Assembly (NCBI GenBank): GCA_009841145.1
Contig: VXMJ01000020.1
Location: 25,128-89,127, forward strand
From: Caldilineaceae bacterium SB0661_bin_34
GTDB lineage: Bacteria; Chloroflexota; Anaerolineae; Caldilineales; Caldilineaceae
DNA length: 64,000 nt
Reading direction: 5' to 3'
The notes below the pieces were generated by a model that made no database searches, was not told the origin of the DNA, and saw only the letters and a program-made list of their open reading frames with translations. How positions within the stretch are numbered: position 1 is the stretch's first letter; every line of letters starts with the position of its first letter. A program made the translations under genes and the position numbers. Positions 1 through 64,000 of the stretch are shown here, in pieces.

Positions 1-110
1 CCGCCCCGCCCCCCCGGCCCCCGCCCGGCGGCGCGCCGGCCACCCCCCCCCCCCCCCCCCCCCCCCCCACCCACCCCCCCCGCCGCGGGGCCCCCCCCCC
101 CCCCCCTTCC
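1..110. other. C-rich low-complexity contig edge
   Basis: The first 110 bases are almost entirely C with a few G and A, including C runs of more than ten bases. Nothing codes here and ordinary sequence begins near 108. It looks like an assembly or sequencing artefact at a contig end, so it should not be read as biology. The remaining bases up to 183 hold no recognisable gene or site. Confidence 0.75.
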
Positions 111-183
111 ATATGGCTGGCTTCAACTGACAGCCAACCGGTCGGCACGAAACCAACCACCGGCTCGTTGAACCCACACGGTA

Positions 184-1578
184 CTACTCGAAGCTGTAGT
201 CCTCTTCCTCGGCAATGCGCAGAAGCGCCTCGCCGACGGCAGCCTCCACGTCAGGCAGCAGCGACGCGGCATCCCCTTCGGGATCGCTCCAGAAGACGCC
301 CAGGAGGTTGTCCCAGGTGCTATTGAGCTCGTCGAAGCCGACCATCAGGTGGTTGCTGGACTCGAGGCCGTTGGTGAAGGCGCCCTGGTAGACATCCTTC
401 ACGTCGGCTGGATCCATGCAGCCGAACTGCTGATACCACTCCTCCAGCAGCTTGTGCTGCGTGGGCGGCGTGTTGGTGGCCTGCATGTAGGCGCGGGCCG
501 CATCCTCGGAAATGAGGTACTTGATGAAGGTCCAGGAATCCTCCAGCTCCTGGCCTTCCATACCTGCCGTGATCACCCACGGATCCGTGAAGATGACCGC
601 GCGCGTGGGGGCACCAGGTGCACCGAAGGGCAGCGGGGCCACACCCCAGCAGAAACCGCCTTCCACGTCGGGGGTAACCGGGCTATAGACCCACCAGCCC
701 CAGCCACCGGTTGTCTTCATGGCAACCTTGCCGCTCTGGAAATCACCGCCCAGGGCACTCAGGCCCTCAATGGCCGCAGCATCAGGCGCCACCTTGTGCT
801 TGTAGGTCAAGTCATGCCGGGACTGGAATGCCTTGACGGCTCCCTCGGAGGTGAAGTCGATGCTTTGGGCAAAGCCAGTGTCAAAGGCGTCCTCGGGCCA
901 CGGGAACGCGTCGAAGAGCCAGGTGATGGCCTCCGCTGGCCAAATGCCCTCGACCCAGCCGTAGGTGGCGTTCATCGGATCGTCGGGATTGACCGTCAGT
1001 TCCTGGGCAATGGCCAGGGCGCGGTCCCAGGTCCAGGTCTCGTCGTCCCAGGACACGGGCGGGTACTCAACGCCGGCGGCGTCGAAGAGATCCATGTTGT
1101 AGAACGTGTAGCTGCCCGTCGTCAGGAACGGGAAGCCGTACTGCCGACCCTCGTTTTCGTAAATCGCGAGCACTTCGGGGATGAAGACGGAGGTATCCAG
1201 ACCGTCGCGCTCAATCAGGGGGCTCAGATCGTGCAGCAGACCGCGCACGCGGTCGCTGGCAAACCCGTTGCCGCCCCAGTTCGGCGACCAGACATGCAGC
1301 GGTTCGCCAGCTGCAATCATGGCCTCGCGCTTCACCGCGATGTCAGGCTGGTCGACAATCAGCAGGTTGACCTTGATATCGGGATTCGCCGCCTCAAAGG
1401 CCGGTATGGCGACATCCTGCTCCCACGGATTCTCCACCACGTTGGTGCGGGCCATCCAGACTATCTCGCGCTGCATGGACTCCTCGGCCCCGGCATCGCC
1501 GGCCGGTGCGGCACAGGCAGCCAAAACCACGGACAGGACTGCCAGCAGTCCCAACCATGTCAACAAACGTCGATTCAT
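184..1578 (-). CDS. ABC sugar importer, solute-binding lipoprotein (family 1)
   Basis: Binds a sugar or sugar-like ligand outside the membrane and delivers it to the two permeases encoded just upstream. The 464-residue product starts with a lipoprotein signal: basic MNRR, a hydrophobic run, and the lipobox LAAC with Cys22 as the acylated residue. The body has the usual features of family 1 extracellular binding proteins, including an early segment on an ATP-free alpha/beta fold and Trp/Tyr-rich ligand-site stretches. The start is supported by AGGAG eight bases before the ATG. It is last in the transcript, 105 bp after the MalG-type permease. No transport ATPase is encoded nearby, so a shared MsmK-like ATPase is inferred. 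The ligand is unknown. Confidence 0.9.
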   Translation of the reverse strand: MNRRLLTWLGLLAVLSVVLAACAAPAGDAGAEESMQREIVWMARTNVVENPWEQDVAIPAFEAANPDIKVNLLIVDQPDIAVKREAMIAAGEPLHVWSPNWGGNGFASDRVRGLLHDLSPLIERDGLDTSVFIPEVLAIYENEGRQYGFPFLTTGSYTFYNMDLFDAAGVEYPPVSWDDETWTWDRALAIAQELTVNPDDPMNATYGWVEGIWPAEAITWLFDAFPWPEDAFDTGFAQSIDFTSEGAVKAFQSRHDLTYKHKVAPDAAAIEGLSALGGDFQSGKVAMKTTGGWGWWVYSPVTPDVEGGFCWGVAPLPFGAPGAPTRAVIFTDPWVITAGMEGQELEDSWTFIKYLISEDAARAYMQATNTPPTQHKLLEEWYQQFGCMDPADVKDVYQGAFTNGLESSNHLMVGFDELNSTWDNLLGVFWSDPEGDAASLLPDVEAAVGEALLRIAEEEDYSFE

Positions 1579-1683
1579 TGCAATTCTCCTGTCGGGACAA
1601 GCCCGTGTTTAGAACAATTCGATGTGTCAGCTGCCGATGTCGACAGTCTGTACCTTGATGAATGGGACCGGCATATGGACCAG

Positions 1684-2592
1684 TCAGCCCTTGACCCCGC
1701 TGACCACGATGCCCTGGATGAAGTAGCGCTGGGCAATGAAGAAAACCACGATGCAGGGGGCAATCACGGCCAGGGAAGCCGCCATGTACCAGTGCTGGGG
1801 AGTTCCACCGAACGGCGTACGGAACATGGACAGGCCCAGGGACACGGGGAACTTGGCGTTGTCGTTGATGTAGATCAGCGGTCCCTGGAAGGTATTCCAG
1901 TGAAAGATGAACGACATGATCGCCACCGCGCCCAAGGCCGGCTTGGACAGCGGCAGGATGATGCGCCACCAGATGCCGAAGCGCGAGGCACCCTCCAGAC
2001 GCGCCGACTCGTCGTACTCGAACGGAATTCCAAGGTAGAACTGGCGCAGCAGGAAGATGAGGTAGGCACTGCCCAGCCAGGCGGGGATAATCAACGGGTT
2101 GTAGGTGTTCAGCCACTGGCCGGGGAGGTTGGCGAACAGCACATAGGTCGGAATGATCGTCACCTCGGCCGGCACCATCAGGGTGGCCAGCACCATGATG
2201 AACAGAACATTGCGGCCCGGTGCCCGCAGGCGGGCGAAGCCATAGGCAATGAACGAATTGGACAGGACCTCGCCAATCACCACCATGCCGGCGAAGTAAA
2301 ACGTGTTCCTGAAGTAGGTACCGAACGGATTGTGGGTCAAGGCATCCCGATAGTTGACCCACTGAAACGACTTGGGGATCCAGTTGGGCGGGATCTTGAG
2401 CGCTTCGATCTCCCCCTTGAGGCTGGTGGACAGCATCCAGAACAGGGGAAACAGAACCACGGTCAAGCCCAACACAAGAATGGCCGTGGCAATCCCGGCC
2501 ATGAGCCGCTCCTGGCCGCGGATGGATAGGGAACGGGTCGGCACGCGGTCCGCGACCGGTGCAAAGGGTTGGGCAGCTGTCTGTTCGGCCAT
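1684..2592 (-). CDS. Sugar ABC transporter permease, MalG type
   Basis: One of two inner-membrane channel subunits of a carbohydrate importer. The 302-residue protein has about six hydrophobic segments, a cytoplasmic N-terminus of about 30 residues, and the EAA loop that contacts the ATPase (about residues 195-219, with ESARLEGAS followed by IILPLSKPALG). Its C-terminus ends QGIVVSGVKG, as MalG-type proteins commonly do. It lies 19 bp downstream of the MalF-type partner and upstream of the binding-protein gene, so the three form one operon. Substrate cannot be deduced from the sequence. Confidence 0.92.
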   Translation of the reverse strand: MAEQTAAQPFAPVADRVPTRSLSIRGQERLMAGIATAILVLGLTVVLFPLFWMLSTSLKGEIEALKIPPNWIPKSFQWVNYRDALTHNPFGTYFRNTFYFAGMVVIGEVLSNSFIAYGFARLRAPGRNVLFIMVLATLMVPAEVTIIPTYVLFANLPGQWLNTYNPLIIPAWLGSAYLIFLLRQFYLGIPFEYDESARLEGASRFGIWWRIILPLSKPALGAVAIMSFIFHWNTFQGPLIYINDNAKFPVSLGLSMFRTPFGGTPQHWYMAASLAVIAPCIVVFFIAQRYFIQGIVVSGVKG

Positions 2593-2611
2593 GGCTTGTT
2601 CCGGGGCCTGC

Positions 2612-3568
2612 CTAAATCATCTTGTCGTCGCCGGGCGACTCGTAGTAGACCGCACTGCGGGAAGCTCTCAGGGCGATGATCGTGAGTATCAGGATGATGA
2701 TGAACAGGAACCAGGCCTGCGTCGAAGCGAACCCAAAGCGATAGCGGCGGAACGCGTTGAGGTACAGATAGAGAACATAGAACATCGAGGCATAGGCGGG
2801 GCCGCCGACGCCGCCGCTAACGATGTAGGCCGGCGTGAAGATCTGGAACGAACCAATCATGCCGGTGATGAAGGTGAACAGAATCACCGGGGAAATCATC
2901 GGCAGGGTCACGTTGCGGAACCGGCGGAAGGCCCCGGCACCGTCAATCCGCGCCGCCTCGTACAGTGCCGTGGGCACCCCCTGCAGGCCGGCCAGGTATA
3001 TCAGCATCGAACCGCCAAAGCCCCACAGGCTCATCAGCACAAAGGAGGGCACCACCCAATTGGGATCGAAGAACCACCGCGGACCGGAAAGCCCCAGCGG
3101 AACCAGTCCCTCCTCGCCGACGAAGCGGCTGATGAGGAAGTTGATGATGCCGAAACTGGGGTTGAGCAGCCACTGGAACAGCAGGGCGACGGCCACGCTG
3201 CCGGCCACCAGCGCGGGGATGTAGTAGAGGGTCCGGAACACCCCTAGGAAGGGCACGCCCTTCTGGTTCAGCAACATGGCCATCAGCAGGGAGACGACAA
3301 TGCCCAGGGGCACAGCCATCAGCGTGTAGAGACCCGACACCTTGAGGGACTTGTAAAAGATGTCGTCCCGCAAGAGCCGCGCGTAGTTCTCGAATCCGAC
3401 CGGGCTCGGCGGATCGGCCACGTTGTATTCGGTGAAGCTCAGCGCCAGCGAGGCGAGAATCGGGCCGCCGCGGAAAAGAATCAACCCCACGATCCAAGGA
3501 GATATGAACAACCAGAACCAGAGGGCCTCGTTGCGGGCCATCTTCGGTCTCGGCAATATCGAGAGCAT
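2612..3568 (-). CDS. Sugar ABC transporter permease, MalF type
   Basis: Second channel subunit of the same importer. The protein has about six membrane spans; the first begins shortly after the N-terminus (ALWFWLFISPWIVGL). The EAA loop is visible as LYEAARIDGAGAF followed by VTLPMISPV. The ATG at 3568 is preferred; a GTG at 3604 and an ATG at 3541 are also in frame. The gene sits between a beta-propeller lipoprotein gene (57 bp upstream) and the MalG-type permease, all on the minus strand. Family assignment is firm; exact start and substrate are not. Confidence 0.9.
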   Translation of the reverse strand: MLSILPRPKMARNEALWFWLFISPWIVGLILFRGGPILASLALSFTEYNVADPPSPVGFENYARLLRDDIFYKSLKVSGLYTLMAVPLGIVVSLLMAMLLNQKGVPFLGVFRTLYYIPALVAGSVAVALLFQWLLNPSFGIINFLISRFVGEEGLVPLGLSGPRWFFDPNWVVPSFVLMSLWGFGGSMLIYLAGLQGVPTALYEAARIDGAGAFRRFRNVTLPMISPVILFTFITGMIGSFQIFTPAYIVSGGVGGPAYASMFYVLYLYLNAFRRYRFGFASTQAWFLFIIILILTIIALRASRSAVYYESPGDDKMI

Positions 3569-3625
3569 CGCAGGGGTCCCTGCTCCGCCGGTGCCCACGG
3601 GCACCGGACGAGCATCGGGCTCGTT

Positions 3626-4840
3626 TCAATTTGCAGGAAGGAAGGTGACTATACCACCTTGGCCATTCCTGACCCATACCCGACCCAGTGCGATGACCGG
3701 TGCCGTGCGGGCCAAGTCCATGCGCGCCGACCGCCAGACCTCCGTTCCGTCCCCGGCATCCAGGGCCACCAGGTGGCTGCCCTCCCCGAAGCGGATCACG
3801 ACGTAGAGGTATCCATGGGAGATGGCCGGCAGCGAAACGAAGTTGAGCGTCTCGTAGGTCCAGAGTACCTCCCCGGTCTGCAAATCGTGGGCGCGCAGCC
3901 GATGCCCGGACTTGCTGTAGACCCGGTCCCCGGCGGCTCCGGCCGGAATCACGGGGCCGGCCGCCGGCTCCGACTCCCAAACTACATCGCCAGTCTCGCC
4001 GTCCAGGGCCCGAAAGGAGTTCTGGAACGACACATGGACCTGACCCGCAACCACTACCGGGGCGAAGAACTGTGCCACCTGCTCGTCACCATGCCGCCAC
4101 ATCTCCGCCCCCGACTCGATGTCAAAGGCATAGATATTGAAAAAGTCGGCGACATAGGCCACGCCGTCGCCCAGGGCGGCCGAGGACGTGACCGGCTCCG
4201 CCAGACGCGCGCGCCACACCTCCGCGCCGGTGTCATGGTCGATGGCGTGCAGGTTGCGACCGCTCGCGATCACAAGACTGCGGCCGGCCGGCAACGGCGC
4301 CGTCACGTGGCCGCCCATGTTTTCCGCACCGCTGCCCACTTCGGGAAAGTCGAACTGCCACAGGAGATCGCCGTTCCCCGCATCCAGGGCGATCAGGGCA
4401 CCCTGGTTGCCTGCTTCGGCCCGCACGTATACGCGGTCCCCTTCCACCACGGGGGAGAGGTAGAAGCCCTTCAGGCGAATCCGCCAGGCGCGGCTGCCGT
4501 CGGCGGCCGCCACCGCGTCCAAGCCCCCCTCCATATCGACGTAGAGATGCTCCGGACCGATGGACGGTGGACTGGCAAACAGTCCCGCACTTTCAATCTC
4601 GATCTCCCCCTCGCGGACCAAGGGCGGGACCAGGTTGTCCTCGGATGTCCGAACGCGCTGGGGATTGCCTCCCTCCATCAACCAGGTGCTCCCCACCATG
4701 GGGGCGGTACCGCCGAAGGGAATGGCAGTACAGGCGGCCAGCAGGCACATCAGCACGGACAGTACCATCAGGATGGGTTGCGACAGGCGGGGAGGACCGC
4801 TCACAACTTTGTCTCCTCGAGGTGGTGGACGCGGCGGCAT
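3626..4840 (-). CDS. PQQ-like beta-propeller lipoprotein
   Basis: About 404 residues. It carries a membrane anchor signal near residues 22-37 ending in LLAAC, so it should be a lipoprotein with Cys37 acylated. The rest is a series of WD/PQQ-type blades: repeated patterns such as DAGNGDLLWQFD, DHDTGAEVWRA, DIESGAEMWR, DGETGDVVWES, DLQTGEVLWTYE and DAGDGTEVWRS, each ending in a conserved Trp. At least six to seven blades are visible. There is no sign of a quinoprotein dehydrogenase active site, so it is more likely a ligand- or protein-binding propeller than an enzyme. It precedes the sugar importer genes in the same direction and may share their transcript. The ATG at 4840 is a choice over a GTG at 4858. 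Confidence 0.8.
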   Translation of the reverse strand: MPPRPPPRGDKVVSGPPRLSQPILMVLSVLMCLLAACTAIPFGGTAPMVGSTWLMEGGNPQRVRTSEDNLVPPLVREGEIEIESAGLFASPPSIGPEHLYVDMEGGLDAVAAADGSRAWRIRLKGFYLSPVVEGDRVYVRAEAGNQGALIALDAGNGDLLWQFDFPEVGSGAENMGGHVTAPLPAGRSLVIASGRNLHAIDHDTGAEVWRARLAEPVTSSAALGDGVAYVADFFNIYAFDIESGAEMWRHGDEQVAQFFAPVVVAGQVHVSFQNSFRALDGETGDVVWESEPAAGPVIPAGAAGDRVYSKSGHRLRAHDLQTGEVLWTYETLNFVSLPAISHGYLYVVIRFGEGSHLVALDAGDGTEVWRSARMDLARTAPVIALGRVWVRNGQGGIVTFLPAN

Positions 4841-5229
4841 GAAGGTTCTGCCTGGCACGGGACGCGGTGACAGGCGTCCGGATCGGTTCGCGGGAACCCC
4901 ATGTTAGAACCTTGTCTCACATCCGTTTCCGATCCGGATCCCAAAGCCGCCGGACGGAACCGACCCTACAACAAACCGATTCCGATGCCGCGACAATAAC
5001 AGGAGAAGCTCCAAGTTGTATACTGCGCGGACGGAATCCAGAAGTCCTTGCCTTCGTATTTGACACTCCCGGTACCCGTTTTCGTCCCGTTCCCCCGCCG
5101 GTGCGACCCGCGTGAGGTCTGCCTGCCGGCGCGCGTCCAGGTGTTGGATCCCCTGCCTTCCGCCAACCGTCCGGCACGGTCTGGCCCTGTCCCCTTGCTT
5201 CGACGCGGCATCTCCGCCCCGCGGCCGGC
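4841..5229. other. Intergenic region between divergent genes
   Basis: About 390 bp between the minus-strand propeller lipoprotein gene and the plus-strand R3H ATPase gene, so it should hold two divergent promoters. A TATACT hexamer lies near 5020 on the plus strand and a 10-base palindrome GATCCGGATC at 4931-4940. Neither is convincing alone. I see no gene, hairpin terminator or repeat. Confidence 0.4.
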
Positions 5230-6840
5230 ATGCGCCTGACCATCGTCGACAATCTGGATCAGTTGCTGGCCGTGCTGCCGCGGCCCCTGCAGGAGTTGCT
5301 GGACGCCGACCCGCGTACGCCGGAACTGGTGGAGGTAATCATGGACCTCGGGCGGCTGCCCGAGGCGCGCTTCAGCCAGGAAGACGACACGCTGGGCGCC
5401 CAGGAGATCGAATTCGACGATCTGGAGCAGACCATTCGCCGCATCGGCGACTTCGGGCGCGACAACCGCGCCGGGATCGAACGCACGCTGCACCGGATCT
5501 CTGCCATCCGCAATCGCAACGGCCAAATCATCGGCCTCACCTGTCGCGTCGGTCGGGCCATTTCGGGCACAATCGAGATCATCCGCGACATGATCGAAGG
5601 CGACCGCAACATCCTGCTGCTGGGACGGCCCGGTGTCGGCAAGACCACCCTTCTGCGCGAGGCCGCCCGGGTCCTCGCCGCAGACCGACGCGTCGTGATC
5701 GTGGACACCAGCAACGAGATTGCGGGCGACGGGGACATTCCCCATCCCGCCATCGGCCGCGCCCGGCGCATGCAGGTGGCCACCCCGGACCTGCAGCACG
5801 AAGTGATGATCGAGGCGGTGGAAAACCACATGCCAGAAACCATCATCATCGATGAAATCGGCAGGGAGCTCGAGGCCCTGGCCGCCCGCACCATCGCCGA
5901 AAGGGGGGTGCAGCTGATTGGCACGGCCCACGGCAACACACTCGAGAACCTGATCATGAATCCGACCCTCTCGGATCTGGTGGGCGGCCTCGAAAGCGTC
6001 ACCCTGTCGGACGAGGAAGCGCGGCGGCGCGGCACCCGCAAGACCGTCCTGGAACGGCGGGCGCCTCCCACCTTCGATGTCCTGATCGAAATCCAGGAAC
6101 GCCAGCGCATGGTGCTGCATCAGGACGTGGGCAGTGCCGTGGACGGTCTGCTGCGCGGCTGGAAACTCAAGCCGGAACTGCGCCAGGTGGATGAATCCGG
6201 CGCCATCCAGCATGAACTGACGGACACTCAGGGCCCCTCCGAGCAGTTTTCGCGGTCGGCCGGCCTGCGACAGAGCACCGCCCGGGGCCTGAACATTGAT
6301 TCGGAGGCCTTCCATCGCCAGGATCGGTCCGCAACCCGGCCCCCCGAAGCCAACGGCACCAACGGCGCGCGCCATCAGACCCTGCGCGTTTTCCCCTTCG
6401 GCATCGGCCAGAACAAGCTGCGGGCCGCCTCCCGCAACCTGAACGTGCCGGTTTCCTTCGTCACGGACCTGAACCACGCGGACGTGGTGGTCACCCTGCG
6501 CAATCACTACCGGACGCAATCGCATGTGCTCTCCCTGTCGGAGCGCGCCGATATTCCGGTCTATGTCCTGCGCAACAACACGGCATCCCAAATGGAACGC
6601 ATGCTGGTGGATCTCTTCCACCTGGGTTCCACCGACCTGGATCCCTACGATGCCGCCATCCGCGAAACGCAAGCCGCCATCCGCAAGGTTGGCGCCGGCC
6701 TGGACAATATCGAGCTGTCGCCCCAGCCTTCGGTGGTGCGGGACCAACAGCACCAGTTGGCCCGGGCAGCCAACCTCGCCAGCAACAGTCTGGGCCGGGA
6801 ACCCCATCGCCGGGTCAAGATTTTCCGGCAGCGCACGTAA
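5230..6840 (+). CDS. SpoIIIAA-like AAA ATPase with C-terminal R3H-type nucleic-acid-binding domain
   Basis: A 536-residue cytoplasmic ATPase of the secretion-ATPase superfamily related to SpoIIIAA, joined to an R3H-like domain. Walker A is GRPGVGKTT (residues 132-140) and Walker B is TIIIDEIG (204-211). The 120-residue N-terminal part resembles the SpoIIIAA N-domain. About residues 380-460 (from LRVFPFGIGQNKLRAASR) form the C-terminal nucleic-acid-binding region. Families of this architecture occur in cyanobacteria, plastids and Chloroflexota and have no firm role. Its stop codon overlaps the tmk start (TAATG), so it is translationally linked to nucleotide kinases and a c-di-AMP receptor. No clear Shine-Dalgarno precedes the ATG. 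Confidence 0.85.
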   Translation: MRLTIVDNLDQLLAVLPRPLQELLDADPRTPELVEVIMDLGRLPEARFSQEDDTLGAQEIEFDDLEQTIRRIGDFGRDNRAGIERTLHRISAIRNRNGQIIGLTCRVGRAISGTIEIIRDMIEGDRNILLLGRPGVGKTTLLREAARVLAADRRVVIVDTSNEIAGDGDIPHPAIGRARRMQVATPDLQHEVMIEAVENHMPETIIIDEIGRELEALAARTIAERGVQLIGTAHGNTLENLIMNPTLSDLVGGLESVTLSDEEARRRGTRKTVLERRAPPTFDVLIEIQERQRMVLHQDVGSAVDGLLRGWKLKPELRQVDESGAIQHELTDTQGPSEQFSRSAGLRQSTARGLNIDSEAFHRQDRSATRPPEANGTNGARHQTLRVFPFGIGQNKLRAASRNLNVPVSFVTDLNHADVVVTLRNHYRTQSHVLSLSERADIPVYVLRNNTASQMERMLVDLFHLGSTDLDPYDAAIRETQAAIRKVGAGLDNIELSPQPSVVRDQQHQLARAANLASNSLGREPHRRVKIFRQRT

Positions 6841-7529
6841 TGTCCTGCAGGGGCTTGTTCCTCACGTTCGAGGGTCCGGAAGGAAGTGGCAAGACCACGC
6901 AGTCCGCGATGCTGGCCCGACGCCTGGAAGACGCCGGCCACCGGGTTTTGGCGGTCCGGGAACCGGGCGGTACGGCCGTGGGCGAAGCCTTGCGCGACGT
7001 GTTGCTGAACCACCCCGGCCAGCCCCTGGATGTCCGGGCCGAGACCCTGATCTTCGCCGCGGCCCGGGCCCAGTTGGTCACGGAGGTGCTCGAACCCGCC
7101 CTCGACCAAGGCCGCATCGTCCTATGCGACCGGTTCGCCGACAGCACCCTTGCCTATCAGGGATTTGGCCACCGCCAGAATCTGGCGTTGCTCAGGCCCA
7201 TGATCGAATATGCCACCGGCGGCCTGGAACCTTCCCTGCGCATATTTCTGGACATTCCTCCGGCGGACGGGCTGGCCCGACGCCTGACGGAGGAGCACAA
7301 GGATGCGCAGTTCTGTTTGGCGGATGCCGGTACGCGCGAATGGAACCGCATGGACGCCCTGGACCTTTCCTTCCATCAACGCGTTTATGAAGGCTATCTG
7401 GAACTGGCCGGGCAGGATCCGGAGCACTGGCTGACCGTGGATGCCAAAGGGGCCCCGGCCACGGTCCACGCCCAAATTTGGGACGGAGTCTCCGTCCTGC
7501 TGCCTAGTACGGCGAAGGCGGTCCCATGA
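6840..7529 (+). CDS. tmk: Thymidylate kinase
   Basis: Phosphorylates dTMP to dTDP for DNA synthesis in the cytoplasm. The 229-residue protein has the P-loop EGPEGSGKTT (residues 11-20), the EPGGT motif near 41-45 and the DRF motif (97-99) that binds the nucleotide and phosphate. Length fits the family (about 205-230). It overlaps the preceding ATPase gene by one base and the following darA gene by four (ATGA). The tmk-darA pairing is also found in Bacillus, where darA is called yaaQ. Confidence 0.96.
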   Translation: MSCRGLFLTFEGPEGSGKTTQSAMLARRLEDAGHRVLAVREPGGTAVGEALRDVLLNHPGQPLDVRAETLIFAAARAQLVTEVLEPALDQGRIVLCDRFADSTLAYQGFGHRQNLALLRPMIEYATGGLEPSLRIFLDIPPADGLARRLTEEHKDAQFCLADAGTREWNRMDALDLSFHQRVYEGYLELAGQDPEHWLTVDAKGAPATVHAQIWDGVSVLLPSTAKAVP

Positions 7530-7855
7530 AGATGGTCATGGCCGTGGTGCGCTATCAGGACAGCAGCGCACTGCTCGACTCGATGTCCGGCCAGGGATTC
7601 ACCGCGACCATTGTCAACTCGCGCGGCGGCTACCTCCACGAAGGCAATGCCACAATCTACTGCGGCGTCGAGGACGAGGACGTCCAGCGCCTGCTTGACC
7701 TGATTCGGGAGACCTGCCAGGCCCGCACACGGTTCGTCACGCCTCTGCCCCCGGTCATGGAACTGGGCGAGCTGCACCTCCCGGATCCCGTGGAGAAGCA
7801 GTTGGGGGGAGCTTCGGTCTTCGTCTGGTCGATTGACGAGTTCCACCGCTTCTGA
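7526..7855 (+). CDS. darA: Cyclic-di-AMP receptor, DarA/PstA family
   Basis: A 109-residue PII-like protein of the family that binds cyclic-di-AMP (formerly DUF970). The N-terminal MKMVMAVVRYQDSSAL strand, the glycine-rich NSRGGYLHEGNATI segment that forms the ligand pocket, and VEDEDVQRLL match the family pattern. The start overlaps the tmk stop (ATGA), so it is co-translated. In known cases the protein responds to c-di-AMP levels tied to osmotic or potassium balance. A diadenylate cyclase is not in the window. The target here is unknown. Confidence 0.88.
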   Translation: MKMVMAVVRYQDSSALLDSMSGQGFTATIVNSRGGYLHEGNATIYCGVEDEDVQRLLDLIRETCQARTRFVTPLPPVMELGELHLPDPVEKQLGGASVFVWSIDEFHRF

Positions 7856-7907
7856 CCCCCATGCCGATCTTTGGGAACCAACCCTGCCGAGGCCTACAAT
7901 CCCTGCC

Positions 7908-8576
7908 ATGCTGATGCCTGAGAACAATGCCGGCAACGAGGTGCAGGAGCAGGATCCGTCTCACATCTACGAGGCGGTCTGCCATCAGCGGCCGCTGGTT
8001 GTCGTACTCTCGGGCCCCAGCGGCGTCGGCAAGGACACCACGCTCAGCGGCCTTAAGAAGCGGATGTCCGGCGCCCACTTCATCGTGACCGCCACCACCC
8101 GTCCCATCCGTCCCGGAGAGATCGACGGGGTCGACTACCACTTTGTCGACAAGAGTCGGTTCGCCGACATGATCGAACAGGGCGAATTTCTCGAATATGC
8201 CAACGTCTACGGCGATTACAAGGGCATTCCCAAGGAACAGGTGCAGTCGGCCCTGGACAGGGACCAGGATGTCATCCTGCGCATCGACGTCCAGGGCGCG
8301 GAAACCATTCGCAAGCTGATCCCGGAGGCCATCACCATTTTTTTGACGGCACCGTCCGAGGACGAACTGGTGGCCCGCCTAAAGGAGCGCAAGTCGGATC
8401 CGCCCGGCCAGCTGAGGATGCGGATTGCCGAAGCCCGACAGGAGATGAAGCGCATCAACGAGTTCCAATACGTGGTCGTCAACCGCGACAACCTGCAGGA
8501 CGTGACCGTGGAGCAAGTCTGCAGCATCATCCTGGCCGAAAAGGCCCGTTACGATTGGTCTCCGATTGAACTCTGA
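7908..8576 (+). CDS. gmk: Guanylate kinase
   Basis: Converts GMP to GDP. From the ATG at 7908 the product is 222 residues with P-loop SGPSGVGKDT (about 35-44), followed by the TTRPIRPGEIDGVDYHF segment that recognises GMP. The GKDT in place of the common GKGT is a minor variation. An upstream frame reaches 7833 but would overlap darA and adds residues unlike the family, so 7908 is preferred. A weak GAGG lies about 15 bases before it. It closes a run of four co-directional genes linked to nucleotide metabolism and c-di-AMP sensing. Confidence 0.93.
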   Translation: MLMPENNAGNEVQEQDPSHIYEAVCHQRPLVVVLSGPSGVGKDTTLSGLKKRMSGAHFIVTATTRPIRPGEIDGVDYHFVDKSRFADMIEQGEFLEYANVYGDYKGIPKEQVQSALDRDQDVILRIDVQGAETIRKLIPEAITIFLTAPSEDELVARLKERKSDPPGQLRMRIAEARQEMKRINEFQYVVVNRDNLQDVTVEQVCSIILAEKARYDWSPIEL

Positions 8577-8661
8577 TTCCCTCCGAACCGGGACTTGGGG
8601 CGGCAACCATCCCAACCATAGACAACAACTTCGAATTGCACTACACCAACCGGCACATCCC

Positions 8662-10350
8662 ATGACAAACACTGTTCCGCAGCGGCCGCGTGCCTTGCCC
8701 GCGGCCCTGCTCCTTTGCTGCCTGATCGCCGCGGCCGCGGCCCTGCCTGTCCGCGTTCTGGCTCAGGACTCCTCGCCGGTGGCGCCGGATTCCGCGCGAC
8801 TGCCAATGCAGCCGGGCGACATCCATGCGGTGCAATTGCTGGCGGGGGACGAGACCGTCTACAAGCTCGATGTGGAGCAGGTGGGCCGCTATCGCCTGAC
8901 AACCGGACTTCTGCCCGTGGCACAGCAGGTACAGGTAACGGTATCCGCCGCCGGCGGCGACCCGCTCTTCGCCAATCCGTTCACCCCCATTGATCTGACC
9001 CTGCGACCCGGAACCTACGAATTCACCTTCTCGGCCCTGGACGACGCCACCTTCGATTTCGCGGTCGTGCGGCACCACGGCACCTACTCCGTCAACCCGG
9101 CCGTTGTCCGCCACGTTGATCCGGGACAGCACCTGCCCAGCCAGAGCCTGGACGTGCCCGACCTGCATGCCCAGCTGCGCATCCCGGAGCAAGCCGGCCC
9201 AACCGAATGGATTCTGCGGCTGGAGGACGGTCCGGTGGCCCCGTTCCAACTCCGCCTGCAAGGAGCCGATCTCGACCTGACCGCGGAAGTGCGCACGGAG
9301 GCCACACTGAGTTTCTGGTCGGCCGGCGGCCTGTACGACATGGTGCTGGAACGATCCGAGGGCGGGATTGCCCCCTCCTTCACACTGCTGCAACCCAGTG
9401 CTACCGAACTGACTCCGCTCTACCTGAACTCGGTGGCGGAAGGCACGCTGGCGCCAAATCGCAAAACACTGCACTACCGCCTGACGCTGGACGATGGGGT
9501 TGTTGCCAACCTGGCACTGGACTCGGACTTCGGCGGCGACCTGGACCTGTCCGTCCAGCCCCTGTCGGAACCCACCCGGCAGGTGGCGCGCAGCGCCACG
9601 CCGCTATCCACCGAACGAATCGGGGAACTGCTGTTGACCCCCGACTCCTACCTGGTGACGGTCACCCGCACGGCCGGTCAGGGACCGGCACGCTTCCGCC
9701 TAGAGCTGGGCGTGGAGCCGATTGAGACGTTCTTTAGCCATGCCGGAGGGCAGCAGTCCGCCTCACAAGGCGAGGACGATCCGCTGAACCTGCACGGCTT
9801 CCATGTTCCGGCTGCAGGCCAGCAGGTCACCCTTGAACTCAAGTCCCCCGCCATCGTGGCTGCCCACGGTCTCGTGTTCGGCCGCCAACGCCAAGTCCGG
9901 GACAACATGCTGGCCAGTCCCGTAACCTTCCTGGCACCGGCGGCCGGGGACTACTACATCGGCGTTGACACGCGATACGGATTTGGCTACTACACCCTGG
10001 ACATTGGCATTGCCGAACCTCCCGCGCGACTGCCGGAGATGGGCGTGGTGGCCAGGGAGATTGAGCCGGGCGCGGTCCAGCATTGGCGCTACCCGGTGCC
10101 CACGAATGCCAATCTGATCTCCTTCGTCCTAGTCTCGCTCAGCGATCAGGACCTGGATCTGGAAAGCAACCGGTACGATCCAGACAGCCACGAGCTGCAC
10201 TATCGAACCTCCTCCATGGACCCGAAGGTCGAAACGGTCGCATGGTACGATCCCGCGGGCGGCGAGATTCTGGTCACCGTGTCCAGTTTCGGCACCCGAG
10301 TGACCGAGTACCTGCTGGTTGTGCGCACCCAGACGCTGGACGGCCGCTGA
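8662..10350 (+). CDS. Secreted beta-rich protein of unknown function
   Basis: A 562-residue protein with a typical Sec signal peptide at the ATG at 8662: basic residues (PQRPR), a hydrophobic core of Leu and Ala, and a probable cleavage after VRVLAQ. The mature part is almost all predicted beta strand. It repeats modules of the type 'YKLDVEQVGRYRLT ... LRPGTYEFTFSA' and 'LHYRLTLDDGVVANL ... LTPDSYLVTVTR'. This resembles bacterial pre-peptidase C-terminal (PPC) sandwiches, perhaps four or five copies. No protease or hydrolase motif and no anchor are seen. It follows gmk by 85 bp and may belong to the same transcript. Homology to PPC is inferred only from pattern. Confidence 0.7.
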   Translation: MTNTVPQRPRALPAALLLCCLIAAAAALPVRVLAQDSSPVAPDSARLPMQPGDIHAVQLLAGDETVYKLDVEQVGRYRLTTGLLPVAQQVQVTVSAAGGDPLFANPFTPIDLTLRPGTYEFTFSALDDATFDFAVVRHHGTYSVNPAVVRHVDPGQHLPSQSLDVPDLHAQLRIPEQAGPTEWILRLEDGPVAPFQLRLQGADLDLTAEVRTEATLSFWSAGGLYDMVLERSEGGIAPSFTLLQPSATELTPLYLNSVAEGTLAPNRKTLHYRLTLDDGVVANLALDSDFGGDLDLSVQPLSEPTRQVARSATPLSTERIGELLLTPDSYLVTVTRTAGQGPARFRLELGVEPIETFFSHAGGQQSASQGEDDPLNLHGFHVPAAGQQVTLELKSPAIVAAHGLVFGRQRQVRDNMLASPVTFLAPAAGDYYIGVDTRYGFGYYTLDIGIAEPPARLPEMGVVAREIEPGAVQHWRYPVPTNANLISFVLVSLSDQDLDLESNRYDPDSHELHYRTSSMDPKVETVAWYDPAGGEILVTVSSFGTRVTEYLLVVRTQTLDGR

Positions 10351-10385
10351 CCGGTGCCGCGCCGCCGGACGGTCAATCCGAACCC

Positions 10386-11099
10386 ATGACAGACATGATT
10401 GAAGACAAGCGCACCGGCCTCCAGGTTGCATTCGTGGACGCCGTGGTCGAAAGCGGCCGCGACAGTTCCGTCCACCAGGCGTTGCAGGAGAATCTGCAGG
10501 TCTGGTACAGCAGCGGGGCCACCCCCCTGTGGCTCAACACCTTCCGGAACCGGGGCGACTGTCGGCTAGTCTGCCTGGTGGAAAACTTCACCAGCTTCGA
10601 AAGCCTGATGCTGGACGAAATTCGCAGCGTGGCCGGCGTGCGCGAAACGCGCACGGCCTTCAGCTTCAGCGGTTCGGCCAATCTGGATCTGCTGCTGGAT
10701 CTTGAAATGGAGGTCCTGCCCCACACCGAAGCCTGTTCCGCCTTCCTGGAGGTGACGGTGGCACCCGGTCAGGATCGGTTCGTCCAGGAGCATTGCGCGA
10801 TGTTGCCGGTCGACGATCCCGTGCGCGTGGTGTGGTCGCTCAATTCCTACAACGGCCAAGCCGACGACTTGTCTCTCCTGCTGCTCGGCTCCCCGGGTGC
10901 GGACCTGGCGGAGTTCACCATGCGGCACATTCGGTCCATGGAAGGGGTCGTCGCAACCGAGATGGATCAGATTTGGGACTGGACCTGGATGGCCCAGCCC
11001 GACTCGGTGATTGCCCTGTGTGAACACTTTGCCGCGGAACACGTCCTGGAGGACAACTTCGACGACCTGGATCAGTTCTACGCCGACGCGGATTGGTAG
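10386..11099 (+). CDS. Protein with two Lrp/AsnC ligand-binding-like (RAM) domains, no HTH
   Basis: The 237-residue product from the ATG at 10386 looks like two to three copies of the alpha/beta RAM fold found at the C-terminus of Lrp/AsnC regulators. The clearest repeats are the segments DEIRSVAGVRETRTAFSF (about 78-95) and RHIRSMEGVVATEMDQIW (about 180-197), each near the end of a module. No helix-turn-helix precedes them. Stand-alone RAM proteins can act as amino-acid sensors; that role is inferred here. The C-terminus is acidic (EDNFDDLDQFYADADW). It starts 35 bp after the secreted-protein gene. Confidence 0.5.
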   Translation: MTDMIEDKRTGLQVAFVDAVVESGRDSSVHQALQENLQVWYSSGATPLWLNTFRNRGDCRLVCLVENFTSFESLMLDEIRSVAGVRETRTAFSFSGSANLDLLLDLEMEVLPHTEACSAFLEVTVAPGQDRFVQEHCAMLPVDDPVRVVWSLNSYNGQADDLSLLLLGSPGADLAEFTMRHIRSMEGVVATEMDQIWDWTWMAQPDSVIALCEHFAAEHVLEDNFDDLDQFYADADW

Positions 11100-11162
11100 A
11101 ACGGTTCGCGGCGGACCAGCGGGATTCGCCGTCCCAACCGTCCCAATCCAACCCGGCCGAAC

Positions 11163-11756
11163 TCAGTCCGGCCGGCAATTGCCGACACCGGACGGGCCAC
11201 GGGTTTCGAAGTACCGCGCCGCCGCGGTGTGAACCACCGCTCGGAAGCGGCCCCAGTCGGCCCAATCCGGAGTACTGTCCTTCAGTCCGCACAGGTTGGC
11301 GGCAATCCGGTACAGATCGTCCGGAGGACACCACGCCCAACCCGCGATCTGCTCGATCTCGTCGATCACCTGCGGCTCCATGTCATCTGGTGCTTGGATC
11401 GCAAACATGAAGGTGGCGAAGGACAGTTCCCGATCCAGATGCCGATGCCGGATGTTATAGGTCAACAGACCGGCGAAGTCCGCGATGCAACCTGTGCGGA
11501 GCTCCGCCGGTTCCTCCCACACCTCCAGACCCGTTTCCTCCGCCACTTCCCGCACAACCCCCGCCACCGGGTCTTCTCCCGGTGCCAGTCCCCCGGTAGG
11601 CAGCCGGTAGGCCTGTTTTGGATAGTAGCTCTTGGTGTGGAGCAGAATGCCCGCTTGCGGTTGACCGCGGTAGAGAAGATAGCAGACTTCCGCAACTCTG
11701 CCATCCCGCAGCAAATTCTGGGGATACACCGTCAAAAACGGATCATCCACTTCCAT
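11163..11756 (-). CDS. Nudix hydrolase
   Basis: Contains a complete Nudix box within about residues 60-85: a GG turn, Glu, then REVAEETGL. It therefore hydrolyses a nucleoside diphosphate linked to another group; the substrate is not predictable. From the ATG at 11756 it has 197 residues. The reading frame stays open upstream, and the extra part (WRRLRARWPQARRSHVS) resembles the N-terminus of related Nudix proteins. The true start may therefore be an alternative codon up to 11865, just after dppC. It follows the peptide importer genes in the same direction. Confidence 0.85.
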   Translation of the reverse strand: MEVDDPFLTVYPQNLLRDGRVAEVCYLLYRGQPQAGILLHTKSYYPKQAYRLPTGGLAPGEDPVAGVVREVAEETGLEVWEEPAELRTGCIADFAGLLTYNIRHRHLDRELSFATFMFAIQAPDDMEPQVIDEIEQIAGWAWCPPDDLYRIAANLCGLKDSTPDWADWGRFRAVVHTAAARYFETRGPSGVGNCRPD

Positions 11757-11865
11757 GGATACATGGCTGCGACGCGCCTGTGGCCAGCGCGCGCGAAGCC
11801 GTCTCCAGTCGGCCGCAAAGAGGGACGACCGGGCGGCCGACGCGCAACGGGCACTCCCTTCAGCG

Positions 11866-12894
11866 TTATCGGTCAATGCGCAACTGCGGATCAATGGCAT
11901 CCCGCAGACCGTCACCCAGCAGGTAGAGGGCCAGGACCGTCAGGAAAATCAGGATGCCAGGCGGGAAGATCAGGTGCCAGGCCACGCGATTGCCAGTGGT
12001 GGGATCAAGCAGGAAATAGAAATCCTGGGATTTGGCCAGCATACTGCCCCAGGTAGCTTGTGGTGCCTGGACCCCGAAGCCCAGGAAGCTGAGCACGGAC
12101 TCAGCCAATACTAACGAGCCGATATCTACCATGATCAGAATGATGATCAGCGGAATTGTATTGGGCAGGATGTGGTACCACATGATGCGCAGCCGGGAGG
12201 CTCCCAGCGCCCGGGCAGCGGTTGCATAATCCAGAGCCTTAATCTGCAACACCTGCCCGCGCGTGAACCGCGCCGGACCGATCCAGCCGAAGAACCCCAG
12301 AAACAGGGTTAGGAGAATGGCGTTGGGCTTGTAGATGGCAGTCAGGAGAATCAGAACAAATAGCGTGGGCAGCGAACTGAACGTGTTGATCAGCCACAGG
12401 ATCAAGTCGTCCACGCGCCCTCCCAGGAATCCCGCCAGCATGCCGATCGTGGTACCCAGGGCGAAGGCAATGCCGGCTGCACAGAAGGCGACCAGCATGC
12501 TGACGCGGGCACCGTGCAGGAGTCGCACCAGTTGATCCCGGCCCAAGCTGTCCGTGCCCAGCCAGTGGGTGACGCCGCCCGACACTTCCAACAGCGAGTC
12601 GGCAACGCCTTGGTCAAGGCCCACCAGTCGGCGCGCCATGGACGGAAGCAAGGGTGGCTGCAGCGCAGCATCAAGATTTGTGCGGTTGGGATCGACGCCC
12701 ACCAGCAAATCGCCCAGAGGATTGGCCAACAATGCCAGCAGGCCAATCAGGAGGATGAACAGTAGCGGTCCTACCGTCATCGCATCCGCCCGGATGCGCT
12801 CGAGCGTGACGGTGAGGAAGGTCTTGGGTGGCTTGGTCGACAGAGCCGAACTGGCCGCTACAGGCAAGGGTTGGTCAGCCGTCGTGGATGTCAC
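11866..12894 (-). CDS. dppC: Peptide/nickel-type ABC transporter permease, DppC family
   Basis: Inner-membrane channel subunit of a peptide-type importer. It has about six spans and the EAA-like loop AARALGASRLRIMWYHILPN. The C-terminus GDGLRDAIDPQLRIDR is typical for DppC/OppC. I chose the GTG at 12894 because GAGGAAA lies nine bases upstream. A TTG at 12951 would overlap dppB and a GTG at 12909 has no ribosome binding site. It lies 28 bp after the dppB stop. Substrate class (peptide, sugar or metal chelate) is not certain. Confidence 0.9.
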   Translation of the reverse strand: MTSTTADQPLPVAASSALSTKPPKTFLTVTLERIRADAMTVGPLLFILLIGLLALLANPLGDLLVGVDPNRTNLDAALQPPLLPSMARRLVGLDQGVADSLLEVSGGVTHWLGTDSLGRDQLVRLLHGARVSMLVAFCAAGIAFALGTTIGMLAGFLGGRVDDLILWLINTFSSLPTLFVLILLTAIYKPNAILLTLFLGFFGWIGPARFTRGQVLQIKALDYATAARALGASRLRIMWYHILPNTIPLIIILIMVDIGSLVLAESVLSFLGFGVQAPQATWGSMLAKSQDFYFLLDPTTGNRVAWHLIFPPGILIFLTVLALYLLGDGLRDAIDPQLRIDR

Positions 12895-12922
12895 AACCGG
12901 TTTCCTCACGCAACAACCGAAC

Positions 12923-13987
12923 TTATCGCAGTCGAATGCGCGGATCGACAACCGCGTAAAGGATGTCGGAAATCAGATAGCTCAAAATCGTCAATGGAGA
13001 GAAGAACATGACTGCACCCATGATCATGGGATAGTCCCGCTGTAGGGCGGAGAACCAAGTCAGGCGTCCCATGCCGGGCCAGGCAAAGATCGTCTCGACA
13101 ACCAGGGCTCCGTTGATCACGCCCACGATCGCCGGGCCCAGCACCGTAGCCAGGGGCAGCATGGCATTGCGTTGCACATGGCGCGTCCACAGGGCAAGCG
13201 ATCCCAGCCCCTTGGCCCGCGCGGTCCGCACAAAGTCCTGTTCAATCACCTCCAGCACCTGGGTCCGCACCAGCTTGGTCAGAAACGCCACCGGGCCCAG
13301 CGACAACACGAAGGAGGGCAGAATCAGGTGCCGAATGCGGTCCACCAGACTGAACTTCATGTCCAATGAAATCGTCATCCGGCCGCTGACCGGCAGCCAG
13401 CCCAGAAGCACACTGAAAATAAAGATGCACATGATGCCCATCCAGAAGACGGGCACAGCCTGGCCGGCTACCGACAACAGTCGGACCACCTGGTCAGTAA
13501 CCGAACCGCGGAACAAGGCTCCGAGAAACCCCAGCGGCACGCCAAACAAAAAGGAAAGGATCAGGACCACAATGCCCAGCTCGAACGTGGCCGGCATCCG
13601 GCTGCGCAACATGTCCCAGACCGGCTCCTTGGTGGCCAGGCTGTAGCCGAGATCCCAGCGGAGCAACCCGCCACCGCGATCGCAGAAGGTAAAGTTCAGA
13701 CTACCGAAGTAGCGGCAGCTTTTGGACATGGGCGCCATGTTGTCAACCATGTTGCCACCCCGTAGCGAAACGCCCGTGAGCCACTCCACGTACTGAATGG
13801 GAATCGGTTGATCATGTCCCAGTTGCCGCCGGAACTCGTCGCGCGCCTCGGCTGTGATCGAAGGGTCGAAGGTGGACATGAGAACGTAGTCGCCAGGCGC
13901 CACCTTGATCAGCGTGAAACCGAGCAGGCTGATGCCCAACAGAGTGGGGATGGCCTGCAGGAAGCGCCGGATGATGTATCGGGTCAT
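12923..13987 (-). CDS. dppB: Peptide/nickel-type ABC transporter permease, DppB family
   Basis: Partner channel subunit. The N-terminus MTRYIIRRFLQAIPTLLGIS is diagnostic for DppB. A large external loop of about 130 residues follows the first span, and the EAA loop reads VRTARAKGLGSLALWTRHV. The length of 354 residues is slightly more than the usual 310-340 because of the long loop, which contains two Cys residues (about 88 and 97) that could pair. It lies 117 bp after the solute-binding protein and just upstream of dppC. Confidence 0.92.
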   Translation of the reverse strand: MTRYIIRRFLQAIPTLLGISLLGFTLIKVAPGDYVLMSTFDPSITAEARDEFRRQLGHDQPIPIQYVEWLTGVSLRGGNMVDNMAPMSKSCRYFGSLNFTFCDRGGGLLRWDLGYSLATKEPVWDMLRSRMPATFELGIVVLILSFLFGVPLGFLGALFRGSVTDQVVRLLSVAGQAVPVFWMGIMCIFIFSVLLGWLPVSGRMTISLDMKFSLVDRIRHLILPSFVLSLGPVAFLTKLVRTQVLEVIEQDFVRTARAKGLGSLALWTRHVQRNAMLPLATVLGPAIVGVINGALVVETIFAWPGMGRLTWFSALQRDYPMIMGAVMFFSPLTILSYLISDILYAVVDPRIRLR

Positions 13988-14104
13988 GTCACGGACCTTT
14001 GCAAACCGGGATCCGTGGTGCCAACGGCCAGGCCTCTCCCCAATGGGAAGTCAGCCCGGCCGCGCTCAAAAAATCAAAACGTCGTATCGACGGTCAGGCA
14101 AGAC

Positions 14105-15820
14105 CTATTCCGTCAGGGCCCATTCGTGGATGTTCCAGGAGAAACTCCAGGTCCCCGGGTCGATGCCTTCCCAGCGGTTGGAATAGCCGACGTTGCCGAT
14201 GCTGCCGGTCACAAACAGGTAGGGAATCTCATCGTGGATGATCTGCTGAATTTCGTAGTAGTACGGGGCCCGATCCTCGGCCGCGCAGCCGGGGGTTTCA
14301 AGGCCCAGCTCCAACAACTCGTCGACCCGCGGGTTCTGGTAGCTGACGAAGTTGAAGCCACTACCCGGCGTGTCGAACCTCGAGTGCCAGAAGGAGTCGT
14401 CGTTGGGATCCGTACCCAGTCCCGTCCAGCCAATGATCACCATCTCGTAGCTCTGGCCCAGCAGTTCGCCGACCAGCGTGCCGAATTCAATCGCCTCGAA
14501 TTCAATGTCGAAGCCGATGCTGTTGAGCTGATCCTGGACCAGCACGCCCAGTTCCTCGCGAGTGGAGTTGCCGGCGTTGGTCTTGAGGTTCAGGGACAGG
14601 GTGACGCCGGCCTCGGCGGTGGCACAGCCGTTGCACTCGCGCACGCCGTCGCCGTCGCTGTCCGTCCAACCGGCCTCATCCAACAGGGCGGCCGCGGCTT
14701 CCAGGTCGTAGGCATAGGGCTCAATGGATGCATCGTGGGCCCAGCCCACGGCCGGCAGCACATTGCTGGCCAACTTGTAGCCTTGGCCCAAGTAGACCTT
14801 GTTGATGATCGCCTCGTAGTCCAGGCTGTGCGCCATGGCCTTCCGCACCATCTTGTCGCTCAGGATCGGATGGGGATCCTGCTCGACCAAATTGCCATCC
14901 TCATCCTGGCCCGGCAGGGGGTTGGCAGGATTGGCCTGGTTCAGACCGATGTAGCTGTAGCCGTCGTCCTTGAACTTGAAGATGTTCAGATCCGGGTTGA
15001 GCCCGACCCGGGTCAGCTGGGTCGGCTCCAGGCCCATGACGTCAATCTCGCCGTTCTCCAGGGCGGCCAGGCGGCTGCCGGCCTGCGGGATGACACGGAT
15101 GATCTGGCCATCCATGTTGGGTGCGCCCTTCCAAAAACCGTCGTTGCTCTCCATGGCGATGAAGTTGTCCCGCTGCCACTCCTTGAAACCGAAGGCCTCG
15201 GCCGTGACGGTGGGTGCCGTATTGAGCGGACTGTCCATGATATCGGAGAAGTCCTCGGCATACAGGTGGCTGGGCAGCCAACCCAGACCCAGGTCGAGAA
15301 GGCCGTCGCACTTGAGGTCGGTGAACGTGACCCTGACGGTCAGGTCGTCGATGACTTCGATGCTCTCAATACCTGCCACATTGGCCTTGCGCGGCGTTTC
15401 CACCAGCTCGCTGGCAATCGCATCATAGGTGAACTTGAAGTCGTGGGCGTCCACAGCCTCGCCGTCGCTCCAGGTGACTCCCGACCGAAGGTTGAACGTC
15501 CAGACCAGGGAGTCTTCGGAAACGGTCCAGCTTTCGGCCATCTCGGTGGCCTCCACCGCACCGGTCTTGGGGTTGGTGCCCAGAAGACCCGGGTAATACG
15601 GCATCATGTCGAAACTGGCCGAGTCGGAGGCCAGGATTGGGTTCAGGATGGTGCCGTCGGCACTGCTGGCTTCGGTCCAGGTTCCACCCTGAATGGGACC
15701 GGCCGGAGCCGCTTCCATGGGTGTGGGCACGGCCACGGTGGTGCAGGCCGCCAGTAATGGCAACACAAACGCCACTAGGGTTGCACCAGCCAACAGCCGG
15801 CGCCAAGCAAGTCTCTTCAT
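14105..15820 (-). CDS. dppA: ABC transporter substrate-binding lipoprotein, family 5 (peptide type)
   Basis: Captures the ligand for the Dpp-type importer. It has 571 residues with a lipoprotein signal (MKRLAWRRLL, hydrophobic run, lipobox LAAC with Cys26). The family 5 signatures include AESWTVSEDSLVWTFNLR near 100-118 and SDGEAVDAHDFKFTYD shortly after. A short acidic segment DSDGDGVREC is embedded near 390, and similar inserts occur in many family 5 proteins. The start is supported by AGAGGAG five bases before the ATG. It lies between the ATPase genes and dppB on the same strand. Confidence 0.92.
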   Translation of the reverse strand: MKRLAWRRLLAGATLVAFVLPLLAACTTVAVPTPMEAAPAGPIQGGTWTEASSADGTILNPILASDSASFDMMPYYPGLLGTNPKTGAVEATEMAESWTVSEDSLVWTFNLRSGVTWSDGEAVDAHDFKFTYDAIASELVETPRKANVAGIESIEVIDDLTVRVTFTDLKCDGLLDLGLGWLPSHLYAEDFSDIMDSPLNTAPTVTAEAFGFKEWQRDNFIAMESNDGFWKGAPNMDGQIIRVIPQAGSRLAALENGEIDVMGLEPTQLTRVGLNPDLNIFKFKDDGYSYIGLNQANPANPLPGQDEDGNLVEQDPHPILSDKMVRKAMAHSLDYEAIINKVYLGQGYKLASNVLPAVGWAHDASIEPYAYDLEAAAALLDEAGWTDSDGDGVRECNGCATAEAGVTLSLNLKTNAGNSTREELGVLVQDQLNSIGFDIEFEAIEFGTLVGELLGQSYEMVIIGWTGLGTDPNDDSFWHSRFDTPGSGFNFVSYQNPRVDELLELGLETPGCAAEDRAPYYYEIQQIIHDEIPYLFVTGSIGNVGYSNRWEGIDPGTWSFSWNIHEWALTE

Positions 15821-15892
15821 TTTGTCTCCTCTGTCCGGGACAGGCGATTGAAATGGGTCGTACGGAGCCGAAAATATGCCGACCCCGGGGGG

Positions 15893-16903
15893 TTATTCCT
15901 CGTTCAGGAAGCAGGCAGCGTAGTGGCCGTCGCCCACGTCGCGGAACTCCGGCTCCTCCTGGAAGCAGCGGTCCATGGCCTTGGGACAACGGGTACTGAA
16001 GTTGCAGCCGGTGGGCGGGGAGGCCGGATTGGGCACGTCCCCCTCCAGAATGATGCGCTGACGCTTGGCTTCAACCACGGGGTCGGGCACCGGCACGGCG
16101 GACAGCAGGGCTTCCGTGTAGGGGTGGCGCGGGTTCTCGTACAGCTCGGTGCGCTCGGCGAGTTCCACAATCTTGCCGAGATACATCACGGCAATGCGGT
16201 CCGAGATGTGCCGGACCACGCTCAGGTCGTGGGCAATAAACAGGTAGGTCAGTTGCAGTTCCCGCTGCAGGTCCTCAAGCAGATTGATAACCTGGGCCTG
16301 GATGGACACATCCAGAGCCGAAATCGGTTCGTCGCAGACGATGAAGGAGGGATTGACCGCCAGGGCCCGGGCTACACCGATCCGCTGCCGCTGCCCGCCA
16401 GAGAACTCATGGGGATAGCGGTTAACGAAATAGGGGTTGAGGCCCACAATTTCCAGCAGTTCGCGCACCCGTTCCTGGCGATCGGTCTTGGAGTTGCCCA
16501 ACTGGTGGACGTCCAGCGGCTCGCCCACGATGCTGCCGACTGTCATGCGGGGATTGAGCGAGGCATAGGGATCCTGGAAGATCATCTGCATGCGGCGCCG
16601 CATCTGACGCAGATCCGGACCCGAGGTTTCGGTCAGTTCCACGCCCTCGAAACGCACGCTGCCCGCGGTGGGGCGATGTAGCTGCAGGATGGCGCGCCCG
16701 GTTGTCGACTTGCCACAGCCTGATTCGCCGACCAGGCCCAGGGTCTCTCCCTTGATTAGGTCGAAATCCAGGCCATCCACGGCCCGGATGGAGCCCACCT
16801 GGCGCTGGATCAGGATCCCGCGCGTGACGGGGAAGTGCATCTTGAGGTCGCGGACTTCCAGCAGAACCTCACCGCTGCCGTTCATGTTGGCGGCTTCGCT
16901 CAT
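15893..16903 (-). CDS. dppF: Peptide ABC transporter ATP-binding protein, DppF type
   Basis: One of the two ATPases that power the importer. From the ATG at 16903 it has 336 residues with Walker [13 protein letters not shown], signature [15 protein letters not shown], Walker [10 protein letters not shown] and the oligopeptide-transporter C-terminal domain. That domain holds the Cys-rich FeS-like motif [14 protein letters not shown] ending CFLNEE. The ATG overlaps the dppD stop (ATGA), so the two ATPases are translationally coupled. The gap to dppA is 72 bp. Confidence 0.95.
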
Positions 16904-17919
16904 GCAGCACCTCCTGCCGGGCCGGCATCCAGTTCGAGCCGGATCTCGCTGATGTCCCGCCAGCAGGCCGACAGGTGATCGTCGGCAACCGTCTCGAGCG
17001 GGGGGTTTTCCTGCCAGCACTTTTCAATGACGAACTCGCAGCGCGGCGCGAACGGGCAATGGGACGGCTCGTCCAACAGATCCGGCGGCAGGCCGTCAAT
17101 GGGCACCAGCCTTTCCTTGTGAGCCTCGTCCAGCCGCGGAATCGAACGCAGCAGGCCCAGCGTATAGGGATGGTGCGGCTGGGCATACAGGTCATTCACC
17201 GTGGCCGCTTCGATGATGAAGCCGGAATACATCACGATCACCCGTTCGGCCATGCCGGCCACGACGCCCAGATCATGGGTGATCCAGATGATGGCCATGC
17301 CCAATTCCTTGCGCAGCCGATCCACCAGATCGATGATTTGCGCCTGGATGGTCACGTCCAGGGCCGTGGTCGGTTCGTCGGCAATCAGCAGTTGGGGATT
17401 GCAGCTTAGGCCCATGGCAATCATGACCCGCTGCCGCATGCCGCCGGAAAACTGGTGGGGGTAGTCGTCCAGCCGGTTGGCGGCCGCCGGGATGCCGACC
17501 AGTTCCAGGAGTTCGATGGCGCGCTCCCGGCTCTGGCTGCGGTTCATGGACATGTGGAGTTCCAGCGACTCGGTGATCTGCCGTCCGATGGTCAGCACCG
17601 GATTCAGGGAGGTCATCGGATCCTGGAAGATCATCGCGATGCGATTACCCCGGATGTGGCGCAGGTCCTCCTCGGCCAGATCCATGAGCTCCTGGCCGTC
17701 GAAGACCACGGAGCCGTTGACGATTTTTCCGGGTGGCGACGCGATCAGGCGGATCAGGGACATCACACCCACGCTCTTGCCGGAGCCGGACTCCCCGACA
17801 ATGGCGACGGTCTCTCCTTCGTCCACATGGTAGGAGATCCCGTTGACGGCATGGACCACGCCGTCCTGGGTGAAGAACTTGGTCTCGAGATCCCTGACGT
17901 TCAGTAGGGTTTTGCTCAT
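16900..17919 (-). CDS. dppD: Peptide ABC transporter ATP-binding protein, DppD type
   Basis: First gene of the importer operon (dppD-dppF-dppA-dppB-dppC). It has 339 residues with Walker [11 protein letters not shown], signature [14 protein letters not shown], Walker [10 protein letters not shown], and the C-terminal oligopeptide domain with [14 protein letters not shown]. It overlaps dppF by four bases. The promoter should lie in the 485-bp region upstream, which also contains a strong hairpin at 17966-17990. Confidence 0.95.
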
Positions 17920-18404
17920 ACCGACATCCGTTGGCGCGGATCAGGGGCCGGCGGTTCCATGCCATGCCACCAGCCCTGTTGGGCTGTGGCAGGAAAATGG
18001 ACCGGCTCGCGGGGATGGCTCGATTCTATACCAGCAGAGTCTATTGCGGGGTGTCCGCACTGTTTCGGGGCACGGTTCCAGGCCCGGTGCAGGACAAACC
18101 GACCCCATGGGTTCGGAATTACTCATCCGCCGGACGGGGACTGCCCGTGCTTTCCGTCCCGTCAAGATCCTGCGCGGCATACATCTCCATTGATTGACTG
18201 GACATCCGGCGCGGCGGCCCGGTCCTGCTCGAAGTCCCCGTTGGGGCTGTAATCCTTCTTGTTGGTTGCCGGTATGCAGAAGGGACCGGCCAGAAAACGC
18301 ATCGCCCGCCGAGCCTAGTCGACCAAATCTGCAACCGTCATGTCACATCTGTGGTCGGCCAACGCTGTAGGAACCGGAGCAGTTGGCGGTTCAGTTCAAC
18401 CCAA
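17920..18404. other. Intergenic region upstream of dppD
   Basis: 485 bp with no gene I can support. It carries one conspicuous hairpin (17966-17990, listed separately). The minus strand should hold the dppD promoter. The other half follows the end of the Uma2 gene, where I see no U-tract terminator. Confidence 0.5.
17966..17990. other. Strong hairpin in the dppD leader region
   Basis: GCCAC, one bulged C, AGCCC, loop TGTT, GGGCT, GTGGC: ten base pairs with one bulge. It lies 47-71 bases upstream of the dppD start. There is no U-tract on either side, so it is not a simple terminator. It may be a protein-binding site, an mRNA stabilising structure, or chance in GC-rich DNA. Confidence 0.4.
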
Positions 18405-19166
18405 TCAGGAATCACGGTGTTGCAATTGCGCTTCCAACTCCCGGACTCTTGCTTCGAGGGCAGTTCGTGCTTCGCGCTCAGTCCTGAGTTCGGCTTCGGC
18501 TTCATCGGCGCGTACCTCGGCGCGGTCGGCGCGGGCCACCTGATCATCGTAGGTGGCGATGTGTCGCCCCGTCTCCGGGTCATACCACTTCAACTGACCC
18601 TGCTCCCAGCACAGGTCCAGGTTCAGAACCCGACTGTGGCCCTGCAGGATATCCTCCGCCAGCTCCTCAATGGTGATCGGTTGATAGACCCCGTCCACCA
18701 GACGATCCCCGGCCAGACGCGTGCCGTGGCTCCGACCCGTCTCGTCGAAGCGCCAGTACTCGGGGATGCCCAGTGCCGCGTAGTCGTCCCGCTTCTCCTG
18801 CACATCCACCCGTCCGGTGGAGGGAGAGCCAATCTCCAGCACGAAGTCGGGCGGCTTGCCCTGCTCCGAAATGACATAGCCATTGCGCCGGTGGTAGGCC
18901 TCCGGATCCACATCAAAGGCGATCAGCATGTCGGGGTACCGAATCCCCGTCATGTCGCCAGGCGGGACCGGGGCAAGATACAAGTCGCCCCCCAACAGGG
19001 TGGTGGCGGGATTGCCGAAGTGCTTGGCCAGATGGAGGGCACCGCCGCTGATGGTCAGGTGTTGGAAATTGGCCATCAGTTCGTCGGGATTGCGCAAGGG
19101 GGGATCCGGGAGCGGCAGCAGGACCGGGGACTGAAGTTCCGCGACAGCGGGTTGCGAAACGGTCAT
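18405..19166 (-). CDS. Uma2-family (DUF820) endonuclease-like protein with C-terminal coiled coil
   Basis: 253 residues from the ATG at 19166. The core is a PD-(D/E)XK-type fold: PDMLIAFDVDPEAY, then PDFVLEIGSPSTG and KRDDYAALGIPEYWRFDE, the usual Uma2 order with D, E and K. The last 60 residues are charged heptads (ADRAEVRADEAEAELRTERE and on), predicted coiled coil. Uma2 proteins are abundant in Cyanobacteria and Chloroflexota; their cellular role is unclear. An upstream start at 19271 is possible but adds residues not typical of the family. It stands alone, with 160 bp before argH. Confidence 0.85.
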   Translation of the reverse strand: MTVSQPAVAELQSPVLLPLPDPPLRNPDELMANFQHLTISGGALHLAKHFGNPATTLLGGDLYLAPVPPGDMTGIRYPDMLIAFDVDPEAYHRRNGYVISEQGKPPDFVLEIGSPSTGRVDVQEKRDDYAALGIPEYWRFDETGRSHGTRLAGDRLVDGVYQPITIEELAEDILQGHSRVLNLDLCWEQGQLKWYDPETGRHIATYDDQVARADRAEVRADEAEAELRTEREARTALEARVRELEAQLQHRDS

Positions 19167-19326
19167 ATCGCACTTGTTGGGTTCGGCCAAGGCAGATATC
19201 CTTGGCACCTTGGCTTGGATCATACGCGATCCGGTCAGGGTAGGGGAAGACCGTCGGCCCAGGAGCCGCACAGAGTCGGATCGAACAACCTGGAACGGAA
19301 TCGGCGTTCGCCTGCCCCCTTTGTCC

Positions 19327-20706
19327 TTACAGAAGTTCCAGAAATCGCCTCAAGTGTTTCAGCTGGGTCCGTTGGGCGCGTTCACTGGTGCCACCTTCCA
19401 CATCGCGCGACTCCAGGCTGGCTTCAAAGTCCAGAAGTCCAGCTATGCCGCCCGCCAAGGCCGGATGCAGCGACTCCCAGTCCGCGGCGTCCAACTCGGC
19501 GAGTGTCAGCCCTCGGGTTTCGGCCAGACGGACCGCTGCACCGGCCACATGATGGGCCTGGCGAAACGGGACGCCCTGCCGCACCAGGTGCTCGGCCACA
19601 TCCGTTGCCAGCATGAAATCGTCCATGACAGCTGCGGTTCGGTCCGAGCGGCACTCCATGGTGGCAATGGCTCCGGCCGCAATCTCCAGGGCACCGTGCC
19701 AGGTGGCCACCGTATCGAACAAGGGTTCCTTGTCCTCCTGCAGATCCCGATTGTAGGCCCGCGGCAAGCCCTTCAGGGTCATGAGCAGACCGGTCAGCGA
19801 ACCGACAACCCGGCCGGATTTACCCCGAATTAATTCAAAGCTGTCCGGGTTTTTCTTTTGCGGCATCAAGCTGCTGCCGGTGCTGTAGGCATCGGCCAGT
19901 TGGAGGAAGCCGAAGGGCTGCGAGGAGTGGATGACGATGTCTTCGGCCAGCTGGCTCAGGTGGATCATGGACAGGGAAGCCGCAAACAGGAATTCGGCCG
20001 CAAAGTCCCGGTCGCTGACGGCATCGACGCTGTTGGCGGAGACCGCCTCAAAGCCAAGGGCCGCGGCCAGTTTCTCCCGGTCAATGGCAAAGGGATTGCC
20101 GGCCAAAGCCCCGCTGCCCAACGGCAGCACGTTCACGCGGGCGCGGACCTGACCAAGTCGTTCCAAGTCTCGCACTAGGGGCCAGACGTGGGAGAGCAGC
20201 CAGTGGCTGAAGCGGATGGGCTGGGCTGTCTGCAGATGGGTAAAGCCCGGCATGGCCACATCCAGATGCTCTTCGGCGCGGTCGGCCATCACCCCGATCA
20301 GTTGGCGAAGATCACTGTGCAAGGCGTCGATCTCATCCCGTAGCCAGAGACGCAGGTCCGTGGCCACCTGGTCGTTGCGGCTACGGCCGGTGTGGAGCTT
20401 GCCGGCCACGGATCCGACCAGTTCACCCAACCTCCGTTCGTTGGCCGTATGGATGTCTTCGTCGCTCGGGCGCAACTCGAACGTGTCGGACTCCCACTCC
20501 GCCGCCACGCGGTCCAGACCGGACTGCAGCTCGGACACCTCCTCGGCAGTAAGTAGACCGGCTCCGCCCAAGGCGGCGGCGTAGGCTTGGCTACCCTGAA
20601 TGTCAACCCGCCATAGGCGTCGGTCGAAGGCAATCGAATCACTGAAGGCAGACATGGCCGGAACCACACTGCTCTCGAAGCGGCCACCCCACAATTTGTT
20701 GTTCAC
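19327..20706 (-). CDS. argH: Argininosuccinate lyase
   Basis: Splits argininosuccinate into arginine and fumarate, the last step of arginine synthesis. It has 459 residues. The KLWGGRFE start, HTGRSRNDQVATD segment and family signature GSSLMPQKKNPD are all present. The start codon is GTG. The C-terminus is complete (LKHLRRFLELL). No other arginine genes are nearby. It is divergent from the DUF1992 gene, with 108 bp between them. Confidence 0.97.
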   Translation of the reverse strand: MNNKLWGGRFESSVVPAMSAFSDSIAFDRRLWRVDIQGSQAYAAALGGAGLLTAEEVSELQSGLDRVAAEWESDTFELRPSDEDIHTANERRLGELVGSVAGKLHTGRSRNDQVATDLRLWLRDEIDALHSDLRQLIGVMADRAEEHLDVAMPGFTHLQTAQPIRFSHWLLSHVWPLVRDLERLGQVRARVNVLPLGSGALAGNPFAIDREKLAAALGFEAVSANSVDAVSDRDFAAEFLFAASLSMIHLSQLAEDIVIHSSQPFGFLQLADAYSTGSSLMPQKKNPDSFELIRGKSGRVVGSLTGLLMTLKGLPRAYNRDLQEDKEPLFDTVATWHGALEIAAGAIATMECRSDRTAAVMDDFMLATDVAEHLVRQGVPFRQAHHVAGAAVRLAETRGLTLAELDAADWESLHPALAGGIAGLLDFEASLESRDVEGGTSERAQRTQLKHLRRFLELL

Positions 20707-20814
20707 GACATCACACGGATTGCTGCAGAAGGGTCAAGACGAAGGTCCCAGCCGGGCCCGTAGGCCGATCTCGGTTCATAATGGTGACAGAGCTTCCTGT
20801 GCAGGCAAACGAAC

Positions 20815-21318
20815 ATGGCCGAATCATCCAAGCCCAAGGCTCCTGGATCAACCAAGCGCCCGCAGCACCCGGCGTACCCCAGCGAGCGAGAAATTCTGAT
20901 CGACCGCCAGCTGGCGGAGGCCATGAACTCGCCCGGCTGGCGCAACCTGAAGGGCAAGGGACACAAGTTGGATCTCGACCCGCCTCCCGGCGTGCCGCCC
21001 GATATGGTCATGGCCAACAAGATCATGGAGGATGCCAACGTACAGCCAAGCTGGCTTGAAGACCGCACAGCCCTGCTGACGAAAATCCAAGCCCGGCGGG
21101 AACAGTGGCAGCGGCAATTCCGCCAGTTGGACCACTCCCATCCCCATGCGGCACAGTTGCGGAAGGCCTGGACGAACCAAGTCCACCGGGATGTGGAGAA
21201 ACTGAACCGGGAAATCCGGAACCTCAACCTGGCGCTGCCCCTGTGGCGGCTGGAAGTGGTACCGCTGCGACCGGAGGACGAAATCGCGGAAGCGTCCACT
21301 ACGACCAGCGACGACTGA
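20815..21318 (+). CDS. DnaJ homologue subfamily C member 28-like protein (DUF1992)
   Basis: 167 residues. The conserved DUF1992 core is seen as REILIDRQLAEAMNSPGW followed by NLKGKGHKLDLDPPPG and MANKIMEDANVQPSWLE, matching the eukaryotic DNAJC28 conserved domain and its bacterial relatives. There is no J domain. The second half is charged and helical. The function of bacterial members is unknown. It is divergent from argH and convergent with the aminotransferase gene, 10 bp away. Confidence 0.85.
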   Translation: MAESSKPKAPGSTKRPQHPAYPSEREILIDRQLAEAMNSPGWRNLKGKGHKLDLDPPPGVPPDMVMANKIMEDANVQPSWLEDRTALLTKIQARREQWQRQFRQLDHSHPHAAQLRKAWTNQVHRDVEKLNREIRNLNLALPLWRLEVVPLRPEDEIAEASTTTSDD

Positions 21319-21328
21319 GCCAGCCCGT

Positions 21329-22537
21329 TCAGCCGTGCCGGCGCATGAACCGGTGCAGGCGGTGCAGAGCCTCCTCAATGTCCTCCATGGAGGCGGCGTA
21401 GCAGCAGCGAACGTAGCCCTTGCCGCCCACTCCAAAGGCACTGCCGGGAATCAAAGCCACCTGCTCCTCCACCAAGAGCCTTTCAGCGAACTCCATGTCG
21501 TCCATGCCGGAGTTGACGATGCTGGGGAAGCAGTAGAACGCCCCCTTGGGCTCGAAGCAGGGCAGACCCAGACTATTGAGGCCGTCGACAATGACCCGGC
21601 GCCGGGTGTCGTATTCGCTCCGCATGCGCAGGACATGCTCCTCGGCCTCGGGCAGCGTGACCGCGGCGATGGCAGCCTCCTGCGCCATGGTGGGTGCCGA
21701 CATGATCAGGTACTGGTGGATACGCCGCATGGATCCCAGGATGTCGGCCGGCCCCATGGCGAACCCGATGCGCCAGCCGGTCATGGCGTAGTCCTTGCTG
21801 AAGCCGCCCAGGTGGATGGTGCGATCCCGCATGCCCGGCAGGCCGGCAAACATGACGTGCCGGTGGCTGCCGTAGATCAGCCGATCGTAGATCTCGTCGG
21901 AAATCACCAGCAGGTCGTGCCGCTCGGCCACCTCCGCAATGGCCAGCAGGTCCGCTTCGTCCAGGACCGCGCCGGTGGGATTGTTGGGATAGCTCAGCAT
22001 CAGCACCTTGGTGCGCTCCGTGATCGCCGCCTCAATCTGGGGGACCGTGACCTTGAACTGATCCTCGACCCTGGTCGCGATGGGCACCGCCACGCCGCCG
22101 GCCAGTGCGACGGTGGCCGTGAAGCTGACAAAGCATGGTTGCGGAACGATGACCTCGTCCCCGGGATCCAGCAGTGCGTCGAAAGCCAAGGCGGTTGCCT
22201 CGCTGACTCCGACCGTGATTAGAACCTCCCGGCGCGCATCGTATGCGGGACAGTCGTAGAACTGCCCAAGATGGGCCAGGATGGCTTCCCGCAGCTGCAG
22301 GATTCCGGAATTGTCCGTGTAGGCCGTGCTGCCGCGCCGCAGAGCGGCGACACCGGCTTCCAGGATGGGCTCGGGGGTAACGAAGTCCGGTTCGCCAATG
22401 CTGAGGCTGATGACATCGTCCAGCGTGTTGGCAATCTCAAAGAAGCGACGAATGGGGGATGCCGGCAACGCCGCGGCCCGGGCACTGATGCGTCCCGTAC
22501 CGACGCGGCCGTTGAGCGTTGCGCTGTGATGTTGCAT
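21329..22537 (-). CDS. PLP-dependent aminotransferase, class I/II (aspartate aminotransferase-like)
   Basis: Transfers amino groups between amino acids and keto acids using PLP. From the ATG at 22537 it has 402 residues. Motifs include SLSIGEPDFVTPEPI, SYPNNPTGAVLDEADLLAI, and SDEIYDRLIYG, with the PLP lysine in GGFSKDYAMTGWRIG. The last 50 residues carry the substrate arginine region (GYVRCCYA). It could be an aspartate or aromatic aminotransferase. It lies 41 bp after gatA in the same direction and is probably co-transcribed with it. Confidence 0.93.
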   Translation of the reverse strand: MQHHSATLNGRVGTGRISARAAALPASPIRRFFEIANTLDDVISLSIGEPDFVTPEPILEAGVAALRRGSTAYTDNSGILQLREAILAHLGQFYDCPAYDARREVLITVGVSEATALAFDALLDPGDEVIVPQPCFVSFTATVALAGGVAVPIATRVEDQFKVTVPQIEAAITERTKVLMLSYPNNPTGAVLDEADLLAIAEVAERHDLLVISDEIYDRLIYGSHRHVMFAGLPGMRDRTIHLGGFSKDYAMTGWRIGFAMGPADILGSMRRIHQYLIMSAPTMAQEAAIAAVTLPEAEEHVLRMRSEYDTRRRVIVDGLNSLGLPCFEPKGAFYCFPSIVNSGMDDMEFAERLLVEEQVALIPGSAFGVGGKGYVRCCYAASMEDIEEALHRLHRFMRRHG

Positions 22538-22578
22538 GAAGGACCCCGGTTTGTTCCGACTTCTGTCTCGGCTGCGAT

Positions 22579-24066
22579 TCAGGCGATTGGATCCGGCACG
22601 CGTGCATGCCAGTCCGTGGTGCTTTCGTAGGCATGGGCCGCGTTGAGGAGAGACTGCTCCCCCAGGTGGGGACCGATTAACTGCAGGCCCACGGGCAGGC
22701 CGGCCGCATCGGTTCCACAGGGCAGGGAGATCCCGCATACGCCGGCCAGGTTGACGCTCAGCGTGAAAACATCGGCCAGGTACATGGACAAGGGATCGTC
22801 AATCCGGTCCCCGATCTCGAAGGCCGTAGTCGGAGTAGCCGGGCAGATCAACAGGTCGACCTGCCGGAACACCCGGTCGAAGTCCCGCTTGATCAGCGTA
22901 CGGACCTGCTGGGCCTTCAGATAGTAGGCGTCGTAGTAGCCGACGCTGAGGGCGTATGTTCCCAGCATGATGCGCCGCTTGACCTCGTCGCCGAAGCCCT
23001 GGGCGCGGGTCTGCCGGTAGTTCTCCGTCATCGAACCAGCCTGCGCGCTGTGGCCGAAGCGCACGCCGTCGTACCGGCTCAGGTTGGCGGAGGCCTCGGC
23101 CGTCACCACCAGATAGTAGACCGGCAGGGCCATGTCCGTGTGCGGCAGCGACACGGGCACAATCTCGGCCCCCAACCCGGCCATATGCTCCACTGCATCC
23201 CGCACCCGGCCTTCCACCTCCGGCTGCATGCCGTCGATGAAATACTCCTCGGGCACGCCGAGCCTCAAACCCGACACGTCCCCATCCAAATCCCGGCTGT
23301 AGGCCGGCACCGGCTCCGGCACCGTCGTGCTGTCCCTGGGGTCCCGGCCGGCCATTACCTCCAGCAGGAGCGCGGCATCCTCCACGCTGCGACACAGGGG
23401 GCCAATCTGGTCCAGACTGCTGCCGAAGGCGACCAGTCCGTAGCGGCTGATCCGACCGTAGGAGGGCTTCAACCCCACAATGCCGCAGAAGGCGGCCGGC
23501 TGGCGGACGCTGCCTCCGGTGTCCGTGCCCAGCGCTCCCGGCGCCAAGCCACAGGCCACGGCCGCCGCGGAGCCGCCGCTGCTGCCACCCGGGACCCGGG
23601 TCAGATCCCACGGGTTGCGGGTCGGACCATAGCCGCTGTTCTCCGTGCTGGAGCCCATGGCAAATTCGTCCGTATTGGTCTTGCCCAGGAGAACACTGCC
23701 GGCCGCCTGCAGCCGTTCGACGGCGGTCGCGGTGAACGGCGGCCGGTAGCCCTTGAGGATGCGGCTGCCGCAGGTAGTGTCCATTTCCTGTGTGGAAAGA
23801 ACGTCCTTGACGGCCAGGGGCACGCCTAGGAGCGGTGGTGGTTCGCCGTGTCCTTCGGCCCGTACACGGTCGGCCTCGACGGCCTTGACCAAGGCCAGTT
23901 CATCCGCCACGTGCAGAAACGCGTGCACGGACGGATCCACGGAACGAATGCGTTCCAGATATCCCGCCGTCAGTTCCTCCGACGTCCAGGCACCGGAACG
24001 CAACCCGTCCCGTGCGGCACTGACCGTCAGGGTGGTCAGATCAGGCGCGGCCATGGTGTTGCTCAC
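22579..24066 (-). CDS. gatA: Aspartyl/glutamyl-tRNA amidotransferase subunit A
   Basis: Produces ammonia for converting Glu-tRNA(Gln) and/or Asp-tRNA(Asn) to the amide form, with GatB and GatC. The 495-residue protein carries the amidase catalytic triad: Lys in PLAVKDVLS, the cis-Ser and Ser in PGGSSGGSAAAVACG and DTGGSVRQPAAFCG. It starts with a GTG overlapping the gatC stop (GTGA), with a second possible ATG at 24054. gatB is not in the window. Length fits the family. Confidence 0.96.
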   Translation of the reverse strand: MSNTMAAPDLTTLTVSAARDGLRSGAWTSEELTAGYLERIRSVDPSVHAFLHVADELALVKAVEADRVRAEGHGEPPPLLGVPLAVKDVLSTQEMDTTCGSRILKGYRPPFTATAVERLQAAGSVLLGKTNTDEFAMGSSTENSGYGPTRNPWDLTRVPGGSSGGSAAAVACGLAPGALGTDTGGSVRQPAAFCGIVGLKPSYGRISRYGLVAFGSSLDQIGPLCRSVEDAALLLEVMAGRDPRDSTTVPEPVPAYSRDLDGDVSGLRLGVPEEYFIDGMQPEVEGRVRDAVEHMAGLGAEIVPVSLPHTDMALPVYYLVVTAEASANLSRYDGVRFGHSAQAGSMTENYRQTRAQGFGDEVKRRIMLGTYALSVGYYDAYYLKAQQVRTLIKRDFDRVFRQVDLLICPATPTTAFEIGDRIDDPLSMYLADVFTLSVNLAGVCGISLPCGTDAAGLPVGLQLIGPHLGEQSLLNAAHAYESTTDWHARVPDPIA

Positions 24067-24374
24067 GATCCGAAGAAGGACTTGACGCGGAAGAAGCCTC
24101 TGTCCTGCTCAGGGGCATTGGCCAACGCCTCTTCCTGGGACAGACCCGGTGCAGGCTCATCCTCGCGGGCCACGTTGGCCAGGGACAGGACATAGGGGGT
24201 GGGCGGCACATCGGCCGTATCCACGGTCTGGAGCTTCTCGGCATGGGCCAGAACCTGGCCCAGCTGACCGGCAAAGCGCACAACCTCCTCGTCGGTCAGG
24301 TTCAGGCGGGCCAGATCGGCCACGGCGCGGACCGTGTCATGGTCCAGATGGGGGGATTTGTCGGAGGTGGTCAT
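24063..24374 (-). CDS. gatC: Aspartyl/glutamyl-tRNA amidotransferase subunit C
   Basis: Small stabilising subunit of GatCAB. From the ATG at 24374 it has 103 residues; DTVRAVADLARLNLTDEEVV and GQVLAHAEKLQTVDT are typical. It ends FRVKSFFGS and its stop overlaps the gatA start. It has no Shine-Dalgarno: a U8 tract and terminator hairpin end only seven bases before the ATG, so expression is likely under transcriptional attenuation (see 24382-24460). An alternative GTG at 24455 would read through both hairpins and is rejected. Confidence 0.9.
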   Translation of the reverse strand: MTTSDKSPHLDHDTVRAVADLARLNLTDEEVVRFAGQLGQVLAHAEKLQTVDTADVPPTPYVLSLANVAREDEPAPGLSQEEALANAPEQDRGFFRVKSFFGS

Positions 24375-24381
24375 CGGAGCC

Positions 24382-24415
24382 AAAAAAAAGCACCGTGGCC
24401 TGGTCCCACAGTGCT
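24382..24415 (-). terminator. Rho-independent terminator just before gatC
   Basis: Stem GCACTGTGG/CCACGGTGC with a seven-base loop and a run of eight U at 24389-24382, read on the minus strand. It stops seven bases before the gatC ATG, so it must sit inside the gatC transcript unless transcription starts at the gene. This favours regulated termination over a simple operon end. Confidence 0.75.
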
Positions 24416-24460
24416 TCGTTCGCTGCTGACTGCACCGTGGAACCTCGCTGTCCACAGTGC
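24382..24460 (-). promoter_or_regulatory. Putative attenuator leader of gatC-gatA
   Basis: On the minus strand there are two hairpins with identical 9-base arms: GCACTGTGG-loop(11)-CCACGGTGC at 24460-24432, then GCACTGTGG-loop(7)-CCACGGTGC at 24414-24390, the second followed by eight U. Because the arms are identical, the 3' arm of hairpin 1 can pair with the 5' arm of hairpin 2. Extending outward gives 13 pairs (GGTTCCACGGTGC with GCACTGTGGGACC, two wobbles) across a 17-base loop. That pairing would exclude the terminator. This is the geometry of an attenuator; the effector is unknown. Confidence 0.6.
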
Positions 24461-24822
24461 GGGGGCTTAAATCAAGGAGTCACCCGCCTGCGGACAGCTC
24501 GGCGGCTGCCGCGGCGGTACCGGATGGTAGCCGCCTGAGGGTTGGATTGCCGTACCAATAGTGCATGGCGTTCATACTCACAGTATAGGCCAAACCGGCA
24601 CATGGTTCTAAAATCCGGGCCGCCGCGCGCGACCCGGTCGGGTCCGAACTTCGACCCCGGGTTTTTTGAGACATGGTGGCAGCATCCGCCGAAATGAACT
24701 GTGCATCCGGCCCAAGAGGCATCATGCGATCTGCACAAGGCCAACCGCACGCGCGGCCATGGTTCGGCTGAATCCGGACGCATCCTTCCATCCCGCCTCC
24801 ACCTTCAAGCAAGGAACGACTG
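24461..24822. other. Divergent intergenic region between gatC leader and HNH lipoprotein gene
   Basis: No gene recognised. On the minus strand a good -10 element TATACT (24587-24582) lies six bases before an ATG at 24575. That ATG opens a 31-codon frame ending at 24480, just before the hairpins. It could be a leader peptide on a leaderless start, but no run of regulatory codons is seen. On the plus strand AAGGA at 24810-24814 precedes the next gene. Confidence 0.35.
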
Positions 24823-26214
24823 ATGTTTCTCGGGATCCGCTCCCAAACGCGATACGCAAGCCTCCTCCTGACCTTGTTCATCGTGTTCGGCCTGACGGCG
24901 GCGGGATGCAACGGCAATCGCAACCAACCGCCGGAACCGACCCCGATGCCGCCCACACCGGTGGCGGCGGACTCCGAATCGGAACCCACCCTCACCCCAA
25001 CCCCGGATGTACCCCCGGAACCCACAGACACACCCGTACCCCCACAGCCGACGAACACCCCTGCGGCTCCGGATCCGACGGCAACGGTCACGCCACAGCC
25101 CACGGACACACCGGTTCCCCTGCCCACCGCCACGCCCGAACCACCGCCGCCGGCAGCGGTCACAAACACCACCTCGAACCTGCGCCGCGGGCCGGGAACG
25201 GATTTCCCCCTTGCCGGTCAGCTTGCGGCCGGCGCGCTGGTCCGGCCGGTTGCACGAAACAGCGACGGGACTTGGCTGCAACTGGACTCGGGGGTCTGGA
25301 TCTGGGCTCAACTGGTGGACCACGTCCCGCCGGGTCTGCCGATGGCCGCCCTGCCACCTACACCGATTCCACCCACCGATACACCCGTTCCCCAAGCTCC
25401 GCCCACCAGCACCCCCACTTCCCAGGCTCCGGCGGTGCCACTCTCCACTGAAGACACCCACAGAAACATGCTTGCGCAACTTCCGGTCGGGAACCGTTCC
25501 CACCACGACACCTACGACAGGGACGAGTGGGACCATTGGGTCGATGACGACCGCGACTGCGAGAATGCCCGGGCCGAGGTTCTGATTGCGGAGAGCCGAC
25601 AAGCCGTCACCTACCGTTCCAACGGCTGCACCGTTGATACGGGCCTCTGGGTAGGCCCCTGGGGCGGACGGACGTTTACCCAGGCCAGCCAGGTGGACAT
25701 CGATCACCACGTGCCGCTCCACAACGCCCACATCTCCGGCGGCCATGCCTGGAGCAGGAACCAGAAACGGGCCTACGCCAACGACCTGTCCCTAGCATCG
25801 GCATTGCAGGCCACGGAAAATGGGGTCAACCGAGCCAAGGGTGCCGGTGCGCCTGACGAGTGGAAACCTCCGGTGCAAGCTTCGTGGTGTCGGTATGCCC
25901 AGGACTGGATCGAAGTCAAGCACAAGTACAGCCTGCTGGTGACCCAGGCAGAGAAATCTGCCCTGTCTTCCATGCTGGACACCTGCACAGGCCAACCCTA
26001 CGTGCCACCAGTCCAGCCAGTACAGCCGGCACAGGCAACTCCAGTTCCCCCTGTCAGCGCGTCCCAGTCCGGATTCCCTCCGCCGCGTAGGCAGGGACGA
26101 TACTGCAACGACTTCGACACCCGGGCCCAGTACGAAGCGTTCTACGCCGGCAGGGAGAAGCCAGCCAGCCATGATCGGGATAACGATGGCCGTTACTGCG
26201 AGGCGCTGAACTAG
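24823..26214 (+). CDS. Secreted HNH nuclease-like lipoprotein with SH3b and excalibur domains
   Basis: 463 residues. A signal segment (about 10-28) ends TAAGC, suggesting Cys29 is acylated. Residues 35-125 are low complexity (Pro/Thr repeats, surface linker). Then come an SH3b-like domain (about 128-185, [18 protein letters not shown]), another Pro/Thr linker, and a region like secreted HNH endonucleases (about 235-385), with the [16 protein letters not shown] core and [13 protein letters not shown]-terminal excalibur calcium-binding motif ([11 protein letters not shown]) closes it. The order resembles surface nucleases that take up or degrade extracellular DNA. AAGGA supports the start. Confidence 0.8.
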
Positions 26215-26423
26215 CCGGAGCGGAACCTGGGTGTGGTCATCCGGATTCTGGGGATCACAGTCCCCGCGGGCACCGAACCGGCCAGGCCAATCGCAAGCGG
26301 TTGCCCGCGTCAGGCATTCTGTACGGGGAAAGGCCAACCGCGGCCGTCGGCAATTCCAACGCGCCGCTACTTGCCGGCCTGTCCCTCCCCCCAGCCACCA
26401 ATCCCGCCGGAAGCAACCTCACC

Positions 26424-28469
26424 GTGACCCACACCAACCGCCTGATCCACGAAACTTCGCCCTACCTTCGGCAACATGCCCACAACCCAGTGGACTGGTA
26501 TCCCTGGAGCGAGGAGGCGCTGGCCACCGCCAAGGCCAACGACCGGCCGATCTTCCTGAGCATCGGCTACAGCGCGTGCCACTGGTGCCATGTGATGGAA
26601 CGGGAGAGCTTCGAGGACGAGGAGACGGCGGCGGTGATGAACGCCAACTTCATCAACATCAAGGTCGACCGGGAGGAGCGGCCGGACCTGGACGCCATCT
26701 ACATGGAGTCGGTTCAGCTGATGACCCGGCACGGCGGCTGGCCGATGAGCGTGTTCCTGCTGCCGGACGGCACCCCCTTTCACGGCGGCACCTATTTCCC
26801 ACCTATTCCCCATCAGGGAATGCCCAGCTTCCGGCAGGTCCTCCAAGCCGTATCCGATGCCTACGGCAAGCGCCGCAACGATCTGACCGAACATGGCCGG
26901 AAACTGGTCGCGCTCATGCAATCCTCGCAGGACCGGACATCGGGCGATCCGGATCTGCCCGACGCAATCCTGGACAAGGCCGTCCGCCAGTTGCGCAACA
27001 CCTTCGACAGCCAAGCGGGTGGGTTCGGGGGCGCACCCAAGTTTCCCCAGCCGATGACCCTGGATTTCCTTTTGGCCAACAGCTGGGAACAGCAGAACCT
27101 TGCCGACCGGCACATGGCTGAGCATACCCTGACCCGGATGCTGAACGGAGGCATCTACGACCAGTTGGGAGGCGGCTTCCACCGCTACAGCGTGGATGCG
27201 GTGTGGCTGGTACCCCACTTCGAAAAGATGCTGTACGACAACGCTCAGTTGATGCGCACCTGCCTACACGCGTGGCAGTTGACCGGCCACAGCGACTATC
27301 TGCGCGTGATCAACGAAACCTTTGAATGGCTGCGGCGGGAGATGACCCACCCAAGCGGCGGCTTCTTCAGTGCCCAGGACGCGGACAGCGAAGGTGAGGA
27401 AGGCAAGTTCTTCGTGTGGTCGCTGGAGGAAATCGAGGAAGCGCTGTCCGAGGAGGCGGCACGCGTTGTCACCACTGTATTTGGCGTTACGGAGAACGGC
27501 AACTTCGAGGGCCACAACATCCTCCACCGTCCAATGGCACCCGAGGAGGTATGCCGGCGGCTGCGCCTGCAGCCGCGCAAGATGCAGTCCATCCTGGATC
27601 AGGCCATGCAGATCCTCTTCGAGGTTCGGGAACAACGGGTACATCCCGATACAGACGACAAAATTCTCTGCGAGTGGAACGGCCTGATGATCCACGCCCT
27701 GGCCGAATGCGGCTCGGTGCTGGGCAATCCCGACATGCTGGAAGCGGCCCGCGATGCCGCGGACTTTGTCTGGAACCGCATGCGGAGCCCGGAAGGCACG
27801 CTGCTCCGCACCTGGAAAGACGACAAGGCGCACTTGCGCGGGTACCTTGAGGACTACGCCGCCTACGGGCGCGCGCTACTGGCCCTGTTCGAGGCTGAAG
27901 GGAACATGGAGTGGCTGACACGCTGCCGCGCGATCACGGAGACGATGCTCGCGGAGTTCGAGGACCCGGATGATCCCGGAGGGTTTTTCCAGACGGGTCA
28001 CAGCCACGAGACACTGGTCATGCGTCGCAAGGACATCCAGGACAACGCCATCCCCAGCGGCAACAGCATGGCAGCCGAATTGTTGATCCGACTGGCCTGG
28101 GTCACGGACGAAGCCCGGTACCGGGCAGCCGCCCAGCGGGTGTTCCAGTTTGCAGGAAGTCTGCTGTCGGGCTACCCGACTGCTGCCGGCCGCATGCTCG
28201 CCGCCTTGCAGGCCTGGCAGGCGACCCCGCAGGAAATCGTCATCACCGGCGATCCCACCAATCCTGTCAAGTCGGACTTGGCAAACCAGGCACGACGCAT
28301 GTACCACCCTAATCGGATCGTGGTGGAGGTGAGGCCGGACCATGGATCCGATCTGCCCCTGTTGGTAGGCAAGACCATGCCGGATGGTCAGCCTGCGGCT
28401 TGGATCTGCCAAAACCGGACATGCAAGGCACCGGTTCACACGGTGCAGGATTTGCTGGCGAACCTTTGA
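26424..28469 (+). CDS. DUF255 thioredoxin-fold and six-hairpin glycosidase-like protein (YyaL/SSP411 family)
   Basis: About 681 residues from the GTG at 26424; a TTG at 26301 is the next in-frame choice but encodes unrelated-looking residues. The N-terminus [22 protein letters not shown] and the CxxC in [16 protein letters not shown] are diagnostic for the family. The rest is an alpha/alpha barrel similar to cellobiose epimerase or N-acylglucosamine 2-epimerase. The family, including human SPATA20, has no established activity. It follows the HNH lipoprotein gene in the same direction. Confidence 0.9.
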
Positions 28470-28560
28470 CGCATGGTTGGCCAGAATCCAACCGGGTACG
28501 TCCGCGGTACATGCAGTGGTGCGGATCCTTCAGAAGTTCAAACTACAACGCCACACCGGC

Positions 28561-29451
28561 TCAACCTTTGATGCCCGACATGATCACACCGCGAATGAAG
28601 TAGCGCTGCAGGATAAAGAACAGAATCAGCGAAGGCATCATGGAAATAACGGATCCTGCCATCAGTAGATGTTCCGTGGGTTCACCGCGTTGGGCCACGT
28701 TGGCCAGGATTTGGGTACGCAGAAACATCAACCCCACCGATACCGTGTAGTTGGTCATGCTCGTGAGATAGATGAGCGGCCGCATCAGCTCGTTCCAGGA
28801 CCCCTGGAAAAACAGAATGGACAGGGTGATCATCACCGGCACCGACAGCGGTACCAGAATGCTCCGATAGAAACGCATGACATGGCACCCATCGATCTTG
28901 GCGGCATCGCTCAAATCGCGCGGAATGCTCAGGAAGAACTGTCGAAACAGGAAAATCGCGAACGGGCCGCCCCCAAACCAGTCGGGCAGAAACAGGGGCC
29001 AGAAGGTATCCACCATCCGCAGCTCATTGAAAATCAGGTAGGTGGGGATCAGTGTCACTTCTATGGGCAGCATCAGGGTGGACAGCATGAGAATGAAAAT
29101 GGCCTGCCGGCCCCGGAATCGAAAATGGGAGAAGCCGTAGGCAACCAGCGACGCCGTTAACACCCCTCCCACCGTCGAGGCAACCGTGATGACCGCGGTG
29201 TTGCCCATGAACCGGAAAAAGGGCAGGACATCATTCACCTCCATGAAGTTGCGCCATCGAGGGGCAGGGGGAAACCACAGGGGTGGAATGACATTCAGCT
29301 CGATGGGCAGCTTGAGGGCACTGGACACCGCCCAGAACAAGGGAAAGCCAAACACAAAGGCCAACACCACCGTCAGGATGTTGGTGAAGATGTCCCATGC
29401 CTGGATGGGACCGCGTGCGCCTCTGGCAGTCGCGGTGTCACCGGCTGTCAT
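28561..29451 (-). CDS. Sugar ABC transporter permease, MalG type
   Basis: Channel subunit of the second sugar importer. 296 residues, about six spans. The EAA loop is LSDAAKIDGCHVMRFYRSIL. It ends IRGVIMSGIKG. Its ATG overlaps the stop of the MalF-type permease (ATGA), so translation is coupled. It closes the operon and is convergent with the DUF255 gene, 91 bp away. Confidence 0.92.
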   Translation of the reverse strand: MTAGDTATARGARGPIQAWDIFTNILTVVLAFVFGFPLFWAVSSALKLPIELNVIPPLWFPPAPRWRNFMEVNDVLPFFRFMGNTAVITVASTVGGVLTASLVAYGFSHFRFRGRQAIFILMLSTLMLPIEVTLIPTYLIFNELRMVDTFWPLFLPDWFGGGPFAIFLFRQFFLSIPRDLSDAAKIDGCHVMRFYRSILVPLSVPVMITLSILFFQGSWNELMRPLIYLTSMTNYTVSVGLMFLRTQILANVAQRGEPTEHLLMAGSVISMMPSLILFFILQRYFIRGVIMSGIKG

Positions 29452-30377
29452 GAGGCCCGGTTGTCCGTTTCACCCTCGTAGTGCACCCAGCCACCGCTGA
29501 ACCTGAATTGGATCAGGGTGAACACCAGCACGATGACGAACAGGATCCAGGCCAGAGCCGATGCATATCCCAACTGCCAGTGGCTGAAGGCCTGGGTAAA
29601 CAGATGAAGCACATAGAAGTAGCTGCCGTAGAAGGGTCCCCCCTGCGTGGAAACATACACGGCCCCGAAAATCTTGAAGGCCGCGATCAACCCCGTGATC
29701 AACACAAAAAACAGGGTGGGGCTGAGCAGCGGCAGGGTAATGTGGCGAAAGCGACGCCCCCGGCCCGCGCCATCCACCTTGGCGGCATCGTACATTTCTC
29801 CCGGCACGTTTTGCAGACCCGCCAGCAGGATGATCATGGTGGGGCCGCCGGCACTCCACAGGGCCAGCAGGATGAAGGTGGGCTTGACCCAGACGCGGGA
29901 ATTGAACCAGCCCGGGCCTTCGACTTCAAACAGTTTCCAGAGCCAGCCGTTGATCAAGCCGTAGTCGGGTTGGAATATATATAGAAACAGGAAGGTGGCC
30001 GACACCACCGGCACGATGGAAGGCAGGTAATAGATGGTCCGCCATATGGCGCGACCCGAAATTCTGCGATCCAACAGCAGGGCCAGCATCAGCGACAGGC
30101 ATACCCCCAAGGGAACCGCCAATCCCACGTAATACAACGTGTTCCAGAGCGACATGCCGAAGAGTTCATCCCTGGCAAATGCCCTGACGTAATTGGCCAA
30201 ACCGATCCAAGCCGGCTTCAAGGGAAAGGCATATTCGGTAAAGCTGAAGTACAGGGACACCAGCATCGGACCTGCCGTGAACAGCAGAAACCCGACAACC
30301 CAAGGGGAAATGAGCAGAAATCCCCACAACTCCTCAATGCGTGCCACACGGCTACGCGCACGGTAGCGGGCAATCAT
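29448..30377 (-). CDS. Sugar ABC transporter permease, MalF type
   Basis: 309 residues from the ATG at 30377, about six spans, starting MIARYRARSRVARIEEL before the first. The EAA loop reads MYDAAKVDGAGRGRRFRHIT. The stop overlaps the next permease start. It follows the binding-protein gene by 87 bp. As in the first sugar importer, no ATPase gene accompanies it. Confidence 0.92.
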   Translation of the reverse strand: MIARYRARSRVARIEELWGFLLISPWVVGFLLFTAGPMLVSLYFSFTEYAFPLKPAWIGLANYVRAFARDELFGMSLWNTLYYVGLAVPLGVCLSLMLALLLDRRISGRAIWRTIYYLPSIVPVVSATFLFLYIFQPDYGLINGWLWKLFEVEGPGWFNSRVWVKPTFILLALWSAGGPTMIILLAGLQNVPGEMYDAAKVDGAGRGRRFRHITLPLLSPTLFFVLITGLIAAFKIFGAVYVSTQGGPFYGSYFYVLHLFTQAFSHWQLGYASALAWILFVIVLVFTLIQFRFSGGWVHYEGETDNRAS

Positions 30378-30464
30378 CAAGCACCCAAGCGGGAACCGAG
30401 GGTTGCTGCACGCCCTGCGGCGGCAACAACCCTCAACCGATGTGGCGAACTAATGGAAAGGCGA

Positions 30465-31814
30465 TCAGGCAGCTTCGACGGGCGGCATGTCCAGGATTTC
30501 CTGGATCGCCTCCTGCAATCGTTCACACCCTTCCTGGGCACTAAGCTCGTTCAGATAGATGCCTTCAAGCAACGGTGCCGTGGCTTGGATCACTTCCGAG
30601 TCACGACCATTGTGGGGGGCGGGGAATGGCTTGACATCCTTGAGAACCTGAAAATGCGGAATGATCAGGGGATCGTTGGCCACTCTCGGATCCTCAAAAA
30701 CGTCATACCGCAATCCGGGTTCGCCAATGCGGCCGATGCCCTCGACGCCCACTTCCTGACTCGACAGATACTTGATCCACTGGAAGGTTTCGTAGGGATG
30801 TTCGCTGGAGCTCCAGATGGGGAAGTTGTTGCATCCGGCGAATCCACCGCGTTTCCCGGTGGGACCCTTGGGCCCCGGAACCAGGCTGAAGGTCAGGCCT
30901 TCAGGAGTAATATCGCCCAGATAGGCCCCTTCCCACACACCCGACAGGGCCGTAGCCAGTTTGCCGGACGACCAAAGCTGCTGCTTGGCCGCGGAATCAG
31001 CCATCACCGGCAACGCTTCGACCTCGTGATACATGTCCTGAATCCACTGCATGCCGGCCACCGCACCGGGTTCGGCCCAGGTGGCCTGGGAGCCGTCTTC
31101 GTTCAGGGGCCATCCATCGTGAGCGGAAACCAGCGTGAGATTGGCCTGGTACCAGGCGCCGAACCAAATGCCCCAGCTGTCCGACTTGCCGTCGTCGTCC
31201 GTGTCCCGGGTCAACTTGGCCGCGGCATCCCGCAGATCATCGTAGGTCCAGTCCTCCGTGGGCAGATCCACGCCCGCGTCCGCGAAAATCTCGGGCGCAA
31301 AGTAGAGGCCGGCGTGGCCGGCATGGCCGTTCACGGGCAGCGCGAAGAGCTTGCCGTTTACCCGGTTGGAACTGAGCGGTCCTTCGATGAAGACAGACAG
31401 GTCGTAGCCGTCCAGAGCCACAAACTCGTCCAGTTCCTGTAACAGTCCGCGAGTGGTGAACTTGCTCATCCCGAAGTGGGAGGCATGTCGGAAAGCGTCG
31501 CCGGCGGTCCCACCCGCGATGCGGGCCATGATGGTTTGGTCGTACCCCTGCGGGATGACATCCACGGTGACCTGTATGCCTTCCTGTTCCGCGTTGAAGC
31601 GTTCAGCCAACTCCTTGCGGTATTCCAAATCCTGAACCACATTGCGGTCGAACATCACTATCTCGACGACCGCTTCATCTGCCGGTGCCATCCCGGCGGC
31701 ATCATCCGATGGCGCGGCCGGCGCCGCCGGCACACAAGCCACCAACGCGGATGCGGCGCCAATGCCAGCCAACCCGCGCAGGAAACCGCGTCTTGACATT
31801 CTCTTGGTATTCAT
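30465..31814 (-). CDS. ABC sugar importer solute-binding protein with Tat-type lipoprotein signal
   Basis: 449 residues from the ATG at 31814 (GGGAG five bases upstream). The signal has twin arginines in SRRGFLRGLAG, suggesting export folded by Tat, followed by a lipobox ALVAC. The body follows family 1 binding proteins, including YRKELAERFNAEQEGIQVTV. The Tat-plus-lipobox signal differs from the Sec signal of the first binding protein at 184-1578. It is the first gene of its operon with the two permeases. Confidence 0.9.
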   Translation of the reverse strand: MNTKRMSRRGFLRGLAGIGAASALVACVPAAPAAPSDDAAGMAPADEAVVEIVMFDRNVVQDLEYRKELAERFNAEQEGIQVTVDVIPQGYDQTIMARIAGGTAGDAFRHASHFGMSKFTTRGLLQELDEFVALDGYDLSVFIEGPLSSNRVNGKLFALPVNGHAGHAGLYFAPEIFADAGVDLPTEDWTYDDLRDAAAKLTRDTDDDGKSDSWGIWFGAWYQANLTLVSAHDGWPLNEDGSQATWAEPGAVAGMQWIQDMYHEVEALPVMADSAAKQQLWSSGKLATALSGVWEGAYLGDITPEGLTFSLVPGPKGPTGKRGGFAGCNNFPIWSSSEHPYETFQWIKYLSSQEVGVEGIGRIGEPGLRYDVFEDPRVANDPLIIPHFQVLKDVKPFPAPHNGRDSEVIQATAPLLEGIYLNELSAQEGCERLQEAIQEILDMPPVEAA

Positions 31815-32383
31815 TGCATCTCCCGAAACTCTTGCAAGAACCGCCCCCAAAGGATTCGAAGATGCCGAACCTTGCAGTTCAGCGACGGCACCGTACAGGC
31901 ATGAGGGCAATGGTGCATTATGGCAGATCGTCACGACCATCGTGCGCGACCTCGGCCGATGACCATGAATCTCAGGCCACGGACAGTGTCGGCGTGCCAG
32001 GTTCAGGATTTTGATCGGTTCGCGGGCAGATTCCGGATCCGCTTATGGAACCGTCTCAATGGCGACCGGCAGAATGGTGAAGGTTTGGCCAAGCCCGGGA
32101 GGCTACAGGAGGTTTTAACAACGCCGTGGACATGCGTCGGCAGTGGTGACAGCACTGGACCATCCAGGCACGGTACCGCCTCCAGCCCAGCCAGACCAGG
32201 CAGTGGTGGGCGAGGGGAACGACGTGTAGACACACCTCCCACAGCAGGTGTCGGACAGCCGACAAGCAACGAGCCAGAGCCGAGCCTCGAGGGTGCAATA
32301 TGAACCGGGCCGCGCGGCATCCGGGGGGATGAAGCCGGCGGCCTCTACGTGGACGACAGCCAAGGTGCACCGCATCCGGGCAC
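31815..32383. other. Intergenic region with possible decayed coding sequence
   Basis: 569 bp between the cupin gene and the binding-protein gene. I see no intact gene. On the minus strand around 32100-32290 one frame gives a protein-like segment rich in His, Trp and Cys (HLLWEVCLHVVPLAHHC and nearby). It could be the remnant of a transposase or another lost gene, but it has no start or recognisable family. The promoter for the sugar importer operon should lie at the low-coordinate end. Confidence 0.3.
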
Positions 32384-32779
32384 TCAGACAACGGGCGGCC
32401 GGGGTATCGCCCAGTAATCCTCCACACGACGCGCTTCCTCGGCCCCGGGCCACGGCGGCATGGTGACGATGACGAAGCGGAGGTCTTCGTCGCCTGTATT
32501 GCGGAACTGGAAGTGCGTTCCACGCTCGATGGTCAGGGCGGTGCCTGCCTTTACGTCGAGTACCGACTCCGTCTCCTCGCACCGTCGCCAGACCTGACCC
32601 ATCCCAGCCAGGCAGTACCACGCCTCGTCAACCGTGGCGTGGACGACGGCCATGGAGATGGCATCCTGCGGCAGCATGCAATGCACCATGCTCCCCTGAG
32701 CGACAGCCACCAGCTCGCGAATCTGCGAACCGTCGGGCGCGACAACCGCTCTGCAATCCTCGAGACGCACGGTTTGCAT
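32384..32779 (-). CDS. Cupin-domain protein
   Basis: 131 residues from MQTVRLEDCRAVVAPDG at 32779; an earlier start at 32815 adds twelve residues. It is a single cupin barrel: the VVHATVDEAWYCLAG and KAGTALTIERGTHFQFRN segments correspond to cupin motifs 1 and 2. Motif 1 has a His in VVHATVDEAWY but the rest of the metal set is reduced, so metal binding is uncertain. It is often a small sugar-modifying or regulatory protein. It lies between an amidohydrolase gene and a sugar importer on the same strand. Confidence 0.8.
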   Translation of the reverse strand: MQTVRLEDCRAVVAPDGSQIRELVAVAQGSMVHCMLPQDAISMAVVHATVDEAWYCLAGMGQVWRRCEETESVLDVKAGTALTIERGTHFQFRNTGDEDLRFVIVTMPPWPGAEEARRVEDYWAIPRPPVV

Positions 32780-32903
32780 TAGGAGCTTATACCGAAAGGT
32801 GGCCCCTCGGGCCACGATGGAGTGGTGCAGCCGGTCGGCATCAAAGGCTCGAGTCTGCCCGTTCGGTGGCCATGGCTGTCGGCATCCGTTCCCAGATCAC
32901 TTC

Positions 32904-34202
32904 TCACCTCTTTAGCCTTGCAAAGCAGTCATGCTGGTTGCAGTACATCACCCTTTCCGCGTAGGCCATCGCCTCCTGTTCCGACAGGAACCCCTCGTTG
33001 ACTTCCTGCTGGAGAGTGTGGGTTAGCCAGTACCTTGCCTGCATGGCATAGGCATAGGACGCAATCGGCCAGGACGTGTCAGCCCCAAAAACGAATACCT
33101 TGTTGGCCGGCACCGAGTGGATGGCGTGGCGCAGAAAGTTCGACGCATCCAACAGATTGATGCTCCAGGCCCAGCACATGTCCACGTAGGCATTGGGATA
33201 GTGCTTGGCCAGGGCCGCCAACTCCATCGAATAGGGGTAGGAGTTGTGCATAAGAACGAAATCCGTGCCCGGATGGGCTGCCAGCAGCCCACACAGGTGC
33301 TCGCAGGAGATGAAGTCCAGCGGCATGCGGCTGTGGCCGGCATAGTAGCCGGTGTGGATCTTGATCGGCAGCGAGTGATCGGAAGCCAGACCGCTACACA
33401 CATCCAGGAACCAGTCACCCAGCAGATTGTGTTCCTCGGGGGTTAACTCCTCAGGTGTTTTCAGGTACCGATCCAACAGACGAGCCGCGTCATCCCTATC
33501 CCGCTTTTGCCAAGCCAGAGTGCGGGCATAGGCGTGTTGTGTCTTGCAGGCCACGGCCTCCGGCCCAAAGCGTTCAAACAACTTTGCCACCGCGGCCTCC
33601 GCCGACCGCAGGTCCGTGACCTCCTCGCCCGTGAGCCGTCCCAGAGCCTCCTTGTCCGGCTTGCCGACCACCAGGTCCCATAGCGAAATGTCGTAGAGGT
33701 AGAAGTTCGAATCCTCCTCGTCGGGCACGATTTCCATTGTGAAGTCGTCAATCTGGACGTGATCCAGATGCGCGTCCTCCTGCAGGATTTGCAGGCGGGT
33801 CCGGGTTCGCATCAGTTCGGCATGAGCGCCTTGCGCATCCGTCAGGGATTCCGGAGTCAACTCCTCCAATCCGTAGAAGTGCTCGGCGGCCAACCGCACC
33901 GCCTCACCATAGCCGGTATGCCAACAATGGCCCCATGCTTCCTCCACGGCACGGAAGCGCTCCGCCACCGAACCTGCCTCCGGATTGAAGAGGTCGTCGA
34001 CAGCCTTCTGGCTGGCACCAGCCACGACCAAGTCCGCAATCACGTAGTTCTCAAAGAGCGCTCCCAGGATATCCACCTTCTCCGGTGTGAAATCGGTATG
34101 GCGCTGCAGGTGCTCATGGGTATCGCAGAGGGGCGTTTCAAGAACCTTGTGCACAAGATCGGAGTTGCCAAGGGAGGACCAGCAGGAGAGTTTCGGATTC
34201 AT
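32904..34202 (-). CDS. Amidohydrolase-superfamily protein (uronate isomerase-like barrel)
   Basis: 432 residues of a metal-dependent TIM-barrel hydrolase. The metal-binding motifs are DTHEHLQ (about 27-33), the IKIHTGYYAGHS histidine strand, LMHNSYPYS, and the C-terminal GADTSWP with the catalytic Asp. It is most like the amidohydrolase 2 group. The start is supported by GAGGA six bases before the ATG. Its neighbours are a cupin, a phosphodiesterase and a sugar importer, which suggests catabolism of a sugar or sugar-derived lactone. The substrate is unknown. Confidence 0.8.
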   Translation of the reverse strand: MNPKLSCWSSLGNSDLVHKVLETPLCDTHEHLQRHTDFTPEKVDILGALFENYVIADLVVAGASQKAVDDLFNPEAGSVAERFRAVEEAWGHCWHTGYGEAVRLAAEHFYGLEELTPESLTDAQGAHAELMRTRTRLQILQEDAHLDHVQIDDFTMEIVPDEEDSNFYLYDISLWDLVVGKPDKEALGRLTGEEVTDLRSAEAAVAKLFERFGPEAVACKTQHAYARTLAWQKRDRDDAARLLDRYLKTPEELTPEEHNLLGDWFLDVCSGLASDHSLPIKIHTGYYAGHSRMPLDFISCEHLCGLLAAHPGTDFVLMHNSYPYSMELAALAKHYPNAYVDMCWAWSINLLDASNFLRHAIHSVPANKVFVFGADTSWPIASYAYAMQARYWLTHTLQQEVNEGFLSEQEAMAYAERVMYCNQHDCFARLKR

Positions 34203-34337
34203 GGAATTCCTCGGCCCGGTGGGGGCGACTGGGATGCTTGATGTGAATTTGCGACGGGTCGGATTGTTAATCGGGGGTGAATCCTGAGCCGGAGCGGACT
34301 ACAACCCGCCTCAAACCAGAGAAAACCCCATACCAGG

Positions 34338-36299
34338 TTAACTTCCGCCGCTGGTGGACATGTCGAATCCTTCCCATAAATCGCGGGCAACCGTGCCCTG
34401 GGACTGTTGCGGAGGTTCTATTCCCATGATGCGGCACAGCGTGGGAACCACGTCCGCCGCATGGATGTATCCCAGCTGATTGGTGTCGCGTTCATAGTTC
34501 TTCTTGAGCCCGGGACCCGCGATCAGGAACGACCCGAAGGTTGACGAGAAACCGTTGTCCGTGGGCAGGAAACCGCCGTGGTGGGCGCCGAACTCCAGCG
34601 GTGCCCCCACATTGCCACCTCCGACAATGCCCTTCCATTGGGGGTAGTAGCCGCTGACGTAGTCGTGTTCGTACACGAAGACCACATCGCCGCACTGGTC
34701 TCCCCACTGACCAAGGATATAGGCGTCCCGCCTGGGCAGGGCAATAGCCACCACCGTCTGCCCGGTCTCCTCGTCCACCCAGGTGCGAAGAGCCGTCAAC
34801 AACTCCCTTTCGATGTCGTTGAACCGGTCGGAGCCACGCTCTGCGTTGACGGTGATGTCGAAGCCGCGCCTGCGCAGGTACGCCTTGGTGCGTGTCCAGT
34901 CGATCTGGTTGTTCGACAGCCGATCCTGATCCTCCGCCACCGCCGCCTCACCGTCCCGCAACACAAGGAAACCCGTGTCGCAGAGAAACTTGCGCACATT
35001 GACCACGCGCACGTCCGGATAGGCCCCGTGGTCGGCCAGCACGCCGACATACACGTCGTCCCCGGCCAGCTCGGCCCGGGTCTCCTGCATCCTGGCAATG
35101 ATTCGATCCCCGACCCGGTACGCCTGCCTGAACATCTCCATGTGCTCCTCCTTGCGCGCCGGGTCGAAGCCGGGACAGACCGGATCGACGTCCGCCAGAT
35201 GGATGTGGTTCAGGTAGTCGTACAGATGCCAATGGCAGGTGAAGTAGGCGCTATCCCTTTCCGTCAGCATGTAGTGGCCCACTTCCGCAAACCAGTTGCC
35301 TTGGTACTCACATTCCTCCAGGGCCGTGGCGAAGTCGGTCATGCCCGAGGTGTAGGGGATCATGGAGGCATGTTCTTGGTACGGGCCGAACCGCTCCCGC
35401 AGCCGATCCTCCAGTTCCGGATCCCCGTAGCTGTAGCCGTGCACGTGGGTGACCTGGCTGCGGTAGAGTTTGAGATGGTTGCCGCCGGGGTCCAGTTCCA
35501 TGACCTTGAACCGCAAGGCGGCTTCGACACGGCTGTCCGGGACCGCGAAGTTGTCCACCAGCCAGTCCGTCCATTCCCGGACTCCCGACGAGGCCAGGAT
35601 GCGGCTTCCGTCCTTCCCGCGTGCCAGATGAACCCGGTCGTACTCCTCGGTGGATGCGGTCACCAACACGGAGTACCGCTGTGCGGGGTTACCGAACCGG
35701 GATACGATCTCGATTTCCGTCTCTAGTGGGGGCTTGTGACTCGGCGGCAGATTCCGCCAGTCGACCGCCATGGTCAATCCGGAGATGCCCTGAACGCTCC
35801 TGGAACCGGCCACCGGGGCACCGTCATGACCAATCATGAAGTCGTCACTGCCGACACCTGTTACGTAGGCTTGGCAGGCTGCCACCTCGAACTCGGTGTG
35901 CGCATGGCCCGGATGGCCGAGCCCGTCCAGGATCGTGCTGGCTGTGGCGCCCGAGGGAAAGGCTCCAGGGTAGTGCAGGGCCGTGCCCTTCAAGCCGGCC
36001 CGTTCCAGCACGTTCCATATTCGGTCGGCCCGATTGCTGCGCCCATCGAAACTGTCAACTTCCTCACCCGAAGACAACGTGGTTTCCCATGTGGACACCT
36101 GATGGGTTCCGGTATGCGCCCCGGTAGACAGTGTGGCCCAGTTGGTAGGCGTCCAAACCGGAAAGGAGCAGAAGGTTTGGTTGTGGGTGCCTTCCGCCAT
36201 GAGACGGGCAAATGCAGGCAGGGAACCCTCCTGGGCGAAGTGCCTGACCATCGGCAGGATGAGGCCGTCCATGCCAAATGCATACACTCGTTTCATCAT
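34338..36299 (-). CDS. Type I phosphodiesterase / alkaline-phosphatase-superfamily enzyme
   Basis: 653 residues from the ATG at 36299 (a second ATG lies three bases in). The N-terminal GMDGLIL holds the metal Asp11. The nucleophile region reads FPVWTPTNWATLSTG, with Thr50 the likely nucleophile. LADHGAYPDVR and GAHHGGFLP carry further metal residues. This is the nucleotide pyrophosphatase/phosphodiesterase (PF01663) type. It has no signal peptide, unusual for enzymes acting on extracellular substrate. It precedes the amidohydrolase gene by 135 bp on the same strand. Confidence 0.82.
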   Translation of the reverse strand: MMKRVYAFGMDGLILPMVRHFAQEGSLPAFARLMAEGTHNQTFCSFPVWTPTNWATLSTGAHTGTHQVSTWETTLSSGEEVDSFDGRSNRADRIWNVLERAGLKGTALHYPGAFPSGATASTILDGLGHPGHAHTEFEVAACQAYVTGVGSDDFMIGHDGAPVAGSRSVQGISGLTMAVDWRNLPPSHKPPLETEIEIVSRFGNPAQRYSVLVTASTEEYDRVHLARGKDGSRILASSGVREWTDWLVDNFAVPDSRVEAALRFKVMELDPGGNHLKLYRSQVTHVHGYSYGDPELEDRLRERFGPYQEHASMIPYTSGMTDFATALEECEYQGNWFAEVGHYMLTERDSAYFTCHWHLYDYLNHIHLADVDPVCPGFDPARKEEHMEMFRQAYRVGDRIIARMQETRAELAGDDVYVGVLADHGAYPDVRVVNVRKFLCDTGFLVLRDGEAAVAEDQDRLSNNQIDWTRTKAYLRRRGFDITVNAERGSDRFNDIERELLTALRTWVDEETGQTVVAIALPRRDAYILGQWGDQCGDVVFVYEHDYVSGYYPQWKGIVGGGNVGAPLEFGAHHGGFLPTDNGFSSTFGSFLIAGPGLKKNYERDTNQLGYIHAADVVPTLCRIMGIEPPQQSQGTVARDLWEGFDMSTSGGS

Positions 36300-36722
36300 G
36301 GATGATCTCTCACTCCAATGTTGATGGATCCTGAATCGTCGCTCTTCGGTCCAGGTGGCTGCCCTTCGGACACACCCACTCCTGGAACCCGCGCAGCAAT
36401 CCACACTATTATCGCGGCCTAGTTCCCCGGCTCGGACAGGACGGCTTGGATACGCCAACGGTCGACCAAGACACGGGATTCCAGCTACCCGTGCATGTGT
36501 AGACAGAGACCCGGCCAATACATCCGCCAGACATTCACCCGTCGTATCCATTGGTGGCATTGTGTCAACCCAAGTTCCGATACACTCCGGTTTCCTGACA
36601 CAATGGAGGAATCCGGGAACGGGTGCCGTCCTTCACGCTGCTCGCAGCATGGAGACCTCAAATGAAAGATCTCCCGATACCCCGACCGCTTTGCCTTGCC
36701 CAACCAAAGAGACGATCCAGCC
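36300..36722. other. Divergent intergenic region
   Basis: 423 bp between the phosphodiesterase and the class V aminotransferase genes; it should hold both promoters. A possible plus-strand promoter is TTGTGT at about 36562 and TACACT at about 36582. I see no gene, no hairpin terminator and no long repeat. Confidence 0.35.
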
Positions 36723-37967
36723 GTGCCTCTGCAACTGAACCATGTCCGCAGCCAGTTTCCCTCGCTCCAAGAGCACTATGACGGCGTGCCCGCGGTGTTC
36801 TGCGACAGTCCGGGCGGCTCACAGATGCCGGAATCCGTGGTCATGGCCATGCAGGAGTACCTGGGTCGCTTCATGGCCAACACGGGAGGGCAGTTCGCAA
36901 CCAGCATCGCCACGGACGAAGTGGTGGCGGAAGCCCATCGGCTGGCCGCCGACTTCATGCACTGCGCACCGCAGGAAGTGGTGTTCGGCGCCAACATGAC
37001 CAACCTGACCTATCTGATCAGCCGCAGTGTGGGCCGGACCCTGAGCCACGGGGACGAAATCATTGTTTCGGAACTGGACCACGAGGCCAACATCGCGCCT
37101 TGGCTGCAGATGGCCGAGGAGCGCAATCTGGTCGTGCATTGGGCGCGGATCAATCGGGAAACGTGCACGCTGAACCTGGAGCAGCTGCGGTCGCTGATTG
37201 GCCGGCGCACGCGCCTCATTGCGATGGGACTGGCAAGCAACTTCTCCGGATCCGTCAATCCCGTGGCCCACATCGCCACCTGGGCCCGCGCCGCAGGCGC
37301 CATGGTGTATGTGGACGCGGTGCACTACGCGCCCCACGGACTGTTGGATGTCCGCGCCTTGGACTGCGACTTCCTGGTGACCAGTGCCTACAAGCACTTT
37401 GGTCCCCACCTGGGCATCCTGTACGGGAAGGAGCGCCATCTCAACCGCCTCCCGGCCTATCAGGTCAGGGCCCACGACGGATCGCTGCCCGGGAAATTCG
37501 AAATTGGCACCGCGAACTTCGAGGCGCTGGCCGGCTTCTGCGCCTGCATCCAGTACATTTCGTCGTTGGCGGCCGGCGATCCCGATCTGCTCATCTCCGC
37601 CTCCCGGCGCGACATGATTGAGACTGCGTTCGGATTGATCCGGGAGCACGAGCGCAATCTGATGAACCGCTTCCTGGAGGGCTTCCGCAACCTGGTCGGC
37701 TACCGTCTCTACGGCCTGCCCTCCGCCAACGACCGGGTGCCCACATTCGCCCTGCGGCGGGAAGGAACCACACCCAGGCAACTGGCCATCCACTTGGCCG
37801 AACGCAACATTTTTGCCTGGGACGGCAACTTCTATGCCCTGGCCGTCGCCGAAGCCTTGGGCGTGGAACAGTCCGGGGGTGTACTCCGTATTGGCTTTGC
37901 CCACTACAACACCGAGAACGAAGTGGATACGGTTCTGGAAGCGCTTGACTCGGTTCGCCCGGTGTAA
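36723..37967 (+). CDS. Class V aminotransferase, cysteine-desulfurase-like
   Basis: 414 residues from the GTG at 36723; a TTG at 36696 is possible. Fold-type I PLP enzyme: the FCDSPGGSQMPESV start, VYVDAVHYAPHG with the PLP Asp and the following VTSAYKHFGPHLG with the PLP Lys. It resembles the family of cysteine-desulfurase-like proteins that lack the NifS/IscS catalytic Cys loop in the usual place, so desulfurase activity is not assumed. It is followed 10 bp later by the YcaQ-type gene. Confidence 0.85.
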   Translation: MPLQLNHVRSQFPSLQEHYDGVPAVFCDSPGGSQMPESVVMAMQEYLGRFMANTGGQFATSIATDEVVAEAHRLAADFMHCAPQEVVFGANMTNLTYLISRSVGRTLSHGDEIIVSELDHEANIAPWLQMAEERNLVVHWARINRETCTLNLEQLRSLIGRRTRLIAMGLASNFSGSVNPVAHIATWARAAGAMVYVDAVHYAPHGLLDVRALDCDFLVTSAYKHFGPHLGILYGKERHLNRLPAYQVRAHDGSLPGKFEIGTANFEALAGFCACIQYISSLAAGDPDLLISASRRDMIETAFGLIREHERNLMNRFLEGFRNLVGYRLYGLPSANDRVPTFALRREGTTPRQLAIHLAERNIFAWDGNFYALAVAEALGVEQSGGVLRIGFAHYNTENEVDTVLEALDSVRPV

Positions 37968-37977
37968 TGATCCCGGC

Positions 37978-39246
37978 ATGCCTCCTCCGTTGAAGGCCAC
38001 GCTCAAGGCAGCGCGGCGCCTCGCCATCCGCAAGCAGCTGCTGGACAGCCACGCTCTGCTTCGGCCCGAAAGCGACAAGCAGGCGATATGCAAGGTTCTG
38101 GAGGCCCTCCGCTGCGTGCAAATCGACCCGATCCGCGCCGTGGAACGAACCGAGCTGCTGGTGCTGTGGAGCCGCCTGGGCAATTTCGATCCGGGCCTGC
38201 TCAACGAACTGCTCTACACCAACAGACTGTTCTTCGAGAACTGGGCCCACTGCGCCTCCATCTGCCTGATGGACGACTACCCGTTGTTCCACCACCGGAT
38301 GCAGGCCTTTGCCGCGACCAGCGAGACGGACGGCAGTCGCACGGCCCAATGGGTAAAGCAAAACGGAGCCCTGTTGGCGCAAATCAGGGAGGCGTTCCGG
38401 ACGCGCGGTCCGTTGGCCTCCCAGGACATTGCGGTGGACGTGCCGCACGTGCCCTGGCACTCCACCGGCTGGACGAGCGGGCGCAGCGTGCCGCGCATGC
38501 TGGACCACCTGTTTTTCCGCGGCGAGTTGATGGTGGCGCAGCGCTCCGGCAACCGCAAGGTCTGGCACCTGACCGAAGAGTTCCTGCCGCCGTGGGCCGA
38601 TCGCACATCCATGACCCCGGACGAGTTTTGCCGCCGGGCCGTGCCACTCGCCCTGAAGGCATTGGGCACTGGTACGGCCCGGGACATCAGGCAACACTTC
38701 ATGCGCCGCGCCTATCCCGACCTGGAGTCGGTCCTGGCATCCCTGGCAGCGGATGGAACCATCCTGCCGGTCGAACTGGTGGACTCGGACAACAGGACCA
38801 TGCCCGGCTCGTGGATGGTCCATGCCGAGGATACCGAGATGCTGCAAGGCCTGGAGGCCGACTCGAACTGGGAGGGCCGTACCGTGCTGCTGTCCCCGTT
38901 CGACAACCTGATTTGCGACCGCAGGCGCAACCTGCCCCTGTTCGGCTTCGACTTCACAATCGAAATTTACGTGCCGGTGGCCAAGCGCCGCTACGGGTAC
39001 TACGTCCTTCCCATCCTTGCCGGCGACTCCATGCTCGGGCGCGTGGACACCGCAATGGACCGCCAACGGAACGAACTGCACTTCCGGGCCCTCTTTCTGG
39101 AAGAGGAGCGGGAGCAGGACCTGCACCTCGCCGACGGCCTTGCCCGGACCATGCAGGATCTGGGAACGTTCCTGGGCGCGAAGCGCGTCAAACTGGGCCG
39201 GCGCATGCCGGTCAAATGGCGGCAGGCCCTCAGGTCTTGCTTTTGA
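37978..39246 (+). CDS. YcaQ/AlkZ-family winged-helix DNA glycosylase
   Basis: 422 residues of the HTH_42 (DUF1006) family. E. coli YcaQ/AlkX and Streptomyces AlkZ of this family remove interstrand crosslinks and bulky alkyl adducts. The catalytic Q-phi-D motif is visible as QID at residues 48-50 in RCVQIDPIRAVERTELL. The fold of three winged helices is consistent with length. The start ATG at 37978 follows the previous stop by 10 bp, so the two genes are likely co-transcribed. Confidence 0.85.
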   Translation: MPPPLKATLKAARRLAIRKQLLDSHALLRPESDKQAICKVLEALRCVQIDPIRAVERTELLVLWSRLGNFDPGLLNELLYTNRLFFENWAHCASICLMDDYPLFHHRMQAFAATSETDGSRTAQWVKQNGALLAQIREAFRTRGPLASQDIAVDVPHVPWHSTGWTSGRSVPRMLDHLFFRGELMVAQRSGNRKVWHLTEEFLPPWADRTSMTPDEFCRRAVPLALKALGTGTARDIRQHFMRRAYPDLESVLASLAADGTILPVELVDSDNRTMPGSWMVHAEDTEMLQGLEADSNWEGRTVLLSPFDNLICDRRRNLPLFGFDFTIEIYVPVAKRRYGYYVLPILAGDSMLGRVDTAMDRQRNELHFRALFLEEEREQDLHLADGLARTMQDLGTFLGAKRVKLGRRMPVKWRQALRSCF

Positions 39247-39354
39247 CCCTTACCATCGGCCGGTTACAGGCGTGAGACACACCCGGCAGCCTTGCCTCGG
39301 GCAACCTCTTCGGGTGCGCCAAGGCGCGGCGGTTCCGACACGTCCGGCGTGGCT

Positions 39355-40467
39355 TCAAACGCCGAGGAGTTCGTCGCGGGCTGCAGGCCGAACGGATGGG
39401 GCGGAACCTTCGCCGTCCGCCGGCGGTAGCCATCCCGCCAGTTCGTTGTGAATGAGCCCGACCAGCATGCGAACCGCCCACTGACCATCGTTCAGACACG
39501 GAACAGTCGTGAAGTTCTGTCCACCGTGCTCCAAGAACATTTCCTTCATTTCGAGGGCAACTTCCTCCAGCGTTTCGAGGCAGTCGGAGACAAAACCGGG
39601 AGTGATGACCGCGAGATTCCGGACCCCGGACGCAGCCAACTCCTGCACCGTCGCCTCCGCGTAGGGCTGTATCCATTCTTCGCGGCCGAAACGCGACTGA
39701 AACCCAATCCGCAACCGGGAGGAATCCCATTCCAACCACTGTGCCAAGCACTGAAAGGTCTGGAGGCAGTGATGGCGATAGGGATCGCCGCGGTCGATGT
39801 AGCTCTGGGGCAGTCCGTGGAACGAGGCCAGCACCAAATCCGGTTTCCAGGTCAACGACCGGAGGTGGGAACGGAGCGACTCGACAAGGGCTTCGATGTA
39901 CAGGGGATGGTCCGGAAAGGCAGGCACCATGCGGACGGCGGGTTGCCACCGCATCGTTCTCAGCGCATCAAACGCCTTGTCCTGGGCGGTTGCCGTGGTC
40001 GTGGCAGAGTACTGGGGATAGAGGGGAAAGAGCAGGATCCGCTCACAGCCTTCCTCGTGTAGTTTGATGATCTTTTGCTCAAGCGACGGCTGCCCATAGC
40101 GCATGGCCCAGTCCACCGAAATGCCGGGGTAGTCCCGGAAGGCGGCAGCCACTTTGAGGCACTGGTCGCGCGTGATCGTCTTCAAGGGCGACTCGTCCAG
40201 TTCCCGATTCCAGATGCGGGCATAGGCCTTGCCGGAACGCTGGGGGCGTGTGTTAAGGACGATACCGTGCAGGATGAACCACCACAGGGGCCGGGACACC
40301 TCAATGACCCTTCGGTCCCACAGGAACTCCTGCAGGTAGCGCCGGACTTCCCGGAACGATGTGCCTTCGGGTGTGCCCAAGTTGATCAGCAACACGCCAA
40401 TCCTGCCTTGGTGTGCCCAGTTACCGGAGTGTGTTCCGGTTTGGAGCCGCCCTTCCGGTCCCGGCAT
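39355..40467 (-). CDS. hemH: Ferrochelatase
   Basis: Inserts ferrous iron (or, in the coproporphyrin pathway, iron into coproporphyrin) for haem synthesis. 370 residues. RIGVLLINLGTPEG at the start, catalytic His in ASFHGLPQSYIDRGDPY, and the Glu in ITPGFVSDCLETLEE are present. The N-terminus is about 20 residues longer than average, and no CxxC or membrane anchor is seen. It is convergent with the glycosylase gene. No other haem genes are near. Confidence 0.95.
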   Translation of the reverse strand: MPGPEGRLQTGTHSGNWAHQGRIGVLLINLGTPEGTSFREVRRYLQEFLWDRRVIEVSRPLWWFILHGIVLNTRPQRSGKAYARIWNRELDESPLKTITRDQCLKVAAAFRDYPGISVDWAMRYGQPSLEQKIIKLHEEGCERILLFPLYPQYSATTTATAQDKAFDALRTMRWQPAVRMVPAFPDHPLYIEALVESLRSHLRSLTWKPDLVLASFHGLPQSYIDRGDPYRHHCLQTFQCLAQWLEWDSSRLRIGFQSRFGREEWIQPYAEATVQELAASGVRNLAVITPGFVSDCLETLEEVALEMKEMFLEHGGQNFTTVPCLNDGQWAVRMLVGLIHNELAGWLPPADGEGSAPSVRPAARDELLGV

Positions 40468-40990
40468 GGTGTGTCTTGCGCTCCTGGTCGGACGTGTTGT
40501 CGTTGTGGGGTAATTTCACTCGAAACGCAGGTGCCGCGTGCGCGGCATTCGTTGGCGGATTATGGCACGGAAGGCGACGGCCGGCTGTCCGGTCGGGTGT
40601 GGAAAGAGAACCAGAAAACCTGGTCTCGGGGATGGCTGCGGGTTCAACGGGACGGCCCTGGCCTGCCACGACGTCTCGGGACCAATGCAGGCAGGACCGG
40701 GACGGCAACCGCGAAACCGGGTCACCCCTGTCCGAGTCAAGGACTCAACGCCGGATCCTATACGGAACGAATTGTTGTCCAAGACAGGTTTGCGGTCCGG
40801 TTTCGCTCGTTGGACTGTTCGAAAGGCACTTGACGGGCCTGCTTACAATAGGTGGCACGGCTGCACCCGCGGTCAACGTGCGCAGTTCACGTCCAGCCGG
40901 AACACGGAATCCGCACGGACCTTGCCGTGAACGCTTGCCGCTGCTGTGCCACCCGAGACAGACAACACACATGAGAATCACGGCAAGGCC
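40468..40990. other. Intergenic region between hemH and the desaturase gene
   Basis: 523 bp between divergent genes (hemH minus, desaturase plus). Several reading frames stay open because of high GC but none has a recognisable product. No terminator or obvious operator is seen. Promoters for both genes should lie here. Confidence 0.4.
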
Positions 40991-42403
40991 ATGAGCGTAC
41001 AGGCATTACCAAGAGACTATTCGCTCACGGGAACAGCCGGGCAAGCCGTTCCCTTGGATGATTTCGACATCGAGTCGCGGATGGACGGCGTTTGGTGGCA
41101 GCCCACGCTGCCGCGCCAGGAGATGCGCGCCTTCATGGAACGCACCGACGGCCCTGCCCTGGTGCATTTCGGCCTCTGGTTCGTGCTGCTCGCCGCCAGT
41201 GCCGCGTGGGCGGTATCCGCTTGGGGGACGTGGTGGGCCATTCCCGCGTTCCTGGTCTACGGAACCATCTATTCGTCGTCGGATGCCCGATGGCACGAGT
41301 GCGGCCACGGAACACCATTCCGAACCCAGTGGCTGAACGAACTCTTCTACCACATCAGTTCGTTCCTGACCTGGCGGGAGGCGTACATGTGGCGCTGGAG
41401 CCATTCCCGCCACCATACGGACACCTACTTCGTGGGCCTCGATCCCGAGATTCAGGTGCAGCGGCCCGCCGATCTGCTGAAGATCGTGATGGACTTCCTC
41501 TACCTGCGAAGCGGGCCACCCGAAGTCTGGCGCGTGGTGCGCAATGCGTTTGGCAGGCCCGGTCCGGACGTGCGGCACTTCGTGCCGGAATCGGAACGGA
41601 ACAAGATGTACTGGTCGAGTCGCGTCTACGTGGCGATTATCGTTGGCTTCGCCATTTGGTCGATTGCGATCTGGAGCTTCTTGCCGATGATGTTCGTCCT
41701 CCTGCCGCGGTTCTACGGAGGATGGCTGCATCAACTGCTTGGCCTGACACAGCACGCAGGCCTCGGAGAGGACACGTTTGACCACCGGGAAAACACCCGC
41801 ACCGTGTTCGTCAACCCGGTCTACCGCTATCTCTACATGAATATGAACTACCACATCGAGCACCACTCCGTGCCGATGGTCCCCTACCACGCGTTGGGGC
41901 GGTTCCATGAAGCCGTGAAGGATCAGATGCCGCCCGCCTACCCGAATTTATGGGCGGTGTACAAAGAGATGATTCCGGCGCTGATCAAGCAGGCGACGGA
42001 AGACGAGAGCTACCAAATCATGCGGCCCATCCCCACGGAGCAGGGCAAGTCTGCAGAAGTGGAATCCGTGGCCGCAGCCACTGCGGACAGCGAGTGGATC
42101 GAAATCTGTCCCGTGGGCGCACTCGAAGAAAACGATGTTGTGCGCGTGGACCACGGCGGCCGGTTTTTCGCCGTGTGCCGTCTGGAAGGAGATGCCTACC
42201 ATGCCACCGACGGCCTCTGTACCCATGAATACGCCGACCTGACCGACGGCATCGTCTTCGATGGCGTCATCGAGTGTCCACTCCACAACGGACGCTTCGA
42301 CATCGTCAGCGGCGATGCGGTCCGCTCGCCTGCCTGCGGTAGCCTGCAAACCTATCCCGTCGAAGTGCGGGGGGGTAGCATCTTCCTGCGCGTGCGCGCC
42401 TGA
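40991..42403 (+). CDS. Desaturase-family di-iron oxygenase fused to a Rieske [2Fe-2S] domain (MocD-MocE-like)
   Basis: 470 residues. The first part is a membrane-bound fatty-acid-desaturase-like oxygenase with three His boxes: HECGHGT (102-108), HSRHHTDT (138-145) and HIEHH (288-292), plus about four membrane spans. The last 110 residues are a Rieske domain: CTH at 410-412 and CPLH at 429-432. Rhizobial MocD and MocE are separate desaturase-like and ferredoxin proteins that demethylate rhizopine. Here both appear in one chain, so the Rieske centre could deliver electrons directly. No reductase gene is next to it. The substrate is unknown; demethylation or hydroxylation is inferred. Confidence 0.85.
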   Translation: MSVQALPRDYSLTGTAGQAVPLDDFDIESRMDGVWWQPTLPRQEMRAFMERTDGPALVHFGLWFVLLAASAAWAVSAWGTWWAIPAFLVYGTIYSSSDARWHECGHGTPFRTQWLNELFYHISSFLTWREAYMWRWSHSRHHTDTYFVGLDPEIQVQRPADLLKIVMDFLYLRSGPPEVWRVVRNAFGRPGPDVRHFVPESERNKMYWSSRVYVAIIVGFAIWSIAIWSFLPMMFVLLPRFYGGWLHQLLGLTQHAGLGEDTFDHRENTRTVFVNPVYRYLYMNMNYHIEHHSVPMVPYHALGRFHEAVKDQMPPAYPNLWAVYKEMIPALIKQATEDESYQIMRPIPTEQGKSAEVESVAAATADSEWIEICPVGALEENDVVRVDHGGRFFAVCRLEGDAYHATDGLCTHEYADLTDGIVFDGVIECPLHNGRFDIVSGDAVRSPACGSLQTYPVEVRGGSIFLRVRA

Positions 42404-42550
42404 CCGGGAAGGACGACACCTGCGCGACGAGGCCGATCCGTGTCTCGTCGCGCAATCCCGGAGCAGAGACAGTAGCTGCCCGGCCGCGCAGAGCCCAAAC
42501 CGATGGGCGAGTCCCATCGGAACCCACCCATTGGCATATCGGAGAATCTT

Positions 42551-43354
42551 ATGTCAAACAGCCCCCTGAAAGTGCACGTCACAGGCGTGTACGGTCTCAT
42601 CGGCAACCTTGTCTACGGCCATCTCAACAAGCAGCCGGAACGCTATGACGTCCACGGCAGCAGCCGACGTTCCGCCAGTTCCATCCGTGCCGATGCCGAT
42701 TCACTGATCCGGCTGCCGGACACGCACTTTACGCAAGCCGATCTGGGGGATGCCGAAGCCATGCTGCAAGCCATTGCCGGCATGGACGCCGTATTGCATA
42801 TCGGGGCGGTACCGGATCCCGGAGCCCCGTTTGAGGACGTGCTGCACAGCAATGTGGTCGGAACCTACAACGTGCTGGAAGCCTGTCGGGAGGCGGGAGT
42901 CAAGCGCCTCGTTTACGCCAGTTCCGTCATGGCCACCATGGGCTACTTCTACTATCAGGAACCCTACAACGCCATCCGCGAAGAGCGCTTTGAGGACGTA
43001 CCGGAGGATATTCCCCTCATTACACCTGCAGATCTGCCCCGTCCCACCGAACCCTATTCGGCCAGCAAGGTCTGGGGGGAAGGCATTTGCCGGACCTACC
43101 ACGATGCCCACGACATCGCCGCCGTGTGCCTGCGCATCGGGGCCGTCAACAAGGAAGACCGCAGCCTGTTTGGCTGGACCGATTCCCTCTGGTGCAGCCA
43201 GCGGGACGTAGCCAACATCATCGAACTCGCGCTGCAGGCGACCGCGTCGCCCTGTTTCCACATCTGCTACGGGATTTCGGACAATCGGCATCGCTGGGTC
43301 GACCTGGAACCTTCGAGGCAGGCGCTGGGTTTTGAGCCCCAGGACGGCGCGTAG
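42551..43354 (+). CDS. NAD(P)-dependent epimerase/dehydrogenase, extended SDR
   Basis: 267 residues. The cofactor motif TGVYGLIG (11-18) gives the Gly pattern G12-x-x-G15-x-x-G18, and the active site YSASK has Tyr169 and Lys173. Similar in length and pattern to uronate dehydrogenases and sugar epimerases. GGAGA ends five bases before the ATG. It lies between a desaturase-Rieske oxygenase and a sialidase, which fits sugar modification or catabolism. The real substrate is not known. Confidence 0.85.
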   Translation: MSNSPLKVHVTGVYGLIGNLVYGHLNKQPERYDVHGSSRRSASSIRADADSLIRLPDTHFTQADLGDAEAMLQAIAGMDAVLHIGAVPDPGAPFEDVLHSNVVGTYNVLEACREAGVKRLVYASSVMATMGYFYYQEPYNAIREERFEDVPEDIPLITPADLPRPTEPYSASKVWGEGICRTYHDAHDIAAVCLRIGAVNKEDRSLFGWTDSLWCSQRDVANIIELALQATASPCFHICYGISDNRHRWVDLEPSRQALGFEPQDGA

Positions 43355-43457
43355 ACCGTCCCGTCCGGCATGGCGGACCATGCCTGTAGGATTCTCAAGT
43401 CCCTGCCGGTGGCAGCATCCCGGCCACCCCCAACCAAAGTCCGGAGACGACGCCATC

Positions 43458-44504
43458 ATGCTGGATGAGCAAGTACTGTTCCAGAGCGGAACCCTTGGGT
43501 ACCACACCTTCCGCATTCCGGCCCTGCTGACGTTGAGCAGTGGACGCGTGCTGGCCTTTGCCGAAGGTCGCGTCCACGGACCCGGTGATGCAGGCACCAT
43601 CGAACTGGTCCTGCGCCGCAGCGACGATCACGGCACCAGCTGGTCCGATCTGCAGGTCGTAGTCAAGGAGGCCGACATGACCTGTGGCAATCCGTGTCCG
43701 GTCCAGGACCGCGCCACAGGCACCATCTGGCTCTGGTTCTGCAAGAACACCGCCGAAGGCGGGGAAGGACTGATTGTTCAAGGCAAGGCCAAACGCACAG
43801 TCTGGCTAACGCACAGCCTGGACGACGGAGACAACTGGAGCGAGCCGGTTGACATGACCGACAGGGTGATGCAACCCGACTGGACCTGGTACGCGACCGG
43901 ACCGGGCCACGGTATCCAGCTGCAGACTGGACGCATGATCGTGCCTTGCGACCACATGGTGGGCATCCATCTGGACCGCACCAAAGATCCCTACCATTCC
44001 CACGTGGTGTTTAGCGACGACGGAGGAGCCACCTGGCACATCGGCGGCATCGTCAGGGACGGGACCAACGAATGCGAGGTGGTGGAACTGTTGAACGGCG
44101 ACGTGATGATCAACTGTCGCAACTATGCTGACCGTAGCCAACGGGCCGTTGCCATCAGCCGGGATCTGGGTTCCTCCTTCGAGGAATTTCGGTGGGACCA
44201 AGCCTTGATCGAACCCGTCTGCCAGGCGAGTATCGTCCGTTGGCCCCAGGCCGACAATGGCCTGCTGTTTGCCAATCCGGCCTCCGCCACCGACCGAACC
44301 CGGATGACGGTTCGGCATAGCACGGACGAAGGGTTTTCCTGGCCGCGGGCCAAGCTGCTCCATGCCGGACCAGCTGCGTACAGCGACTTGGCCGTTTCGG
44401 CCGAGGGAACCGCCCTGTGCCTCTACGAAAGGGGGATTGACGGACCCCGCGAGACCCTCACCCTGGCCCGGTTCAACACCAACTGGCTGGCGGAAGCCCC
44501 ATGA
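43458..44504 (+). CDS. BNR-repeat exo-alpha-sialidase-like protein
   Basis: 348 residues of a six-bladed sialidase-like propeller. FRIP at 18-21 carries the conserved Arg that begins the triad in true sialidases. Asp-boxes are SDDHGTSW (55-62), SLDDGDNW (120-127), SDDGGATW (186-193) and STDEGFSW (288-295), with a degenerate SRDLGSSF (234-241). No signal peptide is visible, so the protein is probably cytoplasmic and acts on imported glycans. It could be a different glycosidase with the same fold. It abuts the IS607 remnant. Confidence 0.8.
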   Translation: MLDEQVLFQSGTLGYHTFRIPALLTLSSGRVLAFAEGRVHGPGDAGTIELVLRRSDDHGTSWSDLQVVVKEADMTCGNPCPVQDRATGTIWLWFCKNTAEGGEGLIVQGKAKRTVWLTHSLDDGDNWSEPVDMTDRVMQPDWTWYATGPGHGIQLQTGRMIVPCDHMVGIHLDRTKDPYHSHVVFSDDGGATWHIGGIVRDGTNECEVVELLNGDVMINCRNYADRSQRAVAISRDLGSSFEEFRWDQALIEPVCQASIVRWPQADNGLLFANPASATDRTRMTVRHSTDEGFSWPRAKLLHAGPAAYSDLAVSAEGTALCLYERGIDGPRETLTLARFNTNWLAEAP

Positions 44505-44550
44505 GTTGCCTGCCGCCGCAAAACTCCACAGAAGCCACGGCCCTGTTCCT

Positions 44551-45978
44551 TTACCTGGTCCATTTCGGTACCGGTGCGGGTGATTCGCTCTCGGTTGATG
44601 GGGGCTCCGTTGCACGCCCCCGCAACTCGAGTCCGGGTGGAGCAGTCCCCACCGTAGTCCTGGTTCGTTCCGCGAGCAGGGCGCGCACGTCCCTGTAGGG
44701 CATGTACAACGTGATCTCCTCGTCGTACAGCCTCGCCAGAATGTTGCAGGCGGCATTGACGTCCGCGTCCAGCACAACCCCGTCGAGACAGTAAAACCGG
44801 TCCCAGCGACGACGGCCCTGCAACAGGCCCGTGCGGGAGTCGACTTGCGATGTGTAGGCCGGATTGACCAATGCCAACGCAGAACCTCTGCGCCGAGATA
44901 TCGAAGTGAAGGTGTCCGCCATCACGCCCTTGACCCACCCGTTCAAACGGCGGTTGGTGTCCCGGTGGCGGTACGGAGCGGACTTCATGGGCATGGACAG
45001 GTCCTCGCAGGCGATCGTGCCGGCCTTGTCCACGACGGTGTGGGCGGCGTGGCAGAGGTGGTCGCGCACCTGCCTGTGGTGCCGGGTCCGTCGCCGGTCC
45101 CACTTCTGGTTGCCGAGGTTGTGCTTCCGGATGGTGTCGGCCTTGCGGTGGTTGCCCTTGGCCCGGTGCTTCTGCTCGGTGTCCCGGAGGTGATTGCGCC
45201 GTGTTCCCTTGACCTTGCGCCGGTCGCTCTCCGCGGACAACAGGTCACCCAGACCCTCGCCATGACGCTCCCCGTCACTGTCGGTGTAGGCCTCGGTGTA
45301 GCCCTTGTCCACGCCCACGGTGGCCTCCCCGCAGGGGCGCGTGCTGCACACCCGGGTCTCGTCCACCGCGTAGTGGACTTCCACCTGTCCGTTGTCCCGC
45401 AGGAGGATGCGGAGGGTGCCGGAAGGCAGGTGCGTGCCCTTGAGCGGAATGGCGATGCGTTGGCCGCGTTCCAAACCCTGGAGGTAGACCCAGGCCCGGT
45501 CGTGCCAGGCCTTGGTGGTGTAGGAGCCCGCGTCGGCCACGATCTGGTTCGTCACATGGGACCGGCCGCCCCACCACTGTTGCCGCATCTGCCGGTGCAG
45601 GAACGGGTCCTCGGTCCAGCGGTTCCGCTTGAGCAGGCTGTACAGACGCTCGCGTTCGACACTGTTTCCGCGCGTGCGGTGCCGGATGGCCTTCTTGACC
45701 GGCACCTTGGCCGCTTCCCTGCCGGCTTGGATGTCGCCCAGGGCATCCGCCAGGGTCGCCTTGCCCAGACGCGCCGGCAGCCCGTGCCAGTCATAGCCCT
45801 CCGCCATCCAGGCATCGCGGATGTCGTAGGGGGACTGCTGTGCGGTGGACACCCCGCTACACCGTCGCCAGGCATCCGCGCGCACCTGTCCGCACAGGAC
45901 GGCGGTCCGCGCCAACCGGTCGTACTTGGCCGCGTTCAGCCCCTGGCTGTGAAGTACGCGCGTGACCTTCTCAGCCAT
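44551..45978 (-). CDS. tnpB: TnpB-family RNA-guided nuclease homologue without zinc ribbon
   Basis: 475 residues. The RuvC catalytic residues are kept: Asp224 in VGVDKGYTEAYT, Glu325 in IACEDLSMP and Asp406 in LDADVNAACNI. The usual four-Cys ribbon between the Glu and last Asp is gone: the region around TSQVDSRTGLLQGRRRWDR has Val-Asp where CxxC belongs, and only one Cys (397) remains. The C-terminus extends about 60 residues past NAACNILARL and ends in a proline-rich tail. It starts eight bases before the end of the truncated tnpA. TnpB uses a guide RNA copied from the element's own end. Here the 3' flank runs into the sialidase gene. Confidence 0.8.
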   Translation of the reverse strand: MAEKVTRVLHSQGLNAAKYDRLARTAVLCGQVRADAWRRCSGVSTAQQSPYDIRDAWMAEGYDWHGLPARLGKATLADALGDIQAGREAAKVPVKKAIRHRTRGNSVERERLYSLLKRNRWTEDPFLHRQMRQQWWGGRSHVTNQIVADAGSYTTKAWHDRAWVYLQGLERGQRIAIPLKGTHLPSGTLRILLRDNGQVEVHYAVDETRVCSTRPCGEATVGVDKGYTEAYTDSDGERHGEGLGDLLSAESDRRKVKGTRRNHLRDTEQKHRAKGNHRKADTIRKHNLGNQKWDRRRTRHHRQVRDHLCHAAHTVVDKAGTIACEDLSMPMKSAPYRHRDTNRRLNGWVKGVMADTFTSISRRRGSALALVNPAYTSQVDSRTGLLQGRRRWDRFYCLDGVVLDADVNAACNILARLYDEEITLYMPYRDVRALLAERTRTTVGTAPPGLELRGRATEPPSTESESPAPVPKWTR

Positions 45979-46387
45979 CGCTGGCGGCTTTCCGGATCTG
46001 CTTCCGATACCGGCGCAGGCCGGGCAGGTGGCCGGAGAAGGTGTCGACCACGGCCATCAGGTCCTCGACCCACTCCGCCTGCGGGGACAGGGAGGGCTGG
46101 TTGACCACCCGGATCTCGCAGCCGTGGCTCTCGGCGAAGTACGCGAACCAGTCAAACCCGAACCGGCAGGGACGATCCTCGTGGGCGACCAGCAGGAGGC
46201 CCGGTTCGCGCTTCCCGATCCGTTCCCTCAACGAACGGAACACGGGCCGCTGGAAGTCCAGGCCGTCCCCGATTTTGGTCAGCCACTCGTCCACCGCCAG
46301 GTCTGCCCCCAGGCAGAACGTCTCCATTGCCTGCTCTTGGCCGCGAACGCGGCGGCCCGATGGATTTTCATATCCACAGAATACCAC
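45971..46387 (-). pseudogene. Serine recombinase TnpA of IS607, N-terminally truncated
   Basis: 138 residues matching the C-terminal half of IS607-type TnpA: QEQAMETFC, AVDEWLTKIG, VAHEDRPCRFGFDWFAYFAE, VEDLMAVVDTFSGHL and GLRRYRKQIRKA are all recognisable. Missing are the first 70-85 residues: the MerR-like DNA-binding domain and the catalytic Ser of the YxRVSS motif. The first 16 residues are unrelated sequence. Recombination is therefore not expected. It overlaps the tnpB start. Confidence 0.8.
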
Positions 46388-46429
46388 AGGATACCTTTCA
46401 GTGCCGGTATGTCGTGCTAGTAAGATGCT

Positions 46430-49400
46430 CTAGTCCTCACCCGGGGCAAAACAGAGCGATGTTTCGGTCTCGGCCGGGTGATCCAGGCCAAACAGGTCCG
46501 TCACCTGCCACGAAGCGGGTTCCTGTCGGATGATGGGCAGCGCAGCCTGACAGGCCTGCACCGGATCGGCATGTTCCGCGTAGGCCGAACGCCAGGCATC
46601 CGCGATGCGGACATGGATCGCGTCGGTGCCCACGTCGGCCTTCATGTCCTCTAGGGCCAATATGCTGGACCGCATGTCCCCTGCCAGTCCGTGCGCCTGG
46701 ACCAGGCGGAACCAGGCAAGGCCGCGCAGCAGTGACTTCTCCTGATCCGGATTGGTGCCCACAATGCTGCACGTTGTGAGGGTTGGGTTGTCGAGAATGT
46801 CGCCGTACATCTGAATTGCGGGACCGTATCCGTAGTAGGGCCCCCCGGCCAACAGATAGTCCGCTTCGACCAGGTTCAGGCCAAGGCAGCGGCTGTCCGG
46901 ATCCAAAGGGTCATACTCAAACCAAACCCGGTGGAACGGCAAGCCGCCGATGCTCTCCCACAACTCCACGTGGCTCACCTGAACGTCAGTGTCCAGCAAA
47001 CCGGACACACCGCCCTCCAGGACAATCTGATAGCCGTCGCCGGGATTGGTGTCCGGCACCGGCGCCAGCCGCGTCGTGCCGTTGGTGATGACGGCCCCCT
47101 TGCCGATGAAGTTGTTGACCGTATCCCCGTTCCAGGTAAGGACCTCCACGGTCGACAGACACACCGCGTTGCACACCTCATCCACCCAGGCCAGTTCCGA
47201 CTTCGTGTCGTTGTTCAGGTCCTGCAGCGCCAACAAGGACGGTAGACCAACCACGGCCGGTTCGAAAATCAGGTTGGAGGCGTTGCCGAACGACCCGTAG
47301 TAAACAGCTAGGCGGCCACCGTAGCCGTCGGGTCCCTGGCCGTCGGTCTCCTCGCGTCCCACAATCGCCACCGTGTCGTCGTGGCCATCGCTGTTCAGGT
47401 CCAGCTGAGACAGAGTCCCGATGCTGTCGGAGACCACCTCGCACAACCGCAGCCATGTCTCCACCAGCAGCAGATCCCCCTGGAGTCCGTTGAGCAGGCT
47501 CTCAATCATACGCGGATAGCCGTCCAGCGTGCCCGGACACTCGGGCAGGTCGTCGGAGGCCGCAAATGCTTCGGGGGACAGGTTGCGCAGTTCCTCAGCA
47601 TTGGGGAACAGGGCCAACTCGGCCGGGGGCGTCGTGGATGCCTGCGGATCCACCGCCGGTTCGATATCAAGACGCTGACCAAACTCTCCTTCGATCACCG
47701 GACACACGGCATCCGGGGTCATGCCGGGGTTTGACCAGCCAAACAGGCCGAAGGGCTGCCAAGTTGCCGGATGCGCCTTGGCCCAGGCCTGCGCGGCGGC
47801 ACAGCCCACAATGGGATCGTCAGCGCCGGTATAGGCCGCGAGCCAGTTCCGTCCCAGGCCGGTGAACGGCGATGCCGGATAGGCCTGCTCCAGCACGTTG
47901 ACAATCTCCGCCGCCACATCTGGCTGTTGCTGATACGACGCGATGACAGCCAACCGCAGAAGACTGAAGGCCCGCATGAAATCCTGTTCCGTGGCGTCGT
48001 GCCAAACCTGCAGGCTGTCGTCCGCCAAGACCTGCCGGTACAGCTGTTGGGCACTGTGCAGGTCCTGGTACGGGGACTGCACCGTTTTCAGGTGCGCCTC
48101 GAGCACGACATGGTACAGGTGGGTGGTGGGACCGAATTCCAGGGCCTGCAACGCAAAGGGCTGTCCCTGGCGGCTGGCCCAAATCTCCGTGCGCGCCCGT
48201 TGGGGGCCGGCTCCCTCGGCCTGGTGCACGCCGCCCTGCAGGCGAATCGCCAAACCATCACCCAAAACGTCGGCATCCATCAGGCGCACATCCGCGTTGA
48301 CCATGGAAATCGGCGTCTCGGTCCAGTCCTGCCAGGTCGCCGTTTTCTGATCCCAGCTCATGGCATGGACGCGGGTGTAGCAGGCACTTGCCCCGCAGGA
48401 CTGATCCGTCCAGACCAGATCCCGACGCAAGTCGGAGTTGACATCCCCGGCCGCGAGCAACGACACGCGTCCCGAAGCCCTGGTCTGCAGCGCCGGTTGC
48501 AGGTTTTCTCCAAGCCAATGCAGCAGCAGCAAATCGGTACGCTCCGGTACATCGGGTTCCGCCAAACCGCCGCTCTCCAACGTGACCAGCAGATCGTTGA
48601 AACCATCACCGTTGATGTCCTGGCCGTCCACCAACTCGCCCACGGTCAGATTGCACAGACCGGCACTGCGGGCAATCCCCTGTGCCTTGCCCTGCCAGTA
48701 GTCGAGGGCGCTGCGAATGAAGTCCGCATACCCGGGCGGAGCCGTGCAGACCGGCGGCGGCAGAGTGGGATCGGGGATCAGGCTGCCGCCGACAGCATCC
48801 TCCGACTGCAGGCCCGGCGCGTCCGGCTTAACCCGGTAGCTCAGCGGAACCACCACGCCTTCCGGCAGGCTGGCCATGGCCACGGACGGGTCGAACTCAA
48901 AGGAGGGCCCGCTGTCCGCCTCCGCATTGAGCAACGGGACGAGAAGCCGCACTCCAACCGCCAAGGATCCTGCACTGCCGCCCAACTGGGGATTGGTGGC
49001 CACCAGCAGTCCAACCGATACATCATATGTACTGGCAACCGATGCCAGGCTGTCTCCCGGCTGCACATCGTGATACCGCGGCTGCCCGGCAGACGGTACC
49101 TGGATTTGCTCGCCGGTGTACAGAAGATCGAAGTTGCGGACTGCCTGCGGATTGACCTGCTGCAGTACGGAAATGGTTTGTCCGGTCGCCTGGGCAATGG
49201 CAAACCAAGTGTCGCCAGGCTGCACATAGTAGGTATAGCCGCTGACCCCGGTCTGGGCCAACGACGCAACGGTCTGGCCTGTGGCTGTCCACAGGCAGGC
49301 GACAACCAGGATTTGGACGACGAACCGGACCCATCCAGGCCGTGGACGCGCGCAAAGATCAAGCAGGAACCTGTCCCTCTTCGCACGCTGGCTCGGATGA

Positions 49401-49453
49401 AACAGCTGGGAAGTGATTCGCACGGAGGATTGTTGGGGTTTGCGGGGATGCAT
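46430..49453 (-). CDS. Two-LysM secreted protein with duplicated FG-GAP/helical unit
   Basis: 1007 residues. A hydrophobic segment at 44-66 serves as signal or anchor. Two LysM repeats (74-120 and 127-173) suggest binding to peptidoglycan or chitin-like polymers. The rest is two similar halves. Residues 233-590 and 639-1007 each hold two FG-GAP/VCBS-type calcium loops (DINGDGFNDLLV, VNSDLRRDLVW; DLNSDGHDDTVA, LNNDTKSELAW), followed by a helical TPR-like part that ends with a 'DP-AC-AA...PASW...LFG..P' motif. No enzymatic motif is seen. It is transcribed away from the gene row at 49657-54415. Confidence 0.75.
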   Translation of the reverse strand: MHPRKPQQSSVRITSQLFHPSQRAKRDRFLLDLCARPRPGWVRFVVQILVVACLWTATGQTVASLAQTGVSGYTYYVQPGDTWFAIAQATGQTISVLQQVNPQAVRNFDLLYTGEQIQVPSAGQPRYHDVQPGDSLASVASTYDVSVGLLVATNPQLGGSAGSLAVGVRLLVPLLNAEADSGPSFEFDPSVAMASLPEGVVVPLSYRVKPDAPGLQSEDAVGGSLIPDPTLPPPVCTAPPGYADFIRSALDYWQGKAQGIARSAGLCNLTVGELVDGQDINGDGFNDLLVTLESGGLAEPDVPERTDLLLLHWLGENLQPALQTRASGRVSLLAAGDVNSDLRRDLVWTDQSCGASACYTRVHAMSWDQKTATWQDWTETPISMVNADVRLMDADVLGDGLAIRLQGGVHQAEGAGPQRARTEIWASRQGQPFALQALEFGPTTHLYHVVLEAHLKTVQSPYQDLHSAQQLYRQVLADDSLQVWHDATEQDFMRAFSLLRLAVIASYQQQPDVAAEIVNVLEQAYPASPFTGLGRNWLAAYTGADDPIVGCAAAQAWAKAHPATWQPFGLFGWSNPGMTPDAVCPVIEGEFGQRLDIEPAVDPQASTTPPAELALFPNAEELRNLSPEAFAASDDLPECPGTLDGYPRMIESLLNGLQGDLLLVETWLRLCEVVSDSIGTLSQLDLNSDGHDDTVAIVGREETDGQGPDGYGGRLAVYYGSFGNASNLIFEPAVVGLPSLLALQDLNNDTKSELAWVDEVCNAVCLSTVEVLTWNGDTVNNFIGKGAVITNGTTRLAPVPDTNPGDGYQIVLEGGVSGLLDTDVQVSHVELWESIGGLPFHRVWFEYDPLDPDSRCLGLNLVEADYLLAGGPYYGYGPAIQMYGDILDNPTLTTCSIVGTNPDQEKSLLRGLAWFRLVQAHGLAGDMRSSILALEDMKADVGTDAIHVRIADAWRSAYAEHADPVQACQAALPIIRQEPASWQVTDLFGLDHPAETETSLCFAPGED

Positions 49454-49656
49454 GCCTGCCCCGCGCTACGGAGGCGGACTTGACCGGCGGGTCGCAAACC
49501 GGGCGATAAAGGCGGCGAAACGCGGGAAATCGTATCACAGCAGCCGATACCCGGTATTCGCACCGGGCACTGCCTACCGCTGTCGATATCATGCAGTCTT
49601 GACGGCCGGCCGCCCAGAGTCGGTAACATTCAGGCAGTGAAGGCCGAACCCTTGAC

Positions 49657-49935
49657 ATGTCAACCAACAACCAGAATACCGGCGCGCAACAATCGATGGC
49701 GGACAATACAACCTCCGCTGTCGTCCGGTCGGACGTCGCGGCGTGGAGGGAATTGGCCGAACTCATGCTCGCGGGCCATTCCCCGCTGGCATTCGCCGCT
49801 GGACACCTGATCCTGGCGTTGCAACCGCTGATGAAAGTGCTGGGGATGTCGGTACCCAGGTCCAGCATCCTCCAACTCATGGGATTGCCCCCCATGACCC
49901 ACCCTCCCGAGCAAACCCGTCCCGATGATGCGTAG
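49657..49935 (+). CDS. Small hypothetical protein
   Basis: 92 residues; I do not recognise it. After a polar start, an amphipathic or hydrophobic segment spans about residues 30-62 (LAELMLAGHSPLAFAAGHLI, then LQPLMKVLGMSV). The C-terminus is polar (PPEQTRPDDA). It overlaps the next gene by 11 bases, which suggests translational coupling. It starts a row of six close genes ending in a MutL-like protein. Confidence 0.6.
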   Translation: MSTNNQNTGAQQSMADNTTSAVVRSDVAAWRELAELMLAGHSPLAFAAGHLILALQPLMKVLGMSVPRSSILQLMGLPPMTHPPEQTRPDDA

Positions 49936-50521
49936 ATCGTCGTTGGTGGCGTTTTGGCGCCGTGCCGGCTATGAGGCGATGGAGGCTGCCCAGCAGCCAA
50001 TCCTTTGGCTTGAAGGAGACCTGACCGGAACCGGACAACTTCAAGTGCATGCGGCCTTGGAAGAGTGGCACCGCCAAGCAGCCAGGAACACCGGAGCCGC
50101 GTTCTGCTGCGAAGGCGACGGACTGGGCTGGCTGCTGGCCTCGTGTGCCCTGGAATCCACGTCGCCAGGAGCCCCGCCGCGGCCTCGCAACCCTTCACCG
50201 CCCGGCGTCGCTTGGTGCGGCCCCACACACGGTATGGCGATCTCGGCCCTGAACATACAATCACGGCGGGGGATGGTCAACGGGATCCTGCAGGGCAGGG
50301 AGCCCGATCCGCCCCATCTGCAACATTCCCTGGCCGCGGCAACGGCGAACGATCGCCAGGTGATGCTGGACTCGGCTCGGGTTCCGGCATGGAGTCCGGA
50401 AGCCTTCCCGGTCCGACACGGGCCCGCACCCAGGACCCACCTTTGGGTACGGTGGGTGTGGCTTGTGATCGCGCTGATCTGGCTGGCAAGCAATCTGATC
50501 CGCTTCATGGCCGGCCAATAG
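49925..50521 (+). CDS. Hypothetical protein with C-terminal membrane segment
   Basis: 198 residues, not recognised. Residues 1-170 look soluble and polar; residues about 172-193 (RWVWLVIALIWLASNLIRF) form one membrane span. The start overlaps the preceding small gene. It ends with a TAG. The same frame stays open for 20 codons past that stop and then becomes the next membrane protein, so the two may be one gene interrupted by an in-frame stop. Confidence 0.55.
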   Translation: MMRRSSLVAFWRRAGYEAMEAAQQPILWLEGDLTGTGQLQVHAALEEWHRQAARNTGAAFCCEGDGLGWLLASCALESTSPGAPPRPRNPSPPGVAWCGPTHGMAISALNIQSRRGMVNGILQGREPDPPHLQHSLAAATANDRQVMLDSARVPAWSPEAFPVRHGPAPRTHLWVRWVWLVIALIWLASNLIRFMAGQ

Positions 50522-50581
50522 GGGCGACCCATTATTCGGCACTCTTTTCGATCCGGATGGCTGCACACGTCCCGGTGGATC

Positions 50582-51226
50582 GTGTTCGCCATCGTGGCCG
50601 CATGGGTTCTGCTGGACCGGTTGGTCGGTCCGTTGCAACTGGGATCAACCCAGCTTGTTCTTGTGCCCGTGTACTCCGGTTATGTAACGCTGGCCGCCTT
50701 GGCCCTCCTAGCCGGCCTCGTTCAGGTATTTCTTTTCCATGTGCGTCGCGTGTGGCTGGCCGAGGAAGAGTGGTTTTACAGCCTGATCCTGCTAGCTGCG
50801 ACCATCGGCGTCACAACCATGGGCATGTTCGGCGGACAGGGTGTTGCGAGCCTGCAACTGGGTTGGGTGTTCCGCTGGGTGATCGCCCCGGCCGAAGAAG
50901 CCCTGATGGCAGCCACGTTTTTTACTTTGGCCGGGGCATACATCTTGGCCCTGCGCAGACGCCGCGCGGGCCATCGCTGGTTTGCCATCGGCTTCCTGGC
51001 GGTCCTGGTATTGCAACTGCCGTGGCTGCAGCCGCTCATCCCGCAGCCGGCCCAACGCTGGCTGGATGATTCCTTCGCCCTGTTCGGTACTCCAGTCATC
51101 AGGGGCATGCTCCTGGGTACGGTCATCGCCGCCTGTGCATTCCTGATACAGCACCTGATTCCCGTCGCCGGACATCGTGGCCCGGAGGATGCTCCAGCAC
51201 CCCAATATGACACTTCGGAGACCTGA
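50582..51226 (+). CDS. Multi-span membrane protein of unknown function
   Basis: 214 residues from a GTG at 50582, with about six hydrophobic segments. The start codon falls inside a hydrophobic stretch, and the preceding 20 codons after the TAG read as a plausible N-terminus (RHSFRSGWLHTSRW). The actual start may therefore be a non-standard codon, or the protein may be fused by readthrough with the preceding gene. No family recognised. It ends only six bases before the next gene. Confidence 0.55.
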   Translation: MFAIVAAWVLLDRLVGPLQLGSTQLVLVPVYSGYVTLAALALLAGLVQVFLFHVRRVWLAEEEWFYSLILLAATIGVTTMGMFGGQGVASLQLGWVFRWVIAPAEEALMAATFFTLAGAYILALRRRRAGHRWFAIGFLAVLVLQLPWLQPLIPQPAQRWLDDSFALFGTPVIRGMLLGTVIAACAFLIQHLIPVAGHRGPEDAPAPQYDTSET

Positions 51227-51232
51227 CCCGCC

Positions 51233-52477
51233 ATGCCCATACGGCAAGTCAGCTGCCGGCACTGCGGCCACGAAAACACCATCCACGAGCCCTACTGCCT
51301 CGCATGTGGTGCCCGTCTGGATTACGTCGGCAGCGAAGACACGACCGAAGCGGACGACATGCAGCCCTCGGTGGATCCTCCGGCACCACCTGCGGTGCCG
51401 ACCAAACCCGTGGAGGAGCCACCCCGGCAGGAGGAACCTTTGGGCCGTCCGGTCATCTCGGATCTGGAAGGTCTTCTGCCGCGGCCGGAACTTCCGCACC
51501 CGTTTGCATGGCAGGATCCCGCGGCCGGCGGCAGATCCTTGAGCCCGGAATCAGTCCAACGCTTGCAGGGCCTTCCCAGGGTGGGGGTTCCAGCCGGCGC
51601 CGCCCGAGACACGGTGCGCGGGGTCTTCCCACGTTTTGCACGGGTCCAATGGCCCATGCTGTTCCTGCTGGCGACAGCCCTGTTGGCGACGCTCCTCGGC
51701 TCCGGCACGGTTGAGGACGTGCCCTACCAATACGGAGGCAGCCAGTCCGCGGCCCGACACCTCGCCGAACTCAACGAAGTTTCACGCGTGTTGGTTTTTT
51801 GGCAAAACCACCCGGGAGTCGCTGGGGAATTGGACACGGCGGTTGCACCCGTGCTGACAGCATTGTTGCGGTCCACCGCATCCCTGGCCTTTTTCAGTCA
51901 ACATCCCTTGGCACTGCCGCGGGTCCAGACCGTACTTAACGATGTCCGCACTGCATTGCTCAGGGATTTGCCTGAAGGATCCATGCCCGCCGGTATGACA
52001 ACGGTCTTGGCGATGGCGTATTGGCCGGGAGGGCCCGCCGCCCTCCCCGCCATGGCATCGAACGGCAGTGCTGTTCTGGCCAACGAAAACGGTGGCCATC
52101 CAGCATCCGTATCCGGAGTCCGGGGACAACTGCGGGCTTCGGACTACAACCTGCACCTCATCGTCACTGATCAGGCCCTTGACGTCGTTCACTGGCTGGA
52201 ACTCGTTTCACCTGCAACACAGGTGCCGGTCCTGGCGGTAACCAGCGCGGCGGCGGCTCCCCTGCTTGGCCCCTATCTCGAAACAGGCCAACTTGCGGGA
52301 GTCGTGAGCGGCATCGGCGACGCGCACCACCTGACGGAACCTCTGGCGGGCAGCGCAGCGGAGGACCTGACGCGGCACACGCTTGCCTTGTCGCGTTTCC
52401 AAAGCTGGCTGTCCATTGCCTTGGTACTTGTCGTCCTCGGCGCACTCCTGGTGCGCGGCATGGCGCCGCAATCGTGA
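51233..52477 (+). CDS. Zinc-ribbon membrane protein with extracytoplasmic domain
   Basis: 414 residues. An N-terminal zinc ribbon has Cys8, Cys11, Cys22 and Cys25 (CRHCGHENTIHEPYCLACG). A proline-rich linker follows to residue 137, then a membrane span (about 138-157), an extracytoplasmic region of about 230 residues of unknown fold, and a second span near the C-terminus (about 391-408). The zinc ribbon is cytoplasmic in this arrangement. No homologue recognised. It is the fourth gene of the row; its gap to the next gene is 15 bp. Confidence 0.55.
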   Translation: MPIRQVSCRHCGHENTIHEPYCLACGARLDYVGSEDTTEADDMQPSVDPPAPPAVPTKPVEEPPRQEEPLGRPVISDLEGLLPRPELPHPFAWQDPAAGGRSLSPESVQRLQGLPRVGVPAGAARDTVRGVFPRFARVQWPMLFLLATALLATLLGSGTVEDVPYQYGGSQSAARHLAELNEVSRVLVFWQNHPGVAGELDTAVAPVLTALLRSTASLAFFSQHPLALPRVQTVLNDVRTALLRDLPEGSMPAGMTTVLAMAYWPGGPAALPAMASNGSAVLANENGGHPASVSGVRGQLRASDYNLHLIVTDQALDVVHWLELVSPATQVPVLAVTSAAAAPLLGPYLETGQLAGVVSGIGDAHHLTEPLAGSAAEDLTRHTLALSRFQSWLSIALVLVVLGALLVRGMAPQS

Positions 52478-52492
52478 AACCGGGCCCAATCA

Positions 52493-53209
52493 ATGGAACC
52501 GGACAGCATGGAGAAAATCGGACTTTGGATCGGTCTGTGTATGTCCCTGGGCCTGTTCAGCATGATTTGGCGCGAACATCGCATTGCCAGGCTGCTGCAA
52601 TATGTGCTGGTGGGCGCAACCGTCGGCTGGCTGTTCGTTCTGGTTTGGACATCCCTGCTCCAGCCCCGGATTGCGATCCCCATCCGCACGGGCGAATTGC
52701 GGGCGGCGGTGACCGTGCCGGTGTCGCTGTTCCTGTTGCTGGTCTTGGCAACCTGTCTGCCCCATCCTCCGGCTCCGACCAGTCTTCTGAACCCCTACGC
52801 AGTGCCAATTCGGATCCTGAAGGCGGCCGCCTCCCTGACAGCCACCGCGATCCTGGCCTTTACTGCGGCAACCCTGGTCGGCGGGATGCTGGTGGGCACC
52901 CTGATTCCACAGATGACCGTTGCCACCCGAACCGGGTGGCAGTTGCTGGCCACCTCGCTCCTTACCGGCCTGACGCTGCTGGCCGGCGCAACTGCGGGGC
53001 GCAGGATCAGAAACCTGCCGGACAGGGTGGCAGGGGTGGTCCAAAGCGTGGCTGCGCTGGGTCAGCCGCTGTTGATGCTGACCGCCGGCATGGTGTTTGC
53101 CCGCCTGATGACCTCCCGCATGACCTTGCTGGGTGCTTTTCTGGAAGGCCTGCTTGAGTCGCTGGACTTGCTGTCGCTGACCGACTGGCTGGTTCGGCTG
53201 GGTGGTTGA
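52493..53209 (+). CDS. Six-span membrane protein of unknown function
   Basis: 238 residues with about six hydrophobic segments (about 7-24, 33-52, 70-88, 112-134, 146-165 and 183-205) and short loops. An internal ATG at 52508 could be used instead. No catalytic or transport motif is seen. It lies between the zinc-ribbon protein and the MutL-like protein; the spacing suggests co-transcription and a shared complex, an inference. Confidence 0.55.
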   Translation: MEPDSMEKIGLWIGLCMSLGLFSMIWREHRIARLLQYVLVGATVGWLFVLVWTSLLQPRIAIPIRTGELRAAVTVPVSLFLLLVLATCLPHPPAPTSLLNPYAVPIRILKAAASLTATAILAFTAATLVGGMLVGTLIPQMTVATRTGWQLLATSLLTGLTLLAGATAGRRIRNLPDRVAGVVQSVAALGQPLLMLTAGMVFARLMTSRMTLLGAFLEGLLESLDLLSLTDWLVRLGG

Positions 53210-53251
53210 CCTGATGCCACACCCCGTACGCGCCCTGGACCGGCCACTTCC

Positions 53252-54415
53252 ATGACAACGACCCTCTGCCTCGGGCTCGAAGCCTATCGCGTGCACGCTG
53301 CAATCTGTGAGAAGCATGGGGACCGGCAGCAACTGATCACCTGGCACGCCCTGGACCTTGACAAGCCCTTGCTGCCGGAGCGCAACATGCCGTCGGCCAC
53401 AGACCCCGCCTTGGCGGCCGTCGACACGGTGCTGGATCACGTCGGCAGCCTTGTGGGAGCCGAGATCCGCCAGCCGGAGCCGAATTCGGAGCCGAGGACC
53501 GTCCCGGGCGCATGGCGCATGGATCACCTGTACCTGACGCTGGACCCACTGCCTCCGCTCCGCGTTTGGCTCTGTGCCTTGACGCCCGTCTGGCAGGAGC
53601 CGGCCGAGACCATCATCCAGTCCGCAGCAGGCCATTTGCTGGGAACCACCCTGATGTCCGACACCGTGCGACCTCTTGAGTTTGTCCACGACCTTGAGCA
53701 GGCGGCTCCCGACCTGGTCCTGTGCTGCGGTGGTTACGACATTGCGACGGAAATGCAACCCAACCTGATCAGGATGGCCCAACTCCTGGGTATCGCCCTG
53801 ACGGAGCTCGGACCTTCCTTCACCCTGATTCTGTTCGCCGGCAACCGGAGGGCCGGGGCGGCGTTCACGCGGATTGTTCAGGACGCATCGCCGCGGACAC
53901 CCGTGACCGAGGCCGACAGTCCCATTCGCTTTGATGTCACCGCCCCGGCCGGGAGTGTCCACAAGGCCCTCGTGCAGGTTCGCTCCCGGGATGCCCGGGC
54001 CCTGCGCCTGAAGGACATCCTGGTGCGCCGCCTGACACCGGCAGCATCACCCTACACCTTCGCTTCCAACTTTGCCCGCCTGTGCCAACTGACCCTGACG
54101 GCCACCGGACAGCCTTGTCCGGTCCGCAATGTCTGGCACGGGGTTGACCAGCGGTTCGACCTTCTCCACCCTTCCGCCAAACCGGGGGATTGGCGGCCCG
54201 TGTGGAGTCCCGGTCCCGGACCGGCGCCGGCCACCCTGGGTTGGCCCGAACCATGGATCGAAAGCGGAACCGTCCCCCTCCACCGTGTTCCGGAACTGGC
54301 GCCCATTCGGGATGAACGGGGGCTCCTGCCGGTATTGGCCCCGCTGATCGAGTCGGATCCGGGTGGAAGCTGGCCCATGCTCGAGCAGGAGTTCGGCATT
54401 CTGCCCCCAAGCTGA
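53252..54415 (+). CDS. MutL/GlmL-like (ASKHA-fold) protein
   Basis: 387 residues. The segment APDLVLCCGGYDIATE, followed by AQLLGIALTELG and LILFAGNRRAGAAF, follows the pattern of the MutL/GlmL family (methylaspartate mutase accessory). That family has an ASKHA nucleotide-binding fold; known members read roughly PDxILLxGGTDGG then PVIYAGN. The N-terminus TTTLCLGLEAYRVHA could be a degenerate phosphate-1 strand. No B12-dependent glutamate mutase subunits are nearby, so the annotation should not be taken as glutamate mutase. It ends the row of membrane genes. Confidence 0.45.
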   Translation: MTTTLCLGLEAYRVHAAICEKHGDRQQLITWHALDLDKPLLPERNMPSATDPALAAVDTVLDHVGSLVGAEIRQPEPNSEPRTVPGAWRMDHLYLTLDPLPPLRVWLCALTPVWQEPAETIIQSAAGHLLGTTLMSDTVRPLEFVHDLEQAAPDLVLCCGGYDIATEMQPNLIRMAQLLGIALTELGPSFTLILFAGNRRAGAAFTRIVQDASPRTPVTEADSPIRFDVTAPAGSVHKALVQVRSRDARALRLKDILVRRLTPAASPYTFASNFARLCQLTLTATGQPCPVRNVWHGVDQRFDLLHPSAKPGDWRPVWSPGPGPAPATLGWPEPWIESGTVPLHRVPELAPIRDERGLLPVLAPLIESDPGGSWPMLEQEFGILPPS

Positions 54416-54506
54416 AGCCCGGACGCGCAACGACCCCGGTTGCCCGGGGCCGCTGCTGGATGCGCAGGACGGCGCTCGATAAGCGGGAATGGTTTGATCG
54501 CCGATA

Positions 54507-54710
54507 TCAGACAGGTGCCGGCGAGATGGGGCGCGGTCCCTGGACGCGGGTGCCAACGCCAATCAAAAGCCGGGCGGTCCACTGCCGCAAGGGCGACGCA
54601 ACCAGTGGCTTCCGCAAACGCTGGACCTTGCGGGCCCGACGCTGTGCGGCGGCCTCCTTCAGCCGTTCCTCGTACATTTCCCGAGCGACGTACTGGTCCA
54701 GGTAATTCAT
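54507..54710 (-). CDS. Small basic protein with strong ribosome binding site
   Basis: 67 residues. Starting at MNYLDQYVAREMYEERLKEA, helical and rich in Arg/Lys; the tail is Pro/Arg-rich. The start at 54710 has AGGAG six bases before the ATG, the best ribosome binding site in this area. No family recognised. It lies between two plus-strand genes on the opposite strand. Confidence 0.65.
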   Translation of the reverse strand: MNYLDQYVAREMYEERLKEAAAQRRARKVQRLRKPLVASPLRQWTARLLIGVGTRVQGPRPISPAPV

Positions 54711-54918
54711 GTGTTCTCCTCTCTGCTGACCAGACCCCAACGGCATGGAGTGTCGGACGGCCCTGTTGAAGCCGGGTGCAAAGACCGTACCAACCGTGTG
54801 CAATCCCGCAGGCAGGTGTGATGCGTAGGAGTTGTACCGCCCGTCGCGGGCATCCCCGGCATGCCCTCGAACACCGGGTGTCGGCTATAATCCGGCCTAG
54901 TTGAGAGAGACGAAACCC

Positions 54919-55464
54919 ATGACCATGTCCGGCCCAACCTCCGAATCAGCCTCGATGGAACCGATTCGCTTCACCGGCTTCAAGCGCAACGTCGCGGCAT
55001 CGGTGGGCCTGATCCTGGGCGGCGGTCTTGCGTTCACCATGAACCTGACCGACACCTTCTTCGCCGAGGCGATTGCCTGGAGCTTTTTCGCCTGGGGCGT
55101 GCTGCTGCTCTATACGAACCTGCTGGAAATGAACGAGACTTTCATCGTGACCAGCGAGGGCCTGCAGGTGCGCAACCCATTCCGGTTATGGGCCATGAAC
55201 AAGTTCTGGACATGGGACAAGATCGAACGCGTCGACATCTGGGTCCGCCGATTCGATCCCACCTACGAAAACATCTATCTGCAGGTCTATCACAATGCCG
55301 GGGACGAACTGGACCCCGGCGTCCTGCAACGGGAAGACACCCGCTACCGGGCGGAACTGGCCAGCCTCATCATTGAACAAGCCGGCCTCAAGGCGGACGG
55401 GCACGATGTCGCGGACCTGACCGATCTGCCTGCGGAGCAGCCGGCACGCTACAAATGGACCTGA
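54919..55464 (+). CDS. Two-span membrane protein with PH-like C-terminal domain
   Basis: 181 residues from the ATG at 54919. Two membrane segments (about 27-42 and 50-68) lie next to a C-terminal beta-rich domain (ETFIVTSEGLQVRNPFRLWA, then FWTWDKIERVDIWV) that resembles bacterial pleckstrin-homology (bPH/YdbT) modules. The C-terminus is acidic. A GAGAGAGACG sequence about 8 bases before the ATG supports the start. It is the last plus-strand gene of the window. Confidence 0.65.
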   Translation: MTMSGPTSESASMEPIRFTGFKRNVAASVGLILGGGLAFTMNLTDTFFAEAIAWSFFAWGVLLLYTNLLEMNETFIVTSEGLQVRNPFRLWAMNKFWTWDKIERVDIWVRRFDPTYENIYLQVYHNAGDELDPGVLQREDTRYRAELASLIIEQAGLKADGHDVADLTDLPAEQPARYKWT

Positions 55465-55594
55465 TCCGGACTCGGGTCAGGTCGGCCGGTGGTCGGCCGG
55501 ATCCGCTTCCCACCTGATCCCGACGGCTCAACGTCGGCATCGCGGGTTAACCTGACAGCTCCCCGGCACGGTCAGCCATGCCGCCGGCGACAAT

Positions 55595-56863
55595 TCAGTT
55601 GCGATCGCGGCGCGAGGCAAACCTGCGTTCCACGCGGCGCCACATGCTGCGCGCGGCGCCGGCGCGGTAGGCCGCCTGCTGTCGGGCCCCCTGCCACCAG
55701 TGGCGCGACACATCCTGTTGTGAGACCGACCAGTTCACGGCCAGGGCTCCCCAGCTGAGGCCCCCGCCAAACCCGACCAGAACCAAATTCTTGCCCGGGC
55801 TGATCCTGTCCTCGGCCAAGGCTTCACACAGGGCAATCGGTATCGAAGCCGTGCTGGTGTTGCCATACTCGGCAATGTTGATGAAGACTTTTTCGGGCGG
55901 GATCTTGAGTTGCTTGATTACGCTGTTTTGAATGATGCGGCTGTTGGCCTGGTGTGGAATCACCAGATCCAGATCGTCCAGCGTCCAGCCCTGTTTCTGC
56001 AGAACCGACCGCGTGGCATCCGCCATTACCCGCGTGGCAAACCGGAACACGGCCGGACCGTCCATGCGAATAAAGTGCTCGCCGCTGCTGACCGTCTCTA
56101 GGGTCGCCGGGCGGGCGCTGCCACCGGCCGGCAGGGTCAGCAGATCCCCCCCGGAACCGTCACTGCCCAGTTCGCAGGCCCCGATGCCGCCCTTGACATC
56201 GCTGGCTGCAATCAGCAACGCCCCCGCGCCGTCGCCGAACAGGATGCAGGTCGACCGATCGGTCCAGTCGACGAACCGACTCATCACCTCCGCGCCGACG
56301 ACCAGGACATATTCCACATCCCCCGCCACAATGGCCGACCGGGCCATGGCCAAGGCATAGACAAATCCCGAACAGGCGGCACTCAGGTCATAGGCGCCGG
56401 CGTTGACGCAGCCCAAGTCGTCCTGAATTTGGCTGGCGGTGGACGGAAACACATGGGTCGGTGTGCTGGTGGCGCAGATGACGAGGCCCACCTTCTGCGG
56501 CGGGACCCCGGCCACGTCCAGGGCCTGCCGACCCGCCTGGGCTCCCAGCGTGGCCGAGGTTTCGGACTCGTCGGTCACGATGTGGCGCGACTCAATGCCC
56601 GTGTGCTGCCGAATCCATTCGTCGGACGTGTCGACAATGTTGGCCAGGTCGTTGTTGGTAACCACCTTCCTGGGAGTCACATAACCCCAGCCCACCATCT
56701 GGGCATACGGGCCGTGGGCCGGAAACGTGGCCAGGGGATCGGTCCGGACCTGCGCGACCGGAGCGGACGCGCCGTTCGCGCCGTGCTGGCCGTCGGCACT
56801 GTTGATCACCGACACCGACACGGTATCGTCCGCGGGTCCCGTTCCGTTTTGGATAACGGCCAT
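55595..56863 (-). CDS. fabH: Beta-ketoacyl-ACP synthase III with N-terminal extension
   Basis: Condenses acyl-CoA with malonyl-ACP to start fatty-acid synthesis. 422 residues; the family average is about 320-330. The catalytic triad is Cys164 (DLSAACSGFVYAL), His304 (IPHQANSRI) and Asn335 (NIAEYGNTSTAS). About 53 extra residues precede the fold, including a Ser/Ala/Gly-rich stretch. About 40 basic residues follow it (QQAAYRAGAARSMWRRVERR). It follows fabF by 36 bp in the same direction; acpP and fabD are absent. Confidence 0.93.
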   Translation of the reverse strand: MAVIQNGTGPADDTVSVSVINSADGQHGANGASAPVAQVRTDPLATFPAHGPYAQMVGWGYVTPRKVVTNNDLANIVDTSDEWIRQHTGIESRHIVTDESETSATLGAQAGRQALDVAGVPPQKVGLVICATSTPTHVFPSTASQIQDDLGCVNAGAYDLSAACSGFVYALAMARSAIVAGDVEYVLVVGAEVMSRFVDWTDRSTCILFGDGAGALLIAASDVKGGIGACELGSDGSGGDLLTLPAGGSARPATLETVSSGEHFIRMDGPAVFRFATRVMADATRSVLQKQGWTLDDLDLVIPHQANSRIIQNSVIKQLKIPPEKVFINIAEYGNTSTASIPIALCEALAEDRISPGKNLVLVGFGGGLSWGALAVNWSVSQQDVSRHWWQGARQQAAYRAGAARSMWRRVERRFASRRDRN

Positions 56864-56899
56864 AGTGAAAGCCCTTGCCGGACCGGGTGCCCAGGCGCC

Positions 56900-58174
56900 T
56901 TAGTCCGGCTTGCTGAAAATCATGCTGGAGTTGTTGCCGCCCAGACCGATGCTGTTGTTCATGGCAGCTTGCACCGACCGTTGCTGCGCAACGTTGGGAG
57001 TGTAGTTCAGGTCGCAGTCCGGATCCGGGGTGTGCAGGTTGATGGTCGGAGGCACCGTGTCCTCGTCCACCGACTTGACCGCCATGATGGCCTCCACGGA
57101 GCCGGCGGCCCCCATCAGGTGGCCCATCATGCTCTTGGTGCTGCTGATGTTGACATCGTACGCATGCTCGCCGAAGACACCCTTGATGGCGTGGGTTTCA
57201 ACTTTGTCATTGAGCTTGGTGCCGGAGCCATGCGGGTTGATGTAGTCCACATCGCTGGCATCAATCCCCAGCAGTTGCTTGGCATGGTAAAGCGCCACGC
57301 GCATGGCGTTCTGGATGCCGATGCCGTTCTTCTCCATGGCCACCATGTCGTTGCCGTCGTTGCTCATGCCCCCGCCGGCCACCTCGGCGTAAATCCGGGC
57401 GCCGCGGGCACGGGCATGCTCCAGGGTTTCCATGATCATGATCCCGCACCCCTCACCGATGACGAACCCGTCCCGCTCGTTGTCAAACGGCTTGGCGGCC
57501 TCCTCCGGCATGTCGTTGTTGGCACTGAGTACGCCCATGGCATCGAAACCGGCCACCATCGGCGGCACAATGGCTGCTTCGGAACTGCCGCAGATGGCGA
57601 TGTCCACGGAACCGAAGCGCACCTGGTCGAACGCCTGGCACAAGGCCGTCAAGCCCGTGGAGCAGGCGGTCGTGACCCCCATCGTGGGGCCCTGCAGTCC
57701 ATAGCGAACCGCAATGCGGGAGGCCAGGCTGTCCACCAGCATGCGCGGCACCAGAAACGGCGACACCCGTTGCATGCCGCGCTTGAGAAGGGTCTTGACT
57801 GAATTGGTGTAGTCCTCGATGCCGCCCACACAACTGCTGATGGTGACTCCCACCCGTTGGATGTCCTCCCGCGAGAACTCCAAGCCCGCATCCTTAATGG
57901 CCTCCTGGACGGCTGCCACGCCAAAGCGGGAATAGGTGTCGAGACTGCGCGATTCCTTGCGCGACATGAAGTTGAGGGGATCGAAGCCCTTCACTTCGGC
58001 GGCGATCTTGGATTTGATTTCGCTGGGATCGAACCGGGTCATGGGCCCGATGCCGGAGCGGCCGGCCAGCACATTGTCCCAAGTTTCGACGGCTGACAAC
58101 CCCATGGGAGTCAAGGCACCCAAACCGGTAATCACAACACGACGCGGGATGGGACCCGTAGCGGAGAAGGTCAT
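56900..58174 (-). CDS. fabF: Beta-ketoacyl-ACP synthase II
   Basis: Elongation condensing enzyme. 424 residues. RRVVITGLGALTPMG start, Cys171 in TTACSTGLTALCQ, NPHGSGTKLND and SSTKSMMGHLMGAAG with the two His. The start ATG at 58174 is preferred over an upstream start at 58243 that overlaps the next gene. A direct repeat lies just upstream (58212-58230). fabF and fabH form one transcript. Confidence 0.95.
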   Translation of the reverse strand: MTFSATGPIPRRVVITGLGALTPMGLSAVETWDNVLAGRSGIGPMTRFDPSEIKSKIAAEVKGFDPLNFMSRKESRSLDTYSRFGVAAVQEAIKDAGLEFSREDIQRVGVTISSCVGGIEDYTNSVKTLLKRGMQRVSPFLVPRMLVDSLASRIAVRYGLQGPTMGVTTACSTGLTALCQAFDQVRFGSVDIAICGSSEAAIVPPMVAGFDAMGVLSANNDMPEEAAKPFDNERDGFVIGEGCGIMIMETLEHARARGARIYAEVAGGGMSNDGNDMVAMEKNGIGIQNAMRVALYHAKQLLGIDASDVDYINPHGSGTKLNDKVETHAIKGVFGEHAYDVNISSTKSMMGHLMGAAGSVEAIMAVKSVDEDTVPPTINLHTPDPDCDLNYTPNVAQQRSVQAAMNNSIGLGGNNSSMIFSKPD

Positions 58175-58211
58175 GTAACTCGTCAGCCTCGCTGGCTGGT
58201 GACGCGGATTA

Positions 58212-58230
58212 ACACTTAATCTTACACTTA
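58212..58230. repeat. ACACTTA direct repeat upstream of fabF
   Basis: Two copies of ACACTTA (58212-58218 and 58224-58230) are spaced 12 bases apart in the AT-rich gap between the molybdenum-subunit stop and fabF. The position and spacing (about one helical turn) suggest a possible regulator-binding site. It overlaps the stop codon of the upstream gene. Confidence 0.35.
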
Positions 58231-60513
58231 CAGCCCCTGGCAACTGCCGTTCCCGACCGGTTTGGGACCGCGGAGTGCCGCCACGGCCCGGCGGATGCGT
58301 TCACTGGTGAACGGCAAATCACCGAGATTCACCCCCACCGCGTCCCGGATGGCGGAGGCCAGGGCCGGCGCCGTGGGCAGCAGCGGCATCTCGGCCATGC
58401 CCTTGACACCGAGCGGATGTTCCGGTGCGCCGTCCTCGACGATCACGGGCACGATGCGAGGAGGCATGTCCAGGGCCGTCGGCAACAGATAGGTCTCCAG
58501 CCCCCGATTCAGGATCCGCCCGTCCTCCACACGCAGGTCCTCCCAGAGCGCCCAGCCCAGGCCCTGGGCCACGGCACCGGCCACCTGACCCTCGATCTGT
58601 TGGGGATTCACGGCCCGACCCACATCGTTGGCGGAAACGACCTGGAGAACCTGCACCTTGCCGGTCTCGGGATCCACATCCACATCCACCACCTGGGCAC
58701 AGTACCCGAATGTATAGAAGGGGTTCCCGCGCCCCGTCTCCGGATCCATGGCCGTGGTCCTGTCCGTCCTGAACACATGCTCGCCGCGTGCCGGACGCTC
58801 CTCGTCCTCCCACTTCGCCAGGGCCTGTCGCACCGCGCCGTGCAGGGCCGCGCCCGTGTATACCGTCAGGCGGGAGGCGGAGGCGCTGCCGCTGGATTCG
58901 GCGTCGTCCGTGCTGTCCGCATGCAGGTGGACCCGTTCCAGGTCGACATCCAGCAGGTCGGCGGCCATCTGCCGAAAGGCGGAGTGCGCGCCCTGACCGA
59001 TATCCGCGCCGACCGTGCCCACATGCACATCCTCCACCTCGACTTCCCCGTGCAGTTCCACCCAGGCGTGGCACTCGTCCACCGTGCCGTGACCAAAACC
59101 AATGTTCTTCACGGCCAGCGCGAGACCCCGCCCGCGCCGGGGACGGGGCGCCCAGTCCCTGGTCAGGGGATCCGGGGGCGGCCGGCGATTGGCCACGGCC
59201 ATCGCCGCTTCCAACACCTCGGCTGCCTGGCAACCGGGAGGCACCGGCGACCCAGTGCACATCAGCGAGCCGTCCGACCACACATTGCGCCGCCGCAACT
59301 CCGCGGCATCCATCCCCAGTTCGCAGGCCAGCCGGTTCATCAGGGACTCGATCATGAAGGCGCCCTGCGGGCCGCCGAAACCGCGGAACGCACCGGTGAC
59401 CGGATTGTTGGTCACAGCCAGGCGCGCCGTGATGCAAACCGCGGGAATGTTGTAGGGACCGGCAGCACAGACCGCCGTGTTGCCCAGTACCGCGGGACTG
59501 GTGCTGGCATAGGGGCCGGCATCGCCCAGAATATTCAGTTCCAGGGCCGTCAGGCGGCCGTCGCGGTCAGCCCCGAGGATGCCGTCGAAGACAAACGGAT
59601 GACGCTTGTGCGTGTGCTGCAGGCTGTCGCGCCGCTTCCAGGCCGCCTGCACCGGTTCGCCTGTTTTCCAGGCCGCCAGTGCCAGAACCACCTGCAGGTG
59701 CACATCCTCCTTGCCGCCGAAGCCGCCGCCAATGGCCGCATAGGAAACCTGGACGCGATCCTCGGGCAGTTGCAGGGCCGCCGCAATCTGGTGGCGGTCG
59801 TCGTGCAGCCACTGGCCGCCGGTTCGCACACAAACCCGACCCCGGTCGTCCAGCCAAGCCGAGCCGGCCTCGGTTTCAATGTAGGCATGTTCCTGCCAAT
59901 GCGTGCTGCCCCGCATGGAGACCGTTACGGGCGAACGAGCCAGGGCTTCTTCCCAATCCCCATGGCGGATGTTCTGCCGACACAGCAGGTTCGACCCGCG
60001 CGCCAGGGTGGGGACAGGCCGCGCGTCGTAGTCGTGCAGTTCGGGCGCGCCCGGGGCCAGGGCGGTGGCCGGATCCGAGACCACAGGCAGGAAGTCCCAC
60101 TCCGCCTCCACCATCGCAGCCGCCTCCAGGGCCTGACGCCGGGTCCTGGCCACCACCAGGCAGAGGCGGTCGCCCGGCCAGCGCGCGGTGCGGGCCGCGG
60201 CCGTGGAGTTCAGACCGCACAGCACGGGTTGGTCGGGAAAAACGATGCCGTACCGGTTGTCCGGCACATCCGCGTCGGTCAGGATTGCCACGACACCGGG
60301 CATCCGCCGGGCCCGCGCAAGGTCCAGCTTGCGGAGGCGGGCATGTGGCACACCGGCAAACACGACTTCCATCCAGTTGGCACCCGGTACACGCTCGTCG
60401 TCCGCAAACCGGGTCCTGCCCGTTACCTTGGCCTCCGCGTCGTGCCTGATCACGGAGTCGCCCATGTGCCCGCGCTGGCGGGACCGCAGGAGACTGGCGG
60501 TATGCCCGGTCAC
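58228..60513 (-). CDS. Xanthine-dehydrogenase-family molybdenum-binding subunit
   Basis: 761 residues. The start region VIRHDAEAKVTGRTRFADD, GGGFGGKEDVHLQ, GAFRGFGGPQGAF and the C-terminal KGMAEMPLLPTAPAL with the catalytic Glu fit the large subunit of xanthine dehydrogenase and aldehyde oxidases. The [2Fe-2S] and FAD subunits are not in the window, so electron transfer partners are missing here. Its GTG start at 60513 may be replaced by the ATG at 60465. xpt lies upstream, 42 bp away on the same strand. Xanthine oxidation is likely from context, not proven. Confidence 0.85.
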   Translation of the reverse strand: MTGHTASLLRSRQRGHMGDSVIRHDAEAKVTGRTRFADDERVPGANWMEVVFAGVPHARLRKLDLARARRMPGVVAILTDADVPDNRYGIVFPDQPVLCGLNSTAAARTARWPGDRLCLVVARTRRQALEAAAMVEAEWDFLPVVSDPATALAPGAPELHDYDARPVPTLARGSNLLCRQNIRHGDWEEALARSPVTVSMRGSTHWQEHAYIETEAGSAWLDDRGRVCVRTGGQWLHDDRHQIAAALQLPEDRVQVSYAAIGGGFGGKEDVHLQVVLALAAWKTGEPVQAAWKRRDSLQHTHKRHPFVFDGILGADRDGRLTALELNILGDAGPYASTSPAVLGNTAVCAAGPYNIPAVCITARLAVTNNPVTGAFRGFGGPQGAFMIESLMNRLACELGMDAAELRRRNVWSDGSLMCTGSPVPPGCQAAEVLEAAMAVANRRPPPDPLTRDWAPRPRRGRGLALAVKNIGFGHGTVDECHAWVELHGEVEVEDVHVGTVGADIGQGAHSAFRQMAADLLDVDLERVHLHADSTDDAESSGSASASRLTVYTGAALHGAVRQALAKWEDEERPARGEHVFRTDRTTAMDPETGRGNPFYTFGYCAQVVDVDVDPETGKVQVLQVVSANDVGRAVNPQQIEGQVAGAVAQGLGWALWEDLRVEDGRILNRGLETYLLPTALDMPPRIVPVIVEDGAPEHPLGVKGMAEMPLLPTAPALASAIRDAVGVNLGDLPFTSERIRRAVAALRGPKPVGNGSCQGL

Positions 60514-60555
60514 AACAGTTGCCGCAACGGAGTCCTGAGTGTGTGGACGACTGTA

Positions 60556-61182
60556 TCAGGCCGCTGCCGTCATCCCGGGTACGCGGTACAGTTCGGGCGG
60601 CGTGGCCACGGCCCTAATGGAGCTGTTGTCCATGGACTGGATCATGGCCAGCGAAACGATTGGCAGGCCATAGGGAGTCAGTACGCGGCGACCGTTCTGG
60701 AACGACTTCTCGATAACACAGCCGAAGCCGGTGACCGTCGCGCCGGACTGCGACACCAGGTCGTGGAGTGCGGCCAGGGTTTCGCCGGAGGCCAGGAAAT
60801 CATCCACAAGCAACACCCGGTCCTGGGGACCGATGTACTCCGGATTGAGCACAATCTCGACTTCCTGGCCCTTGGTTGGACTGTTTACCCGACGCGTGTA
60901 GCTATCCTTCGGCATGGTGACCGGACGCACCTTGCGGGCAAAGATGGTTTCGATGTCCAGTTCGATGGCGGTTTGCAGAGCAAACGCAATGCCGCTCACC
61001 TCGGCCGTCACCACCTTGGTGGCGTCGTTGATCCCCGCGTCCCGGAACTTCCGCGCCAGGGCCTTCCCTATCTCCCGTGTCAGGTGAGGATCCAGCTGAT
61101 GGTTGATGAACCCATCCACCTTAAGGATGTTGTTCCCCAGATTGACCCCGTCCCGAAGTAGGCGATCGACCAAGGCCTGCAT
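60556..61182 (-). CDS. xpt: Xanthine phosphoribosyltransferase
   Basis: Converts xanthine and PRPP to XMP in purine salvage. 208 residues; the PRPP motif is RVLLVDDFLASGETL. The N-terminus MQALVDRLLRDGVNLG and VDGFINHQLDP, and the middle region VVTAEVSGIAFALQTA, match Xpt. It lies 47 bp downstream of the lasso B2 gene, and the molybdenum subunit gene follows. The pairing with a xanthine-dehydrogenase-type subunit may reflect purine use. Confidence 0.95.
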   Translation of the reverse strand: MQALVDRLLRDGVNLGNNILKVDGFINHQLDPHLTREIGKALARKFRDAGINDATKVVTAEVSGIAFALQTAIELDIETIFARKVRPVTMPKDSYTRRVNSPTKGQEVEIVLNPEYIGPQDRVLLVDDFLASGETLAALHDLVSQSGATVTGFGCVIEKSFQNGRRVLTPYGLPIVSLAMIQSMDNSSIRAVATPPELYRVPGMTAAA

Positions 61183-61229
61183 GGATGATGTGCTCCTTAG
61201 CTTGTACCGGGAAAGCGAACCGTCCCCAA

Positions 61230-61769
61230 CTATAAACTCACCTCCCCGATTTGGGCACCAAAACGCACACGCCGCGGCCGGTACAGGACACCAACATCCA
61301 GGGCGTAGCTGGCTACCTGGACGAAATCCTCCATCTCCTCCTCCCCGGTCAGGACGGCATCGCCGCAGCGCAACCAGGCGTGGGCTTCAATCTTCGTGTC
61401 CCCGCTCCTGGTCACGCCCAAGTAGAGGGTGCTGCCGAGACCGCGCCGTCGGCACATGCGCTGCGCAGCCAGAGCCTGGGGCAGACAGGCACTCTGCCAA
61501 GGGGTGTGGTCGGCCATACGCCGGACGGCGAATCCGATTTCCGATGCCAGATGCCGTTGCGCGGGTGCACCGCCCCGCAACGTCTCCGCCATGTACCAGC
61601 CGTGCAACCAGGCGAACCGGCGGAAACCGACCGTCAGAATTAGAAGGCGATACCAGCCCAGCCACCAAAAGGCCTGCCAGGCCAGCACGCGCCGCAGGGG
61701 ATCCCACCGCCTCAGGGTGCGCAGGCGGAGGCGCCAGGTCTCAATCGATGAGCCGGATGAGCCCTTCAT
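61230..61769 (-). CDS. Lasso-peptide biosynthesis B2 protein (leader peptidase)
   Basis: 179 residues of the transglutaminase-like cysteine-protease family that removes the leader in lasso-peptide pathways. The likely triad is Cys95 (SACLPQALAAQRM), His130 (IEAHAWLRCG) and Asp137 (GDAVLTG). The first 60 residues are basic and hydrophobic. It overlaps the B1 gene by 29 bases. A matching precursor peptide and cyclase are not visible in the window. Function is inferred from family and neighbours. Confidence 0.85.
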   Translation of the reverse strand: MKGSSGSSIETWRLRLRTLRRWDPLRRVLAWQAFWWLGWYRLLILTVGFRRFAWLHGWYMAETLRGGAPAQRHLASEIGFAVRRMADHTPWQSACLPQALAAQRMCRRRGLGSTLYLGVTRSGDTKIEAHAWLRCGDAVLTGEEEMEDFVQVASYALDVGVLYRPRRVRFGAQIGEVSL

Positions 61770-62040
61770 CCTGGAGTTCGGTCAGGAAGGCGATTACGTC
61801 CCGCTGGCACTCGTCGATGTCCACATCGTCGAACTCGGCGGTCAACTCCTCGCACAGCTGCTCGACCACGATCGGCTGCGCAATGCGCTCCCAGATGGCG
61901 CGCGCCGGTCCCTTCAGCGCGAAGTAGCTGTTCCGCTCCTGGCTGAACATCATCAAATCCTCGTCGACCGGACTGGTCGCAATGGGGTTCGGGGACTGCT
62001 GTACCCGCGTGGCCAAGTGAATCTCCGGTTTCGATGCCAT
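61741..62040 (-). CDS. PqqD-like RiPP recognition protein (lasso B1)
   Basis: 99 residues: MMFSQERNSYFALKGPARAI followed by LCEELTAEFDDVDIDECQRD. The winged-helix PqqD-like fold binds precursor leaders (RiPP recognition element). It lies between the HPr-kinase-like gene (5 bp away) and the B2 protease, with which it overlaps. It is separate from B2, as in lasso clusters of Firmicutes and Actinobacteria. Confidence 0.85.
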   Translation of the reverse strand: MASKPEIHLATRVQQSPNPIATSPVDEDLMMFSQERNSYFALKGPARAIWERIAQPIVVEQLCEELTAEFDDVDIDECQRDVIAFLTELQDEGLIRLID

Positions 62041-62045
62041 GGCAC

Positions 62046-62921
62046 TCAGGAAGCAAGAAGCTCGTGTTCGATGAAATCGGCCAGGGCCGGCAACTGCCAG
62101 CCCGTGTCCGGGCGCTGGACGGCAAAGACGTCGGTGGCATTGCCCACGGCGGCCACCTGTCCAAAGTGCTGGCTGCGTCGACCAAGGCCATCCAGGAACG
62201 ACTGGTTGAAAGTGTACTTCACAAGCGTCCTCAGTTTCGCCACGGCATCCAGCTTGCGCATGCGCACGCGGTCCACGGCGGACGGCTCCAGCAACACGGC
62301 GGCCTTCAGGGGCAGCCGCCGGCGGTGGAACCGATCATGGCTGAGAATGCTCAATTTGGCCTCGCCGGGACGGACCCGGGCCACGCCGGCCTGCGGCTGG
62401 TCCAGATGTTCCGCGGCATCCAAGGCCAGTTTCAACTGCGGGAATCCCGGCACCACTTCGGGTCGGCCGCTGTCCAGCACAATGGGCGCAATGTCGTCGG
62501 CCTGGAGGGGATGGCCCCTGCGCACCAGCTCCGCGGCCAGGGTCGACTTGCCGGCACCGGAGGGCCCCATGAACAGGACGGCTCCGTCGTGCGCCGCAAC
62601 CGCGCTGGCATGCATGGGCAGAATGTCCCTCTGCAACAGCAAGGCCGTCATGACGATGGACAGGAACGTGTAGCGGACCTCGTCGTCGTGCACCCAGGGA
62701 ACGCGCTGCAGGACGATGCGGCGACCGTCGCTGACCAGTGCCCGCGTGACACCGGTCTTGTTGTACAGGAAAGCCCCGTCAACAAACTGGATCTGATTCC
62801 AAGAGCCGTTGAACACCGGTTGGGTGATGGACGGCACAGGTCCGTAAACCACCTCCACATCCGGTTCCGACGGGGGGATCGCAAACAACTCGGGGCAGGG
62901 AAAGGGGGTGACGAACACCAA
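62046..62921 (-). CDS. HPr-kinase-like protein of the lasso cluster
   Basis: 291 residues from the TTG at 62921. P-loop GPSGAGKST (119-127), the LPMHASAVAAHDGAV segment and LQADDIAPIV fit HprK-like proteins that accompany lasso genes. In paeninodin such a kinase phosphorylates the precursor. The frame stays open upstream to about 63078 without ATG, GTG or TTG. The upstream residues FHEAFGL look like the true N-terminus of the family, so the real start is probably a non-standard codon upstream. It is 5 bp from B1. Confidence 0.75.
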   Translation of the reverse strand: MVFVTPFPCPELFAIPPSEPDVEVVYGPVPSITQPVFNGSWNQIQFVDGAFLYNKTGVTRALVSDGRRIVLQRVPWVHDDEVRYTFLSIVMTALLLQRDILPMHASAVAAHDGAVLFMGPSGAGKSTLAAELVRRGHPLQADDIAPIVLDSGRPEVVPGFPQLKLALDAAEHLDQPQAGVARVRPGEAKLSILSHDRFHRRRLPLKAAVLLEPSAVDRVRMRKLDAVAKLRTLVKYTFNQSFLDGLGRRSQHFGQVAAVGNATDVFAVQRPDTGWQLPALADFIEHELLAS

Positions 62922-63028
62922 CCCGAACGCCTCGTGGAAATGCCGCCCGCGGTCGAGCAGCGTGGGCAGGTGCCTGCCCCGGTCGGGATCGAACAGCGCC
63001 AGCCCGTCAGGCCTGGCGGCGTTGGCGT

Positions 63029-63877
63029 TCAGGACTCGGTTGGCCCGGATGGTGGGTCCGGCGCCTCTTCGGTGTCGGCCGCGGCCGCCTGCACGTCGGC
63101 GACAGGCAGGACCCTGACATCGGCAGGATTGGGAATCGCGGGATCCCGTTCCCGGACGGTCGGCTGTTGTTCAGCGATCGCGCCATCGCTGAGATACAGA
63201 ATTTCATCGACGTATTCATCGGACAGGCCGTCGTGCGTGACCATGAGCACCGTCACCTGCTGCTCGCGCACAATCTTCTGGAACAGGCCCAGGATTTCGC
63301 GGGCCGTCTGCGTATCGAGTTCCCCGGTGGGCTCGTCCGCCAGAATCAACCGGGGGGAGTTGGCCAGGGAGCGGGCGATCGCCACGCGCTGCTGCTGTCC
63401 GCCGGACAGTTCGAAGGGCCGATGGTGCATCCAGCGCGTCAGCCCCACGAGTTCGAGACACTCCACGGCCTTGGCCCGGCGCTGTCGGCCCTTGACACCC
63501 GACATCCGCAGCATCAGCTCCACGTTCTCGTAGGCGGAGAGCGACGGCATGAGACCAAAGGACTGGAAGACGAAACCGACCGTCATGCGCCGCCACATGG
63601 TGAGCTTGCGTTCGGTCCACTGGTCAATGGATTCACCGAAGATCCGGACCACGCCGGAGGTGGGCGTATCCAGGCCGCCAATGCAGTTAAGCAGGGTGGT
63701 CTTGCCGCTGCCGGAGCGGCCCTTGAGGGACATGTAGCGTCCCTCCGGCACCACCAGATTGACGCCGCGCAGGGCCGGAATGTCCTGTCCCCCCATGCGG
63801 TAGGTGCGGGTCAGTTCCTCCGTCAGGATGGCGGGGACGGTGCCCTCCATATCGTGGTCGCCGTTCATGTCCGTCAT
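63029..63877 (-). CDS. ABC transporter ATP-binding protein (MacB/LolD type)
   Basis: 282 residues. Walker A GRSGSGKTTLL, signature LSGGQQQRVAIARSLA, Walker B LILADEP, and the RGVNLVVPEGRYMSLKG start are typical of MacB/LolD-type exporters. Its ATG overlaps the stop of the upstream gene (ATGA). It precedes the HPr-kinase-like gene and could export a lasso peptide, though no exporter membrane domain is fused to it. A C-terminal 40-residue tail is Pro/Ala-rich and not part of the ATPase fold. Confidence 0.9.
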   Translation of the reverse strand: MTDMNGDHDMEGTVPAILTEELTRTYRMGGQDIPALRGVNLVVPEGRYMSLKGRSGSGKTTLLNCIGGLDTPTSGVVRIFGESIDQWTERKLTMWRRMTVGFVFQSFGLMPSLSAYENVELMLRMSGVKGRQRRAKAVECLELVGLTRWMHHRPFELSGGQQQRVAIARSLANSPRLILADEPTGELDTQTAREILGLFQKIVREQQVTVLMVTHDGLSDEYVDEILYLSDGAIAEQQPTVRERDPAIPNPADVRVLPVADVQAAAADTEEAPDPPSGPTES

Positions 63878-64000
63878 TCCTGTCCTGTGTCGACTTCGCC
63901 CGCCCCGGTCTCGGCCGGCCGCCGACGTCGTCCGAACATGCGGCCGAAGAAACCGCGGCGCCGGGTACCCATCGTGGCTTCCTCCAGGAACCGGCGCTCA
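63874..64000 (-). CDS. Partial gene running off the window (C-terminal end)
   Basis: Only the last 41 or so residues are present: ERRFLEEATMGTRRRGFF, then RMFGRRRPAETGAG, ending TGQE. The tail is basic and then acidic and its stop overlaps the ABC ATPase start (ATGA). It may be the membrane partner or another member of the cluster. No family can be named from this fragment. Confidence 0.6.
   Translation of the reverse strand, partial: ERRFLEEATMGTRRRGFFGRMFGRRRRPAETGAGEVDTGQE

What the first reader, a model, noticed from the sequence alone, without database searches (positions are those of the whole stretch)
44551..45978. TnpB with intact RuvC residues but no zinc ribbon
Asp224, Glu325 and Asp406 are present, but the four-Cys ribbon that normally sits between the last two is replaced by non-Cys residues. 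The C-terminal extension is about 60 residues. Nuclease function may persist, or this is a lineage that has moved away from transposition.
Basis: seen in the sequence. Interest (0 to 1): 0.5.

Follow-up and report, generated by a model that had tools for sequence, protein, structure and literature searches.

The report
Zinc-free guided nuclease of an IS607 element
This gene belongs to a bacterial jumping element and makes an RNA-guided DNA-cutting protein that has done away with the zinc-binding loop its relatives carry, while its cutting site and guide RNA look intact, so it is a natural test of whether that loop is needed.

Summary
Window 44551-45978 (minus strand) encodes a 475-aa TnpB with RuvC residues D224, E325 and D406; three of the four zinc-ribbon cysteines are gone (C397 remains). 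This is not decay. In 61 distinct family segments the first Cys position is Asp in 58 and Cys in 1, and relatives in Chloroflexota, Proteobacteria, Cyanobacteria and a Helicobacter prophage lack the C4 motif too. The gene sits in an IS607-type element (44545-46427, flanked by AG) with many copies in this genome. Other copies have intact serine-recombinase TnpA, and two insertions have empty sites in related genomes. This copy is crippled only in tnpA (202-bp deletion). The 'C-terminal extension' is largely a 115-nt guide-RNA scaffold read as protein. Its stem-loops covary, it ends at the element's right end, and the guide then comes from flanking DNA. A model of it finds the RNA in 20 of 23 family loci and in none of 54 other TnpB loci. 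Best reading: a zinc-ribbon-less IS607 TnpB lineage that probably still cuts DNA by RNA guidance, with predicted TAM RGAG (RGTG in one subfamily). Activity was not tested.

The parts
44545..46427 (-). IS607-type element proper (CATC...GGAAC), 1,883 bp, flanked on both sides by the dinucleotide AG
   Evidence: all copies lose homology at these ends; junction dinucleotide from empty sites and matching left/right cores; window junctions read
46428..46431 (-). AGAG: predicted TAM / target motif RGAG at the left junction, last two bases (AG) are the crossover core
   Evidence: RGAG in 11 of 12 distinct left junctions of this subfamily and RGTG in 7 of 7 of the other; 5 of 5 empty sites read GGAG
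45971..46387 (-). tnpA remnant: C-terminal part of an IS607 serine recombinase; HTH and catalytic Ser region removed, first ~16 codons not homologous
   Evidence: NF033518 matched only from profile position 74, 84.6 bits, below cut-off 110; full-length TnpA in other copies
46335..46339 (-). deletion scar: 202 bp of tnpA missing between 5-bp repeats, compared with copy L002
   Evidence: overlapping blastn pieces
44551..45978 (-). tnpB, 475 aa, zinc-ribbon-less
45307..45309 (-). RuvC-I Asp224 (in G-V-D-K-G)
   Evidence: 65 of 65 family segments
45004..45006 (-). RuvC-II Glu325
   Evidence: 56 of 57 family segments
44761..44853 (-). TNB region without C4 ribbon (residues 376-406), ending in RuvC-III Asp406
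   Evidence: beta strands 388-391 and 394-397 in the model
44543..44657 (-). guide-RNA (omegaRNA) scaffold, 115 nt, overlapping the last ~35 codons and the stop of tnpB; three stem-loops and a pseudoknot between the SL1 loop (CUG) and the terminal CAG
44523..44542 (-). guide segment taken from flanking DNA (20 nt assumed)
   Evidence: sequence after the right end differs from insertion to insertion; length assumed from TnpB literature

Best explanation
The gene is the TnpB of an IS607-type insertion sequence from a lineage that lost the TNB zinc ribbon long ago and kept everything else. SHOWN by sequence: an old, clade-wide ribbon loss with conserved RuvC residues; an element with fixed ends, empty sites and a matching crossover dinucleotide (AG, or TG in a subfamily); and a conserved, covarying RNA scaffold that ends at the right end, so that the guide is flanking DNA. 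INFERRED: TnpA moves the element as a circle by recombination at the dinucleotide; TnpB binds the scaffold made from the 3' end of its own mRNA, recognises RGAG (or RGTG) followed by the guide-matching sequence at donor or empty sites, and cuts it with the RuvC site, which favours retention of the element by repair from an occupied copy. The TNB fold is held by a zinc-free beta hairpin built on the invariant or near-invariant D380, S381, G388, R390, F395 and G400. This particular copy cannot move by its own TnpA but could be moved by the intact TnpA of sister copies, and may still supply the nuclease.
For: Triad and ribbon tallies. Ribbon-less family is one clade, 100/100 support, on a tree without the ribbon columns. 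The predicted fold (pLDDT 81.8, pTM 0.49) matches ISDra2 TnpB 8h1j Z 15.1 over 333 residues, AsCas12f 8dzj Z 15.4 and ISFba1 TnpB 8iaz Z 13.1. dN/dS 0.26 in codons 1-430 over 190 pairs of 20 copies. Scaffold: 4-fold-site difference 0.092 in codons 438-457 against 0.17-0.45 in every window before codon 398; pair structure 97.2% paired with covariation 0.203 against 0.101 in shuffles, 0 of 500 as high, and 29-54% paired when slid; covariance model hits 20 of 23 family loci at E 6e-5 or better and 0 of 54 other TnpB loci below E 0.1. In the TG subfamily the tnpB stop lies inside the scaffold yet the downstream box and stem persist. Empty sites in 2 of 3 and 3 of 3 related genomes for two insertions. 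Left and right core dinucleotides agree, AG/AG and TG/TG.
Against: No activity or expression data exist here. The model's pTM is only 0.49. Many copies are fragments and some have stops. The window copy has a broken tnpA and one mismatch in its 3' stem against sister copies. NCBIfam's guided_TnpB cut-off is missed (81.9 against 100). Rfam has no match. Two of four joined-flank queries found no contiguous empty site. The scaffold was not found in the two Calothrix relatives or in L120. RuvC-I reads D-K-G rather than the D-hydrophobic-G that PMC10711439 calls typical. Codons 398-417, outside the scaffold, are even more conserved at 4-fold sites (0.075).
Confidence: 0.8

Rival explanations
1. The lineage has become an RNA-guided DNA binder rather than a cutter (TldR-like repressor): guide RNA kept, cutting lost with the zinc ribbon because substrate loading fails.
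For: The TNB domain is thought to help load DNA into RuvC in Cas12 (passage in PMC10097598). Two viral-contig relatives, L115 and L120, have lost the RuvC-III Asp.
Against: All three catalytic residues are conserved in nearly all members, which a binder would not need; members sit in mobile elements next to TnpA. The two relatives without D406 are the ones that have ribbon-like cysteines, the opposite of what this predicts.
Confidence: 0.1
2. Decaying pseudo-element: the ribbon was lost by relaxed selection and the gene is on its way out.
For: tnpA of this copy is deleted; many copies in the genome are partial or interrupted; this copy has a mismatch in the last stem.
Against: The ribbon-less motif is shared by relatives at 38-51% identity in other phyla and in viral contigs and replaced by specific conserved residues; dN/dS 0.26; scaffold conserved. 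Decay fits this one copy's tnpA, not the ribbon loss.
Confidence: 0.07
3. Zinc is still bound, through C397 and non-Cys ligands (Asp/His) or at a new site.
For: C397 is kept in 42 of 61 segments and Asp is fixed at the first Cys position; Asp can bind zinc (general knowledge).
Against: C397 is Arg, Gly, Thr or Ser in 19 of 61 segments; position 383 varies freely; no conserved Cys/His set replaces the four.
Confidence: 0.03

Closest known systems
ISXfa1 TnpB and other IS607 TnpBs (PMC10711439, passages read)
   Same: Serine-recombinase TnpA upstream; reRNA of about 150 nt at the right end; a base derived from the flanking site forms part of the scaffold; three stem-loops plus a pseudoknot with guide-proximal bases; G-rich TAM (GGG for ISXfa1)
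   Different: Here the crossover dinucleotide is AG or TG rather than GG, the predicted TAM is RGAG/RGTG, and the ribbon is absent; whether ISXfa1 TnpB itself has a ribbon could not be checked here
ISDra2 TnpB (IS605; PDB 8h1j, 8exa; PMC10097598 passages)
   Same: Overall fold (Z 15.1 over 333 residues), RuvC triad, guide-RNA scaffold overlapping the 3' end of the gene, disordered C-terminus there
   Different: ISDra2 has a C331-C334-C351-C354 zinc finger and a Y1 transposase; TAM TTGAT
ISFba1 IS607 TnpB with RAGATH-18 RNA (PMC11061315 passages; PDB 8iaz Z 13.1)
   Same: IS607 TnpB with A/G-rich TAM (AGGAG), close to the RGAG predicted here
   Different: Its RNA is separate from the coding sequence and is an Rfam family; here the RNA overlaps the gene and Rfam finds nothing
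Cas12j19 / Cas12-2 and Cas12X (PDB 8xcc, 8wru, 8zqb)
   Same: RuvC-II to RuvC-III stretch with an incomplete ribbon (TSQTSCITDEFG...DADVNAA), weak profile match E 0.001
   Different: Large CRISPR effectors of about 900 aa, not transposon TnpBs

Membership tests
TnpB | RuvC D-E-D triad | tested here: met
   D224 65/65, E325 56/57, D406 58/61
TnpB | C4 zinc finger before RuvC-III (motif of PMC3627910, passages) | tested here: not met
   three of four Cys absent in the window copy; first Cys is Asp in 58 of 61 segments
TnpB | Match to curated models | tested here: inconclusive
   Pfam PF07282 passes (36.9, cut-off 26.3); NCBIfam guided_TnpB 81.9 below cut-off 100
TnpB | Right-end guide-RNA scaffold followed by flanking-DNA guide | tested here: met
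   (by sequence and covariation, not by RNA)
TnpB | RNA-guided DNA cleavage | not testable with these tools
   needs biochemistry
IS607 element | Serine-recombinase TnpA with N-terminal HTH, upstream of tnpB | tested here: met
   met in sister copies (HTH and YCRVS; Pfam Resolvase and MerR for L002); the window copy itself lacks both parts
IS607 element | Insertion at a matching overlap dinucleotide (PMC4058570 passages) | tested here: met
   AG/AG and TG/TG cores, empty sites
IS607 element | No terminal inverted repeats (abstract of PMC6188088) | not tested
   inverted repeats were not searched for with a tool
IS607 element | Circular intermediate | not testable with these tools
   needs PCR or reads
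TldR (nuclease-dead TnpB repressor) | Loss of RuvC catalytic residues (recalled) | tested here: not met
   triad intact
Fanzor / pro-Fanzor | RuvC-I DPG and rearranged RuvC-II Glu next to the ribbon (PMC10711439) | tested here: not met
   D-K-G; Glu325 lies 55 residues before the position of the first ribbon Cys
RAGATH-18-guided IS607 TnpB | RAGATH-18 RNA downstream | tested here: not met
   no Rfam match to it at E up to 10 in window 43000-48000

The most novel reading that the evidence does not exclude
A zinc-independent TnpB lineage is widespread in mobile elements of several phyla, and in it the transposase's crossover dinucleotide, the guide-RNA pseudoknot and the target motif have changed together: AG-core elements pair SL1 loop CUG with terminal CAG and sit after RGAG, while TG-core elements pair CGG with CUG and sit after RGTG. 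The recombinase's choice of site and the nuclease's RNA would then be locked by a single base pair formed partly from target DNA.
Probability: 0.5. Interest if true: 0.55.

Novelty: new variant of a known kind. Interest (0 to 1): 0.42.

Why it matters
The C4 ribbon has been treated as part of the signature of TnpB and Fanzor (PMC3627910, passages read). A whole lineage without it, with guide RNA and catalytic site conserved, makes the role of the ribbon directly testable and offers candidate zinc-independent compact nucleases. It also shows how such genes fall below curated model cut-offs. The matched change of crossover dinucleotide and RNA pseudoknot would be a clear case of a transposase and a guide RNA evolving together.

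Tried and rejected
Frameshift or misplaced cysteines: rejected, the frame is open and relatives read alike. Rfam families: two chance-level matches only. Single-sequence PDB search: no match; the profile search gave only weak Cas12 matches. Widening within Chloroflexota: of 301 genomes 50 had a match, but only the own genome gave strong full-length ones; the rest are weak matches mostly over the RuvC part. Whether this family and a second ribbon-less group (L121 onward) lost the ribbon once or twice: undecided, AU p 0.12; 32 of 106 rows were dropped before that tree (near-copies, partial rows, long branches and part of the second group, including L115, L118 and L120; the list is in the script). 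Joined-flank searches for the window copy and for copy L048 gave no contiguous empty site; one search shows that the two flanks of the window copy belong to different neighbourhoods in related genomes. In one search the loop motif of L038, L039 and L046 was picked wrongly by the script (ACCG); by eye it is ACTG. Literature (search listings): searches listed no paper whose title or abstract start describes a ribbon-less IS607 TnpB lineage; PMC10711439 says 'many', not all, TnpBs have the finger; the main TnpB survey (PMC10691335) is not held, so prior description cannot be excluded. A sponge-symbiont search was unhelpful.

Full report
WHAT IS THERE. The ORF at 44551-45978 is on the minus strand and encodes 475 aa without interruption. 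Pfam recognises the TNB domain (PF07282, 36.9 bits, cut-off 26.3); NCBIfam's guided_TnpB model aligns to residues 130-416 but below its cut-off. The ribbon reads TSQVDSRTG...FYCLDG, so three of four cysteines are gone. Overlapping upstream (45971-46387) is the C-terminal part of an IS607 serine recombinase.

THE LOSS IS OLD AND SHARED. The own genome has 62 tblastn matches to the protein, eight of them near full length at 80-100% identity including the query itself. Records of Caldilineales MAGs and one MAG labelled Acidobacteria gave 29 loci. Plasmids gave 26 records (Acinetobacter, Vibrio, Photobacterium, Methylovirgula, Thiodictyon, Calothrix, Cupriavidus) at 28-48% identity. Phage records gave one, a Helicobacter felis prophage. 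IMG/VR gave 13 further relatives at 38-51% (L107-L119). Of the relatives aligned, the motif is T-S-Q-x-D-S with an invariant or nearly invariant G, R, F and G after it. In 61 distinct segments of family loci, position 380 is Asp in 58. The family forms one clade with 100/100 support on a tree built without the ribbon columns and without L115, L118 and L120; in the fuller quick tree L115 and L120, which have cysteines, fall inside the family. A second, distant ribbon-less group of about 400-aa proteins exists in viral contigs; one common loss is not rejected (AU p 0.12).

CATALYTIC SITE AND FOLD. D224 is present in 65 of 65 segments, E325 in 56 of 57 and D406 in 58 of 61. RuvC-III is of the DADxN type, like the 'derived' TnpBs (NADxN) of PMC10278001 (section 13 read). 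RuvC-I is D-K-G, which differs from the D-hydrophobic-G described as typical in PMC10711439 (passages). An AlphaFold2 model from 18 rows has mean pLDDT 81.8 and pTM 0.49; residues 443-475 are disordered and residues 388-397 form two short strands in the TNB. It matches Cas12f, ISDra2 TnpB, Fanzor2 and ISFba1 TnpB over most of its length (Z 13-15). Relative positions of the domains are uncertain (rmsd mostly 8-10 A). Codons 1-430 evolve with dN/dS about 0.26 over 190 pairs of 20 copies.

THE ELEMENT. Comparing copies, homology stops at window 46430/46431 and 44542/44543. Of 41 right-end rows (some the same copy held twice), 37 end in GGAACAG, and what follows differs between insertions. Element lengths of 2,080-2,096 bp were measured in six loci; the window copy is shorter because 202 bp of tnpA are missing between 5-bp repeats. 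Full-length TnpA with an HTH and the YCRVS serine motif was seen in the Caldilineales copies L002, L004, L007, L008, L009, L012, L016, L027, L029, L030 and L035, and a complete TnpA also in L038, L039, L040, L042 and L111, among 37 loci examined; the others are truncated, interrupted, mutated or not recognised by the pattern.

EMPTY SITES AND TARGET MOTIF. Of four joined-flank queries, two gave contiguous empty sites: copy L049 in 2 of 3 other genomes of the genus and copy L053 in 3 of 3; the window copy and L048 did not. In all five empty sites the target reads GGAG at the junction. The element therefore lies between two copies of AG, one of which was in the target. Left junctions read RGAG in 11 of 12 distinct copies of this subfamily (one GGAT) and RGTG in 7 of 7 of a second subfamily; the second subfamily's right end is GGAACTG, so left and right cores agree. 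Three gammaproteobacterial elements also read RGAG at their inferred left ends, judged by eye from pairwise alignments. IS607 is known to recombine at a matching dinucleotide, GG in IS607 itself (PMC4058570 passages).

THE GUIDE RNA. The last part of tnpB is unusually conserved at synonymous sites: 0.092 in codons 438-457, and dS is 0.164 in codons 437-475 against 0.429 in the core while dN/dS rises to 0.86-0.91. Codons 398-417 are lower still (0.075); they lie outside the scaffold as I drew it and remain unexplained. The region folds as three stem-loops in the window copy, in a TG-subfamily copy and in Photobacterium, with z-scores -2.4, -5.6 and -4.5. On 23 aligned scaffolds (chosen from 60 distinct ones), two stems plus a pseudoknot give 97.2% paired cells, 23 cells with changes on both sides, and a covariation score that none of 500 shuffles reached; related sequences inflate such counts. 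A covariance model finds the RNA in 20 of 23 family loci, always at the 3' end of tnpB, and not in L043, L044 or L120; in 54 other TnpB loci the best match is E 0.16. In the TG subfamily the tnpB stop lies inside the scaffold, yet the GAGAGCGAA box, the last stem and the right end continue. The loop-to-end pairing is ACTG with AG in 41 and ACGG with TG in 9 of 60 scaffolds; the other ten are L034 (ACGG with AG), L037 (ACAG with AG), two rows ending AT, three rows where the script found no loop and three where it picked the wrong one. The change from AG to TG may be one event in the tree.

HOW IT MOST LIKELY WORKS. Inferred from the above and from the TnpB literature: transcription through tnpB gives an RNA whose 3' scaffold is bound by TnpB and whose guide is the DNA flanking that insertion. 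After TnpA excises the element, the rejoined site carries RGAG plus the guide match, is cut, and is repaired from a chromosome that still has the element. The zinc-free TNB hairpin does the job of the ribbon. This copy cannot be moved by its own TnpA.

HOST AND SPREAD. With scattered relatives in other phyla this points to horizontal acquisition and expansion in this genus; that is inference.

WHAT IS KNOWN. The ISXfa1 work (PMC10711439, passages) already established that an IS607 TnpB is an RNA-guided nuclease whose scaffold takes in a flanking base and needs a pseudoknot. What is added here is a ribbon-less lineage, its RNA family, and the AG/TG correspondence. I found no paper on it in the searches listed under Tried and rejected, but the main survey could not be read.

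Noticed in passing
L115:1742-3103 and L120:1-906 (IMG/VR contigs): Relatives in the same family that carry ribbon-like cysteine pairs (ICSKCG...FHCASGCG; ICSCG...FYCQCG) but have lost the RuvC-III Asp, the reverse of the rest of the family; candidate nuclease-dead proteins. L115 still has the family's RNA scaffold, L120 does not.
   Followed up: partly
L121 to L184 (most), IMG/VR contigs: A second, large and distant group of about 400-aa TnpB-like proteins without the ribbon (TSQxD...GxRxGxRY...DGxVLDADxNAA), RuvC residues mostly intact; 47 rows. The RNA model of this family finds nothing in those tested.
   Followed up: partly
L038:1253-1894, L039:1263-1895, L040:1252-1887: The gammaproteobacterial versions of the element carry an extra ORF of about 210 aa upstream of tnpA; L038's is 49-52% identical to the other two, with no clear Pfam family.
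   Followed up: partly
window 46431 onward against 44542 downward; L186, L187, L188: In related genomes the LysM-type gene left of the element is followed by the sequence that here lies beside another copy (L084), so the window junction is either a recombination between two copies or an assembly misjoin.
   Followed up: partly
window 44728-44787 (codons 398-417 of tnpB): Lowest synonymous diversity of the gene (0.075) lies upstream of the scaffold as drawn; perhaps a longer RNA or a regulatory segment.
   Followed up: no
L039:4708-5946: An ordinary ribbon-bearing TnpB gene lies beside the ribbon-less element on the same Vibrio plasmid.
   Followed up: no
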